A program made the translations under genes and the position numbers. The notes beneath the pieces were generated by a model. The model saw only the letters and a program-made list of their open reading frames with translations, searched no databases and was not told the origin of the DNA. DNA of 64,000 nucleotides from Cystobasidium ongulense (lineage: Eukaryota > Basidiomycota > Cystobasidiomycetes > Cystobasidiales > Cystobasidiaceae): positions 1,922,001 to 1,986,000 of the forward strand of contig BQUP01000001.1 in the NCBI GenBank assembly GCA_022835595.1. The letters are read 5' to 3'. Below are positions 1 through 64,000 of the stretch, in pieces. Positions within the stretch are counted from its first letter, which is position 1. Every line of letters starts with the position of its first letter.

Positions 1-2171
1 GTAGGCCGGCCATGCCGGAAGCTCCACCAGAATCTGCCAATTTCTTGACGCTATCCACTTGTATGCCCATTTCCTTCTGGAACAAAGGCCAAAGCTGCAT
101 ACGAAGGCCAATGATATGCGATTCCATAGCCGCGGCGGGGCACGTTCCATTCTTGTTGTCTCCCAACAGCTGTTCGGCTAGCTCGTCATTAAGGCGAATC
201 ATGCTTAAGAGCGATAGTACATTCGGGAAACTCTGGGTGAGTATCGTCTGTACAAAGTTCTGTGGTGAATTTATTGGGTCAGCATGACACAGATTTGTTC
301 GCAATATATTTAAGGCACGCATACCTTGGCATACTCCAGGCTGGGTTCAAAGATCTGCTTCCAAACATGCTCGGTTGCTTGCGTTCTCGTCTTCGCAGAC
401 CTGTCTCGAGCACTCAAGCTAAGACCGTGCGATAGGCTTTGACCTTCCGAGACAATGCTAACACTGTCATCATCCTGTATAGTCGATAAATGACTGGACG
501 CGCTTTCCATTGGCTGCCTATCTCGGCTGAGCTTTTGTGCGAACGTCACATTGACTTTTTCTGTCGTGACCGGATGATAGAAGTCGTCTGGCCGACCGAA
601 GAATGATGCTATAAAAGCATATTCTGCTCGTGCGTTATCTGCTATGACGAGTGAGATTGAACGGAACAATTCTTCGGGCGTCGATTTCTGTGTAAAACAC
701 AGTACAAAATCAGTACAGACACACAAGTGGACTAAAGCGGACTCATTTACAAAGTCTGGTTCATCAGCTCGGTAAGCCAATATTACTCCAGATTCCTCTG
801 ATCGCTGCATGATATTTGGGCCATGTAGAGTATCTACCGAGGACCGCGATCCTTGAGCTATCACCCCTGGTGCGGGCTGCCGCGAGAATAAAGATAGCGA
901 GCTTTCCGATGCTACCGATCCGACCGGCTCTGTTCTCGCTACAGACCGCCCTCTAATTCTGTCCAACGCTCTGACGTATCTCCTAAACCCAGTTTCGTAA
1001 TACCATTGTGCAGTCGAGATGTATGCTTTTTGAACTTCATGGGCAGCTCGTGCGGAATGCCTTTGCAGGAAAGCGAAAAAGGATCGATATTTGTTGAGTA
1101 TTGAGATATGGAATATGGCAAAATTAGGTGTTATAGATGTTCTATACGGTGTGAATAGATTGACAAGGAAGCCTCGCAATGCGTAAGTGACCTATGGCGA
1201 GCGATTAGTACATCAAGTCTCGCTTGAAATAAAGTCTGCATACTCACACGTATACGCAGCTTTTCTACAACTTCTTCAAGATCTTTCCTACTGTTGACTT
1301 TTGGTCCGCTTCTTACAGCTACGAGCGCTTTCTCCAGGTCATCTACCGGCTGTATCCAAGCTTCTGACGGTTCCGTTTCCATCAAGGTCTGTATTAACGC
1401 TGGAGAAACAGTTATGCTCGCCAACAGCGGTGACAGGTTATTTCGAACAGTCTGATAGATGTATCAGCCTGGATTCTGAAAGCAATGCCCTCTACCAACT
1501 TACTTTACGATTCTCTAGACGCGACTCTATGACCTTGCTTCGCGATTGCAAGTCTGCGATGTGACCCGAGACCGACGACAAATCGTTCTGGAACGTCGAT
1601 ATGAACGCCTCTAGTGAAGCGAGCAGGGTTGTGCTTGACTGCCAGTATATCACATTAGTTCTTGCTTCCGTTTCTAAAGGACCTGCTCTGGCTAACCTCG
1701 ACCTGATCGTGAAGCTCTCGGTAATCTTTCGCGCGTGTCGCAACTGACGCATAGAGTCAGTGAGCGACTCTAGACATGCATGTTGCGCTCAAGCGACTCA
1801 CATTGAGACTCCTCCTGCCTCTCGCGCCTCTCTGCTTCTCTCGCGGCTTCATTTCTAGCTTGCTTGATGTTGCCTAACGTGGCGGCCTCTCCAGCCAAGT
1901 CAAGCAGCTCTATGGGGAGGAAGCGAGTTCACGAACGAAGCGAGAGCAGGAAGGTGAAGCGTGAGAAGGTATAGGTCAGTGTCTTCTTCCTAGCGTTCTG
2001 ACGAGCTTAGCAGTCGGTGCCCTACCTTTCGGTGGGACAGCCTGCAGTTCACGAGTGTCGCAATCAGCACGTAGCGAATCAGCTGCAAATCCAGCAAGGC
2101 CCTCTATGGCAACAGTGACTCACATCGTGCTTGTGGACAGGTCCAAGCAAGCTATCAAGCTTTTCTTGCAT
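1..2171 (-). CDS. VPS52: VPS52, GARP/EARP tethering complex subunit (C-terminus cut by window edge)
   Basis: Vps52 is a core subunit of the GARP tether that captures endosome-derived vesicles at the trans-Golgi. Spliced by hand, the exons run right to left: about 1908-1803 (LLDLAGEAATLGNIKQ), 1744 to about 1492 (TNVIYWQSSTTLLASLE and ISTFQNDLSSVSGHIADL, the Vps52/Sac2 core coiled coil), about 1440-1250 (TVRNNLSPLLASITVSP), about 1200-330 (YALRGFLVNLFTPYR, then FAIFHISILNKYRSFFAFL) and from about 285 off the left edge (NFVQTIL...). Introns have clean GTGAGT/GTAAGT donors. The segment near 700-1000 is a Ser-rich insert between conserved blocks. The start is uncertain: the Met at 2171 begins MQEKLDSLLGPV, but the join to the next exon was not resolved. 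The order and spacing of conserved blocks make the family call firm. Confidence 0.88.
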
Positions 2172-4905
2172 GAGTGCGGTCGAGCAAAGGTAAAGCTGTC
2201 GAGCAAGTCCGGCAACTGAGCAGGCACGTGTCGATAAAGGCGAGGCAAGAAGGCAAAGCGGCAAGGACGGCAAGAGGTATGAATCCGATAGTGATACAAT
2301 ATAGCACTGCAGTGCATTGCATAGACGAGGAAGAAAGGTAGAGGTGGACGAGAAAAGGTTCAGACTAGCGACCCGAAACTTCGCAGACCAGCTCGAAAGC
2401 CGAGTCTTCGAAAAGCTCCAGTTTGGAATATCGCCTGTCATCATATGTAAAAAGGGTGGGTAAAAAGGGGGGAGAGCCATCGACGATGAGAATAGTCCGC
2501 ATTGAGTTACGCCGCACTGGCGCCAGCCATTGTCCATTTATGAATTACTTCCCACCAGACCATCCAGTATCTCGAAGTCCTGCCGATTCTTGCATCCAGG
2601 AAAGTTTGAGCGAAGAACGTAAAAGAAGAGGAGGGTAGTAATTTCCAGCGGTTCCCACGTGCGTGTAAACATAGTAAAAAAGGCCAATCCCGCTTGCTTG
2701 AGGATGGTTAGGGTCTGCTCCAACAAATATCTTTTTTTCGGTCCGGTAAGAAATGGGAAAAAAACGCGCGTCTCCAACAATAACGTATCTTGAGCCTTTC
2801 TTTTTTTCTTGCCTCTACCAACTTTCAGCCGTCCACATCAAGCCTGCGCCTTCTGCGTAAGTGAAAGAAAGAGAGAGTCGAAGAAGAGAAAAGGAGGAAA
2901 TAAGGGTCCAAGCGAAGAGAAGAGAAGAGAAAACAAAGGGCCGGAAGAGTCATCAAAGGACAACAACAACGACAACCAAGTGTCCAATCTCCTAATCTAT
3001 ACCATCTCGTACATAACTTGTTTCCCCAACACAAAAGATTCGAATTTATTCCGTTCCACATCGTTAGACCGAATGAGGCGGCGAGGGGCGAGTTTGTTTT
3101 CCACGAAAAGAAGCTAGTAGGTCGAAGGGTTTTCCAGAAGTACTCGGACAAATTCATACGCCGGGCAAAGCACCACGCTTGTCGGTTTTCAAAACCCTTC
3201 TCGTTCGGGCCCCGGCCAAACGTGGTGAAGCGAAATGAATGACTCGGTACTGTGAGTGCGAATAAGAAGGGTCGAGAGAAAGGAGGGTAGTGAAGTAATA
3301 CGAAAAGTAAGACTGGGGCCGAATTTGTATGTATGCGCGCTCGCGTGGGATGTAAGTTGAATCCTGTTCTGTGTCCTTTTTTTTCAGCGACACGAGCGGA
3401 GCTTGCGTCCGATAAAAGAGGGGTGGAAGAGGATTGAGGCAACTAGAAAATCCAGTAGTGAGTTGAGGTGTTCAGGGCAACAGACCCGGACGAAGAAAGG
3501 CGCCTCTTCGAGAACCTTCAGGTGGAGGCGGAATCTTCGGGCGGAACTTAGGCTGGCGAACCGGGAAAAGTGCGGCGCACCGCGTATTGCACTGAAGCCG
3601 TCGAATGAGCGAACCTCTGGCCTGGCGAAGGCTGAAGCTCCAGCTACATTCTCTGGCGAAGCTCCTTGACGCCTTTTCAAACTCGTTCCGACTCTCTGGT
3701 CTTCTCATAGTGACTGTTCGCACGCCCATTCAACCTGCTGCATGATGCTCTAATCCTCTAGATCGATACTCCGAGACGGCTGTGTAACAGTCCCCAACGG
3801 GCCTCCGCACAAGGAGCAGAGAGCGAAATGAGAGATATCTTGGAGCACCGCTGTACGACCTGGGGCAGCTCCGCCGGCAGGTGGTGGCCGCCATGTGTCG
3901 TGGGGAGTTCAACACCATGTCAACATCCGTGAGGACACTAACATGATACTGGACTGCCACTAGGATACCCACGTCTGACGACTATAAAGTGATCCTAGTA
4001 CAGACTGCTACTTGTGCAGCGAAAGAAATGGTTGGAAGGGTCGATCCGAAGACCGAGTCGAGCCAGTCGAGACGTGACACGGAGAGTGCATTTTACGGAA
4101 AAGTGATAGACCATTGCTGGTAGCGCCCGCAGAGGCTTTAACCTCTTGTCCCGCTAGGACATGCATGAAACGAAGCTGATTCGCGGACCTTAACCCGCAG
4201 CCGACTCTTTTGCTCACTAAAGAGAAAATTGCGTGGTGCACCAACGCTGTGTGTGAGGCTGCTCTCGCGGTCTTCTAACGATGGCTGTGTTGGGACGATG
4301 AGGGTGGAGGAGGGAGCAGGGAGGAGTGAACCGACTCTACTAACGACACGTCCATACACTATCGCTGCGAGTCACGCGACCTGCTCGTTCGCTACCCGGG
4401 CTTCAAGTTCCCTCCAACAACCTTGCAGCCTGCTGACCGGACCAACAAAAGCTGGACGACGGTCGCAGGTGCGCGGCGTAGAATGGTATGCCCTCAATGC
4501 AGCGTCGAGAGTGCACAGACTGCGCGTGTGTATGTCCGCTGCATCATCCATGCGCCGTCTCCAGCGATGTCTGCATCCGAAGTTGTCGTCTTCGAGTCGG
4601 TTGTGAGAAGAAAGATGAAAGAAGGATCCACTTCATTCTTCAAGCTGGCAAAGTGGCAAAACGCAGCAATGCCGACAGGCGGCCAGTCAGGATAGCAAGT
4701 CACGTAGGCAAGTATGTCGTAGACGTCCTATCTGTCCATGCTGGTGACTAGCCCAAATCCGTACTTGGCCTGACTGACATGCCGAACCTGTGGCGGGCGT
4801 GTATACTGGACTGACTCGCAGCTGGCGTCTTGTATGATTCGCTTAGTTGCTACATTATGGCAAACATCACAGACAGACATGCTATATATCGCTCTGAAAG
4901 GTAGG
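2172..4905. other. 2.7-kb stretch without a convincing gene
   Basis: The stretch lies between the 5' end of VPS52 and the 3' end of the Ivy1-like gene, both on the minus strand. Open frames overlap on both strands, and none has domain-like composition or splices into a longer protein. About 2850-2960 is strongly purine-rich on the plus strand (GAAGAGAA-type runs). An inverted repeat GAAGGGTTTT / AAAACCCTTC lies at 3124-3133 and 3191-3200. It could hold the VPS52 promoter and an untranslated RNA gene, but nothing here proves one. Confidence 0.5.
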
Positions 4906-6545
4906 CTACCACCCGTTTTCACTCGTCAAAGGCTCCACGGATGGATGGCGCTCCTCGGTGTCAGTACCAAGCAGGTGTTCATTCCCACTCTGATCCCTGT
5001 GCTGCAGCTGTTCCTCATTTTCTGAAATCCAGCTTAAACGATCTTTCCTCTCCCTCTTCGGCGTTTGGTCTATATCGTCATTGTTAGTGTTGTTTGCATT
5101 CGCCAGCCTCTGTTTCTGATCCTGCGCCCAACGAGCGGTAGTAGCTGGGCTATTTTCCAATACACTACTGCTAGAATTGGTATGATTGAACTTGGAGCGC
5201 GCTAGTCCTGTAGCTGGATGTTGAGGTGATGCGTTTGAGCTTGCAGGTGACGCGATGCCCAAGGGAGGTAGAATGGAGAAAATATGTCCCTCTTCTGACG
5301 GTTGCCCATATGCGTTGAACGGATCTGGTATGCTCTGAACCATACTCTCTATGATCGTGTCTGACGTTCCTTTCGTGACAACCCTATCGGCCGCGTCTAT
5401 TTGAGACCGCACGACTAACGCAACTTTGCCCGCAACGACGTTCCAATTCTCTTCTTCGCCTTCAAGTACTTCTTGGTAGAAATCCGCTTTAATGCGATCC
5501 AGATCGTCTACTTGACTTTGTAGGAGTAAGAGGGCGCGTCTAAAGCTTGTGAGGTCTGTTCAAAGATTGGTAGAACCTGGTCAGAGGTGCCTACCGAGGT
5601 GTTCGGGAAGCGAAGAAAGCCTTACCTCTCTGCTTCTTTCGGCCAACTCGCATATTCTCAGCCTCGGTTTCTCTGATCTTTCTACTCTTTTCGTTCGTCT
5701 CCTGCTCATATTGCATCTGTCTATCTTGTACTTCTGCTCTATAATGGTCGTATTTCTCGAGTAAGGGTATCTCGAATGACTTGTAGAAGGTGTCGGACTG
5801 CCGTAACAATGTGAGGTCATGGTCAACTTCATCTTAGACTTGAAGAACCCCGAACATGGAGTAGAAAAACTCACCAGTAATTGTTGTTGATTACTCATGA
5901 CGTGATGCAGGCCTGCAGCAGCCATGAGCCGTTCAGACGGCGATGTAGTCGGTCCAGGATCCGCTTCAGCGCTATTATCCTGTATAATGTCCTCACTATC
6001 CAAGCCAGGAATATCTTCCGGTATACCGACTGGATGTTTCAAAGTGGAAGGCTGAGGTGTGTATGCTGCTCCCTTCTGTCTTGCACAACCCTCTAACGCA
6101 CTCGCGAATTCACTGGTGGCGGTCGCCAATGCTAGCATTGCATTGCGATACACCTTGGCAGTTTTGAGCAGGTTGTCGTATGTATCGAGCGAGTCCCGCA
6201 TGTTCGCCCTTTCCAAAGAGCGTATGTCCCGTATCAGCTATCCGTATCGAACGCTTGTTTACTGAAGCATGCGCACCTTGTGATGATCACCGCGGGTCCA
6301 TCGACTCCAGCGCCCCATTCCATCTTGCTGGCTCTCGTAGCACCAGTCATACCACTCACTGCGCTCAAGGTAGGCGACAGCGGTGGTACAGCTGACCTGG
6401 CAGGCCTCGAGGACGTCCGACTAGGTTGAGACATCGCCCTTTGCGTTTGGCGTACAGGAGTGCCGTGCGTGCTCGATGCAGAAGAGGACGTTTCGCCGTG
6501 TGCATTCGATGTGGATGACGCTCTTGAGCGCGTGAGCCATGCCAT
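4906..6545 (-). CDS. IVY1: Ivy1-like I-BAR (IMD) domain protein
   Basis: Ivy1 is a phospholipid-binding inverse-BAR protein of the fungal vacuole/endosome that contacts Vps33 and the Rab Ypt7. Exon 1 (6545 to about 6290) is a Ser/Pro-rich leader. The next exon holds the helical start of the domain (SLDTYDNLLKTAKVYRNAML, then ATSEFASALEGCAR), followed by an acidic linker. After an intron near 5840-5880 comes the charged helix (YKSFEIPLLEKYDHYRAEVQ, then EKSRKIRETEAENMR), and after another near 5545-5590 the last helix (RRALLLLQSQVDDLDRIKAD). The tail is low-complexity and ends KDRLSWISENEEQ...SENGW. The family is judged from helix pattern and characteristic phrases, not from a catalytic motif. 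The first intron join is ambiguous. Another I-BAR protein is the main alternative. Confidence 0.68.
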
Positions 6546-6965
6546 CGTTGCTAATCCGTCGCTGGATGGTCTTTATCGCGAATGTCAGAGGTGCGCTTTC
6601 CGAACTCGGCTGGACGCGCTTGAAGACGTGTAACCACGATGAGAGGGCAGCTGAACGGCTCTCCTTGAATATGAGTAGTGCAACTAACACACTCTGTGAT
6701 GATGTTCAGGATGGATGCGCATCGAAGCATCGCAATTGCAATTCCACGGAACAATATCACGTTTCGATCAAAGTGTTTGGCATTCTGACGAGACGATGCT
6801 CAACCGAGCTGCCTCTGCACCACTCCAGCTGATTGGCGTCGCATCTGCATCCAGTCTACTCTCTTCACGGTCACATATAGAACTTCCACTGTCCTCTCTG
6901 AATGGAAGCCAATCATCATGCCATGCGCTACATCGATATGTCCGTACGCAATTGAACAAGAAATG
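6546..6965. other. Intergenic region upstream of the Ivy1-like gene
   Basis: About 420 bp between the start of the Ivy1-like gene and the stop of the upstream hydrolase, both read leftwards. The open frames here are short and overlapping. It presumably holds the Ivy1-like promoter and the hydrolase 3' UTR. I see no distinct motif. Confidence 0.5.
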
Positions 6966-8337
6966 TTACACTTCAGCCTCTATGAGCGGCCATGTCCTAT
7001 CAGGCTCAGTCATATGCATACTATGTTCTCCTCTGTCCAAGACGACCATCTTCAAGCCCATGATAGCAAGTTTGTCTTGTCCACGAAGCGCTGGAACCCA
7101 GTCATGGCTTCCTCGAAGGCAGACTACCTCGACCCCACTTTGTAGAATACCTGGTAGAAGGCCCTCTTCTGCGCATACCGCACTACCTCTCCCAGCTGCA
7201 AGTGCAAAGCGATGAGCGAACTTAAGCTAACTCCAAACGAGATGAGAGGAAATGTTCAAGAGATAAACTTACTGATGAAACAAGGCATCAAAGCCTCAGC
7301 CGAGCTACGATGTCGCACGAGCGCATAGGTATATTTACGGACTAGCCTCCTAAGCTCTTTGTCCTCTCCAATCCAATCGTACAAGTTCGAAGAATGTACG
7401 AAAGCGGTAATTGCCAACGGCATGAGTGGACCAGTCAGCCGTATTATGGCCAGGGGTGTAATATGATATCTAGCCCATAGATATCCAAGTAAGCCATCGC
7501 TAAACTTGCTCGGTCTCTTCACACTCGTAGTGGGAGGTATCCCGGTATTTGCTGTTGCATCTGGGCTCAGCACAAGGGGACCGTCTATGCCCACGGGCGA
7601 GAGTAGGATGAGCTTCACTATAATCTCGGGGTGCACTTTCGCGACTTCAGCACCGATCCTTGCACCTGATGATATTTACTGTTTAGCAATAGCGATAAGG
7701 CTCCGGATCAGAGCTTACAAAACTCACCAAGCGAATGTCCCATGATTACCATCCGGTCGAGGTTCATCACCTTCGTCCAAGCATGTATAGACTCGGTATA
7801 ATACCTCAGAGCATTGCTGCTCAATCTCTGAGCATATTCAATGTGATCCCTCGTCATGATGCTCCCATTTTCAGCGAATATGGTCGTCCACTCTTTCTCG
7901 TGAGTATTCAAAAATGAGCTCGAACACCCTACGCCAGGGAGATCTATACCGTAAATATCACGCTTGCCTTTCAAAGAACTCGCTAGTCGTTTTAGTATCG
8001 CCGCCCAAGTACACTTTCCAGCTCCAAAACCATGCAGTAAGAGCAGAGGAGGTCCCTTCACATATGCACTATCTTGGCCTTCTGCTGATTCCTCAGCTCG
8101 TATGAGGAAGGTGCTGATATAAGAGCCATCTGGTAAATTCACGTTGAATATCTGGTAAGCCCCCCCTGACTTGTCTTTGTCATGGCCCTGCATGTCTCGA
8201 AAGAAATAGGAGAAGAGACGGTCCTCCGCTTGAGCTGTATCATCAGGGATCCGCCCACAGAGTTGTGAAATGAAAGATGCCATGACTGAATGTGCAACAA
8301 GGTGGAAATTCAACAGTGTATGTATGGATGGATGCAC
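6966..8337 (-). CDS. Alpha/beta hydrolase of the ABHD4/ABHD5-CLD1 family (lysophospholipid acyltransferase / cardiolipin lipase type)
   Basis: Three exons. Exon 1 carries the oxyanion-hole strand GPPLLLLHGFGAGK and the nucleophile elbow GHSLG. The intron splits the last Gly of the elbow (donor GTGAGT, acceptor about 7672), and exon 2 continues ARIGAEVAKVHPEIIVKLIL. Exon 3 (about 7228-6966) gives VVCLRGSHDWVPA and then VVLDRGEHSMHMTEPD, which contains the HX4D motif (H-MTEP-D) typical of this family. The elbow serine is present, unlike vertebrate ABHD5, so the protein should be able to hydrolyse lipids as yeast Cld1 and Ict1 do. The Met at 8337 is the first in frame; the one at 8283 (MASFISQL) is equally likely. 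The true C-terminal exon lies in a frame that looks closed unless spliced. Confidence 0.85.
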
Positions 8338-8531
8338 CAGGCCAACAGCCTTGAAAGTCAGACTTGAAAGGGCAATATGGAGTTCCGCTACCTTTCCGAC
8401 GGTCTCAATCTAACAGACTCCTGTGGAAACTCCGCTCAGAAGCCAAAGGAAGCTGAAATGGGAGTACTTGATTTCAGAGGGCACCCTATCAAACGACTCA
8501 ACTGCACTAATTACAAGATACTTTTGATATT

Positions 8532-11134
<2,603 letters not shown>

Positions 11135-11723
11135 CTACTCTTCGCTCGATGAGCCAGACGAGGAAAGCTTTCTTAGCAATTTCCGAAACCGTCTTCCCGT
11201 GCGGAACTTGTCAGAGGAAATCTGACTCCCTTGCTGTTCCAACTTCCACGTCTTATGCTGTTGTTGGCGCTGTTGCTGAAGTTCCGCCGTCTTTGGTGAA
11301 TTGGGAGGAGACCAGTAGATCCTGAAAGATCCGTCATTGATGCAAGCTGTCAGTTTCTAGTAGCAAGATGTACAAGACCAGAATGAAAAACTCACCCGCC
11401 CTTTGGAGCCATCCCTCCCTGTCCAACTCTATACCCATCATCTTGCATTGTTGGACTATATCTAGGCGGTGAAATCGACGAATCAGGCGGGTTGAGGATG
11501 TCCGTAGCCGGGTTCTGCAATTAAGTGAAAAGAAAAAGCACGTGCTTCGTCAGTAAAATCACCGAACATCAATGTCAAAAGCATGGCACGTGGGAATACT
11601 CACGCTCAGAGGTAAAGCTGGAGCAGCGTACGAGAGACGGTTGATATATTTCATGTTCTCGTCGAAAGGCTTTGATGATGATGATGATAGTTCTGGTAGT
11701 ATAGTGTAGCCCGCTGTGCCCAT
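11135..11723 (-). CDS. Small three-exon protein of unknown function (about 140 aa)
   Basis: Found by splicing; each exon is too short to stand out alone. Exon 1 starts at 11723 (MGTAGYTILPELSSSSSK, then MKYINRLSYAAPALPLS) and ends at a GTGAGT donor near 11603. Exon 2, about 11517-11399, reads NPATDILNPPDSSISPPRYS, then MQDDGYRVGQGGMAPKGG, to a second GTGAGT. Exon 3, after an acceptor near 11322, reads IYWSPPNSPKTAEL, a Gln-rich run, then FRTGRRFRKLLRKLSSSGSS and a stop at 11135. Phases match at both junctions, which supports a real gene. No domain recognised. The tail is basic and then serine/acid rich. Probably cytosolic or nuclear, as no signal peptide or membrane segment is visible. Confidence 0.72.
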
Positions 11724-13206
11724 GCCCGACCGGTCTTGTTTCGAAGGGTGGGTCTGTCCTATCCGTCGTAAACTTTTAGACTAGAGACGCGAGTGGCTTC
11801 TTGTAAAGCCAAACAAAGGAAGAAGGTGGTGAAGCTGAACTGGAGTAGTGATAGAAGGAGAGGAACACGAAGACTGACAAGGTCAAGTCAAGGAAAGATG
11901 TAAAAGAAGAAGAAAAGTTTTGAAACAAAGAAGAACGATGAGAGAGGGAGGTCATCCCATGATTGCACGCTTTGGTCCTCCGGCGCTAAAGTATCTAGTG
12001 ACAATAATCCCACTAAATCTCAGACGTGCATGATGGCGTCGCATGGTGCGTTTTGGAAGGTTTTGGCCCGAGCGGCTGCATAGGAATGTTAATGCTTGTG
12101 CGTAGGGAGGTATTTTATCAGAACCTAGCGCAGCGGTCTTTGCGTAGTTCGGGCAGTCACTCTGTAGCGTCTGTAACATGATTTTATTACTATTATTACT
12201 CTAATTATTATTGTAAAAAAGATCCAGGCAATTCTGACAAACGGAAGCGCTTTGGCCTTTTCAACTCCTACCCATCGGGAGTTGGAAAAGCGCACTAAAG
12301 AATTTTAGCGCTAGTCATCGGGGCTCATTTAGCCCTACAGAAGAGTCAAAAGACAATTGGTATGGAGGGTGGGTCAGGCAATTTGCGCGTGTTATGCGAG
12401 AGCACTACGACTTGTAAGTCCAACTTCGAGCTCTTGCTGCTGGATACGAAGTGATTCTGCGAAATGTGATACGTACCGAACTCCTCACGCTCTTCAGACT
12501 GTGCCACTCATTCTCCCCTCTTTCGAGAGCGCCACGATGCGATGCCACCCTCTAGCGTTGGAGGGGTTGGAAAGCTATTATACCTAGCACCTTATAGTGT
12601 TAGTCTACCGGTGTATGAAACCTGTATCTTCCTTATTCTCGGTCGCCGTGCGGATAGATTCGAATTTTTGCTTTTTGAAGGCGATGAAGATCCATAAGGC
12701 GGTACCTGCAGGTGATGCCCCTGTCGTCATCATCTTTTCATTCAGTTTCTGAAGAAACTTGCTTTCATATGGTTGACCCGATGTGGGAGGTGCTGGTGAA
12801 CAGATAGTTCATCTGGAGATATCCGATACCCGACTGATAACTTAGACACCAGGAGCAGCCGACGACCTTTTAGCCTATGCTCCAACGAGAGCTGAAGGTT
12901 TCTGGATAACATAAACATAATAGGCACAACTGCGTTGTGTATGATCTTCATAATGTATGTACAATAGGTAGTCCGACTCGGAACTGCGGGTACATTGCAA
13001 GACCGCATGTAAGATCGTCAATCCGGTGCTCCGCATTGTTAGCCTTTTCAACGTACCGTACCGAGTTAAGGGCAAAAAGGGCATCTACATCACCTTGACT
13101 GTGAATAAATAAAATCTTGGAGATGTCGAAACTCCTGCCCCTGCGCATCTAGCTTGCCTTTATACGAGCGTTCAAGTTCCAGCGCGTGAAATTGTACCTT
13201 GAGGCA
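11724..13206. other. 1.5-kb region without a supported gene
   Basis: Holds a 5' leader for the small gene ending at 11723, a hairpin at 12257-12290, and scattered short open frames. On the minus strand around 12950-13148 one frame reads DVDALFALNSVRYVEKAN, which has coding-like composition, but I could not splice it into a longer protein or name a domain. It may be a decayed gene. Confidence 0.45.
12257..12290. repeat. Inverted repeat / hairpin
   Basis: Arms CTTTTCAACTCC and GGAGTTGGAAAAG face each other across a loop of about 9 nt. They pair over 12 bp with one bulged base. It stands alone in gene-free DNA. It could be a fold-back in a transcript or a short remnant of terminal repeats, but no target-site duplication is evident. 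Confidence 0.6.
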
Positions 13207-13482
13207 TTATTTACGCGTGTCCAGACCGAATCCCGTAAATTCGTCAGTATACTTGGAAGTTCGTAGAGCCCGCGGATGTGTACCAGACTTGAACTCTATA
13301 TCTTCACTTAAAGTCATGTCTGACCATTTGCTGCCTGGGAAAGTGACATTCACTTCCTTGAGGCTCTTGATGTCCAGCTGCGACAGGCGTCCTCGCTGGA
13401 CCACCGTTTCAGCCAAAATATGACTGCCATACAGGGCACTGCCATTTGCTTGTCTGCGGATTATGGGCAATTCACTAAACAA
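13207..13482 (-). CDS. Unrecognised 91-aa open reading frame, possibly the end of a broken gene
   Basis: A single open frame with coding-like composition (SALYGSHILAETVVQRGRLS, then LKEVNVTFPGSKWSDM) and a stop at 13207. It lies on the same strand as the lactonase, just downstream of the lactonase stop at 13668, and is in another frame. No family recognised and no splice partner found. Either a small gene, the last exon of one whose start I could not see, or a remnant. Confidence 0.3.
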   Translation of the reverse strand: MFSELPIIRRQANGSALYGSHILAETVVQRGRLSQLDIKSLKEVNVTFPGSKWSDMTLSEDIEFKSGTHPRALRTSKYTDEFTGFGLDTRK

Positions 13483-13667
13483 CTGGCAACAGAACGCATC
13501 TTGCTATAGCCCCGATCCTAGTCGCTGGAGTAGGGGGGGCCGCAGCGGCGTGTAGCGAAAAGATAAGGCAAACCGGGCGGCACTTTTTGCAGAGCACAGC
13601 TGACCGAAGAGGCAGGTTCTGCCCATACTGGCGCGTATCGTAGTACAGTACTTGATTAATTTCAAGG

Positions 13668-14881
13668 TCACACATCGTCAAAGCGGTACTTCTCGATACC
13701 TCGTACCCCTGGTATCTTTACAGCGAAAACAGACCCAGAATCCGGATACCGTGCCACCTTGTCAGCATCGGTATCGTCCCCACTCTCATTCAGCGAGCCA
13801 GAAGTCACATAAAGCGTATCTCGCTCTGGTCCCCCGAACGCAGCTGATGTGATATTGAGCGACTTCGGAAATTGGACCTCCATTTCGACTTCTCCAGCAG
13901 GAGTATAGCGAGTGACGCGAGCTCCGGCGTATCTGTTAGGCTTTTCAGTATTCTGACCTTACGGGGATAGTCCCCCTGCTCACTTTGCACTCCAGACATA
14001 GCCTTCTGTATCCACGCACATGCCGTCAGGCCGTCCGTCCCACGTTGTCCTCACAAAGACCCGCTTGTTCGACGCTGTGCCTGTTTCAAGATCGTAGTCT
14101 AGGGCAACAATTTCGAAAGAGCGAGTATCGGCAATGTATCTGAAGATGTAGTGCAAGTCTGGACATTAGCTATATATCTTCCGAAAGTTGGAGCCGAAGC
14201 TGCACTGACATTGTGCGGTTGTCCGGCGAGAACGCAATACCATTTGGCACTGTCATATGACCGATCTCTGTCATTTCTTCAGATACCCAGCCATCTCCAA
14301 GGCATTCTACTTTGTATATCCGACCAGGGAGCTGGTCTTCGTTGAATGGCTGTCCACGAAGCGTCTTGCTGCCTGAAAAGATCCGGCCGCGCGCATCGCA
14401 AGCACTATCGTTGAACATGCGCATGTCCCTCAAGTCGGTTGGTACCGGATTCTCGCACATATATTCGATGATAGCTGGGCTACTTGGTGATGTTTCAGTC
14501 GTATTTCGAACTGGAAGGTAGGCAAATCCGCCGCGAGCAGCGGCCAAGAAGAGCTGCAGCAAGCAGTCTGGCGTCAGCTTTGTCTTTGTGACATTGGCAA
14601 TTGATGATACTAACGTCTGTATTGTTCTTGCAGAACGAAATCGACGCTATGCACTCATTGTAGTAGTCGGTACTGAGCTCATTTGTGGCAAGGTCGACGT
14701 GATGGATGCAGTCCTTTCCACTGCCAGTGCAAGCCTCAGGCCAAGTAAGCTTTCTGTGCACTGGAAGAGCTCACACATCGACAAAATGTAGTAAATTGCG
14801 AGCCTCGTCCCACAATGGACCTTCGCCAAGCTGGCAGGCGATTTTGTATAAAGGTTCGGTAACATCGATAGTTTGGACCAT
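13668..14881 (-). CDS. SMP-30/gluconolactonase/regucalcin-like sugar lactonase
   Basis: Six-bladed propeller hydrolase family that opens aldonolactones using a bound divalent metal. Starts at 14881 (MVQTIDVTEPLYKIACQLG) with the metal-ligand Glu in GEGPLWDEARNLLHFVDV. A GTGAGC donor inside the last Val codon gives a 54-nt intron to GKDCIHHVDLATNELSTDYY. Later exons hold MFNDSACDARGRIFSGSKT, the PNGIAFSPDNRT strand with a metal-ligand Asn, YIADTRSFEIVALDYDLE, DGRPDGMCVDTEGYVW with the catalytic-type Asp, and the end FPKSLNITSAAFGGPE...RFDDV. The motif order matches SMP-30. It diverges from an anion transporter across a 559-bp promoter, suggesting uptake and hydrolysis of a sugar acid or its lactone. 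The substrate is not known. No secretion signal is seen. Confidence 0.88.
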
Positions 14882-15440
14882 GTTATCTGAGGGAGTCCGT
14901 ACAGAGTATATAGCAGCTCGAGCTACCTATACTGAGGATAGCTGCGATGCTCCGTACGCTCGGCCTATGCACCCGTGGTATGAATGAATGTGTTCTGCAA
15001 AAAAAAACCTGCACCACCGGCGGTATTGGCGGTAAGTTGGCTTCGGGGACCAGCACCGACTTGGGCATGCAGTACATACAGTAGATCTATTCTACCACAC
15101 GTAATATTTGACTGTCTGGGTCTCTGGGATACCCATGACGACCGGGAAACGTCGGATGAATAGTTAGCTGCAGAGCTGGTGGCGTCGCCCAATTTCGCCG
15201 GCCGGCGCCTTAGTTTCCTGCTGGGGACCTGCGCCGGCGTTTCTCTGTTTCTTGCGGTATGAAGGTGAATGCACCGAGGGTTTTCCGACGGGTCTCCACG
15301 TTCTGATATGGATTTCTGCAGTCAATCCTTTTGTTCTTCTGCTCACCTCGAAGAATCACTAGACTGAATCCTCAGGGGTCAGATCCACTTAGTGCCTTTG
15401 CCAGTCCCACACAGACTCGCATAACGTCATTGGCTTCAAG
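14882..15440. promoter_or_regulatory. Shared divergent promoter with GC palindromes
   Basis: The interval between the start codons of the lactonase and the MFS transporter. It contains a perfect 12-bp palindrome CGCCGGCCGGCG at 15196-15207 and an 8-bp palindrome CGCCGGCG at 15232-15239, separated by 24 bp. CGG/CCG inverted pairs are the usual half-sites of fungal Zn2Cys6 regulators, so co-regulation by such a factor is plausible but inferred. A run of A at about 15001-15007 lies on the lactonase side. Confidence 0.5.
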
Positions 15441-17648
15441 ATGGATCTCAATCGCACAGAGTCTGGCGCTACTACAGCGACGGATTTCAGCAATAGCACT
15501 GAGGCGGGACTAAAGCCTGCTGAGAAAGGAGCAGCTCGCAATGCGAATCTCGGCATCGTCCTCGAGGAAGACGAGCTTGAGAAAATGGACGATGCCGCTC
15601 GAGCTTTACAGGGTCAGGACCTAACCTTCACCAAGGAGGAAGAGCACAAAGTACTGCGAAAGATTGACTGGCGTCTGATGCCCATTATGGCGTGGACATG
15701 TGGCTTGCAGGTGAGCGCTGAAAGTCTGTCGAACGAAAGAGCTCTGAGTTGAACAGTATACACCACCTGCTATCGCGCAGTTCGTAGACAAGGCCGCCAT
15801 CTCCAATGCTGCCATCTTTGGAATGCGGAAAGATCTTGATCTTCAGGGTTCTGAATATTCATGGGCTGTAAGTTCTGCGATAGTGATTTCAATAGCACGC
15901 AGCTCGAGCTAAGACTGTGATACACTCCAGGTCAGCATTTTCTACTTTGGCTACCTTCTTGGAACGTACCCGTCTCTCTACGCGATGCAAAAGCTGCACA
16001 TCGGGAAGTTCATCGCGGTCATGACAGTATGCTGGGGTATATCTATTCTCGCCATGCTGGGTGTGTCCAACTACGGCGGATTGTTAGCATGTCGCTTCTT
16101 GCTTGGCCTGTTCGAAGCCTGTCTGTCGCCAGGCTTTTTGCAGATCACCACGAGATGGTACAAGCAGCGGGAACAGCCTTTCCGATTCGCTCTCTGGGTG
16201 AGTCGTGCTCTCGTTCTCCTTACCCTTGTCGTACTTTGGCTGATACTTGATATGTGATTTTCGTAGACACTTACGAATGGTCTGATGCCAATTCCGGCCC
16301 TGGTCATCTACTACGGAATCGGTCACGCATCAGGCGGCGCGCTCGCTCCATGGAGATACATTTTCCTGCTCCTCGGCCTGTTGACAGTCATTACTGGGGT
16401 TCTTTGTTGGTTCCTTTTGCCAAATACGCCAGCCGATGTCAAGTGGCTTGACGCACGCGGGAGAGCGATTGCAGTTGAGCGTGTCGCATCCAGCCAGACT
16501 GGAATCAAGTAGGTTTTAAGGGGTTTCAGACCCAAAAGTGTTCGCGACTTCGTCACTGACTAGGTTTGCAAAACACAGCAACACTACCTGGAAATGGGCC
16601 CAGTTCCGAGAAGCGATGACCGATATCCGAGTCTGGCTGTAAGCAATTGTACTCACTTGACTAGAAGTATGTGCTGATTCTTATCGACAATCAGCACGGT
16701 TTCAACCCTCTTCCTGTCCCAAAGTGGTGGAGCAGTCACCACCAATTTCATTGGTGAGTAGCCACCAATCCCCGTGTATGTACATGAAAGGGGTTTACTT
16801 ACTATTATCCCCTCTCGATATTCTAGGCATCATTATCAACGGATTCGGCTACCCGCAGCTCAAATCGATGCTTCTCCAATCGCCAGCCTTCGCGATTCAA
16901 GCGGCCGTCTGTCTTCTCGTGACTGGCTTGGTTTCCTTCACGAAGACTTTCCGCTATGCAAAGCAGCCGCTATTGTCCTTAGCTGCTAGTGCAGTAGTTG
17001 CCGGTACTGCCGTCATCTATAGTCATCAGCCAACTCCACAAAACAGGTCGCTCTTGCTTGGTATGATGTGTAAGTGTTCCTGAAAAATCTTGTCTTCTGG
17101 TACGGGCTTATGTGAGGATTTCTGCTATTTCAGATATGATCGCATTGAACAACTGCTCATTCACCACAAGTAAGTGAATGAAGCTTCTGAAAATATCCCA
17201 AATGCCACTCCACCTTCCTGGGCCTGCTGACGCCTTCTCTTCAGTCATGTCCGTCATTGGCACCAATTTCGCTGGCGCAACGAAGAAGACGACTGTCAAC
17301 TCGATGGCATTCGTAGCGTACTGTATCTCAAACATCGTCGTTCCTCAAGCCTTTTTAGGGCGCGAGGCGCCGACATATCACACCGGCATCTTGACTGTGA
17401 TGTGTTTCCAAATCGCCTTGATCGCGTGTTACTGGATCAATTGGACGTTGATGACCTTGGATAATCGCAAAAGAAATAAAGCTGCCATTTGTAGTAGTAA
17501 AGTAGAGCACCAACAGCAGCCAGCTGGAAGTGACAGCGAGGTAGAGCAGGAAGCCATCAACACCGAAGCCGCTCACCGTGCCAAAATTATGAATGGTCTC
17601 AAGGACTTGACGGACAGGGAGAATAAGTCATTCCGATATGCGCCCTAG
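15441..17648 (+). CDS. MFS transporter, anion:cation symporter family (Dal5/allantoate permease-like)
   Basis: A plasma-membrane carrier for organic anions. Starts at 15441 with a hydrophilic N-terminus and the family entry motif LRKIDWRLMPIMAWTCGLQ, then after an intron FVDKAAISNAAIFGMRKDLD. Membrane segments follow: VSIFYFGYLLGTYPS, FIAVMTVCWGISILAM, the central LLACRFLLGLFEACLSPGF block, the lumenal-side IPALVIYYGIGHASG, the segment LLLGLLTVITGVLCWFLLP and the ADVKWLD motif that closes the first half. The second half runs through several small exons (GIIINGFGYPQLKSMLLQSP, MSVIGTNFAGATKKTTVNSM, then the last TM ending IACYWINWTLM). Length, 12-TM layout and motifs fit the ACS family. Its partner lactonase suggests a sugar-acid or lactone substrate; nicotinate, allantoate or another carboxylate are alternatives. 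Confidence 0.9.
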
Positions 17649-18071
17649 TGATATACTGAACGTGCACGTGCATCGATATCGGTATCGTTTCATGCAGGCC
17701 AGCGTGCCTTTGGATCTGTGTATAGATTTGATAGGAGGACCTCCACAGGAGACACTGAACGACACAAGTAGCCCTGCAAAGGTGCCATAGAGCCCGGTGC
17801 CTCTGTGCGAGCATCGTGACACCGTTCGAGAAGCACGCATCCTGCCGGGTCGCGTTTTTGAAGTGGGATTGAAACGCCCGACCAGGAACGCCAGGACGAC
17901 TCCCCAACAGATATGGATGAATATCAGCGATCGTGTCTGTGTACATAACAACCACCGCATTGCTGGACATTGTAGATAGATATACCCATTCCCCGATCAC
18001 CTCGCTTGCTCATGATTTCTTCACTTCGCCGCTTTGGCTGTTTGTAGCTTGCTTCTCCACCGCATTGAACG
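17649..18071. other. Intergenic region between the transporter and TCA17
   Basis: About 420 bp between two plus-strand genes. It should hold the transporter 3' UTR and the TCA17 promoter. The open frames on the minus strand are unsupported. No repeat or motif stands out. Confidence 0.5.
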
Positions 18072-18803
18072 ATGAAAATTCTCTCAATAGCTTTGATTGG
18101 TGAGCTTTCGTTTCGAGCGCAAGTCTGCGTCTTGTTCTTGCTGACGTAGCGGTGTGGGTGCTAGGTCGTCAGAATCAACCGCTCTTTATAAGGTCCTATG
18201 GCCGACCAAACGCAACTGCCGAGGAGGATCTGAAATGGCATTTTGTCGCACATACTAGTTTGGATGTATTCGAAGAGCGAGGTGCGTTCCATAATTATCA
18301 GGAAGTAGCTGTTGTCTTGCGAATTAGGGTTGATTGAGGACGGACTTGCCGTTTGCAGAGGCGTCTGGTGTTCGTCAGAACGACCATTATGCCGGTCTTC
18401 TGCAAGTGATGGACGATTATGCTGTGTGAGTATTTGAAGTTTGACTGTGCTCTTAAACTTGCTCACGCCTCTCACATGCCTTGCAGATATGGCTATCAGA
18501 CCAGCACACGCGTCAAGATTGTTCTCACTCTCGCATTGACCGAAGAGACTGTCAAAGACAACGATATTAAGACAGTATGTTAAGAGTCCAGCACATTGTC
18601 ATGCAGAGAACTAATGCAGTATGCATCCTCAGATCTTTAAAGCCATTCATAATGCTTATATCGCACACCTCAGCAATCCATTCAATGATTCCTGCGGGGA
18701 AGGAGCGCCTGATTTTGTAGCTCCGCCTATACAAAGTCAGAAGTTCGAGCAGAAGCTCCGCAATATCGCATTAGCGCAAGATGCCGATACGCCAAGGACA
18801 TGA
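18072..18803 (+). CDS. TCA17: TRAPP complex subunit Tca17 / TRAPPC2L
   Basis: A small longin-fold subunit associated with TRAPP II, the exchange factor acting on Rab GTPases at the Golgi. Five exons. The start at 18072 gives MKILSIALI, spliced through GTGAGC to AVWVLGRQNQPLFIRSYG, then DLKWHFVAHTSLDVFEER. After an intron come ASGVRQNDHYAGLLQVMDDY, YGYQTSTRVKIVLTLAL with VKDNDIKT, and finally IFKAIHNAYIAHLSNPFND. These match, in order, the conserved blocks of human TRAPPC2L (FHYMVHTSLDVV, YGYVTNSKVKFV, NEIRSMFRKLHNSY, NPF). The C-terminal extension after NPFND is longer than in the human protein and looks disordered. Sedlin/Trs20 is the nearest relative, but the LKWHFVAHTSLDV phrase favours the TRAPPC2L branch. 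Confidence 0.9.
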
Positions 18804-19425
18804 TGATTCATACAGCTTTGGCCTACATCGCAGCAAGCCCAAGTTCACACCTATGCCATACAGTGGCTTTCGTTACACTGCCGCCTGGTGAGTCCATACA
18901 CGTATCAAAGTTCCGGACTTCGTCTTCTTCCATCCCCTCTTCACCGCCGGACAATGACGCGCCTTCTAGAGACTAGTGGAGATGCAGCGACAGATACCTG
19001 GCGAAGATTGAAATTACATTCTTCTCTTGGGAAGATCCGAGAGTCTCTCATAACCCGCCTTGACTTTCACTAGCAAGGAGCGTGGTTGTGAGATAAGGCA
19101 TGATCCGGATCTCGTACATTCTACTCCTCCATACTTCCGTTTCCGGTTTCTACGATTCATCGTCAGAAAATGGTACTGACTTTTGGGCCTCGTCATCTCG
19201 ACAAATCAGTCTCTCAAGGCATCAATACTAGAAGATCCATTTCACCCAGATACAAGTCGGTGAAATAGCTTCGCTGGTACAAGGCGATACGCACAAGGAG
19301 AAGAACGTCCATACGCGTACCGTACGGGCAGGATTCAGTGGCTTTAGATCTACAGTAAGCTTGCTTCTTCTCATTGCTTCCGGCACAGCGACACATCACA
19401 ATCCCTCCCTCCACTCCTCTATCGA

Positions 19426-19549
19426 ATGATGAATGTTATGTTGGCACCAGTCTCTAGTAGCTCTGTTCCATACGGAAAGAGCTATTATGAAGAGTCATAA
19501 CCCCGGCATTGTTTCTTAACAACAATATATACGCTATGCAATGTCCTGA
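19426..19549 (+). ncRNA. Structured C/D-box-like RNA, copy 1 of 3
   Basis: Begins with a C-box-like ATGATGA and ends with a D-box-like CTGA. Helix P1 pairs GTTATG (19435-19440) with CATAAC (19496-19501). Inside it, P2 pairs TAGCTCT (19458-19464) with AGAGCTA (19478-19484), capped by TTCC/GGAA around the loop ATAC. P3 pairs GGCATTG (19505-19511) with CAATGTC (19539-19545), directly abutting the D box. TCGA lies on both outer flanks and could close the terminal stem. The copies also spell a 24-codon frame ending YYEES, but the substitutions follow pairing rather than codons. I could not assign a known snoRNA or a guide target. Confidence 0.72.
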
Positions 19550-19810
19550 AATTCGAATCCATCCTCCCTGTCTACCTTCCAAGTCGAGATTGTGTACATT
19601 TCAAAGCTTACACCCCTCGCAGTACTTTCAGCCTCCTGGTCCTCGCAGAATCGCACAGCATTGCTTGCTCAACTTCCAAATGGTTCAAGCCCTCTGCTCT
19701 CGCTAGAAATGTTCGTCATGACAAGCACTTCGCTGTTCCAATCGGTAAGTCCTTGTTCATTCAGACAAACCCTACTCCACAAATCACTACAATACCCTCC
19801 TCGATCTCGA

Positions 19811-19934
19811 ATGATGAATGTTATGTTGGCACCAGTCTCTAGTAGCTCTGTCTCATACGAGAGGGGCTATTATGAAGAGTCATAACCTCGGCACTGTTCT
19901 TTAACAACAATATATACGCTATGCAGTGTCCTGA
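19811..19934 (+). ncRNA. Structured C/D-box-like RNA, copy 2 of 3
   Basis: Same 124-nt length and same terminal ATGATGA and CTGA as copy 1. Substitutions preserve pairing: the P2 tip becomes TCTC/GAGA, and P3 becomes GGCACTG/CAGTGTC, a T-A to C-G double change. The lower part of P2 pairs TAGCTCT with GGGGCTA through G-U pairs. The flanks carry TCGA on both sides. It sits 66 nt after a GTAAGT donor. Confidence 0.72.
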
Positions 19935-20176
19935 ACTTTCGAAACCACTCCTTCCTAAACCCACTCTGAATTCTTTACAATCAAAGGCTTACTCATATCA
20001 AACTGCTTTTAGACTATTGTCTCAGCAGCGACCACAGTCCTGCTCGTACAACTGCTACAGCAGTCAAGCTCCCGGCTCTTAGATCCTGTCGTCGAGATAA
20101 GATATTGTATGCCGCTTCAACTCGTGAGCTTTTACTTTTTCCTCCTCACAAATCATCACATCTCCCTTTCCATCAA

Positions 20177-20300
20177 ATGATGAATGTTATGTTGGCACCA
20201 GTCTCTAGTAGCTCTGTTCTAAACGGAAGGGGCTATTATGAAGAGTCATAACCTCGACATTGTTTCTTAACAACAATATATACGCTATGCAATGTCCTGA
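20177..20300 (+). ncRNA. Structured C/D-box-like RNA, copy 3 of 3
   Basis: Again 124 nt with ATGATGA and CTGA at the ends. The P2 tip is TTCT/GGAA (one G-U pair, loop AAAC), and P3 is GACATTG/CAATGTC, where the G-U pair of copy 1 has become A-U. The outer flanks lack the TCGA pair seen in copies 1 and 2, so the terminal stem is weaker here. It sits 53 nt after a GTGAGC donor. Confidence 0.7.
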
Positions 20301-20563
20301 AATACCCTATCACCTCCTGCTCCCACCGCGCCCATGGTCACGAAGCGGACATATATTGACTACCTCTTCTTACCTCTAGGCGTGGCCATGCTTAGTATGT
20401 TCTGCAAAACTACAAAAGCCTTTGTCTCCTGCCTAAATTCTGCATTCGTGCATAAAATACATGAGAATGGAAACGGGAGGTTGGAAATTGCACATATACA
20501 ACGACTTCACTGCTGGGTCAAATACGGCATACTGGACACGAACAATTGTACATTAATGCTATG

Positions 20564-21644
20564 CTAGTTACCACAAGCAGTGGGACACGCATCTGCCTCA
20601 GAAGGGACCGGTATATGGACCAGATCTGTATCGAATAGCTCGATGAACTGCACAATTGTTCCTTGATTAGCTATGTAATGGATGATACCTGTTAGGACCA
20701 AAAAGGGGACGCACCTGTTCATTTAAGACTCGTACTTTGGCACCTGCATGCCGCCTGTACTCTTCAAATATGCTGGCCAAGTTCCACCGTTGCAGCTTCC
20801 GCAGACAGCCTATAACCGTCCCGGTTCGATGTCTTCCTAGATTGCACATGACCATCAGAGGATATGAGGAGGGTTGTAGGATGATGTCCCTGTTGAGAGG
20901 CGATGTCAGTACGGTGTTAGAAGTCCATTCATAATACCAAGGCGTACAATGCTTTCACAACGACCTCTTCTGTGATGGGGTCCCATGCATTTGTAGCTTG
21001 CAGCACTCCAAGATGATGTAGCTGGATATGATCCTCGCGCAGGAAGTCTAGACTGCAAGCGGGCAGGGAGTGTAGTGGTATCAGTACAAGGTGCTGCCTG
21101 TAAAAGTGAAGTACTTGTTAAGACGTGCTCATCGCCACACACTCACAATCGTTGATGTGGTTCTTCAGGTGCGAGCCATATCAAGCTCCGCAAGCCTAAG
21201 CGTTGAAGGAATGGAAAATTGAACTCCGTAGGTTGTCCCTGTGATGAGAATTGCGAGTCAGCCATAGCTGTGGGACGAGGTTGCAGATACTAGTGAGGAC
21301 ACTACTGTGCTTACACTTCTATACAGGCCATCTTCAACGATAGCAAAGTTCTCAGGCGGTATCAAGACGCTAGTTTTCGTGAATTTGTTCTGTTTCCTCA
21401 ATTGAGACTGCCGCCGTTCATTCAGATCTTGAGCTGCTGCGTCCTGTTGCTCTTCGGACGTTTTGCCCGTTTGTAGCATGTTCACATCGTCTGCTTCTGT
21501 TTCTTTGCCGTCCATTGTCACTGCGAGTCCATCCAACTTCATTCGAGTAGTTGTAGAGGATGTGCTGTTGCTGTTGCTTGTGCCATTGTTGCTTTGTTGT
21601 GCGGCGGTAGATGTAGAGGCTCCGACGTCGTTCCCATTCTCCAT
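20564..21644 (-). CDS. OCA6: Atypical dual-specificity phosphatase, Oca1/Oca6/Siw14 family
   Basis: PFA-DSP family; members cleave inositol pyrophosphates or act in oxidative-stress and TOR-linked signalling. A Thr/Ser/Asn-rich N-terminus (from the Met at 21644, MENGNDVG) leads to the conserved entry LIPPENFAIVEDGLYRS, then GQPTEFNFPFLQRL, LIWLAPEEPHQR, CLDFLREDHIQLHHLGVLQA and the active-site P-loop CNLGRHRTG (Cys-X5-Arg). It then runs GCLRKLQRWNLASIFEEYRR and, after a last intron, FIELFDTDLVHIP to a stop at 20564. The catalytic Cys and Arg are intact, so it should be active. Oca6 is the best branch because of GCLRKLQ...FEEYRR, but Oca1 or Siw14 cannot be excluded. An upstream Met at 21749 is in frame; starting there would leave only 50 bp to the divergent gene. 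Confidence 0.82.
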
Positions 21645-21799
21645 GATGGCTGCCTCTGCTCCAAGCCGGCAACCGACTTGTCTGACAACTTCAAGGGCGT
21701 CCGTTCTATCTCCACACTTTCTTGATGATGCTTGGATCTGCTTGAACAATGCTCCTTCTGCAAGCTTCGTAACTGCACCGCTCCCACCTGTTCAAGATT

Positions 21800-22304
21800 A
21801 TGATAATCGGAATTGGCCTCGATATCCTCTATCTTCCACGACTGAGCCAGCTCGTCAAGAGGCGCGGTATCGATGGCCTAGCACGCCGTATTCTCACTCG
21901 AGACGAGGTCAAAGTCTTCCAGTCGACTCTGGATGGAGATGCACCTCTAGAAGCGGCGGCAGTGCGCTACCTTGCCGTCCGGTAGGTGCTCGGTCAAGCT
22001 GCATGGTCTATCGTGGAAAATGGTAGACGAGCTGACTTGCGTCTCGTCTTTTCGTTGCTGAACATGACGACTAATACATAGATGGACTGCAAAAGAAGCT
22101 GCATACAAAGCATTGCATCCGCACCGCAAAACGACTTGGAAAGATGTCGAAATAGTCAAGACTAAGCAAACAGGCACTCGGCCTTTGCTGCAATGGACAA
22201 AGGCAAGCGGGACCGATTCGACGGTGAAGATGCACCTCAGTGTATCTCATGATGGTGACTATGTTGCTAGCACGGTCATTGCTGAAAGGATATCGCCGAC
22301 CTGA
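21800..22304 (+). CDS. PPT2: Holo-ACP synthase, AcpS-type phosphopantetheinyl transferase (mitochondrial Ppt2-like)
   Basis: Transfers 4'-phosphopantetheine from CoA to the Ser of acyl carrier protein, most likely the mitochondrial ACP of type II fatty acid/lipoate synthesis. Exon 1 starts MIIGIGLDILYLPRL with the Mg-binding Asp in GLD, then LARRILTRDEVKVF and AAAVRYLAVR. A GTAGGT intron of about 97 nt joins it to WTAKEAAYKALHPHRKTTWK, with the second metal ligand (Glu of KEA). The end is HLSVSHDGDYVASTVIAE. Length (about 135 aa) and motifs match single-domain AcpS rather than the larger Sfp type. No long presequence is visible. It is head-to-head with the phosphatase gene. Confidence 0.92.
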
Positions 22305-22959
22305 GAACAGGGCATATATGTCCAAGCTCCTCGACACTTTCGTTAGGTCAGGAGGATGCACGCTCGATAAAATAAGCATTGCAAGTTATTGATGTGAGAA
22401 AGGTATCTTTTAATGGGTGGAAAGGTGAGGTGGAGATGGTCGAGAAGCGACATTGTCATAATCTTTAATGCCGTGGCATGAGATTTGGGAGGAACAGAGG
22501 TACAGCTAGTGGAAACGATCCAATTGAATTTAGATACCAGCCGTATCAAGAGCTCTCTGATGTTAGTCGAACAGCCTGTACCAATGATATTCTGTAGCCT
22601 TGTAGTCATGTGCAATTTCCGGCAACAATAATTAAAACACTGATGAGCAGGCAGCTTGCTTTCGCTTCCGTAAGGACACCCTTGAACTCGTACACAGCAC
22701 AACGCGGGCAGCCTGGCTGACCTAAGCTGAGAACAGCCTGCAAGTCTGCAACATCATCACAGAACAGACAGAACACCTTGCATTGGGGTGGTGTCGCCGC
22801 TGGGCATTTACAGGCGTGCGTGCCGTCGCGGACAAGGCAATTTTCAGACGACAAGGCAGCAGTAAGCAAGCAGGACAGGTGGAAGCAAGCAAGCAAGCAC
22901 GCAAGTCAGGCGATGGGATACTCCGTCTAGATCAGAGCAGATAGGACCTGATTGCAGCC
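22305..22959. other. Promoter region of HSF1
   Basis: About 655 bp between PPT2 and HSF1, both on the plus strand. I looked for tandem inverted GAA/TTC pentamers (heat-shock elements) and did not see a clear set. A short AAGCAAGC run lies near 22885-22900. Minus-strand open frames here are unsupported. Confidence 0.5.
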
Positions 22960-25464
22960 ATGGCCGCCGAAGACCCGAATGCGATGGCTCTCGTCTACAA
23001 CGACCCTTCAAACATGCAGCTCGCCGGCACATCCAGCCAGGCATTGACGACCATACCACCTGCTGGCGGACGAGCCTCGAGCAACCCTGCGTCTGGCCTG
23101 AAGAATGTGCCTGCTTTTCTCAACAAGCTGTACAGGTGAGCCTTGGCTTTGTTGATGCTTGCTCGTGTCGGCAATTGCTGAAAGCTGAGATATACTATGA
23201 TCGTTCATCCATACACAACCATTCTGCAGCATGGTCAGCGACCCAGCGACGAACCACCTCATCAGATGGACAGACGACGGTACCAGCTTCATAGTCCCCT
23301 CGTCAGAAAAGTTTGGCAGAGAGCTCCTGCCTCGCTTCTTTAAGCACTCAAACTTTGGGTCATTTGTTCGTCAACTCAACATGTACGGCTTCCACAAGGT
23401 GCCACATCTACAACAAGGTGTACTCAAGCTGGACGACGATGATGAAAAGGAGAAAGCGGAGATACTCGAATTTCAAAACGACAATTTTCAGCGTGATCAA
23501 CCGGATCTACTCTATCTCATCCAGCGGAAAAAGGGCGTCTCAACTGTAAATGCAGGTCGAACAGGGAGCGAAGACCCAGATGGCAAAGCAAGCACACCCA
23601 CAGCAGGACCCTCGTCATCTTCCTCGTCAGGAATGAGCATCTCGAAATTGCAGGCGGATCTAGGACATATCCTGACAGAGGTACAAGCAATCAAACGACA
23701 CCAAGCTATACTTTCATCAGATCTACGAGAACTACAAGGGACGAACCGCTCACTTTGGCAGGAAAACATGGAACAAAGAGTGAAACACGACAACAATGCT
23801 GAAATGATTGATAAGATCTTGAAATTCTTGGCGGGTGTTTTCGGTGGAAGGGCTCTGAGCGAAGGAGCGAGTTTCATGAGCGGGCATAATATCGCTGCCG
23901 CCGATAGTTCGTCTGGCTTGGGGCTTGGTTCGTACGGCCAAGGTCGACCCAATGCCACCAAGGGAACGGGAGAGACAACAAATAGTACCGCAGCACCGCA
24001 ACATCCACCGACGAATGGTTTTGATCTGGTACCCCCTCACAAGCGGCCTCAGCGACTCTTGCTGCAAGGTTCGCCAGACAAGCAGACTACGGCATACGAT
24101 AGCGGTAATGCAGAAGACGATTTACTCATGAGTCAATTCGAGGAGCTTGGCTCGGACGATGAGATGCAGTCAGGCAGGAAGAATGGCAGGGGAACGAAAT
24201 CATCTAGTGAAGGATCACCCAGGTCGACTGATTCGTCACGCTTCAACGAGATCAAGAGTACGAGCGTCGATCCAGCAGCTCCTGCTAATGCACCAGCGCC
24301 GACCGGTAATCTGGACGTTAGCAGCTTGATCAACAATGATAATATTGACTGGGCAAGCATCAATGCTATCTTGAACAACACAAATCTTAGCCAAGCCAGC
24401 ACCAATCAAGCTGCCACCAATGCATCTAACGGGACTGCCAATCCTTTACAACAACCTAACTTCGACTACAGCAACACGGACTTTTCAAACTTCGACTTTT
24501 CCAATGCGGGTGTGTTTGGCATGCCCAGTACTTCCTCTTATGCAAACAATGCTGCCACCAATACCAATGGCCAATACTCTGTCACTCCATATACTGCATC
24601 GCCGAACAAGCCCGCAACCAACACGACAGAAGCGCCTTCTTCGTATTCTCTTGCTTTGGCTCCTACAATTCCCTCTTTCGCTCCCACAACAAACAATAAC
24701 AACAACAGCCAAGCAATCACAAAATATGGCGATGCATTGACGCATGTCAGTGATGAAAATGCTAAAATTAAAGAGAGAATGGATAGCCTCAGCTCGGCTA
24801 TCGATAGATTAGTTGCAAACTTACCTGAAGGATTTAGTTTTACCCAACCCCCTTCTGATACCTCGAAAAACGGACAAACGTCCGTCAGCAACACTTATGA
24901 TGATGAGTTTGACTTTTCACAGTACCGTGAGCATCATTCTTGGCACTGCTCTTAATCAGGAAATCAGGAAATACTGACTGGGATGTGTGAAATTTTGCTC
25001 ATTCAGTCAATCCGTCCAGCGTGGATGTGGATGCAGAGGACCTCAGCAATGTATCGCAGACATCACAGCCGCAGATGCAAGATCCCCTCTATTCCTATCT
25101 AGATCCCACACTAGGAGGGACAAGTCTTGGCTCGGGTGACCCCAGCCTAGGCGGCGGTGCTATACCACTATCATCGTCCGACCCGCTCGCCTCCATCCCT
25201 CAGACACATCAATTGGCCAGCTCAACGCCACAGGGTGTTCCAGCTAGTAGCCTGGATGTAGAAAATGCAGTCAAGCAAGAACCCGCCCCTTCTCCGATAT
25301 CCTTCACGGAGGATGCCTCACTTGCTTCAAAGGCAGCTAAAATACCCTCCAAGACGCCAGCGCGGAGTAGCAAAAGACGTCTATCTACGACAGGCAATCA
25401 GTCAGTTGAGCCCGTTTCTGACACGCAAAGAAGATCAACGCGGCAGAAAACAGGCAGAGCATAA
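22960..25464 (+). CDS. HSF1: Heat shock transcription factor HSF1
   Basis: A trimeric nuclear activator that binds nGAAn repeats. Exon 1 (22960 to about 23135) reads MAAEDPNAMALVYNDPSN and ends PAFLNKLYR. After a roughly 95-nt intron comes the rest of the winged-helix domain: MVSDPATNHLIRWTDDGTSF, FKHSNFGSFVRQLNMYGFHK (recognition helix) and FQRDQPDLLYLIQRKKG. A heptad region follows (ISKLQADLGHILTEVQAIKR, then LSSDLRELQGTNRSLWQENM), the trimerisation coiled coil. The rest is Asn/Ser/Thr-rich, with several aromatic DF/NF motifs (NFDYSNTDFSNFDFSN) of an activation domain. A final exon (about 25008-25464) begins LNPSSVDVDAEDLSNVS and ends in a basic RSTRQKTGRA. The DNA-binding domain begins near residue 50. 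Confidence 0.96.
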
Positions 25465-25814
25465 TAATAAACAGTGCAACCGTAATATAAAAGACAGTTC
25501 TCTCCTGTTAGAAGTATATAGAAATTGGTGTACAATAAAGGGAAGTCGTGCATTTGTGCTTGCAGTTCTGAAGTTTGCTTTTGCTGTCCAGTGATGTGAC
25601 TTGTGTAGCAAATGTAGCTTGCATTGCCTCGCTAAGACTGCTGTGCTTTGCAACTAGTTCATCTACCATCGCAACTGTGTATTGCTATTCGCAAGTCTTA
25701 TTCTTTGCTTGCCACTTCTTGTGTTGTTGCTCTTCGTCGGGGTGGAAGCTGATACTGCCAGGCCTGTCCTTGAACAAATCGCATAGATACTCGACAAGCA
25801 CCTGACCAATTGAT
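25465..25814. other. Intergenic region between HSF1 and DAD4
   Basis: 350 bp between plus-strand genes. AT-rich just after the HSF1 stop (AATAATAAA near 25463-25471 may serve in 3'-end formation). Nothing else is recognised. Confidence 0.5.
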
Positions 25815-26182
25815 ATGGCTCCACCTCGCCTGGAGAACCCCTACGAGGAGCGACAGAACGCCGTCTTGGGGAGAATCCTCGTCAATGTTGTTAGTCTTGC
25901 CTGGAAGCCATTCACACGCGCGAGAAGCAAGACTGACTGTGTTACCAAAATGAGCAGGACAAGCTGAATGAAGCACTACTAGAGTTCACCAAGTCACTCG
26001 GCGTGAGTGGAGGTGTGTCTCAGTTCGCAGAAAGCTACCGCTGATGCGTTTCAACGGCGTCACAACAGGAAATCAACGTGCATAACGAACAGACAGTAGA
26101 ATCGGCACAGCAGTGGAACTTCTACACCAGAAACGTACGGCTGAACCTTGAGAACGAAGGAAAGCTCGAGGAGCCTATCTAG
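25815..26182 (+). CDS. DAD4: DASH/Dam1 complex subunit Dad4
   Basis: One of the small subunits of the fungal kinetochore ring that couples chromosomes to microtubules. Built from three short exons and easily missed. Exon 1 (25815-25889): MAPPRLENPYEERQNAVLGR, then ILVNV; a GTTAGT donor gives a 68-nt intron with a CTGAC branch. Exon 2 (25958 to about 26002): DKLNEALLEFTKSLG; a GTGAGT donor follows. Exon 3: EINVHNEQTVESAQQWNFYT, then RNVRLNLENEGKLEEPI and a stop at 26180-26182. The ENPYEERQN...ILxN start, the LNEAL heptads and VQFNLE-like end match Dad4 of other fungi, as does the length of about 80 residues. Confidence 0.9.
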
Positions 26183-26497
26183 GCTGTTCAAACCTTTCTG
26201 GTGCGCTTTCATTGTCACCTGCTTTGTTGCTTGGTTCATGGACGCGAACTAATCATCCGATGCTGCTTGTCGTGTAGCGTCAGTCCATCTGTCAAGACCA
26301 TCAAGAGCGCTTCAAGACACATCATCGAGTCACATGCCACCCTTCGTGGCCCCTGAAGTGTTGCACGATGCTCTATTATGCCTCGCTATGCTACTTATTA
26401 CTCGTGATCTGAATCTTACAACAACAAGCACTGCCAACGACAAACTCGTCTACATATTACGGCTACACTAAAGAAGAGCATGAATGCATTCAGTTGT
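26183..26497. other. Convergent intergenic region
   Basis: About 315 bp between DAD4 and the 3' end of the large membrane protein gene. No feature is recognised. Confidence 0.5.
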
Positions 26498-29400
26498 TCA
26501 AGGATATCTACCATGTGGATCTCGAGGCACCGCATATGCGTCCTTTGTTTCTCGAAGGCTGAAGTACAAGCTAGGTGGCGTCGACGCACTTTCATACGGA
26601 CGGATCCCAAACCAGATCTGCACTCCTTGGGAGATTCTGTCCCGCAAGCGCAAGACCTTCGCACCCGCCCCTTTCCGGTATGCAGCGTGGCTACGCTCAT
26701 ACATTTCTTCAAAGAGGAAAGCCGGCCTATTGCGAACAAAGCTTTCGTCATGGTCTGTGCCTTGTCCAGTATCATACGAGTGCTTGGTATCTTGTCCGAA
26801 CGAATCTTCTGCGTCATGGGCTCGCAAGGTCCCCAATTCGTGAAAGGCAACCTGATGGCGATGACGCCCAACTTTAACAGGAATGCCAGCTTTCGTTCCA
26901 GCGAATAGCATCTCATCCATGTAGAAGTAGATCCGGCTGAAGGAGAAATGTTAGTTACTATATCATAGAAAGCTGCAGGTAATACGCCTTAGCGCTTACT
27001 TCAATATACCATGAGTGAAGAAACCCTGTTTCCCCTCCTTGATCCACAAACCTCGCACGTTCAGGAAGTTCTCCAGCTTCCGTCTCGATACAGGTCTATA
27101 GCATATACTGGAACGATATTTGGGCGAAAAGTCCATTTCATACTTTTGCAATTGGTCAATGGAGCTACAGTTCTTTCGATAAATATCGTCCCAGAGGAGG
27201 TACCACCACTGGCAAAGAACATCGCGATTAGCAGCTTGCATCCGCTCCTCGAGGAAGCAAATTGCTGCAGTATGGTCATCGAGTATCGCTCTGGTCCGCA
27301 AGTCTTGTTCCTTTGCGAGTGCGACTTCTAGAGATGTCTTATCGAAATGCTCGTTGCCGTAAACATCGATCAAGAATTCATACGATAGCGTTTGTCCCTT
27401 TTCTTCCATTTCTTCCCTGAAGAAATGTCGGTGAGCGGCTAGATTCGCCTCTATCTTCGGCAGGTTCTGCTCAACGATACGTCGATTGAGCTGCAAGAAG
27501 CGTGCCAGAGTGTTGGAGAGGGCGAAATTGCTGGCAATGCCCAACATGTCTTCATCCATTGAAAGTAACATTCCATTCTTGTACGTCCCGTCATCCTTTA
27601 AGTATCGACCATCATGATACTCCAGCTGAACCTGGAAGCCGGAGTTGTAGCTTGAAGAATACAATATCAGTTACTTGAATTAAGGTCGCAAGTCAAGCTT
27701 ACTTGTAACCCCGCCAAGAATAATCTAGATTCCGCTTGATTTTCAGCAGGCCATAATTATAGCGAACTTGGGAGCCGAGGGACCTCTTTGATTTTCTAAC
27801 ACCCAATGCGCTTGCAGTAGGTAGCTCTGCTGCATATGGGAAATAACACCTACACCCCTCAAGAGCTCTCAATGCACGGCGTATGCGTCTGCCTGACATG
27901 GCTTCAGGCGACTCATTCTGTGCGACATACGTCTCGAGGTCATGCTCGCTTGTGAGCACCGCCACGTGTTCATTTTCGTCGTAGCGGAAGACCAGTGTAA
28001 ACGGAAAGGGGAGAATAGTAGCGCGGCCGAAATAGCCTGCCTCGGTGAAGTGATTCTCGGGCAACGTCTGAGACCACCAGACACAATCTGGGCCCGTGTA
28101 GTGCTCCATGATGACGGCTTGAAGCTGTCTAAGGCGAGAGGACGGATCTCGGGATGTCTCGACGGCTGCAACGTAGCGAGGCAGTCCAATCTCGCGTAGA
28201 ATCTGTGTCCGACCACCATCATCAACAACAACACCAACATCACACCACCGATGAAAAGGGATTCGCTTTCGCACACTCACCTTCAAGTTCTCTAGATGTC
28301 GTTCGCCCTGACTACCAGCAAAGCCAAGCAAGTAGGGTGGTAAGGTAATTTCACCATCCTGTGGTAAATTTGCCGCTTCTGACAAATTACAAAATACCAA
28401 AGCTTCATCAGGTTTTCTCCTAACCTTAAATTCAGGTTCAGCTAACAAAATAGTAGATATAATTTCTTGTTGTATTCTTCTAATTATATGTTTAGCAGTA
28501 TCAAGATTAGGAGAGAATATATCAATTGAAAAATCTAATCTTTTTTGAAATTTCTTAACTAATTTTTGTGCGAATATAGTTCCTATTATTGCAAAATAAC
28601 CATTGAAAATGTATGAGACTGCGGTGAAGGTTACGAGTAACCATCCTCCGTAAGCTGCCTTCCCCGGTAATCGCAGAGCAGCTGCTAATCCGAGTATGGC
28701 GATAACGACATAGGCTATGCGGGAACACCAGTCGGAATTATTCTGATAGCGGTCGTTGAATGGTTTGGCCCAGATTTGTAGAACCATCCAGCATACCATG
28801 AAACCGAGCTGTCCGTTTTCGGGCGCTTAGGTTTACGGATACACTCAAGATTACGCGAAACGGGACTTACGATTGTACTTTGTCTGATGACATCCAATGC
28901 CGCTCTGTGTCGAAAGCGGAATATGCAATTATCCTAACGAGACAAAGAGTAGAGAATTTGTCAGTTGTTGGAAGACCGAATAAGTTGGAATGGAGGTACT
29001 CACCTTTGTTAGTAGAGTAATACAGAGAACATTAATAAGTTTTAAAGCCATATAGGCAGATTTAAAACCAGACCAATTTTTCCTATATTCATTATAAATA
29101 AAATTAAAAGGAGATTTATCTCTTTCTAATAATCTATTATATTCTGATTTTAAATCTAATCTTTTTTCACCTAATTCAGTATACAAGTCAATTTTTGGAA
29201 CTTGATTTTTAACTATGAACCATAATTTTATTGGAAACCATATCGTCACTATCAAAATTGTCACTAAAGAAATTATTAAAATTGGTATTGACCAATTCCA
29301 ACCTTGTTTTCTCATTGTTGTTTTATAACAAAAATCCAAAGGATCGTGATATTGTTCTTTTGAGCCAAGTAAAGAAGGTGCAGGATTATCTTCAAATGCG

Positions 29401-31523
29401 TAATAGTTATCTACTGCCCAAAAGTCGCTTGTCCAAGCTAAAGCTCCGATTGAAATCTTAGATAAAGGAAGGTAAAGTGAAGTGATTAAGAAAATGATTG
29501 ATATTCTATACCCCCTTGATCTTCTCAATCTAGAATACCATCTGAAACCAGGTATGGAATATTTTGAAGCTGATAAAGAAGGAGAATCACGAGCATTATA
29601 AGCATCTTCACAATCTAAACCTTCACTAAAATGACCAGCTTGTTCAACATGTCCAACTCTACCTCCTTTTCTAGAACCTGTACTTCCGACTTCTTTAGCC
29701 ATTATTCTAAATTCCCAACATCCTATAAAGCAAAGTAATGTAAAGACCCATAACCATAGTATCGCTTTTCCAAATGCAGAAACGAAATCCAATCCTAGAA
29801 TACTGGGAATGACGGTGAGAATGACATAACCAGGTGAAGTGCGATCCAACGGTGGGACAGTCGCATTGGCGAAAGAGTATAATTGGTCCACAATAGTAGA
29901 GTTTGCATTTGTCATAGTCGTAGTAGAAGAGATTGAAGCAGGTTTAGCGAAATCTGTAACACTTCCTATAATTTGTATTAAATCTCTAAAAGCTTCGACT
30001 CTTATTAAGGATACTGCAGCTGTAGAACCTTCAGCTCCAAGAACTGCATCAATTGCAGTAGCGAGCATAACATTCAAAGAAACAAGAGGTGCTTTCTTTG
30101 ATCTGTTATACTTTAGATCTGTGACTGTTATATTCGGAGGTAGTAAATGCATAGGAGGGAAGATCAAAGCTCGTTTCGCTTGTTCCGGATTGAGTTGATT
30201 TCTCAAACCAGAAGCTAATTTTGGCTCTTCTTCATCATCTTCAGTTCCAGTTGAAGCATAACCCGATTTCCTCTTCTTTCTGAATGCTCCAATTACTTTA
30301 TTCCAAATCCCTTGTTTTCTAGATCTAGAATGATAAGCATCACCAGCTTGAGCTATCCATTCATTCCAGCTTTTCAATTCTTTTTCAGACATTACCTTTT
30401 CAGGTTGTGAGAATTGAATAATAGGTAAATTATCGATATATTCATCTAATAAAGGTAATTCTAATGGTTTACTATCTGCTGCGAAGACATTGATCGCTGG
30501 TATATCTGCTGTTAGAGTACTTATTTCACCTAACGATTGGGAAGTTGGTAAAGATGGGCGTGTAGTAGCGAAAGAATCATTTGGACATCCCTTGCCGTCT
30601 CTGAGGGAGCTAGAACTAGCGACGAGCGTGCGAATAGAGGAGAACGAGCTATTCGGTCTATCCAGGTATTGGTGAATATCAAACTTTTCATCTCCTTGTT
30701 CTGCGGTAGATGAAGTATCCTGGTGAGGCGCATATAGCGGGAGTCTTTCTTCCTTGTCCTCAACGACGGTGTTTGACGATGTGGGCGTCTCCACCAGCGT
30801 GGCTAGAGAAGTAACAGAACCAGGATAAACAGCAAGCGAGGGTAACCTGGGTAGCGTTTCGTAATTCTCGGGTAGTCTAGGAAGCATTTCATGGTTTTCC
30901 TGAGGTGTGACTGGTGAGTTCGAAGCTGAACCCGCTAATAACGGATGTCTCTGCTTGAATCGCTGCTTGATGGGAATAGGAGATGGTGACGATCTGTCCT
31001 TTGGTTTCTCTTTACTCGGCGTTGAAGTAGACATGAGCTTGTCGAGTATCAATTGCCCTGCTTTACGTCCTTCCACGTTGGTTGCATTGTCTCGTGATTC
31101 TAGCGGACTGGCTGGAGGCGCTTTGTCCTTTACGATTGCCGGTTGAACGGATGCTGGTATCGCCGTCGTGTTGAATGGAGTGGATGATAGAGGGGAGTTT
31201 GTGAGTGGAGTACGTCTACTTGGGGAGATGCTGGCTGGTGTCTCGTTCCGCAGTATAGCAGCATCACTGCCACTGTCACTGACACGAGGGTATGGTCTGC
31301 GAGCACGTGAGGGCAGCGCATCACCTGAAGCTGAGCCTGGAGGAGCAGACACACGCCTACGCTGTGCAGGTGGGGGAGGGAGGATATGCGCAATAGCCGG
31401 CGACTGTGAGCGAGCTCTGCTGAATGACCGCTCCGCGTGTTGGTGTTGCTGCTGTGCGTCCTGCTGTTCTTGCTGCTGCCGTTCTTCGAAGAACTGGACG
31501 AGTGAGGCAATCTTGGGGGGCAT
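26498..31523 (-). CDS. Very large multi-pass membrane protein of unknown function (about 1,600 aa)
   Basis: Exon 1 runs from 31523 (MPPKIASLVQFFEERQQQ) to about 29005: about 540 disordered, Ser/Pro-rich residues, a conserved-looking patch (YIDNLPIIQFSQPEKVMSEK, then WNEWIAQAGDAYHSRSRKQG) and membrane segments WLWVFTLLCFIGCWEF, ISIIFLITSLYLPLSKISIG and IPILIISLVTILIVTIWF. Four further introns with phase-matched junctions join DNCIFRFRHRAALDVIRQ, LGFMVCWMVLQIWAKPFNDR with two more hydrophobic segments, ILREIGLPRYVAAVETS, YNSGFQVQLEYHDGRYL and RIYFYMDEMLFAG to a stop at 26498. About seven TM segments are followed by a 650-residue hydrophilic C-terminal part. I do not recognise the family; a fungal TRP-like or transporter-like protein is conceivable. 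About 29010-30480 is much more AT-rich than the flanks. The extreme C-terminus beyond MDEMLFAG is the least certain part. Confidence 0.75.
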
Positions 31524-32128
31524 AGTGAGAGATATGGTGCAGTCTAGATGTTCAAGTGTTGGTGGTCTTGTTTGCTTGCTAATAGCTGCTTGTTGCTGGT
31601 GTTGCCTTCAGCCCATTGCATCCTCGTCGTCTTGACTGTCTTGTCGCTATCGACGTCGCTGGCCACAGCAGTAGCAGCATACAATCTACCAAAGCACCCA
31701 GTTCTCAGTGTGCAGTCAGTCAACAAGCAAGCATCTTGCAGTCGACAGCATCACTTCAGTCGCAGTTCAGAGTCACCAGCGAGTCACTCGGAGCCCCTGT
31801 CAGGCATCCATCCCATCATCATCGCTGCATCATTCCATTCCATTCTTGCCATTCTTGCGAGTCTGTCCGGCTCGAGATTGTGATGGGGTCTGAAGGTCGC
31901 ACTTCTTCTTTGACTGCATTGGCGACATTGCACTGCATCGACGGTGTCATATGATGGAGGAGGAAGCTATCATCCAGACTCGGCCTCACGCTGCTGCTGC
32001 TGGTTCAGTTTGCCAGCCTCGCTCTCTTTCCGTCGTCCAGATCAAGGCAGCACACCGCCGAGTCTCGCTTGACTTTATGCTGACAAAGGTCACCACCGGA
32101 TTGACTTGAACGAACCAGCTCACACAGC
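31524..32128. promoter_or_regulatory. Divergent promoter region
   Basis: About 605 bp between the starts of the large membrane protein (minus) and the RCR-like gene (plus). It contains pyrimidine-rich stretches and a short CCATT run near 31830. Plus-strand open frames at 31548-31954 are Ser/His-rich and unsupported. Confidence 0.45.
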
Positions 32129-33071
32129 ATGCCAACACACTCGGCTCCATCGTCTGGGAGACCGCTCCTCTTGCTGGCCTCGCTCTCTACCCTCGTCGGT
32201 GAGTCTCATCACATGCCGCCATGACTCCGCCTCGAGGACGTCCATTCAGTAGAGAGCTGACGACTTACTACCAGGCCGCTCATACGCCTGGGGCTCAAAC
32301 TGCTACTACGATGTATATGGGAACGAGCAATGCGATGGTCTGGCATATGTGCGTCGTCCGCTCTTTCTGCTACGCTTGGCCGTGGAAGCAGCAGGCAAAG
32401 CTCCACATCATCACCCATCAATGTGCTGATCCTACTCTCATACACGCTGCACAGGGTTCAAGAGTCGGTATAGCTATTGCAATCCGTACGTCCTCCTCCC
32501 CTTATCCTGACTGTCGGGGCAGTCTATGCTATCATGCATCTGTCCATTCCCTTGGCTGTAGCTCTCACATCTGACTTACTCTGATCTTCCTCTCCTCTCT
32601 CTCTATAATCACGATCCAGTCGGAATTCTCGTCCTCCTCCTGGGTCTATTCTTCATTCGCAGACGTCGTCTAGTCCGTCATCATCAACAAGCAGCATTAG
32701 CAGCGAATGGTCAATTAAGACCGACAAATCAAGGAGGAGCCTATTACCCATCCCAGAATAATGGTGGTGATAATGCAGTATATGGATATGCACCACAACA
32801 ATCTTATGGTGCTCCATCAAACGTAGCAGCAGGACAGCAATATTACGAACATCAATCACAAACTTATAATTATGGCCCTTCAGCTGAGGCTTGGCAAGCT
32901 CCACCTCCAAAATATGAACCACCCCCACCGGAATCTCAAAATGCTACAAAAGGCGCAGAGGGTCATGCTATGAATAGTAATAACTCAACCCCTGCAATGT
33001 ATCCCCAACCTGATGGTCCACCGCCACCAACGAGCGCACAACCTCAACCAGGCAATGATAATCGCGTTTAG
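32129..33071 (+). CDS. Single-pass membrane protein with PPxY tail, RCR (Congo-red resistance) type
   Basis: Rcr1/Rcr2-like proteins bind the ubiquitin ligase Rsp5 through PPxY motifs and control sorting of cell-surface proteins and chitin deposition. Exon 1 starts at 32129 with a signal peptide (MPTHSAPSSGRPLLLLASLS, then TLV). Exon 2 gives a short Cys-containing ectodomain (SYAWGSNCYYDVYGNEQCDG). The small third exon and start of the fourth make one TM helix, GSRVGIAIAILGILVLLLGL, followed by FFIRRRRLVRHH. The frame through this helix is what fixes the splice choices. The cytosolic tail is Gln/Tyr/Pro-rich with a PPPKY motif and poly-Pro, ending PGNDNRV at 33071. About 32690-33060 is AT-rich. 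Family assignment rests on topology and motifs, so a different PPxY adaptor is possible. Confidence 0.7.
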
Positions 33072-33441
33072 AAGGTGTCTTTTGATTTCATTCACATCCA
33101 AAAAATAACAATATTAGCGCCTCATGCTTTCCTTCCTTTGCTATTTGTTATGCTCCCACTAGCGTACCATATGGCATGTAGCCTCCCTTCAACGTAAATC
33201 TACTGTAAACTCTTGTACAATCTCATTGTTCTAATTTCGAAAGTTCAGTACAGGATAGTATGTGACACGTTACAAAACAGTATGTATCCCTTAGTATAGA
33301 AACCGGCAAACTCCACTTTCTGCACGTGCACACGATGCCAATTTTTCTAACGGAGCTTCCCGTGCGCTAGACCGTATGCAGCGGACCCTATCACTTGCTC
33401 TTATGTGGTTCCTATTTGCAATTTGTCGAATTGACTGACGT
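33072..33441. other. Convergent intergenic region
   Basis: 370 bp between the 3' ends of the RCR-like gene and the rhomboid gene. No coding or structural feature is seen. Confidence 0.5.
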
Positions 33442-34945
33442 TTAAAAAGGCCTTCTTCCTACTAGTTTGAGAAAGTACAGTATACCAGCTCCAGCTCCAC
33501 CAAGATGAGCAGCCGCTGCTATTCCTCCATTCTAAAAAGCGATGGCACAAATCGTCATTGTCAGTTCTTTGCCATCACAGTCATACCTTCGAGCTCAATG
33601 TGAAAGACTTACAGGACGTGCGATAGCTGTATACATATCGTATACTATAATTCCGGAAACTGCGAGCTATAGATTCCCAAATTAATGTAGGAGAGCCGAA
33701 TCAGTTTAGACTGGTTTAAAAGTAAAATGCGCCTTGAGGAAAAGTACGTACCCATGCTGGAGCTGGAATCACGAAAAAGAGGATGAGTTTATGATGTGGG
33801 AATGCCATTGCGTAGAACGAGAGGACTGTAGACGAGGTCAATTGTCAGCGATAGCACACATGGTCAAGGCTCCGAAGGACCTCTCGCAGAGAGAAAGTAA
33901 AAAGAAAGTTTCATGTTGCTCACCTCCGCTAATTGCACCACTGGCACCTAGAGCAAAAGCCGGTTGACCAGTATTACCTTGAACAGGATGCCATAACATT
34001 TGTACAGCATTACCAGCTAAACCAGCTAACAAATATAAACTAGCGAATTGTGAACTAGATAAAATTGACATTGCAGCTTGACCCATGAAATAAAACGAGA
34101 ATAAATTAACAAAAATATGAGATGTATCCATATGTGAAAAACATGATGTTATTATACTCCATGGTCGTACTAGATTTGACCAACTTGCTGCGAAATTCTT
34201 CATCATGAATAGATAAGGTCCGAAATCGCGGAATCTTCATGATCATCGCAATTTGTGTGATGGAGAAAGAGGCCAGTTTATTATTTTGTAAGTCTTTCTT
34301 TTATACTTGCTTCCATGATGACGTGCACTCACCGAGTCGCTGAATTGATGGCATATTGCCAACCGAGAAAGACGATAATATTGGTTGCAATGATGCCATA
34401 GAAGAGCCAGGACTAGGAGAGCAAGTCATCGCTCAGCTGTGGACCTCAATCCGAAGACAGGAGAAAGGTTGACTACTCACCTTAGGTATTTTCCTATCTA
34501 TCGTCCATTGTAATTTCTTAATAGGTCCAGCACGAACAGTTTCAACCTGTCTTCCAGCATACCAATTCGGTCTTGCAGCTTTCAGAATAGCCGACATTGA
34601 GAAGGATCTAGCGTTTGTATTTGGATTCCATGTCTTCTGAGTGTGTAGGAGTCGAGTGCTGCTGAATATTCCCTGGAATGAGGAGATAGACGGTATTGTT
34701 GAACTAGCATTGCTGTTTACTGTACTACTGTTGTAGTGTGGCGATCTGCTGCTCCATCGTGCGAAGGAGGACGTCGCTTTAGTTGATTGAGATGGCGCGA
34801 GGAAGGCATCTGAAGAAATGGGTTGTCGTTTGAAACAGCTATTCGATGAGAAGAAACTACGCATAGATGTAGAGTGTTGCTGGGTCAGGGAATTGCGCCA
34901 GCTGTTGATGATCATGTTCGGCAGCGAGGTCGACATCGCGAACAA
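33442..34945 (-). CDS. PCP1: Mitochondrial rhomboid protease Pcp1/PARL type
   Basis: Inner-membrane serine protease that processes Mgm1/OPA1-type and other mitochondrial substrates. A long basic Ser-rich N-terminus (start 34945, or an internal Met) suits a presequence. The rhomboid core is spread over several exons: the segment before SWLFYGIIATNIIVFLGWQY, then MMKNFAASWSNLVRPWSIIT, FSHMDTSHIFVNLFSFYFMG (with the HxxxN of TM2), YLLAGLAGNAVQMLWHP and the catalytic Ser in ALGASGAISG. The last exon (to 33442) gives NGGIAAAAHLGGAGAGILYF with the catalytic His in AHLGG. Both members of the Ser-His dyad are present. The extra TM before the six-TM core is typical of the PARL branch. Parts about 33960-34200 and 34490-34640 are AT-rich. 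Confidence 0.9.
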
Positions 34946-35509
34946 GTGACCAGTCTGCTGTGAGCCTCCTCAAAGGCTGTATAGGTGGCTGCTGCGTTAT
35001 CTCAAAGTATGTAGTAAGCCGGACAAGTGTATGTAAAGGCAGCAGTTGGTGGAGTGGAACAGAAAGCGGTCGATTGCATAATTGCCTGCGCGTCCTTGTT
35101 ACAGTTGTGGCTTTCCAGCGCACCTGCTCATCCTCAGCAATTTCATGTAGAGCCGCATGCACAGGCCACAGTAGTGTTGCACTTTGAGCATTTTCTGGCT
35201 GCTACACTATGTTTACCCCGCGCAAGAAACAACCTTTGCATCCTACATCAAGCACCTATAGCTAAGGAAAACGTCTTCAACCTTCCACAAAGCATCTCGC
35301 GGCAAGCTTTAAAACGAGATCCCATTCAAGTGAGATTGAAAGGACGGACTCAGCGTTTGTTAGACCTGTGCTCGAACGCAATCCCGTTCACGCGCTTTGC
35401 AGAGTGGCTTACACCTCTGTAGCAAGTGGCGAGGGCGATGTCTGTAGGCTGCTGGATGTCTGGCAATCTCTATGGATTAATAGGCATCTCTGCATGGGTA
35501 TGAAGTATT
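34946..35509. other. Intergenic region upstream of the rhomboid gene
   Basis: About 560 bp between the TBC gene stop and the rhomboid start, both on the minus strand. Open frames overlap on both strands and none is supported. Confidence 0.5.
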
Positions 35510-38500
35510 CTACACTTCAGCGGGGTCATCTGCGTCCCCACTCGTCACACTCGTGGCATCGATGGAATCTCTATGTAACAGTTTGCGCGAGCTTGCCAGC
35601 CTTCGGCGCGAAGGTCGAGTATTGTCCATTGATGTCGTAGGTGAACGCATCTGAGTCGGTGATGTTGATCCCTCCATTTCCGTATCTATATGTGCTAGAG
35701 ACGTTGTTCGCGGCTGTCTATTGACGCTCCTTGCGAGACCGCTGCTCGTTCTGGTAGGTGACAGTGGCGCGTCTTCGCTGTATGATAATCTCAAAGCACC
35801 ATGGTTGCCTCTGGGCGATTGTGGAGGAGTGTTCAGCACAGTACTCGATGACTGCGACAGTTCCGTGTCTTGTAGAAAGCGAGACATGGCAGACACTGGA
35901 GTCGATCTCAGATCGTCGGCCGAGTTGGTGTCAAAGCCGAGTCCATCGCTGAGGATCTCTAGGTCGTTGGAAGCTGCCTTCTCCCGCAATAGCGCGAACT
36001 GTGGGCGCTGGAAAGGCGAGATTCGTTAGTCACGTACAGGACGCAAGGAACCTAACAGTACCTACATCTATAGACCGGCGTGGTCTTGTCGGAGGTCTAG
36101 GCAAGTCGGATTCTTCTGAAGCCTGGCTGCTAGAGATCGACAACCGCTTTAAAGGCATCTCATCTTCAACATTGGGTAGTTCCTTTTCTTTTATATCCGC
36201 CAAGCTGTGCTGCAACTTGTATGAAGAGGGAGAATTACCTGTGCCAGCCAAGCTACCAGCGCGAGTATGTTCAGCCTGGCCATTTCTACCAGTGCCAATC
36301 TTATACGAGCCAAGCTGACTGGTGGATGCTGCTCTCATATGTGGATCAGGTCGGACCTGCGAAGTCGGGGAGGGCGTCCGTGATCTATGTATCGAGCTAT
36401 CTAGTGACCTGGGTAGACCAAGGCCGACACTATTATTGCTGCTAGGACCGGAATACGACGTTCGTCGCGAACCTACAGAGACAAGATGACCTGGGGAGGC
36501 AGGCTGCATGTCTTGCTGTAGTGTCGCGCTTGCCCTTCTGGCTGCCGAACTGAGAAGTAGAGGTTTCGGCCCAGACCCCCTCCTGTCGCCTATGATACCG
36601 CCTGGACTTCCTGTTCCTTCCGGAGACAGCCAACGACCTGTGTATGCAGTAGGTGGTGTAAAAGGGGGATCGCTTTGCGGACTCGGCGGTCGAACTGCAG
36701 TCTTTGCAGCTCCTGCAGCTCCAGACACCTTGGTTGAGACATCGGCTTTCCACTTTGTAAAGGTTGAGGGAGCTGACTCTTTCCACTGTAGAGCAGTGAT
36801 ATACGAGTTGGTTGTCATTTTGTTGAGCTGTGCAGCTGCATCACTGGACGCGAAGGATTTGGCATACTTGTTGAGAAGGCTGGAAGCGGAGGACGGTACA
36901 GTAGTTGCCGGCGATTCAGCCGCTGAACGAGCAGGGGATCCGAAGTTGCTTTCCACAGCACCTGGAGCAGCTACGCTCGAGACATCGCTAATGTCGTCTG
37001 GGAAATCACCCTCTTTCTGCTTGAAAAAACGTTGTCGTAATGCTTTCGCGGTCGGGGTAGAAGAAACGTTGTTCGCAGCAGTCGAAAGGACCTGTCGAGC
37101 ATTTTGAAGACTGACACTTGGCGATGTAGTGGAGGAAAAGTCGCCAGCATCGGGTAGAGGAGAGTTCGGTACTGATGAGAACGAGGATATCTCGACGCCT
37201 GTCAAAGAAGAGGTAACTCGACGTTCCCGGATCGAGAACGCGAGTGTAAGAACTGTATGTACATCCTCGCAGATATAGTTTTGAAGCGTATTGAGACACG
37301 CCGAGAACTGGGATACGTAGCTGCAGTTCAGACATTGGAGCAAGTTGAAAGCTAGAAAGCGTACTCACAGAAGAAGATAAAAGCTCATGTCGTTTCACCA
37401 ATACCATAGCGACACATAGATCTAGTAGAAACCCTCTTGCTTCACTTTCCGCGGCGGAGACTGCTTTGGCGGCGTGCTTTGTGCTGTCTGCGAACATTGC
37501 AAAGAGACTATCCCAGACTCTGACCAAATCTGGCATCCGAAAGTCCATTGCTAGCAGACATGTAATCCACCGGAGAGCATAGAATGTGCTAATGCCAGGG
37601 AGAGGAAGTAAGCTATCAGCCTCGGATACCTAAATAGCATTTGAACCTGACACTCACGGTTGTATTTCTTTCTGTGTGTGTAGATTGAATGCCAACTCAG
37701 AATCTATCCAGTGTAGCTCTTTCGCAAATTGACGAAGTGCAGCTCCTAGTCCAGCTACACCGATTGTAGTGGCGTCTGCGGTGTGACTCTCACTAAAAGA
37801 GCCGTCCGAATCTTGCACGTAAAAGTCGCCAATCTCGCCCATGATGAAGGAGAATGCCCAGAATGTATCTGCTTCTGCATTTTCCTTCTCGCTGGATTGC
37901 GAAAAGACATAGTATAGGGGTGCGATGAGCTCGGACATGCCTTGCACGTAATGTACTGGGTTCAGCAGCGCAAAGATGTAGAGCATGCGAATTAGGGCTT
38001 CGAAATGCCGGTCGTTCTCTGACTCGTTCTGGGATTCTGCTTTTTCTTTGCCCTTGCGAGAGGGTGGGATGTCGTAACGCTCTTCTATTTCCTCTTGCCG
38101 ATGTGCGTGGATGTCATTAAGGCGTTGAAACAAAGTCCGTGGTAGGCGATGTTCGGCTGACTGTGCCGCAACTTGTGAAAAGAAAGCGTATGACGTTTGC
38201 GTTCGCCGTACGTCCTTGTCTATATCATCTAGCCAGCTATCTTGTGCAGTCTTGATACCTTGCGCGGTCTGGTGAATTTCCCAAAGATAGCCCGCGTCAT
38301 GAGGTGCGTGCAACAAGCTCTGCACGGTGACAGAGACCACTCACTGATGCCTGACCACCGAGAAGTTCCGTTGCAAGGTCGTAGTATTGCTGTCGCTTGC
38401 GAGCTTTGCTGGCCTTTCGAGCAGCATAGTCGTTTGAGCGGCCGTCGGCTGTCAAGTCCACGACGCCGAGCAGGGTGCGCCATGCCTCTGCTCGCAGGTC

Positions 38501-38715
38501 GGCATTATCTGGGATTCCGTGCAGACATGCAGCCTTGAGGACATGCGTAGCTATATTGTCCGACTGCAGAAGCTGTTCGAACTGTGCTTCTCTGGATATT
38601 GATTGATGTTATGATGACGGGATGATAAGGCAGAGGAGCAATATCAGCATCAGCACGTGAATGCAGCCGAGCAAGCGGACCAGCTAGCTACTCACCTATC
38701 TGCTGCCTGCATCAT
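35510..38715 (-). CDS. TBC-domain Rab GTPase-activating protein (TBC1D13-like) with long Ser/Pro-rich tail
   Basis: Rab GAPs supply an Arg and a Gln finger to the bound GTPase. The domain starts near 38715 (MMQAADREAQFEQLLQSDNI, then ACLHGIPDNADLRAEAWRTL) and continues through DDIDKDVRRTQTSYAFFSQV with the Arg finger, LIRMLYIFALLNPVHYVQGM with the Gln finger, LIAPLYYVF and EADTFWAFSFIMGEIGDF. It then runs WIDSELAFNLHTQKEIQP, FYALRWITCLLAMDFRMPDL and VRVWDSLFAMFAD. After the domain come about 600 residues of low-complexity Ser/Pro/Thr sequence (36030-37150 and 35510-35989) with many SP/TP sites. DVRRTQ and the layout resemble human TBC1D13. The start is uncertain: the frame stays open upstream of 38715 (VVILRWLDVEWTRLSFFRAR) without a Met. 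Confidence 0.87.
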
Positions 38716-38916
38716 CTGAGAGAAGTAGGACAAGCTGGGCTGTCCTCCATCGTCTGGCAGTTGGCGTGCTCGAAAGAAAGAGAGCCGCGTCCATTCCACG
38801 TCCAGCCAGCGCAAGATCACGACTCTCTTGCATTTCGCCCAACTCGACTGGACCGACACGACAGTGACAGATACGACCGCAGGTGCAGTGTAATAAGACT
38901 AGAGACAGCTGCAAGC

Positions 38917-40525
38917 ATGGTCCTCTTCAGGCGCAAGAAAGCCTCGAGCAACCAGGGAGACGAGGTCGAGGCCGAGATCAAAGAGAAGAAGAAGTGGCTG
39001 CACCGGCCAGCGAGTGAGCGAGCACACGCCTGCACTATGAGCAAGAGCATGCTGACCTTGTGTGCTGCTGATCTGCAGATACTGCCTTCAAGTACGCCGC
39101 ATCTGAGCTGGACAACGCGCCCGCTTGACTTTAGAGACGACAGCTGACACACGCTTGCAGACAACAGCGCCTCAAGGCATGGCAGCCAATTCTAACGCCA
39201 AAGACGGTCAGTCGTCTGCTGGACTGTTGGCAGTCGCTACAGCAGCCCACTCACACGCTTCTGCTCGCAGGTCCTGCCCACGTTCTTCCTCATCGGCATC
39301 CTCTTTGCACCCATCGGCGGCGTCCTGCTCTGGGGCTCAAACCAAGTCAGCGAGTTCACTATCGACTATACGCAATGCGAGTTCGCAGCTCCCAATGATA
39401 CGTTCGCGGACATCCCAAGCAAGGCCTACTCGTATCATATTTCCGGAGACTCGTCCACTGCCCCGGTCACGCCTCAATGGCAATTCCAACGCGATACCGC
39501 CGAAGCAAACGTTGCGCGCCAGAACAGATGCACAATCCAATTCACCGTGCCAAAGACACTAGATCATTCAGTGTTCATGTACTACAAGTTGACAAACTAC
39601 TATCAGAACCATCGAAGATATGTCCAGAGCTACAGTTCGGATCAATTCAAAGGACAGGTCGTCAGTGCAAGCACGCTTTCAGGAGGGGAATGCGACCCAT
39701 TATCTGAGCGTGATAATGTGCCAATTTACCCATGTGGCCTCATCGCCAACTCTGTCTTCAATGGTGAGCTATCCATCCAGGACCTTCGTATCGTTAGAGC
39801 CCGCTTCTAATTTCCGTACCCTCCTTCCCGCAGATACATTCTCCGTCCCCACGCTCATCCAAGCTGCCGACTCTACGGAGGCCGTCTCATCCGCCTACAA
39901 CATGACAGACAGAGGCATTACCTGGCCCGAGGAAGGACGAAAGTATCAAACCACTCGCTATCAACTCGGTCAAGCTGTCCCACCTCCAAACTGGAGAGAA
40001 CGCTTCCCAGATGGCTATACTGAAGCTACGCCATTCCCAGATCTAAGCCAAGACGAGCACTTCCAGGTATGGATGCGAACAGCTGGATTGCCAACATTTA
40101 GAAAGCTTTACTACCGAAATGATAACGAGAACATGCTCGCTGGCCGCTACACTATGGATGTTTTCATGAGTACGCTCATTGCATGGTTTAGTGAGAAATT
40201 ATATGGCTGATTCATTTCCCGTCCATTCTAGACTATCCTGTTTGGCAATTTGGCGGCACAAAGTCGATTGTCTTCAGTACTGTCTCCTTCATTGGTGGAC
40301 GCAATCCTTTCTTGGGAATCGCATACATTGTGGTAGCTGGTATTTGCGTGCTATTTGGTCTACTCCTCACGCTTCGACACCTCATCAAGCCTCGCAAACT
40401 GGGTGATATGAGATACTTGAGGTGCGTTGCTTTGCTTCACTGTGAACTTGTGTGTTCTTTATCTGATACGGACTTATTGCGTCTTAAACAGCTGGAACCA
40501 GCCTGAGAAGACGAAAACGAAATAG
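38917..40525 (+). CDS. CDC50: CDC50/LEM3 family subunit of phospholipid flippases
   Basis: Beta subunit needed for exit from the ER and activity of P4-ATPase lipid flippases. Start 38917 ([20 protein letters not shown]), basic cytosolic N-terminus; exon 2 [21 protein letters not shown]1 in the next exon, [20 protein letters not shown]. The lumenal domain has [60 protein letters not shown] with the family's paired Cys, and [20 protein letters not shown]. It continues [20 protein letters not shown] and [20 protein letters not shown], then TM2 [20 protein letters not shown]. The end [16 protein letters not shown] is cytosolic. All family blocks are present and in order. Confidence 0.95.
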
Positions 40526-40769
40526 AATCATTTTGACTGCATTTCTTGTTCAGAGGTCTGAGTCGTATATTGTCGTGTCCCTGTAGTCTTACTATGCCAC
40601 TTCGTTCGGTCTGTATAGCGTGAATTGGAGGTTTGTTTCATCATTCTGCACTGACTGCATTTTTTGCCACTTCATTTCCAGTCGCCCAGACGCATATCGA
40701 TCAACCTCGCGGTTTGCAGTCATTGCTCTTCACGACTCATCACTCTACAGAACAGGCGACGACTTCAAG

Positions 40770-43623
40770 ATGCCGGCTACTGCTGTATCGCTCGTGACTG
40801 GGCTATTGCCAGGTCTGGACTCAGACATCACCCGGTACATCTCTGGGATATGGGACGAGCAGGATGAAGACATCTCGGAAGACGACAGCGAGGACGGATT
40901 GCGAGAGTTTGTCCGACCGCTGCTCGAGGGAGAGGGCGTAGACGAGGAAGAGATCAACGCAGTCATTGAACAGATTAGATCGTTGCGCCCTGCGTCGCCT
41001 GGAACAAGCTCAGGAGCTGCTCGCTCGGCGAAACGTCTCGATAAAGCGATCGATATGAAGAATAACCCTAGCATATCATTCACAGCAAGCTTGGCTGGAC
41101 CAGTTGATATAGAATCAACTACAAAAGGAAGAAATACTCAAGTTGATTTAAAGAAACTTGAAAAAGCAGAAGCAAAGATTAAAGCAAAGATGGAGAAACG
41201 TGCTAGAAGAACTGTCGAATTCGAAGGTAGTAAACTTGTTGATGCTGCTAAGGCACAGAAAGCATACGAAGAAATGTACATGACAGTCAATCCTCTTCAA
41301 AACTCTGCTGCGAACAAGGGTAAATCCAAGGACATTGCACTCGAAGCTATCGATGTCTCCTTCGGGTCAAACCAGATTCTCAGCAACGCAACGTACGTGC
41401 TCATATCAAGCGGTCTGCTTGACAATAGACTAATGTGCCGCCCTACTCCAGTCTCACTTTGGCTCACGGTCGTCGCTACGGTCTTATTGGTAAGCTCGAG
41501 CTAGACATCTTCAGGCTTGGGGCGATTGTTTGCTAAGTCAACCTATAGGTCGCAATGGTGTTGGTAAATCCACCCTCCTTCGCGCAATGGCCATGCGAGA
41601 AGTACCTATTCCATCGCATATTACTATTCTATTGGTCGAACAAGAAGTATTGGGAGACGATACACCTGCCATTGAGTCTGTTCTGAAAGCCGATGTTTGG
41701 CGAGAGAAGCTACTCGGTGAAGAAGCAGAGCTCACAGCTACTATCGCCAGTACCGACGCCATTGAAGCAGCGGGTAAAGGAGAAGATACAGCTGAAGTTA
41801 GAGATGCTCGAAGACGAAGAGACGATGCTTCTGGTAGATTGGGAGAAGTACAGCAATTGCTGGTTGAGATGGAAGCGGATACTGCGCAAAGTAGAGCTGC
41901 TGCTCTGTTAGCTGGTCTTGGATTCACTGAATCGGATCAACATAGAGCTACGAGAACTTTCTCCGGTGGTTGGAGAATGAGATTGTCGCTTGCGAGAGCT
42001 CTGTTCTGTAAACCGGACCTACTTATGCTCGATGAGCCTTCGAATAACTTGGATCTGGTGAGACGATCTTTCCCGGCCTTCTCTTTTGACTGGACTATTG
42101 CTGACGACTACATGCATAATAGAACGCCCTTGCTTGGCTTGAAGACTACTTGCAAACTTGGGAGAACACACTCTTCGTCGTGTCTCACGACAGAAGTTTC
42201 CTAGATGCCGTAGCTACCGATATCGTCTGGCAACATTCGCAGCGCCTTGATTACTTCAAGGGTAATTTCTCCCAATTCTACGCTACGAAGAGCGAGAGAA
42301 ATCTGGCTCAGAAGCGAGAGGTGAGACATTTTTAACAAACAATTGCTCAACGCGACCGTCTGAGCTGATGACTTTGCGAATTTCCTGCTTTTAGTACGAT
42401 ACACAAATGGCATACCGAGCTCATCTGCAAGCCTTCATCGATAGATGGCGCTACAACGCAAACAGAGCACCGCAAGCACAGAGTAAAATCAAAATACTGG
42501 AAAAATTACCAGTCATCGAACCGCCTGAGGAAGAAGAAAGTATGCATTTCAAATTCGCAGAAGCAGATAAACTATCTCCTCCTTTACTACAACTTGATGA
42601 AGCTTCTTTCGGTTATACTCCTGGAAAAGTCATTCTTAGTGGTGTTAGTATTGATGTTGATGCTGATTCTAGACATGGTATCATTGGTCCTAACGGGTGC
42701 GTCCAACACTATTTAGCGGATTCCTGCTCAAGCGCGTAGATGGGGAAAGCTGACTTGACTGGCTTGTTTCTTCTACGCAGAGCGGGTAAATCTACCCTAC
42801 TCAAGCTTCTGACCGGCGAGAATGAACCAACACATGGTAAAGTGAATCGAAATGGTCGACTACGCATTGGATACTTTGCACAGCATCATTTGGATCAGCT
42901 TGATCTGGATTTGTCTCCAGTAGCCTTCTTAGCACAGCAATTCCCTGGTAGAGCGGAGCAGGAGTACAGACAGCATCTAGGTGGATTCGGTATCACTGGT
43001 ATGACAGGTTTACAGACTTTGAAGACGCTATCCGGAGGTCAGAAGAGTAGAGTTACTTTTGCGCTGCTGTCGTTGCAAAGGTGGGTATCGAGGTATTGGA
43101 TCAGACTGAAGATAGGGACAGAATGCTGACTCTGCCGTCTCTTATTAGACCCCATGTCCTCCTTCTCGATGAGCCTACCAATCATCTCGATGTAGAGGCT
43201 ATGGTGAGTGTTTATGATGCATCAAAGATTCGGTCCGTTATTACCCGATAACTGAGTGTGATTTGTCTGCATTATTATAGGACGCACTAATGGAAGCTCT
43301 CAAGGTCTGGCATGGAGGTGTCATTCTTATTTCGCACGACGAACGATTCATCAATAACGTGTGCAAGCAGCTTTGGGTCTGCGCTGATGGTACCTTGTCC
43401 AAGTGGTGAGTGAAACTGATTTTACCAAAATTGTGTAAGCAGTTACTGATGAATATGACTTCTGTGTGCTTGATGTATTACAGGCATGGAGACGTCAGCT
43501 CGTACAAGGTGAGTTTGAGAAGGGAGTCTGAGTGCATGATGATTGATTTAACTGATGTATTTATCTTGCTTTCTTTGCGTATAGTCTCTCATCGTCAGTG
43601 CGCCCAAACTCAAGCCGACCTAG
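40770..43623 (+). CDS. GCN20: GCN20-type ABC-F ATPase
   Basis: Soluble twin-ABC protein that works with Gcn1 on stalled ribosomes to activate the eIF2-alpha kinase Gcn2. The N-terminus (MPATAVSLVTGLLPGLDSDI, then RPLLEGEGVDEEEINAVIEQ) matches the Gcn1-binding region of Gcn20. ABC1: Walker A GRNGVGKSTL, signature FSGGWRMRLSLARAL, Walker B LLMLDEPSNNLD, switch VVSHDRSFL. ABC2: Walker A split by an intron (GPNG/AGKSTL), signature LSGGQKSRVTFALL, Walker B VLLLDEPTNHLD, switch LISHDERFI. A short exon after 43584 gives SLIVSAPKLKPT and the stop. All catalytic motifs are intact. At least eight introns. About 41090-41280 and 42470-42680 are AT-rich with a different codon mix. Arb1 is excluded by the N-terminal domain. 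Confidence 0.94.
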
Positions 43624-43883
43624 TGGCTTTTCCGAGTTTGTACAGAGTAGTAGAGATGTTATTGATGTGGAGCGTGTCTGCATTGCGTCGTGTCTGCCGC
43701 TATCTAATATCTACCCAGTATCAGCATACTTGTCCGTCGTCGGAGTCCGATCGAGCGGCGTGCCCATTGGTTTTCTTTCTCGCCTTTGCTCCTCCATCCA
43801 TCGATTCGTTTGATTGCTTGCATCAGGACAGCAGCGCACCTCGCACATCTCCAAGTCCCCTTCGACCTTCTATATCATCGACC

Positions 43884-44908
43884 ATGCTCCAAAAGGCCTC
43901 GCAATGGGCAGCCCTGCTCGCTTCTCGGCGGGCGTGCTTGATGGGCGTCCAGCAGCAGCAGAGCAGCAAGCTCTCCCCGCTGGTCCTCAGCTCGAGAGCA
44001 TATGCCACTGCAGGCGCACAGGTGGCTCCAGACGCACCAGTCGGCCAGCCAGTCCACTCGCAGCCACCTCCAAGCATCAAGACGACGCGGTTGACCAACT
44101 TGGGAAACGTAGGTCGAAAGATTGGCTGGTTGGCGGCAGCAGCGGCGTGCTTGCCCATGCTCAAGTAGCAGCGCAGAGCAGCGTCGCTGAATAGGGCAAG
44201 ATAAGGTCACAGAGTATACTAATACCATGTCTTTACGGTGCACCCACAGATTGAGGCTGCCTGGGCTGGCCTTCCACGCAACGAGCAAGAGCGAATCTTT
44301 ACAGAGCTCCAAGAGCTGCAGAAGAAGGACTGGAAGGAGCTTTCGCTCGACGAGAAGAAGGCTGGTGGGTTGCAAGCGTACTATATCTCTCATTGTGTAG
44401 CCTAACTGACGTCCCTCTCACCTACCGCAGCCTACTACATCTCGTATGGCGCCCATGGCCCGCGAGCTCCCATCGTGCCCCCCAACACCAACGGCAAGGT
44501 CTTCCTCGGCGTCATCGGCAGCATCGTTGCTGCCTTCGGCGTATTCGCCCTCGTCAGAATGAACTGTGCGTACTCGTTACTCGCCTGAGGGATTGTGCTG
44601 CTCCTGCATTGGAGTCGGCTTCCTCTCGCGCTGGCTTAGCTCTCATCGCTGACGCCTGGTCATCCCGGCAATTTGTATCTAACACAGCCCAAGAAACACC
44701 TAAAACAATGAGCAAGGAATGGAAGGATGCTCAGACAGAGATGGCTAGAGAACAGAAGATGGATCCGTGCGTCTCTTTCCCTTTTCCTACTTGAAAACTA
44801 TCGTAGTGCTTTTCCTGCTGTTCAGATTGGCTGATGCGATCACTTTCATTTTCCCTACACAGTTTCACTGGCCCAGCTCGAGCAGACGGAAAGGGCAAAG
44901 TCTTCTAG
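43884..44908 (+). CDS. COX5: Cytochrome c oxidase subunit IV (yeast Cox5 type), mitochondrial
   Basis: Nuclear-encoded single-TM subunit of complex IV. Start 43884: presequence MLQKASQWAALLASRRACLM rich in Arg/Ser and lacking acids. The mature part begins around PPPSIKTTRLTNLGN. Exon 2: IEAAWAGLPRNEQERIFTEL, then QKKDWKELSLDEKKA, the WxxL..DWKxLTxxEKKA block of the family. Exon 3: YYISYGAHGPRAPIVPPNTN and TM VFLGVIGSIVAAFGVFALVR. Exon 4: TPKTMSKEWKDAQTEMAREQ, then KMDP; exon 5: FTGPARADGKGKVF. Phases agree at each junction. About 200 residues. Confidence 0.93.
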
Positions 44909-45175
44909 ATACAAGAATTCACTCTGTTCTCTCCCTCTTTCCTGCTATATACTCATCTTATCCAAACTTTCTCGCTTTTCCGCTACACACCATGTTCAGT
45001 AGGCGAGGCATCTTGTATTTGCAGCAAGGTAGAAGATCCCGATTGAAAGCCGCAGCGATGCCGGAGGGTACGCAGCGCATACAAATGCGCGCAGCTTGAA
45101 TGTACGACACCCTCGGGCGCTGCCTCTGTGGAGCTGATACGAATGCTGGCCATTTGATTTACTAAAATCGTAGTT

Positions 45176-47006
45176 CTACACTCTTGCGCCGGCAACAGTT
45201 CGACGACCGCCCTTCTTTGCAGCATCGTCAAATCTGCGGACGATGACGTCGCATTTGACGGTCTTGCACAGTTCCTTGGACGTCGCTTTTGTCACGCTAT
45301 CGAAGAGTGACAGACCGGCAGCTTTCTCAACAGCATCCACTGCAATGCGCACGAAGTGAGAGTATGTTCAGCTTCGTCTTGACCCTTTAGTACAGTCTGG
45401 TGTACTCACCGGGTACATTGAATATCATCAAAGGAGTCTCATCGGGTATTTGTGCGTTGGGGAGAACGAATGCTCCAATACTCGTATCCATAATAAGAGG
45501 TGTAGCTGGATTGCTGGGTCTGGCCCCTAGAATTACTTTCCTACATCACAGCGGGGATAGTCAAGTCAGCAACGCTGTGGAAGGCTGCTGCATCTACTAT
45601 TCTCTTACGCGAAATGAGTCGGCACAGACACTGATGGTATTCCCCCTGATTGCGCGCCAATGACTTCGTATGTCTGCAAGAATGGCAAATATTCGTCTCA
45701 GTCTATCTCACTGCGGTATTCAGGGGGCCGATACGAGCAGACTGACCACTCTCCATTTTCCATCGCGGTCTTGTTTCGGTAGATATAGCGGAATTGTGAA
45801 GACATAGACGTCCGAGAAGGGTGTTGTCAAGCGCCGGCAGAAATCCTCGACGTACGCCCAGTCTAACAAGCGTCAAATGTCAGCTCCTCGCCTCACTTGT
45901 CCAAGAGATAGTTGTAGAAATTCACAATGTCGGTTGAAGCCATCTCCTACTTGAGGAGCGATATTTGTAAGCAGGAAAGTTTCGTCCATTGCTTCCTGTT
46001 ATAAAAAGCGGAATCAGCACAAACTCTGGCATATACATGTTGCAGAAAGAGTTACCTGACTACGCTTAGCATCTGCCGCTGGTACCTACAACATCCAACC
46101 GTTAGCTGTGCGCCTTATCGCTGTGTTATGAGCCATAACCGATATTTGGTGACTTACCATATGACCTCTATCATAACCCGATTTGAAGTAGTCTTCCAAC
46201 CTAGCTCTAAACATTTCCGGTAGATCGGTATCTTCCTTGAAAGTAGAATTAGAACGATCTCCTTTCGGTATTTTCTGTCTTTCTTCTTGTTTTTTGATTA
46301 GCGCTTCTGCGTATGCAGAAGTTGAGCTTTCTGATGCTGTGGTTGGAAGTGGTAACACTTCTGGTGTTTTGGATTTCCCTAGATTTGCAGAGGTCAAATG
46401 TTCTGCTGTCTGTCATGGTGTTTTATTATATGGCGAAATATGAGTTGGTGTGTGATGGCATTACGAAGAAAGAAGGTGGTGTATTGAAGTATAAGCCCTG
46501 CTGTGCCGATACTATATCGAAAGCTTAGCGAGAAGGCACTCACCCATGCAGGATGCCGTTTCTGACGATCATACGCCGCAATATAGGCTTGTCTTTGGAG
46601 AATATCAGAGACTGGTCCTTTATACAGCAGAGTCAGGCGCGCCGGTCGTACAAGACAGAGGAAATTCGAAAAAAGGTCAGCATTGTCCAGTTCTCTGGAA
46701 TCAAGGCAGTATGCATGTCGGAATTGAGACCCAAGCTTGAACGAAGATAGGCATACCAGGAAAGCCATATTTCAAAACCTCAATCGCAGTAGTAGTTTTG
46801 ACTCGCTGCAAAGCACCATTGTCAAGTCTAGGTACTAGGTTTTGCAGTTTATTCTTGCTCGATTGGCTTTCTGTGGGCAATTGAGCTGGAAGCTTGGACG
46901 TTGACGGCTTTGATGATGCAGGTGATGTTGCTACGGAAACTGAGACTGCTGCTGCTCCTATTGCTAAGCCTGCTGCAAACACGCCTGCATGTATGGCGAG
47001 CGACAT
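45176..47006 (-). CDS. NUC1: Mitochondrial endonuclease Nuc1 (EndoG family)
   Basis: DNA/RNA non-specific nuclease of the mitochondrial intermembrane space, used in mtDNA turnover and released in cell death. The start at 47006 gives a hydrophobic leader (MSLAIHAGVFAAGLAIGAAA), Ser/Pro linker, then ALQRVKTTTAIEVLKYGFPG. Following exons: PVSDILQRQAYIAAYDRQKR, the long EALIKKQEERQKIPKGDRSN block, FRARLEDYFKSGYDRGHM with the catalytic DRGHM, PAADAKRSQEAMDETFLLTN, DWAYVEDFCRRLTTPFSDVY, YEVIGAQSGGIPSVSVPTHF, KVILG and a final exon ending GARV. The motif order and length (about 350 aa) match fungal Nuc1. About 46160-46390 is AT-rich. Confidence 0.93.
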
Positions 47007-47216
47007 CTGCCTGAAAAATGCGCGCACGTGAGTTGCTGCAAGGACAAAACACGAGCTTTGGTAATTCGCAGCATTGTGCTGTTGATTAGAGTCGCATGAA
47101 TTGGCCGGAGAGCACACCCATCGCGACCCTCAGATCTTTCGATATTTCGAAATCACGGCAAACTATATACAACGACATTGGTCAGGCTTGAATTTCAGTC
47201 ATAAGGCGCCTCAAAG

Positions 47217-49033
47217 CTAATTTGACGCGAGTTCGTTCGCTAATTGCTTATATCGATTGACGCGCAAATCATCTACCTTCTGCAGCTTAGTCAAATGTTC
47301 CAAGCATGCTTTCTTCAACGCTGTTCGCTTCGCATCATCGTCAGACAGTAGCATGAGTACTTTGTTATAATGGACGAGAGAGTCGAGGCAACCTGTGGGA
47401 AAGAAAATTGATTAGCATTTGCGTCCAGGCACGCGTTGAGCTGAGGAGGAGGACAAGGTAGGGCAGAAGAGGTGGACCACCGAAGGCACTCACATTTACT
47501 GTCCGGTTCAAGCTCAAGCAATTCCTCAATCACCTGAACTTCTCTCTTGATCAGAACGATGTCGGCTAGATTTGAGATTACCTGTTAAATGTACACTCGG
47601 GAAAACAGGCCGGTTGCTGGCACTCACCACCTCTTGTCAACCAACGATGGTATATCCACGCGCTTTGATCGTCCGGATCCGTATAAAGAGCCTGTTTGAC
47701 GAGTTCGAATTCTGATAAAACAAAGCATAAGATATCAATGTTCGCTGTTCCTCATGCTTGATGTAGCTGGGCCAAATCTTAGAGCGAAACGTATAAATAC
47801 CGAGCAAACTAACCTTGATCTGATACCTTTTCCTTTTCCTTTTCATTTAGATCTGCAAATGTCCTTTCCATCAATTTACTTCTATAATGCCAAGCAGAAT
47901 AATTGCTAAAAGAAGCAGATATTTTGTTTGTTGTGTATTGCAACTCTGATTTTAGTGTTGTTGTGGGTCTTTTGCGTGATGAATTCGCAGGTGGGGTTGA
48001 TTTGTCCAAAGAAGCTACTATATATCTTCTATAATCCCATCCATGGTCTGCGGATTGACGAACAGAAGACAACAGTTAGCCTGGTTTGAATATAGGATGA
48101 ATGATGGAAGTGAGGGAAAGTGAGGCGGCGATTATCCTTACAGTTTCTAGCGTCCCGCTCTAGCAAACCCTGCACCATCTTAAACTCATAACCCCAATCA
48201 GGGTCAGGCATAGTCTTGAGTATCCATTTCCGATGTTCCCAAACCGCATATTCTTTTGGATTCTTCAAAAGACACTTTGCAGTCAATGCGAGATCTCCTT
48301 CCAGAACTGCTTGACTGTCTTCCTGTGATCTATTGAATGTGCGCAAAAGGGAGTACGCATTAGTAATCTGGCAAGTGTCGACGAATCGACAATGTACTCG
48401 ACTAGCTCTAGACAGAAGATACAAAGGAAACGGAGTAGTGTCATGCCTCACCTATCTTTCAGCAAGCCGCGCAGGAGTATACGCCTCCTGAATGCCCAGC
48501 CTGACGGATATTCTGGATTTACAGCTAGTATCCGCGAAGTCAAGTCGAGAGCATGTTCCGTATATTCTTTGTTTGCTTTCTGACCGTAGAAAATGGCGGT
48601 ACTACATCAGTAGATTGCGTTTGAAGTGACCAATGCCAATGGTATGGTACATGAAGCGGCGAACAAACCAATACTCACCAATTCAGCAAGCTGAGCTCTT
48701 AGAGACAGATAGTCGTCTATTCTCGTCTTCTCCCTCGCTGCTTTCGCTCTTGCGACATCTTCAGGATCTTTCAATCCAGGTCTAGGTCTCTTTACGCCGT
48801 GCTACAGTCGGCCAGCGTAAAGGCGACGTTATGGCGATCAACACATTTCCAAAGTGTCAGCAGTGTACCGCGTTTCGGATAGCCTCGTCACAGCACCGGC
48901 GCGAGCGATGGGCTGGACACGCTCGAGAACCCCATAGACGTCTCTGTCCAGACCTCTGATGCGGTTATGTTGTTGCCCGATCACGCAGCTCGTTTGCGAC
49001 AGTCTGGCGCCTTCGTCTTGCTTCACTTACCAT
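47217..49033 (-). CDS. BET4: Rab geranylgeranyltransferase alpha subunit Bet4
   Basis: With Bet2 and the escort protein it prenylates Rab GTPases. The start codon is alone at the end of exon 1: ATG at 49033-49031 is followed directly by GTAAGT, and a 229-nt intron joins it to HGVKRPRPGLKDPEDVARAK (exon 2 from 48801), giving the family-typical MHGVKR start. Prenyltransferase alpha repeats follow: ILAVNPEYPSGWAFRRRILL, CLLKNPKEYAVWEHRKWIL, HAWDYRRYIVASL, NYSAWHYRSKLM, ALYTDPDDQSAWIYHRWLT, each with the repeat's Trp and Arg. The tail is VIEELLELEPDSK, CLDSLVHYNKVLMLLSDDDA, ending NELASN at 47217. A Ser/Thr/Lys-rich insert near 47900-48000 separates two repeats. Confidence 0.93.
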
Positions 49034-49969
49034 ATCTCGTTCAGCTTCAGGTTCAGAGTCAGATAGTCGATGCGATGCGATGCGATGCGATGCGATTGCC
49101 GTGCGATTATTGGGAGTGCAGTGCGATGCGATGTGGTCAGAGCCAAAGCAGGGTAGAGCTCCGTCGATGGCATTGTACTTAATCGCAGTCGCGGTCAGCA
49201 CCTGGCCTACGTAGGCGGTAAGATTCCTAGGTGCCAGTACTGATGGAAACACCATCTCCCTGTCAACTGATGTTGTAGTCGTTCGGTATATCAGAGCGCT
49301 TTACACCCAGACTTTTCGCAATATACACGTCGTGGCGGATAGGATAGTCCAGTTTCCCATGTCTACCGTAATCTGATAGTAGTTCATCGTCTTTTCAGAC
49401 CTTGCAGTGGTCCTGATCTCGCGCAAAGCCACGGACCGAGCATCCAGAATGAATGTCATCCATCGCACTCGACATGCTCGTTTGTTCTGCCGTTCTGGGT
49501 CCGCTCGAGCTGGCATGGCGCAATATCTCGATCATTTGCCTCACTTGTGGATGGCGCAATAATCATGCAATGCGAAAAAAGTGCACAGAAGATGGAGAGT
49601 ATTTTATTCAGTGATGCGAAGGGTGAATGATGGAATCTGCGGGTCATCGACAGCCTGAGTGAACACTTGCTCCTCTTGCCTTCCACCCACCGCACTTTTC
49701 CGCACTCTCGACCGCATCCTCGCTCGGTTCGCAGATTCTGCGCTGCCAGTTCCGACCGACAGGCCGGCAGAAGCAACACCAACTACTGTGCATACGTGAA
49801 GATCTGGTGCAAACGACGAGCACAGGGAAGACAGTCCGAACAAACACCATCGCTATCCTGAAAGGCGATTCCTGCTCAGATACGGCCTTCCCATACGACC
49901 ACGGTTCATATTCGCATTCGGACCCCACTCATTAGTAACTCGCACCCGGTACCCACGCCACACTCCGAC
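49034..49969. promoter_or_regulatory. Divergent promoter region between BET4 and the sulfate permease
   Basis: About 935 bp between two start codons facing outwards. It holds a pentanucleotide repeat next to BET4. The remainder has only short overlapping open frames. No CDEI-like or sulfur-control element was identified with confidence. Confidence 0.5.
49071..49095. repeat. Pentanucleotide microsatellite (TGCGA)5
   Basis: Five perfect units in a row, with partial copies just outside (GTGCGATGCGATG about 49120-49133). It lies about 38 nt upstream of the BET4 start codon, so it is probably in the 5' leader of that transcript. Confidence 0.85.
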
Positions 49970-52691
49970 ATGCCCAACTCGAAAGCAGCGGTGACCTTTG
50001 TAGGCGAGAAGATCCTGCGCATCCCGTTTGAAGACAGCAAGGAAGACTACTCGGCCCGCGTTACAAGGGGAGAGTCTATCGCATCCGCCCATCAAGCTAA
50101 TGCCTACATCGACCACGAAGCATCCGTCAAAGACTGGCTGAAAGATCAGGCGCCAAGCAAGGGAGATGTCGCTAACTTCCTCAAGTCGCTGTTCCCCTTC
50201 ACCGAGTGGCTCCCTCGATACAACGTACAATGGTTGATTGGTGATCTCGTCGCCGGCATTACCGTTGGTGCGGTTGTAGTACCTCAGAGTAAGCCTCGTA
50301 CAATCGTATTATGCCTTCTCGCCCTCACTAATGCTCGTATACACCCAGGTATGGCATACGCTAAGCTCGCGCAGCTACCCGTGCAATTCGGTCTCTATTC
50401 GTCCTTCGTCGGAGTAATGCTCTACTGGTTCTTCGCCACCTCAAAGGATATCACCATTGGTCCCGTAGCCGTCATGTCTCTACTCGTAGGAGACATTGTC
50501 GACGAAGCAAAAGAAAAAGCACCAGAATTTGCAGGACATGTCGTAGCCTCCGCATTAGCCGTTATCGTCGGAGGAATCGTATTCGGTTTAGGTCTTCTAA
50601 GACTAGGTTTTGTAGTCGATTTTATCCCTCTACCTGCTATCGCGGCATTCATGACTGGATCAGCTATCAATATTGCAGTAGGTCAAGTACCAGCAATGAT
50701 GGGTATCACAGGTTTCTCAACTCGTGAAGCACCATACAAAGTTTTCATCAATATTCTCAAACATCTTGGAAGATCAGATATCAACGCCGCAATGGGAGTA
50801 TCTGCTCTGGCAATGTTATATATAATCAGAGGTGCTTGCAACTATATGGCTAGAAGACAACCTCAAAGACAGAAAATGTGGTTCTTCATTTCTACTCTCC
50901 GAACTGCTTTCGTCATCCTACTCTATACGATGATCAGTTGGTTAGTGAACATGCACAGGAGAAGCACCCCACGTTTCTCTATTATCAAGGACGTTCCAAG
51001 AGGCTTCCAGAATATGGTAAGCTGAAGCTTCTTTTCTTAGCCGAACCACACACTGATTCGAGCATCTTTCTTCTCAATCCAGGGCGTTCCTGTCATCGAC
51101 TCTGAGATCATCAGCGCTTTCGCTGGCAACATCCCTGTATCAGTCATCGTACTACTGATTGAGCACATCGCTATCAGGCAAGTTGATGTGGCAGACTGCT
51201 TGCGCTCCTCCTTCTAATTAGCTAATCCGCCACTCTCTTTAGTAAATCGTTTGGACGTGTCAACAACTATACCATTAATCCCTCACAAGAATTGATTGCC
51301 ATCGGTATCACCAATGTGAGTTCCTCAGTCCGAGGCTTCTGTTCCGTTAGCAAGTTGTATTGTTCTGATCTGTCTGTTTTCTCAATTCAGATCTTCGGTG
51401 CCTTCTTCGGTGGTTATCCTGCAACCGGTTCATTCTCTCGAACAGCCATTAAGTCAAAAGCTGGTGTACGCACACCTCTTGCTGGTGTGATTACCGGTAT
51501 TGTCGTTCTCCTAGCTATCTACCTCCTCAAAGCCGTCTTTTATTACATTCCCAATGCCTCCCTCTCCGCCGTTATCATCCACGCTGTCGGAGATCTCATC
51601 ACCGCACCTAAAACAGTTTACTCTTTCTGGCGTATTTCACCACTGGAAGTCATTATCTTCTTCGCTGGTGTCATAGTTGCCGTCTTCACAACCATCGAAA
51701 TCGGTATCTACACGACTGTAGCTGCTTCTGGAGCTCTCTTATTGTGGAGAACTGCCAAAGCAGACGGAGAATTCTTGGGTAGACTCAGGGTGCAATCTCT
51801 AGCTGCTGATGGACTCACCGAAAGCGTCTACCTCCCAATCGATAGAGGTGACGGTTCCAACCCTGAAATTCCAGTCGAAGAGCCCGCACCTGGTATCTTT
51901 ATCTTCAGATTCTCGGCTTCATTCCTCTACCCCAACGCAACACATGTTACAGATCAGCTAGCTCAATATGTATTATCCGCTACGAAACGCACCAATCCTG
52001 CCACATATGGCAAACTCGGAGATAGACCTTGGAATATGCCTGGTCCACGCAAGATTGATCCGGAAGCCGCAATGAAGGACCCAAGACCTACACTCAAAGC
52101 TATCATTGTCGATTTTTCAGCAGTCCGAAATATCGATATTACCTCAACTCAAGTATTAGTAGATGTTAGAAAACAGTTAGATAGACATGCTTCTCCGGAT
52201 GAAGTTGAATGGCACTTCGCTCATGTCAACTCGCCTTGGACTAGAAGAGCTCTCACATCAGCCGGATTTGGTAGAGCTTCGGCTAAAGGAAGAGCTGTGT
52301 TCAGTGTTGCTGAAGTTGGAGAATCTGTTGGTGGTTTCTCAGCTGGTAAAGATCAAGCGGAAAGAGCAAAAGCTGGATCTGCACCCGATGATATTGATTT
52401 TGCTGAAGCTGGAGCGGAACCTGTCGCTGCTAATTCAAAAGGTGTTCGCTTACCTGTCTTGTCTACCGATTATCCGTGAGTCCTCATTAAACGTTTTCAC
52501 CTGTCTTTACTAAGGCTGGCAACTAACTTCAAATATCGCTCTTCATTAGTGCTTTCCACCTGACAATCGATGAGGCACTCACATCAACACTTCATTCGCT
52601 GGGCATGGATGCAACAACTATCTCACCTCCATCTTCTTCTGCAAATAGTAGCTATGGAAAGGAAAAGAATCCAGAAGTTTCGGAATATTAG
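49970..52691 (+). CDS. SulP family sulfate permease with STAS domain
   Basis: Plasma-membrane sulfate uptake. Start 49970 (MPNSKAAVTFVGEKILRIPF). Membrane part: FPFTEWLPRYNVQWLIGDLV, the SulP signature AGITVGAVVVPQ continued after an intron by GMAYAKLAQLPVQFGLYSSF, then SKDITIGPVAVMSLLVGDIV, GLLRLGFVVDFIPLPAIAAF and MTGSAINIAVGQVPAMMGI. Later exons include EHIAI..SKSFGRVNNYTINPSQE, IFGAFFGGYPATGSFSRTAI and IYTTVAASGALLLW. The cytosolic STAS domain holds PGIFIFRFSASFLYPNATHV and AIIVDFSAVRNIDITSTQVL. The last exon ends KEKNPEVSEY at 52691. Two stretches, 50450-50880 and 52100-52470, are AT-rich relative to the rest of the gene. About 830 residues, normal for fungal SUL1/SUL2-type proteins. Confidence 0.94.
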
Positions 52692-53046
52692 ATTGAAAAG
52701 GAAGTAATAGGTCTGTATTAGAATTAGAACCTCTCAGAGTATAATAACGCTAGCATATGCGCGTTCGTTGGAAATTTGGGATACTACAATGACTCTGTAT
52801 TAATCAACTTGTTGGCCATTGGAGCCACACTTCGTGTTCGTGCATCATATAGGCATCACCATCACAATTTTGTCCATATCTCGTCAATCAAGCAGCTGCT
52901 CTCTTCAGTTATGCAATGTATGATATGCCGAGGAATGACAAGTCTGAAAGAACATAACCCGAATGCGTGTGCTTTACATTCCGTGATGCAAAATCAGATC
53001 ACTCTCCTATCGCTACATTTCCTTGCATATGAGTAGTTGGGAAAAT
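52692..53046. other. Convergent intergenic region
   Basis: 355 bp between the 3' ends of the sulfate permease and the CTL gene. Nothing is recognised. Confidence 0.5.
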
Positions 53047-55828
53047 TCAGACTGATTCGACACTGTCTGGCCTATACAGCCCGCTCATCCCGAACGGGAG
53101 CTCCTCCTCCGGCACCGACCGATCGTCAACTCCATCTTCATAGGCAAATGCTTCATACGCTTCTTTGTAGTTCGTCTGGCCGATGTCGAGATCAATATTG
53201 AAGCAAACGAAAGTTGCATCGATTCTGTCAGCGACCAATACGGGCGGGGGAAGTGGAAGCATGAGTACAGAAAAAGCTGTCTGTAAGAAGGTTAAAACAC
53301 TTACGCGTTACTAAGAAGGTCACTTGAGAAGCGTACAGTCCAGAAGGGAACTATCCCGCAAACGAAGGCCACGAGAAGTGGTGTGAGTACAGTGACCTCT
53401 CTGGCATCGGAATCTGGGAATGTAGCTGGTGCCGAGAGCCAGTACACAGACGAGAGGTAGCCTGCCAACCCTCCTAGGATCGCAAGAGCGAACGAAAAGA
53501 TCGAAAGGAGCGATCTTATCATGAGATCTATCATAACAATGGAAGATCAGTAGCTCGTACCGATGCAAGCGCGTTGGCAGTGAATAACTTACGGCTAGCT
53601 ACCATATCAGTTCCATTTCTGCCCATTATGAGATCCGCCGCCTCTCCAGAAGCATCCCAGAATCGATCTCCGGTAATAGCGGAATGTACAAGAGTGAAGG
53701 CGTTGAGGTTCCGTATCAGCCCACTCAATATCGCAATAAGCGGTAGTATGACAAAATTGACGACTATTCGAACAGCAGTGGCCGCGAGATTGGGTCCAGT
53801 CCATCTCCGGGAGCGATTGACCAGAGAATAAGACAGTGATATGAGGAGTGTGAAGAGGGACAAAACAGCTAAAATAAGCGAGGAAGCACATAGCGTGCCT
53901 ATGGACGGTCCTATAGCTCTGTGAAAGGCATCCAGAACGTTCTGCTGTGCTTGTAGCATGGTAATCTTCGGTTTCTGAGCTTCTATTGCTGTTTTGTTGT
54001 CGTTATCGTGTTTGTCGTTTGCCCGTGTACTGCTCTTGCTGAGCTTATCGTTGTACCACCAGCTACCGACCGTACCTGCGATGGTATGCTGATAGATAGC
54101 TCGTAACAATGCCAGTGTCCAAAAGTACACTAAAGCCGTATGAAGAGACAGTACGATCGACCAAGTACTTGGTATCAAGTAGGTGTAACTGTCTTTCGCT
54201 GTCGCGTCTAGACTCTGTTTGATTGTACCATGATACAGCAGCTGAGCAATTATGAGGATTGCTGGAACGCTCGAGATGATGTAGGCTCCAATCAGCGCAA
54301 CAGCCAGCAATATGAGTTGAGGATGTTGTATGACAACTTCAGCTGCGGCCTGAAGTACTCGGATAGTTCGCTCTAGCCTTGCTCGGCGAGAACTCGATCC
54401 AGATGAGAACAGTGTCTGCCACGATCTTCGAAACGCAAGTCCCGAACAAGCTAGTAGGCACATGCTTGTGATTCTTAATGTCGTCTGAGCCCAACTGGAA
54501 GCAGCCTGCACGCCATCTGAGGCCCCAAATTCGAGCGCAAAGGAAGCTTCGAATGCCCAGCCTGAGCCAAGTAGGAATATGATAGGAGGTGCCAGAACGA
54601 AGACAAAAGCTGCTTGACGCGCTCCATTCTTTACGAGAAGCGTATATGCTAAGGTCGAGGTAGTAATAAGCAGAGAAGCAAGGACTAGTAGGGAGAGGAG
54701 AGGTATAGAACGTAGGATCGCCATAGAAGGTGCTATAAGGTGGGTCGAGGATGGTATCCGCGTAGAGTCGAAAAGGAACAGATAAAGGGAAAGAAAGATA
54801 GTGAATAGGGCGTTGAAGAGGTATATCGCCAGCCATGCGGGATCTCGGTATGATTGATCCTGCCACTCCATATCTGGGGCTGCGAGAGATGTGTCGTTGG
54901 CCCCACTTGCAACGCAACGATAGCGAGACGTAGGCATAGGGTATCGATGTACGCGTGGTTGATGTATGGTATCATTGACTGGGGTTGTACGATGGGGCTC
55001 TAGTCTCGAGGGGTCATGTTCGGCTCGCTGCTTGGACGCATGCTGGTGAAGTGGCAAAGCAAGAGGCCGAGCGCCCGTCAAGTACGTCGGAGGTTGGCTA
55101 GGGGACTTGGAAGTCATTTGATCGTTGAATAGGTGGCTATAATCATCCTCCGTAGCCCTCTGCTTGCCTTTGTCCGACTTCTTGCCTATAAAGACAGAGC
55201 TGTAAACCGACTCCGACTGCTCGTATAGATTGTGCAGCACCGACTGCTTCACGCCAGGCAGGAGATTCGTAGCATGCATTCTCCAACCTACGTTCGAGGC
55301 AGACTGCTGTTTCTGCTTCCTTGACGGCGCTGGAGATGTTGCAACAGACTGGCGGCTGCGTGTGCCGTGCGAGCGGAATGGGTCATTGGACTCGTCAGAC
55401 CCGACCTCGCTGGGTGACCTGCCCAGTCCGTCGTGGCTGTATGGGTCATCATCAACCTGAATAGACGATGCATCCATGCCTGTTGTATCGTCGCCGGGTT
55501 CATGCTGGAGCTGCAGACCGTCTCTTGCCTGATGTGGCTGATGCTGACGATAAGCGTCGTGGCGTTGTAGTAGTCCAGCGTGAGTAGAACTGTTGCTGCT
55601 GCTTGCTGGATGGCCTCTCATGATATCATTCTCGACGTAGTCTTCATCATGGTAGTAGTACCTGCTTCTGCCAACTTCCTCGTCGTCGTCCACTTCCGCG
55701 GCACTCTCACCATCAACTGTGCTGAAGAACAGCGGCGCCTGATCCACACCATCGCGTCCTCCACCACCGCCGAATGGTGCAAAGGTGCTGGCGAGGAATT
55801 GGCTTGCTGACCGGGGATAGGCGCTCAT
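53047..55828 (-). CDS. PNS1: Choline transporter-like protein, Pns1/CTL family
   Basis: Multi-pass protein of the CTL (SLC44) family; the fission yeast relative Ctl1 acts in autophagy membrane traffic. A roughly 310-residue disordered N-terminus rich in Ser, His, Gln and Asp (start 55828, MSAYPRSASQFLASTFAPFG) precedes the membrane part. TM segments include PAWLAIYLFNALFTIFLSLY, IPLLSLLVLASLLITTSTLA, AAFVFVLAPPIIFLLGSGWA, LILLAVALIGAYIISSVPAI and LPLIAILSGLIRNLNAFTLV. Family blocks are the loop GTVGSWWYNDKL, then ALRAIYQHTIAGTVGSWWY, and the late DATFVCFNIDLDIGQ, the CTL 'CFxxD' region. Exon 2 (about 53534-53301) holds LLSIFSFALAILGGLAGYLS. The substrate is unproven; S. cerevisiae Pns1 is not a proven choline carrier. 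Confidence 0.85.
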
Positions 55829-56145
55829 CTAAGCCATTGGTGTAAAGTACAGGTCGGTCAAGTACCAAGCGTCAGCAGGTCGAAGCCGAATTGCAAAAGG
55901 CAACCTTACGCAGCAGTTCGGAAGTACGCAGTCAATGCGCACGACAGGCTGGTGTGCATCTGTATAGACGTCCAGTACCTTGGGGAAGTAGCTTGTTCAC
56001 CAAGCAAGGCAGTTCTACCGGCAAAAGCAAAATAGAGGGAAATGCTGATAACTTGCACATACAAGAGCGTACATTTCTCTAATTTGTGTAGAACGGAACT
56101 CCCTCGTGATACGTTTGTAATTGGAACACACAGTCAAAGCAGCAT
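55829..56145. other. Intergenic region upstream of PNS1
   Basis: 317 bp between the TPD3 stop and PNS1 start, both on the minus strand. No feature is recognised. Confidence 0.5.
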
Positions 56146-58522
56146 CTATGCATCGGTCATTTCTTGATCACCGCTTGTATTGTCGCCGCGTGTTGGTACT
56201 GGCTGACCTTCTCCTATGGGGCCTGCAATCTGACAATTCAAAGCATTTAGTATATGCTGAAACGAAAAGGGCAAACATAGCGTAATCTGGACTCACTTCG
56301 ACAGCTTTTCCTGCAAAGTATCTCACGTCTGGATCCGAATCACTCTTCAACTTGCTTAATGCAGGTAGTATATTTTCCTGGACAACTTCTTTGCCACCTT
56401 CTTGTTCCGACAAAACGGTTGCGAGCACTTCCAACGCCTTTGCGACGTTGAAACGTATATTAGGAATAGGATCGCTCGCCAACTGAACAACAGACTCGAT
56501 AATTGATGGCTGCTGAGCGCCATTAGGTGTCGATGGCGCTGTGGGGGCTCTGATGACCTCAGCACTCAAAGCTGGTGCCATAGTCTATAGATACATAATT
56601 AGCGATGTGGTCACAATCTCTCGACGTCGTCAAGCTTACTGTAAGAGCGAAGACTGTAGTAAGTCTATGGAGGTAGTTGTCGTTGCCTGCATTTGCAACA
56701 ACCTTTGGCAGAAGAGCACTAGAAGCCCACTGTACGCCAAATACCTCTGTCAACTTTCGCAAGTTGACAGTTGCTGCCTCTCTGATGCTGAAGACAGGGT
56801 CCGCCAACCACGCCATGCAAAGATTGCCGAGCTTCTCGTCGAAGAAAGCGACTCCGAGCTGAGTAGCTAGAAGTGGGATATACTCGATGATAGCCTGTCG
56901 AACTCGCCATTGTTTATCCTCAGATAATTGCATGATAGCAGGTAAGAGAGCTTGAGATAGCAGTTCAATGCCGATGACACTGTTGACTTGCTCGAGCTTG
57001 GAAATGATATTAAGGCGGACTTCAGGGAATTCATCGGTTAAGAGTTGAAGGAAGAGGGGTAGGAGATTGTCTATCGTGGCTTGCTTGCCCAGTAAAGGAG
57101 CCAGACCACTAATCTGCGCGCCGAGTGCAGCGCGTACGTGTTGTGAGGTATCGGTTGACAGCTCCCGCACACATGGCATCAACCGAGCCAGGATTGTCTC
57201 TGCGGTCACAAGCTTTGCGAAGCCTGCATCGGAAAGAAGTATTGAGAATGGTGACACCATTCAAGTAAGGTTGGACACACTAACCTGGAATCTGACCTGC
57301 GGCTGCTGTCCTTACTTCCGCCTCTTGATCCTTTAGTAATAGCGTAAATGCACCAACCAACTCTTCGCGAACAATCTCTTCGCCGGCAGCCTCCGATAGC
57401 TGCAGGTAGCAAAAGCTTTCAGTAACATAAACAATACACCCATTCTGAGAGTGCCCTTACCTTCACAAAGTTATCCGCTACCATGTACCGTACTCTCCAG
57501 CTCTTATCCTGAACCATGCTCTTCATTGTAGGGCCTAGATATGTCTTGCATTCGCTTGTATCCATTACATCCGCAATAGCAATAAGGGAATCGACAGTAA
57601 GTAGTCTAACCGAGTCTTGGTCGTCTGAAGAGAGCTTCCTAAATACAGGAACGAGGTCCTTGATTAAAGTCGGCTTGTCGAGTTGTTTAGTGAAATTGCC
57701 CATTTCTTTCGCAGCTGATCTTCGGACCATAGGTGTATCATCCTGGCACAATTGTGAAAACATCTTGACCATCTCTTCTCGCACAGCCGTGACGTTCCCT
57801 ACGGCTTCAGAAGTGGAAGTGGATGGGGCGGATGGGTCGCTTGAAGAAGAGGATGAACTGGAAGGGGAGAGGCGTGGATAGGCGGAGGCATACAGAGCAG
57901 TCGCAGAGCTGCGCGACGTGAACCATTCGCCGGTACTTAGGCGTCTGAGCAACGGGAGATAGTACTCGACAATCTGAGCGGGTGAGAGGACACTGCAGAT
58001 CTTGTTGATAGACTCGGCGGCCTGCGGATACGATGAGAACAAGACACCAGTAAGCTATGTGTACCATATAGCCCAGACCGCATCTACAGCGCTAGACAGC
58101 GCGCTTGGCCCACTTCGCGAGCGAGATGGCTGCAGACGTGCTGGCGTCACACTGCTCTTTTGAGCTGAACGCACCTTGTCGCGAACGAGGGTCTCCTCGA
58201 CTGCAGCGAGGTTTTCGAGGGGACTGAGTAGCAGATGAGCCCACTGTGGGCCTCCAACGTATTCTGTAAAGTTGCCCAGCTCCTCGGCGAGTGCGAGCAA
58301 GACCTCGTCTTCATCGTCCAGACTCTCCATGAGGAAAGGCACGAGCTCCTCACGGCATCGCTCTTCGCCCAGCGCCAGAGCAATGGTACTCAGGCGCCGT
58401 ATGGCATTCAAACGGAGCACTACATCTTCGCTCTTGAGCTCGTCGATGAGGATTGCGAGCGGGTGCAGCGAGCTTGGGTCCATCGTCTGCCCGCCTTGTC
58501 CGGGCTGGCCCTGCTGCTCCAT
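56146..58522 (-). CDS. TPD3: PP2A scaffold subunit A (Tpd3/Paa1 type), HEAT-repeat protein
   Basis: Scaffold that holds the catalytic C and regulatory B subunits of protein phosphatase 2A. Start 58522 ([20 protein letters not shown]). HEAT repeats are visible throughout: [178 protein letters not shown] and [20 protein letters not shown]. The C-terminus reads [20 protein letters not shown] and ends at 56146. Odd point: about 25 residues of Ser/Thr/Pro repeat sit inside repeat 3 after YASAYPRL (57770-57870), where human PPP2R1A has a short loop. Confidence 0.95.
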
Positions 58523-58945
58523 GTCGCGGTGCTGGAGGTGTTGGGGTCGTGCTGATCTCTGTATGCTTGTGTGTGCTGCCTCCTCAGTGCTGTCGTGTTC
58601 GCGAGCTGCGTTCCGTCTTCGCTGTCAATCGTGCTGTTCCAACCTGCGTGGTCGTGCTGTTGTGCGCTTGTTGCCGCCCCTTGTCTGTGTGCGCTCGACT
58701 TGCCATGGACGAGCTACAGCCAACAGGCAGACATCGCAGACAGGCCTAATATACTGCAAACATCCATGCTGACCTCTGGCTGGCCAGTCTAGGCTTCACG
58801 TACGATGGCTGCCGCGAAGCCCGTCATTGACGACGCACCTGACGAGCACGCGATTCGGGAAGCTTTAAGCCTGTTACATCTGCCGTTGCATCTGCATGGA
58901 GTGTAAAATGCTACATCTTACACTGGCTCCCCTAACAAACTTCCC
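58523..58945. other. Intergenic region upstream of TPD3, with one micro-ORF
   Basis: About 420 bp between TPD3 and the NAD kinase stop. It contains a plus-strand open frame of 33 codons at 58805-58906, listed separately, and otherwise Cys/Arg-rich overlapping frames that look random. Confidence 0.5.
58805..58906 (+). CDS. Possible 33-residue micro-ORF
   Basis: Reads MAAAKPVIDDAPDEHAIREA and ends LHLPLHLHGV. The first part has an amphipathic, protein-like composition, and the ATG lies in a Kozak-like context (ACGATGGCT). It may be a real small protein, the first exon of a gene whose later exons are not visible, or chance. Confidence 0.2.
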   Translation: MAAAKPVIDDAPDEHAIREALSLLHLPLHLHGV

Positions 58946-60641
58946 TCAATCCTCGTCAACGTGCTTAAGCAAGCCCTTGGTCACGAAAGCTTTGTTGAAG
59001 CTGAGCATCCCATTGATATCCTGCACCCATCCCCCATCTAGAATACTATCAGAATCGGTCCTTCCTTCAGACTCAGCCTCTACTTCCTCGCTCCTCAACA
59101 ACGCTTGCGGCAGCTTCTTCGAGGTGATCTTGGCATCCGGAACCACGCAGGGCACAGGATAGCGGGACATTGACACTGTTAGATACTCGTGTGGCTCGAG
59201 TACGCCAACAGCTCTTCCATCTAAGGATAGCTCAGCTGCTGCTCGAGACTGAGGTGATATCTTCATATGAATTCGAACATCTGTCGGAAGCAGGACACTC
59301 CGGAAGCTCAAAGACCGCGGGCAGATAGGTGTGAGAAGTAGAGATGGCACGGAAGGGTGTACTATTGGGCCTCCGGCTGAGAGCGAGTAGGCTGTGGAGC
59401 CTGTTGGTGTAGAGATGATTAGACCATCGGACTAGTTGAAAGGGGAAGATAATATCAGCCTACGTCCTACCTAATGATTAAAACTCCTATAATTACGCAC
59501 TATAGCCTCTGTGAGATGTTGGCCATCAACGAAGGTATCGATAACAGTAAGATGAGAGTGTCTGCCTCGATGCAAGTGTATTTCATTGAGGACTTGAGTG
59601 CCTAGAAAGCAGGTAAGAACGGTTTAGCATGGAACTACTGACCGAGAAGTCATTATTCCGTACCTTCGTCTTCGAGACGCTTGATACGCTTGCCTTCAGC
59701 ATCATGTATGCTGCATTCCAGTCTCAATCGCAAAAGCAAAGAAGCCTTTGACTGCATTATCTGATTGAAAGCATTGCCAAAATCCTGCAGACCTTGCGAA
59801 ACACGATTATCAGGCTGACAGTGGATGCTTAGTAAGGAGCTCCGAACAGCTTACTGAAGGGCATGAGAAAGCCTAAGGAACCCATTGATATACCAAGTAC
59901 GGGCGGTACGGCGCTCGCAGAGAATAGGGAAGCGACATTGAGGACTGTGCCGTCTCCTCCTACAGCAACGACTAGATCTATCTTGCTGCTTGCTCTCGAG
60001 ATGTCAGCTGCGAAGGCATCTTAGCTCGTTCTTCTTCTAATACGTAGCAAAAGGTTTGACCGACCTCTTTCAGCCACAATGAGTCGCTGTCTTGCTTCTG
60101 GGCTGAGTTCCTCGGCTATTGAACTCTCGGTAACAAGTTGTATATCGGGATACCGCTCTTGGACAAGCTGTATAATCTGCTCCAGGGCTTCGACTGTCTT
60201 CTGATCATTTGCTTTCTTCATCAGCAGTATTACTCGAGGGGGTGATATCCATTTCAATGAATGTGAGCCTCTGTGATGTGAAAAGGATTGTTAGGGGCTT
60301 GAAGCTGGGTATAAAGCAAGGAATGGGGAACAAACCCGAATTTGGATCCCACTCGATGTGTTATATCAAAGCATCGTCTCGGTGGCACTACCGCGGCAAG
60401 TCTACAGGAGAGCGCAGGAAGTCAGTAAAGAGAGATAAGAAGACATTCAAGCGAGCTTGCAGTCGCACCTTCCTCTGTGTGCAATCTCAATTTCAGCTTT
60501 TCGCGGCAGATCATCTAGTCCTCTTGCTTCATATGCAGCTCTTTTCGATGGTGTGCAAGAGACGGAGAATCTTCGCAGGTCAGCGGGGACACGGCGTATC
60601 CTGACTATGCGACCACCGGCAGTCTGCGTCCATCGCAGCAT
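58946..60641 (-). CDS. POS5: NAD(H) kinase, mitochondrial Pos5 type
   Basis: Phosphorylates NADH/NAD to NADP(H); the mitochondrial form supports redox defence and Fe-S/Arg metabolism. The start at 60641 yields an Arg-rich presequence (MLRWTQTAGGRIVRIRRVPA, then RRFSVSCTPS). Short exons follow: RCFDITHRVGSKFG, SLKWISPPRVILLMKKANDQ, the catalytic GGDGT in LVVAVGGDGTVLNVASLFSA, PPVLGISMGSLGFLMPF, DFGNAFNQIMQSK, the second conserved block DGLIISTPTGSTAYSLSAGG, and VHPSVPSLLLTPICPRSLSF. The C-terminus is VTKGLLKHVDED. The family Gly/Asp motifs are intact. At 400-440 residues it is nearer Pos5 than Utr1. Confidence 0.9.
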
Positions 60642-60798
60642 GAATGTCGGCCAAGTCTGGCGTCTTCAGCTTTGTAGGGGAGAAAGAAAGAGCTTCGATC
60701 AAGTACATGACAAGGGAATATCAATCAAACACTTTGCATTCCACTCTTGACTCTGCTCCAACGAGCGGCGTCGACCTGATACTCGCAATCACTTCACC
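60642..60798. promoter_or_regulatory. Compact divergent promoter
   Basis: Only 157 bp separate the start codons of the NAD kinase (minus) and PPX1 (plus), so both promoters must overlap. No TATA box is obvious. Confidence 0.5.
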
Positions 60799-62538
60799 AT
60801 GCTCGTGCATTCGCTCGCAGCATACTCGCTCGCAGCAGCAACACTCGCAGCCGCCCTCCCAGTGTTCGACCAGGTGCCACTATTCGAGGGCACTTTGCAC
60901 CCTGTGAACACGCGATGGTCAGCCAGCAAGGACGAAGCATACACTGCGACCTTTGGCGGGTCTCATCTATCCGAGTGGTGTGCTCTGTCGAAGGAACACT
61001 TTCTCCAAGACCTGAAGAAGAACAAGGCTCAGGACTGGGTTATCGTAACGGGCAATGAGGCTGGAGGTGCGCGTTTACACGTAATTCACGTGCACGCTTG
61101 TCGAGATTACTCGCTGACCATGCCATTCCACAAACCTCCTCATGAATGCTACTGCTACTTCTCAGACCTTGATTCTCTTGTGTCTGCTATCGCACTGGCA
61201 TACGACCTAGCGCACACAAAACACATCCAGCAAAAGGCAGTAGCCCTGCTGCAGGTGGAGAACAGCGCAATTGATCTCCGACCCGAGAACAAGCTTGCTC
61301 TCGAAAACTCTCGCATGGAGAGAGGTCACAAGGATCTCCTTGGTATGTATTCCTTAGTCAGTCCACTGACAGATTGCTGACAACTTTCTTCAGTCCTGGA
61401 AGAATTGCCCTATCCTCCTCAAAAGGTTGGCAGCATGATCAAAGGCCTAATGCTGGTAGACCACAACCGTCCATTGTCGTGCGTTTATGTATCGAGATGT
61501 ATTCTCGAGTCAAACAAATGCTGACACCGCGCCTACAAAACAGCTACTGGGGCAATACCCCTATCCTTGGTATCGTAGACCAGTAGGTACAACTGTGTTA
61601 TCTAAATCCGAGCTGGTGTCTAACTCCGCCGAATCCAGTCACCGGGATCGCGGATTGAACACATCAGCCAATCCCAGTAAGTCATACTCAGCTTATTTTG
61701 CTATACTCTGCCTCGTTCTGATGGATCTCACAGGATTAATCGACGAAGCTGGATCGGCATCATCCTTGGTCACTTCCATCATCTTGGATCATCGACATTC
61801 ACACGGTCCACTGCCCCGCTCTCTCGGCGATCTCATCCTCAGCAGTATAGCCATTGACACGAAAGGCCTCGAGAAAGCCAGACCCGTCGATCATACAGCC
61901 GCCGAGGCGATCTTCAGATTCAGCCACTCTGCAGAAGAAGAGGATTTCAGAGGGTTTATGAAACAGCTGGGCAAGGACCTCAAGAAGGCTAAGAAGGATT
62001 TGGACCATCTGACCGTTTGGCAGCTCATCCAGTAAGCCTGACATCACAGTCTAGCTCTTTTTACAAAATGCTTACCGAGTTCATCGGTGACAGACGAGAT
62101 TGGAAAGGCGATGTTGTCCTCGATTCGACTCTTCCTATTCATCTTGGGTTTGCTAGTATCCCATACTCTTTCCAGCAGCTCATCGAAAAGACACCCAACA
62201 AGACCATCGAGAACTTTTGGGAGATTGAAGACGATTGGGCACACCACAATCAGGTCGATATTGCAATCATCCTTACCTCTTATAAGAATGAAGAGGGAGA
62301 AAAGCGCCGAGAGATTATCATGACTGTCAAAAGTCACCATCGTATCGACGCCAATGAAGCTGAACGTCTATTCAATGATGCGAAACGGGATATTGAAGCT
62401 AGTGAGGACCTTAAACTTACACCTTGGAACAATGGACAGGAACTCCCTCAATGGAGGTATGCTTGGACGCATAATCGGGAGGACGGTGGCAGGAAGATAG
62501 TCAGACCTCTCGTTGAAAAGGCGGTTCAGCATTGGTAG
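60799..62538 (+). CDS. PPX1: Exopolyphosphatase Ppx1 (DHH/DHHA2 family) with hydrophobic N-terminus
   Basis: Releases phosphate from polyphosphate ends. The start at 60799 gives MLVHSLAAYSLAAATLAAAL, a signal-peptide-like stretch followed by an Ala/Pro cleavage-type region, then LSEWCALSKEHFLQDLKKNK and WVIVTGNEAG. An intron follows, then DLDSLVSAIALAYDLAHTK, restoring the GNEAGDLDS metal motif. Later exons: MLVDHNRPL, ILGIVDHHRDRGL (the DHH motif), RLIDEAGSASSLVTSIILD, GPLPRSLGDLILSSIAIDTK, and, after a 62-nt intron ending GGTGACAG, RDWKGDVVLDSTLPIHLGFA. It ends with DIAIILTSYKN and WRYAWTHNREDGGRKIVRPL at 62538. Metal-binding Asp/His residues are all present. Five introns. Yeast Ppx1 lacks a signal peptide, so the start deserves checking; no other in-frame Met lies before the conserved core. 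Confidence 0.9.
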
Positions 62539-62843
62539 TCCCATTTTCTTCATCTCACAACACATCACATCACGTTTGTAGCCAATATTGCACAAAGTCA
62601 GTTTGGATCTTAGTTTGATTCTACTTCTGATATTATACTGTAGTCTTCGATCCAGCCAAAGGTCTAGTAACCCGACCACATCCTTTCACGCTCTCTATCG
62701 ACGTCTATGCTTATATCGCCTTTGTCCTCCCATTTCACAATATTAATCTTGCCACAGAGCCTGACTTCGCCAACTGGAACCGGCCGATCGGCTTTCCCAT
62801 CGACATGCTTGCCTCTACACCGTAACAATACACTGAAGCAGCC
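62539..62843. other. Intergenic region between PPX1 and CMC2
   Basis: 305 bp between plus-strand genes. AT-rich, with no feature recognised. Confidence 0.5.
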
Positions 62844-63203
62844 ATGCATCCGCCATTGGCCCATCACCAGCATGAGTGTGAGTAGCTAACTCAGATCCAG
62901 CTCCAAATCTCAAACTGACAGCTTCGATGCGGATACAGCGTGCAAGAAGGAAATTGAAGCATTGCAGAATTGCCACGCGTCTTGGAAGAAGTTCTTCGGA
63001 CAATGCAATGGCCTGAAGAACGATCTCACAATATGTCTAAGAGCAGAGGTGAGTTTCCGCACTCTAGCAACGCTCAACTCATGCTGATTGCTGGCGTTCT
63101 ATTGTCACAGCGTCTTGACCGACGCAAGCAGAATCACGAAGATGCAAAGGCGAAACGTGCAAAAGCTGAAGTCCTATGGAAGCAGATAGATGAAGAATCA
63201 TAG
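62844..63203 (+). CDS. CMC2: Cmc2-type twin CX9C protein of the mitochondrial intermembrane space
   Basis: A small assembly factor for cytochrome c oxidase, imported by the Mia40 disulfide relay. Three exons: MHPPLAHHQHE; then CKKEIEALQNCHASWKKFFG with QCNGLKNDLTICLRAE; then RLDRRKQNHEDAKAKRAKAE, ending QIDEES at 63203. CKKEIEALQNC and CNGLKNDLTIC are both exact CX9C motifs. The MHPPL start and the charged C-terminal helix are typical of Cmc2. The first acceptor was chosen because only AG at about 62938 keeps the frame. About 75 residues. Confidence 0.88.
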
Positions 63204-63410
63204 CAGCTGCCTTCTAAAAGCCTCACATACACACACCTCAGGTTTGCGACAATCAAGCATGCGCAATTCTCTATACCATTCATCTTTTCATACCGTACTA
63301 TCGGAGTTTCGCAGTTTACTAAATGTACAAGTACATGGGAAAGTTGGCTTCTCCTTCCCACTATATCCCTCGTTATTATCGCATTACTACAGTCGAATGA
63401 AATGTTGCAT

Positions 63411-64000
63411 CTAATCCATCTTGACCTTTCCATCTGCCGCTCCAAACTGGAAGTGTTCGGCACATAGGATGAAAGTGACTATCGAAAGGACGAGGACTGC
63501 AAGATCATCAAGCAATTGCCCTAGGAGAGCCCAGTACTTCATGCCTGTATACGCGTATGAGGCGAATTTTGGCGGTAGATATGGCATGATGCTGTTAAGG
63601 AGTGAAGGCATAGGTGGACGAGTCTATACGAGAAAAGAACGTCAGGACTGTACAGCTGAGCTGTGGTCGGGCTAGTCCAGCTTGACACACCTTAAAAATC
63701 ACAATGGCGGTTGTTTGCAATATCAACTCGAGCGTGAGAAAGAGATACATGATTTGCTGAGTCAAAGGAATCATTAGCTTTCCTGACAGTACTTCGGCAA
63801 TGATCAGTACACTCACAACTGTCGCAACACCTCTGCCTGTGCCCAGCCATGCCTTTTCGAGTCCTTGCGCGTATTCCGAGGTGGTAGAGTCACCCTGCTT
63901 GCCTCTGGACAATGCAGCCCACCCGTTCCAATCCACATTGCCAATGCTTGTCCAGGTAGACTTGTCTGAGAAAGCTGTATATATCGAGCCGTAACCTTCA
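63411..64000 (-). CDS. Unrecognised membrane protein, C-terminal part (start beyond window)
   Basis: Enters from the right edge with YTAFSDKSTWTSIGNVDWNG, then hydrophilic GKQGDSTTSEYAQGLEKAWL, hydrophobic GVATVVSVLIIAEVLSGKLM and IMYLFLTLELILQTTAIVIF. A GTGTGT donor and a TATAG acceptor (about 63623) join RPPMPSLLNSIMPYLPPKFA, YAYTGMKYWALLGQLLDDLA and VLVLSIVTFILCAEHF, ending VKMD at 63411. At least three TM segments. I do not recognise the family. Confidence 0.65.

What the first reader, a model, noticed from the sequence alone, without database searches (positions are those of the whole stretch)
19426..20300. Three tandem copies of a structured C/D-box-like RNA with compensatory base changes
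Copies at 19426-19549, 19811-19934 and 20177-20300 are each exactly 124 nt, start ATGATGA and end CTGA. Two helices covary. P3 reads GGCATTG/CAATGTC, GGCACTG/CAGTGTC and GACATTG/CAATGTC. The P2 tip reads TTCC/GGAA, TCTC/GAGA and TTCT/GGAA. Double changes that keep pairing in recent paralogues are hard to explain by protein coding or chance. The long internal helices leave little free guide sequence, unlike an ordinary methylation guide, so this may be a specialised or unknown small RNA class.
Basis: partly seen in the sequence, partly recalled or inferred. Interest (0 to 1): 0.9.

Follow-up and report, generated by a model that had tools for sequence, protein, structure and literature searches.

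The report
Triple intronic snoRNA targeting 18S rRNA
Three near-identical small nucleolar RNAs, each in its own predicted intron of one apparently non-coding gene, carry a known type of antisense guide for a conserved spot in the small-subunit ribosomal RNA, plus a structured second half that may grip the neighbouring stretch of the same rRNA.

Summary
In detail: three 124-nt copies (19426-19549, 19811-19934, 20177-20300, + strand) run from box C AUGAUGA to box D CUGA; all 27 helix pairs form in all three, with three two-sided changes. Each copy sits at nearly the same place in its own predicted 268-273 nt intron; copies are 91-95% identical, flanks 27-38%.

An unknown class is not supported. 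An exposed guide, UGUUGGCACCAG, before a degenerate D' box pairs (12 bp, one G-U) with 18S 559-570 (yeast numbering). By the D'+5 rule it addresses G562, methylated by yeast snR40. Rfam Afu_190 shares the guide (match below cut-off) and Neurospora CD43 is annotated for the equivalent site. Best read as a member of the 18S-Gm562 guide group of box C/D snoRNAs.

Unusual is the 3' half: helix P3 takes the place of the D guide, and its loop is antisense to 18S ~592-616, beside the guide site, suggesting accessory pairing or a chaperone role. This is statistically suggestive only; no relatives could be fetched. Expression, methylation and taxon are untested.

The parts
19355..19622 (+). predicted intron 1 (GTAAGC ... 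CTTAC ... CAG) holding copy 1; a second AG at 19631 is possible
   Evidence: splice signals; RNA starts 71 nt from the donor and ends 61 nt before the branch A
19426..19549 (+). copy 1 of the 124-nt box C/D RNA
   Evidence: Rfam Afu_190 21.1 bits, below its cut-off of 35
19426..19432 (+). box C AUGAUGA (copy 1)
   Evidence: sequence; invariant in 3 of 3 copies
19439..19450 (+). guide A, UGUUGGCACCAG, antisense to 18S 559-570 (copy 1; copy 2 at 19824-19835, copy 3 at 20190-20201)
   Evidence: -22.1 kcal/mol; on the whole 18S 1 of 2000 mononucleotide and 91 of 2000 dinucleotide shuffles as good
19452..19455 (+). putative degenerate D' box CUCU, in the register of CUGA in the snR40 consensus
   Evidence: alignment
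19456..19486 (+). P2 hairpin between D' and C' (13 pairs, two of them with two-sided changes)
19487..19493 (+). putative C' box AUGAAGA (6 of 7 match AUGAUGA)
   Evidence: sequence
19435..19501 (+). P1: GUUAUG 19435-19440 with CAUAAC 19496-19501; never varies
19505..19545 (+). P3 hairpin: 19505-19512 with 19538-19545, directly before box D; one two-sided change
   Evidence: pair probabilities 0.60-0.99 over the three copies
19515..19537 (+). element B in the P3 loop, CUUAACAACAAUAUAUACGCUAU in copies 1 and 3 (copy 2 has U for the first C), antisense to 18S about 592-616 (copy 2 at 19900-19922, copy 3 at 20266-20288)
   Evidence: positions 91-112 of the RNA invariant in 3 of 3 copies
19546..19549 (+). 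box D CUGA (copy 1)
   Evidence: sequence; invariant in 3 of 3 copies
19745..20012 (+). predicted intron 2 (GTAAGT ... GGCTTAC ... TTTTAG) holding copy 2
19811..19934 (+). copy 2
20107..20379 (+). predicted intron 3 (GTATGC, alternative donor at 20124; TTCTTAC; CTCTAG) holding copy 3
20177..20300 (+). copy 3 (weakest terminal stem)

Best explanation
These are three copies of an intron-encoded box C/D snoRNA of the 18S-Gm562 guide group (yeast numbering). Inferred route: the host transcript is spliced, the 124-nt snoRNP is trimmed from each intron, guide A pairs with 18S 559-570 in the 530-loop region, and fibrillarin methylates the G equivalent to yeast G562, five nucleotides before the D' position. 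Internal helices P1 and P2 present the guide and form the C'/D' module. P3 replaces the D guide and displays a second antisense loop (element B) that may pair with 18S ~592-616 just downstream, raising efficiency or holding this region open during 18S folding. Shown by sequence: boxes, splice signals, helices, complementarity to yeast 18S. Inferred: expression, methylation, accessory pairing.
For: Boxes C and D canonical and invariant; one RNA per predicted intron at matching distances; conservation stops near the RNA's ends; for copy 1 Rfam Afu_190 is the best family, the match resting on box C plus GGCACCAGUC; 12-bp guide to 18S 559-570, z -4.36 for the 25-mer around it; yeast Gm562 is lost in the snr40 deletion (PMC5199042, passages); N. 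crassa CD43, intronic, 96 nt, is annotated to 18S-Gm559 by its D' guide (PMC2780460, Table 1), which equals yeast 562 by the offset of 3 seen around it (Um575/578, Am538/541, Cm411/414). Element B: 11 contiguous Watson-Crick pairs starting 21 nt beyond the guide duplex on 18S, in the P3 loop (unpaired probability 0.93-0.98), with duplexes of -19.8, -20.4 and -19.8 kcal/mol in copies 1, 2 and 3.
Against: No Rfam family reaches its cut-off, the whole-window scan at E up to 2 lists no snoRNA, and for copy 3 SNORD74 scores a little higher (18.3 bits, cut-off 41) than Afu_190 (17.6). In the snR40 consensus itself the guide pairs better with the Gm1271 site than with the Gm562 site. The D' box CUCU lacks the GA of CUGA; mutating the last A of the D' box in a yeast U18 construct abolished or severely reduced methylation (PMC5389607, passages), so the guide may not methylate, as reported for snR190. 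Copy 3 has no clear terminal stem and those of copies 1 and 2 are short. Element B is only suggestive: 15 and 7 of 2000 shuffles match it on the whole 18S, an ungapped scan of the whole 3' half gives 212 of 2000, an unrelated stretch of the same RNA (61-85 against 18S ~1533) scores z -3.09 and a lower raw energy, and the 11-nt target is exact in only 8 of 16 eukaryotic 18S seen. Yeast 18S 1350-1361 is a rival 12-pair site for the guide, with two G-U. The organism's own rRNA was not available, and no fungal homologue sequence could be fetched.
Confidence: 0.75

Rival explanations
1. A non-modifying chaperone snoRNA, working as yeast snR190 does: it binds 18S on both sides of helix 18 and delays its folding, without methylating.
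For: Degenerate D' box; two antisense stretches to one rRNA region; internal stems. snR190 has two antisense boxes, diverged C'/D' boxes, a possible internal stem and no detected methylation (PMC8536666, passages).
Against: Guide A is in the exact register for a known methylated site, which a pure chaperone would not need. Support for element B is modest.
Confidence: 0.25
2. A bipartite guide for a base modification such as acetylation, working as snR4, snR45 or U13 do.
For: Bipartite 18S complementarity, a non-canonical D' in most of these snoRNAs and a helical region between D' and C' are described for snR4/snR45 (PMC5464676, passages).
Against: The two duplexes are 21 nt apart on 18S, not around one looped-out cytidine; the guide sits on a methylation site; the yeast table lists ac4C only at 1280 and 1773 of 18S.
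Confidence: 0.05
3. Inactive copies: snoRNA-derived repeats inserted in introns, conserved only because they are young.
For: Sharp edges near the RNA ends would also follow from insertion of a mature RNA; copy 3 has a weak terminal stem.
Against: Changes are concentrated in stems (10 of 14 variable positions) and keep 27/27 pairs in all copies; the three sit at the same place in three similar introns with intact splice signals.
Confidence: 0.06
4. Protein-coding repeat (the 24-codon frame).
For: A 24-codon frame from ATG is open in all three copies.
Against: 3-4 non-synonymous against 0-1 synonymous codon changes per pair of copies; conservation continues past the stop to box D.
Confidence: 0.01

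Closest known systems
Neurospora crassa CD43 / S. pombe snR80 (18S-Gm559, equal to S. cerevisiae Gm562)
   Same: Intronic box C/D snoRNA with a D' guide to the same nucleotide (PMC2780460 Table 1).
Rfam Afu_190 (RF01498, A. fumigatus)
   Same: Box C and guide GCUGGCACCAG, 11 perfect pairs with 18S 559-569.
   Different: 100 model positions; match of 21.1 bits is below the gathering score of 35; none of the six best antisense stretches of its consensus lies at 18S 592-616.
S. cerevisiae snR40
   Same: D' guide with GCACCAGU before CUGA, required for Gm562.
   Different: snR40 also serves 18S Gm1271 and 25S Um898 and has a CUGA D' box; the Rfam match is 11.6 bits against 50.
S. cerevisiae snR190
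   Same: Works-like rival: internal stem, two antisense boxes, diverged C'/D'.
   Different: Targets 25S, not 18S; the number in Afu_190 is, as I recall, a clone number and not a link to snR190.
snR4 / snR45 / U13
   Same: Bipartite 18S pairing, non-canonical D', helix between D' and C'.
   Different: Guide acetylation; their two duplexes flank one cytidine.

Membership tests
Box C/D snoRNA | box C RUGAUGA and box D CUGA near the ends | tested here: met
   AUGAUGA and CUGA in 3 of 3 copies
Box C/D snoRNA | terminal stem closing the C/D motif | tested here: inconclusive
   4-bp TCGA/TCGA near the ends of copies 1 and 2, none clear in copy 3; copies 2 and 3 fail the stem rule
Box C/D snoRNA | guide of 10 or more bp to rRNA, D/D'+5 on a methylated nucleotide | tested here: met
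   12 pairs, one G-U, to 18S 559-570; fifth nucleotide before the D' position pairs with G562; yeast 18S used as stand-in
Box C/D snoRNA | canonical D' and C' boxes | tested here: not met
   CUCU instead of CUGA; AUGAAGA 6 of 7. Internal boxes are often imperfect (recalled; also for snR4/snR45), so this does not exclude membership
Box C/D snoRNA | binds Snu13, Nop56, Nop58, fibrillarin; stable small RNA | not testable with these tools
   needs RNA and pull-down data
18S-Gm562 guide group (snR40, CD43/snR80, Afu_190) | guide core GCACCAG in the D' register | tested here: met
   alignments to the Afu_190 and snR40 consensus; CD43 sequence not seen
18S-Gm562 guide group (snR40, CD43/snR80, Afu_190) | methylation of the G562 equivalent in this organism | not testable with these tools
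   no RNA data
Rfam Afu_190 (RF01498) | score at or above the gathering cut-off of 35 bits | tested here: not met
   21.1, 14.1 and 17.6 bits for copies 1, 2 and 3
snR190 | antisense to 25S helix 73 and to domain I of 25S | not tested
   of fungal 25S only the first 400 nt were at hand; the guide is explained by 18S

The most novel reading that the evidence does not exclude
A two-handed 18S snoRNA: one loop pairs with the 530-loop region, a second loop, shown off by a covarying hairpin that has replaced the D guide, pairs with the strand just downstream, so that the RNA spans helix 18 and times its folding, in the manner of chaperone snoRNAs such as U14 or snR190; three intron copies supply the dose.
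Probability: 0.3. Interest if true: 0.6.

Novelty: new member of a known kind. Interest (0 to 1): 0.35.

Why it matters
It gives a target to a structured RNA that misses every Rfam cut-off and so would go unannotated by that route, and shows a probable Gm562 guide with an unusual 3' half. If element B is real, it would be a testable case of one snoRNA both modifying and bridging the decoding-centre side of 18S.

Tried and rejected
Rejected: homology to yeast snR190 (first suggested by the name Afu_190; snR190 targets 25S). A canonical D guide before box D: that strand is P3, and copy 2 changes it (A to G, five nucleotides before box D) together with its partner, as a stem does and a conserved guide does not. 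Coding frame. Further copies in the window. Other C/D candidates: a simple box and stem scan gave 6 rows besides copy 1; copies 2 and 3 fail its stem rule, so it is insensitive, and none of the 6 was pursued.

Led nowhere: three patterns for homologues in viral contigs gave 0 hits, as did the 18S pattern there. No whole genome is held for the window. Paper searches: Afu-190 with snoRNA, 0 papers; G562 with 18S and snoRNA, 0; snR40 or G562, 137 papers, 25 listed, most unrelated; SNORD103 with 18S, 3, none opened; Gm562 with snoRNA, 3; snR80 with pombe and 18S, 1; Aspergillus fumigatus with snoRNA and tRNA cleavage, 22, six listed, none opened. The fungal snoRNA survey by Canzler and colleagues (PMC5824354) is not held and may already list this RNA.

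Full report
Observation. The three copies are at the stated places, each 124 nt, box C AUGAUGA to box D CUGA. They differ at 14 of 124 positions in all, 10 of them among the 54 paired positions. With P1 (6 pairs), P2 (13) and P3 (8), 81 of 81 cells are standard pairs; three pairs show changes on both sides, four on one side, twenty never vary. Sliding one strand by 1 to 3 columns lowers pairing to 39.5-54.3%, though the +2 slide still shows two two-sided pairs; 13 of 500 column shuffles reach the observed values. Random placement of the same number of changes rarely keeps all pairs (163 of 20,000 for copy 1 against 2; 1,506 for 1 against 3; 188 for 2 against 3). With three sequences this is good but not overwhelming evidence; P1 has no covariation support at all, and folding energies are only mildly low (z -2.19, -1.27, -0.99).

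Setting. Each copy lies in its own predicted intron: 19355-19622, 19745-20012 and 20107-20379, lengths 268, 268 and 273, with GTAAG or GTATG donors, CTTAC branch sites and AG acceptors; the RNA starts 66-71 nt after the donor and ends 57-72 nt before the branch A. Alternatives exist (acceptor 19631, donor 20124). In eight splice combinations with arbitrary outer ends the longest ORF of the joined exons is 105 aa; the two inner exons are open in two of three frames, so coding is not strictly excluded. Non-coding hosts are described for fungal snoRNA clusters (PMC3596301, one section; PMC2780460, passages). Flanks of the copies are 27-38% identical without gaps, the 8 nt next to the unit 38-75%, the RNA 91-95%: the copies are not fresh blocks of DNA, and the RNA is what is kept. 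Insertion of mature RNA is an alternative reason for the sharp edges.

Identity. No Rfam family reaches its cut-off in the window, and the whole-window scan at E up to 2 lists no snoRNA. In the 2.2-kb region the weak matches are Afu_190 for copies 1, 3 and 2 (21.1, 17.6, 14.1 bits; E 0.21, 1.4, 9.2) and SNORD74 for copy 3 (18.3 bits, cut-off 41). With copy 1 alone (145 nt) Afu_190 has E 0.014, then DdR13 and snR40 follow at 11.6 bits, E 3 and 3.8. The part shared with Afu_190 is box C and GGCACCAGUC. In the yeast 18S carried by contaminant contig L012, UGUUGGCACCAG pairs with 559-570 (12 pairs, one G-U), and the Afu_190 consensus with 559-569 (11 perfect). In the register of the snR40 alignment, where CUGA stands opposite CUCU, the fifth nucleotide upstream pairs with G562. 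G562 is ribose-methylated in yeast and lost in the snr40 deletion (PMC5199042, passages; PMC5344495, passages), and an snR40-18S hybrid around Gm562 is reported (PMC5464676, passages). In the snR40 consensus the same guide pairs better with 1269-1279, its Gm1271 site. N. crassa CD43, 96 nt and intronic, with S. pombe homologue snR80, is listed for 18S-Gm559 through its D' guide (PMC2780460, section 3 part 1 with Table 1); neighbouring sites run 3 lower than in yeast, so 559 is 562. Hence the RNA is best placed with this guide group.

How good is the guide? Mononucleotide shuffles of the 12-mer do as well on the whole 18S in 1 of 2000; dinucleotide shuffles in 91 of 2000, a poor null for so short a word. 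An ungapped scan of the 5' half gives 30 of 2000 shuffles as good on the whole 18S and 1 of 2000 near the site. Of 21 sampled 25-mers along the RNA, one over the guide has the lowest z (-4.36, 0 of 300). A rival yeast site at 1350-1361 has 12 pairs with two G-U; I recall that region as variable but did not test it. The doubtful point is the D' box: CUCU has no GA, and mutating the last A of D' hurt activity in a U18 construct (PMC5389607, passages). Methylation is therefore likely but unproven.

The 3' half. Copy 2 changes the nucleotide five before box D together with its P3 partner, so this strand acts as stem, not guide. The P3 loop, largely unpaired (0.93-0.98), carries CUUAACAACAAUAUAUACGCUAU (copy 2 starts with U). 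Its last 11 nt pair perfectly with 18S 592-602 and the 5' part with about 607-616; -19.8, -20.4 and -19.8 kcal/mol for copies 1, 2 and 3, reversed-sequence controls -11.7 to -12.6. Against 18S 501-662, 0 of 3000 mono- and 3 of 3000 dinucleotide shuffles do as well; against the whole 18S, 15 and 7 of 2000. The near region was chosen after seeing the match. In 15 of 16 eukaryotic contigs the region around this 18S site gives the loop a lower energy than any tile scanned elsewhere on the contig (L006 is the exception; margins are under 1.5 kcal/mol in L001, L010 and L015; tiles overlapping the site were left out, these 18S are related, and little LSU was available). The exact 11-nt target is present in 8 of the 16, so it is not universal, and the organism's own 18S is unknown. 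Also against it: the stretch 61-85 has a lower raw energy (-26.7) and z -3.09 at 18S ~1533, where the P3 loop has z -3.06, so a z near -3 may be noise; and an ungapped scan of the whole 3' half gives 212 of 2000 shuffles as good on the whole 18S and 22 of 2000 near the guide site. I hold element B at roughly even odds.

Mechanism. Most likely a methylation guide with accessory pairing, a known principle (extra base-pairing: PMC5389607, abstract and passages; PMC8522698, one passage). In one of its cases, U18, the extra pairing made no difference. The rival is a chaperone without methylation, like snR190 (PMC8536666, outline and passages; PMC8994135, passages). Also seen: PMC8216456 (passages; structural RNAs in fungi, its four snoRNA candidates being H/ACA) and PMC5040776 (passages; seven Rfam snoRNAs in Pleurotus, none named Afu_190 or snR40).

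Limits. The taxon was not established; yeast 18S stands in for the organism's own; no homologue sequences, no expression data.

Noticed in passing
window 19778-19798 and 20147-20167: A 21-nt direct repeat at 76% identity upstream of copies 2 and 3, the only other repeat family of 14 nt or more that one search listed in 18500-21500.
   Followed up: no
window 23231-24955: ORF with an HSF-type DNA-binding domain (Pfam E 3.2e-31).
   Followed up: no
window 49970-52479: Two ORFs that match the first and last parts of a sulfate permease, the second with a STAS domain; perhaps one gene split by an intron.
   Followed up: no
window 53531-55828, minus strand: Choline-transporter-like protein (Pfam E 7.1e-35).
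   Followed up: no
L001-L016: Sixteen contigs filed as bacterial genomes in the genome collection carry a eukaryotic 18S rDNA pattern, one of them (L012, filed as Planomonospora) apparently baker's yeast rDNA.
   Followed up: partly
window 19486-19510 (copy 1 positions 61-85): Unexplained duplex energy with 18S around 1533 (-26.7 kcal/mol, z -3.09), overlapping C' and P1; probably chance.
   Followed up: no
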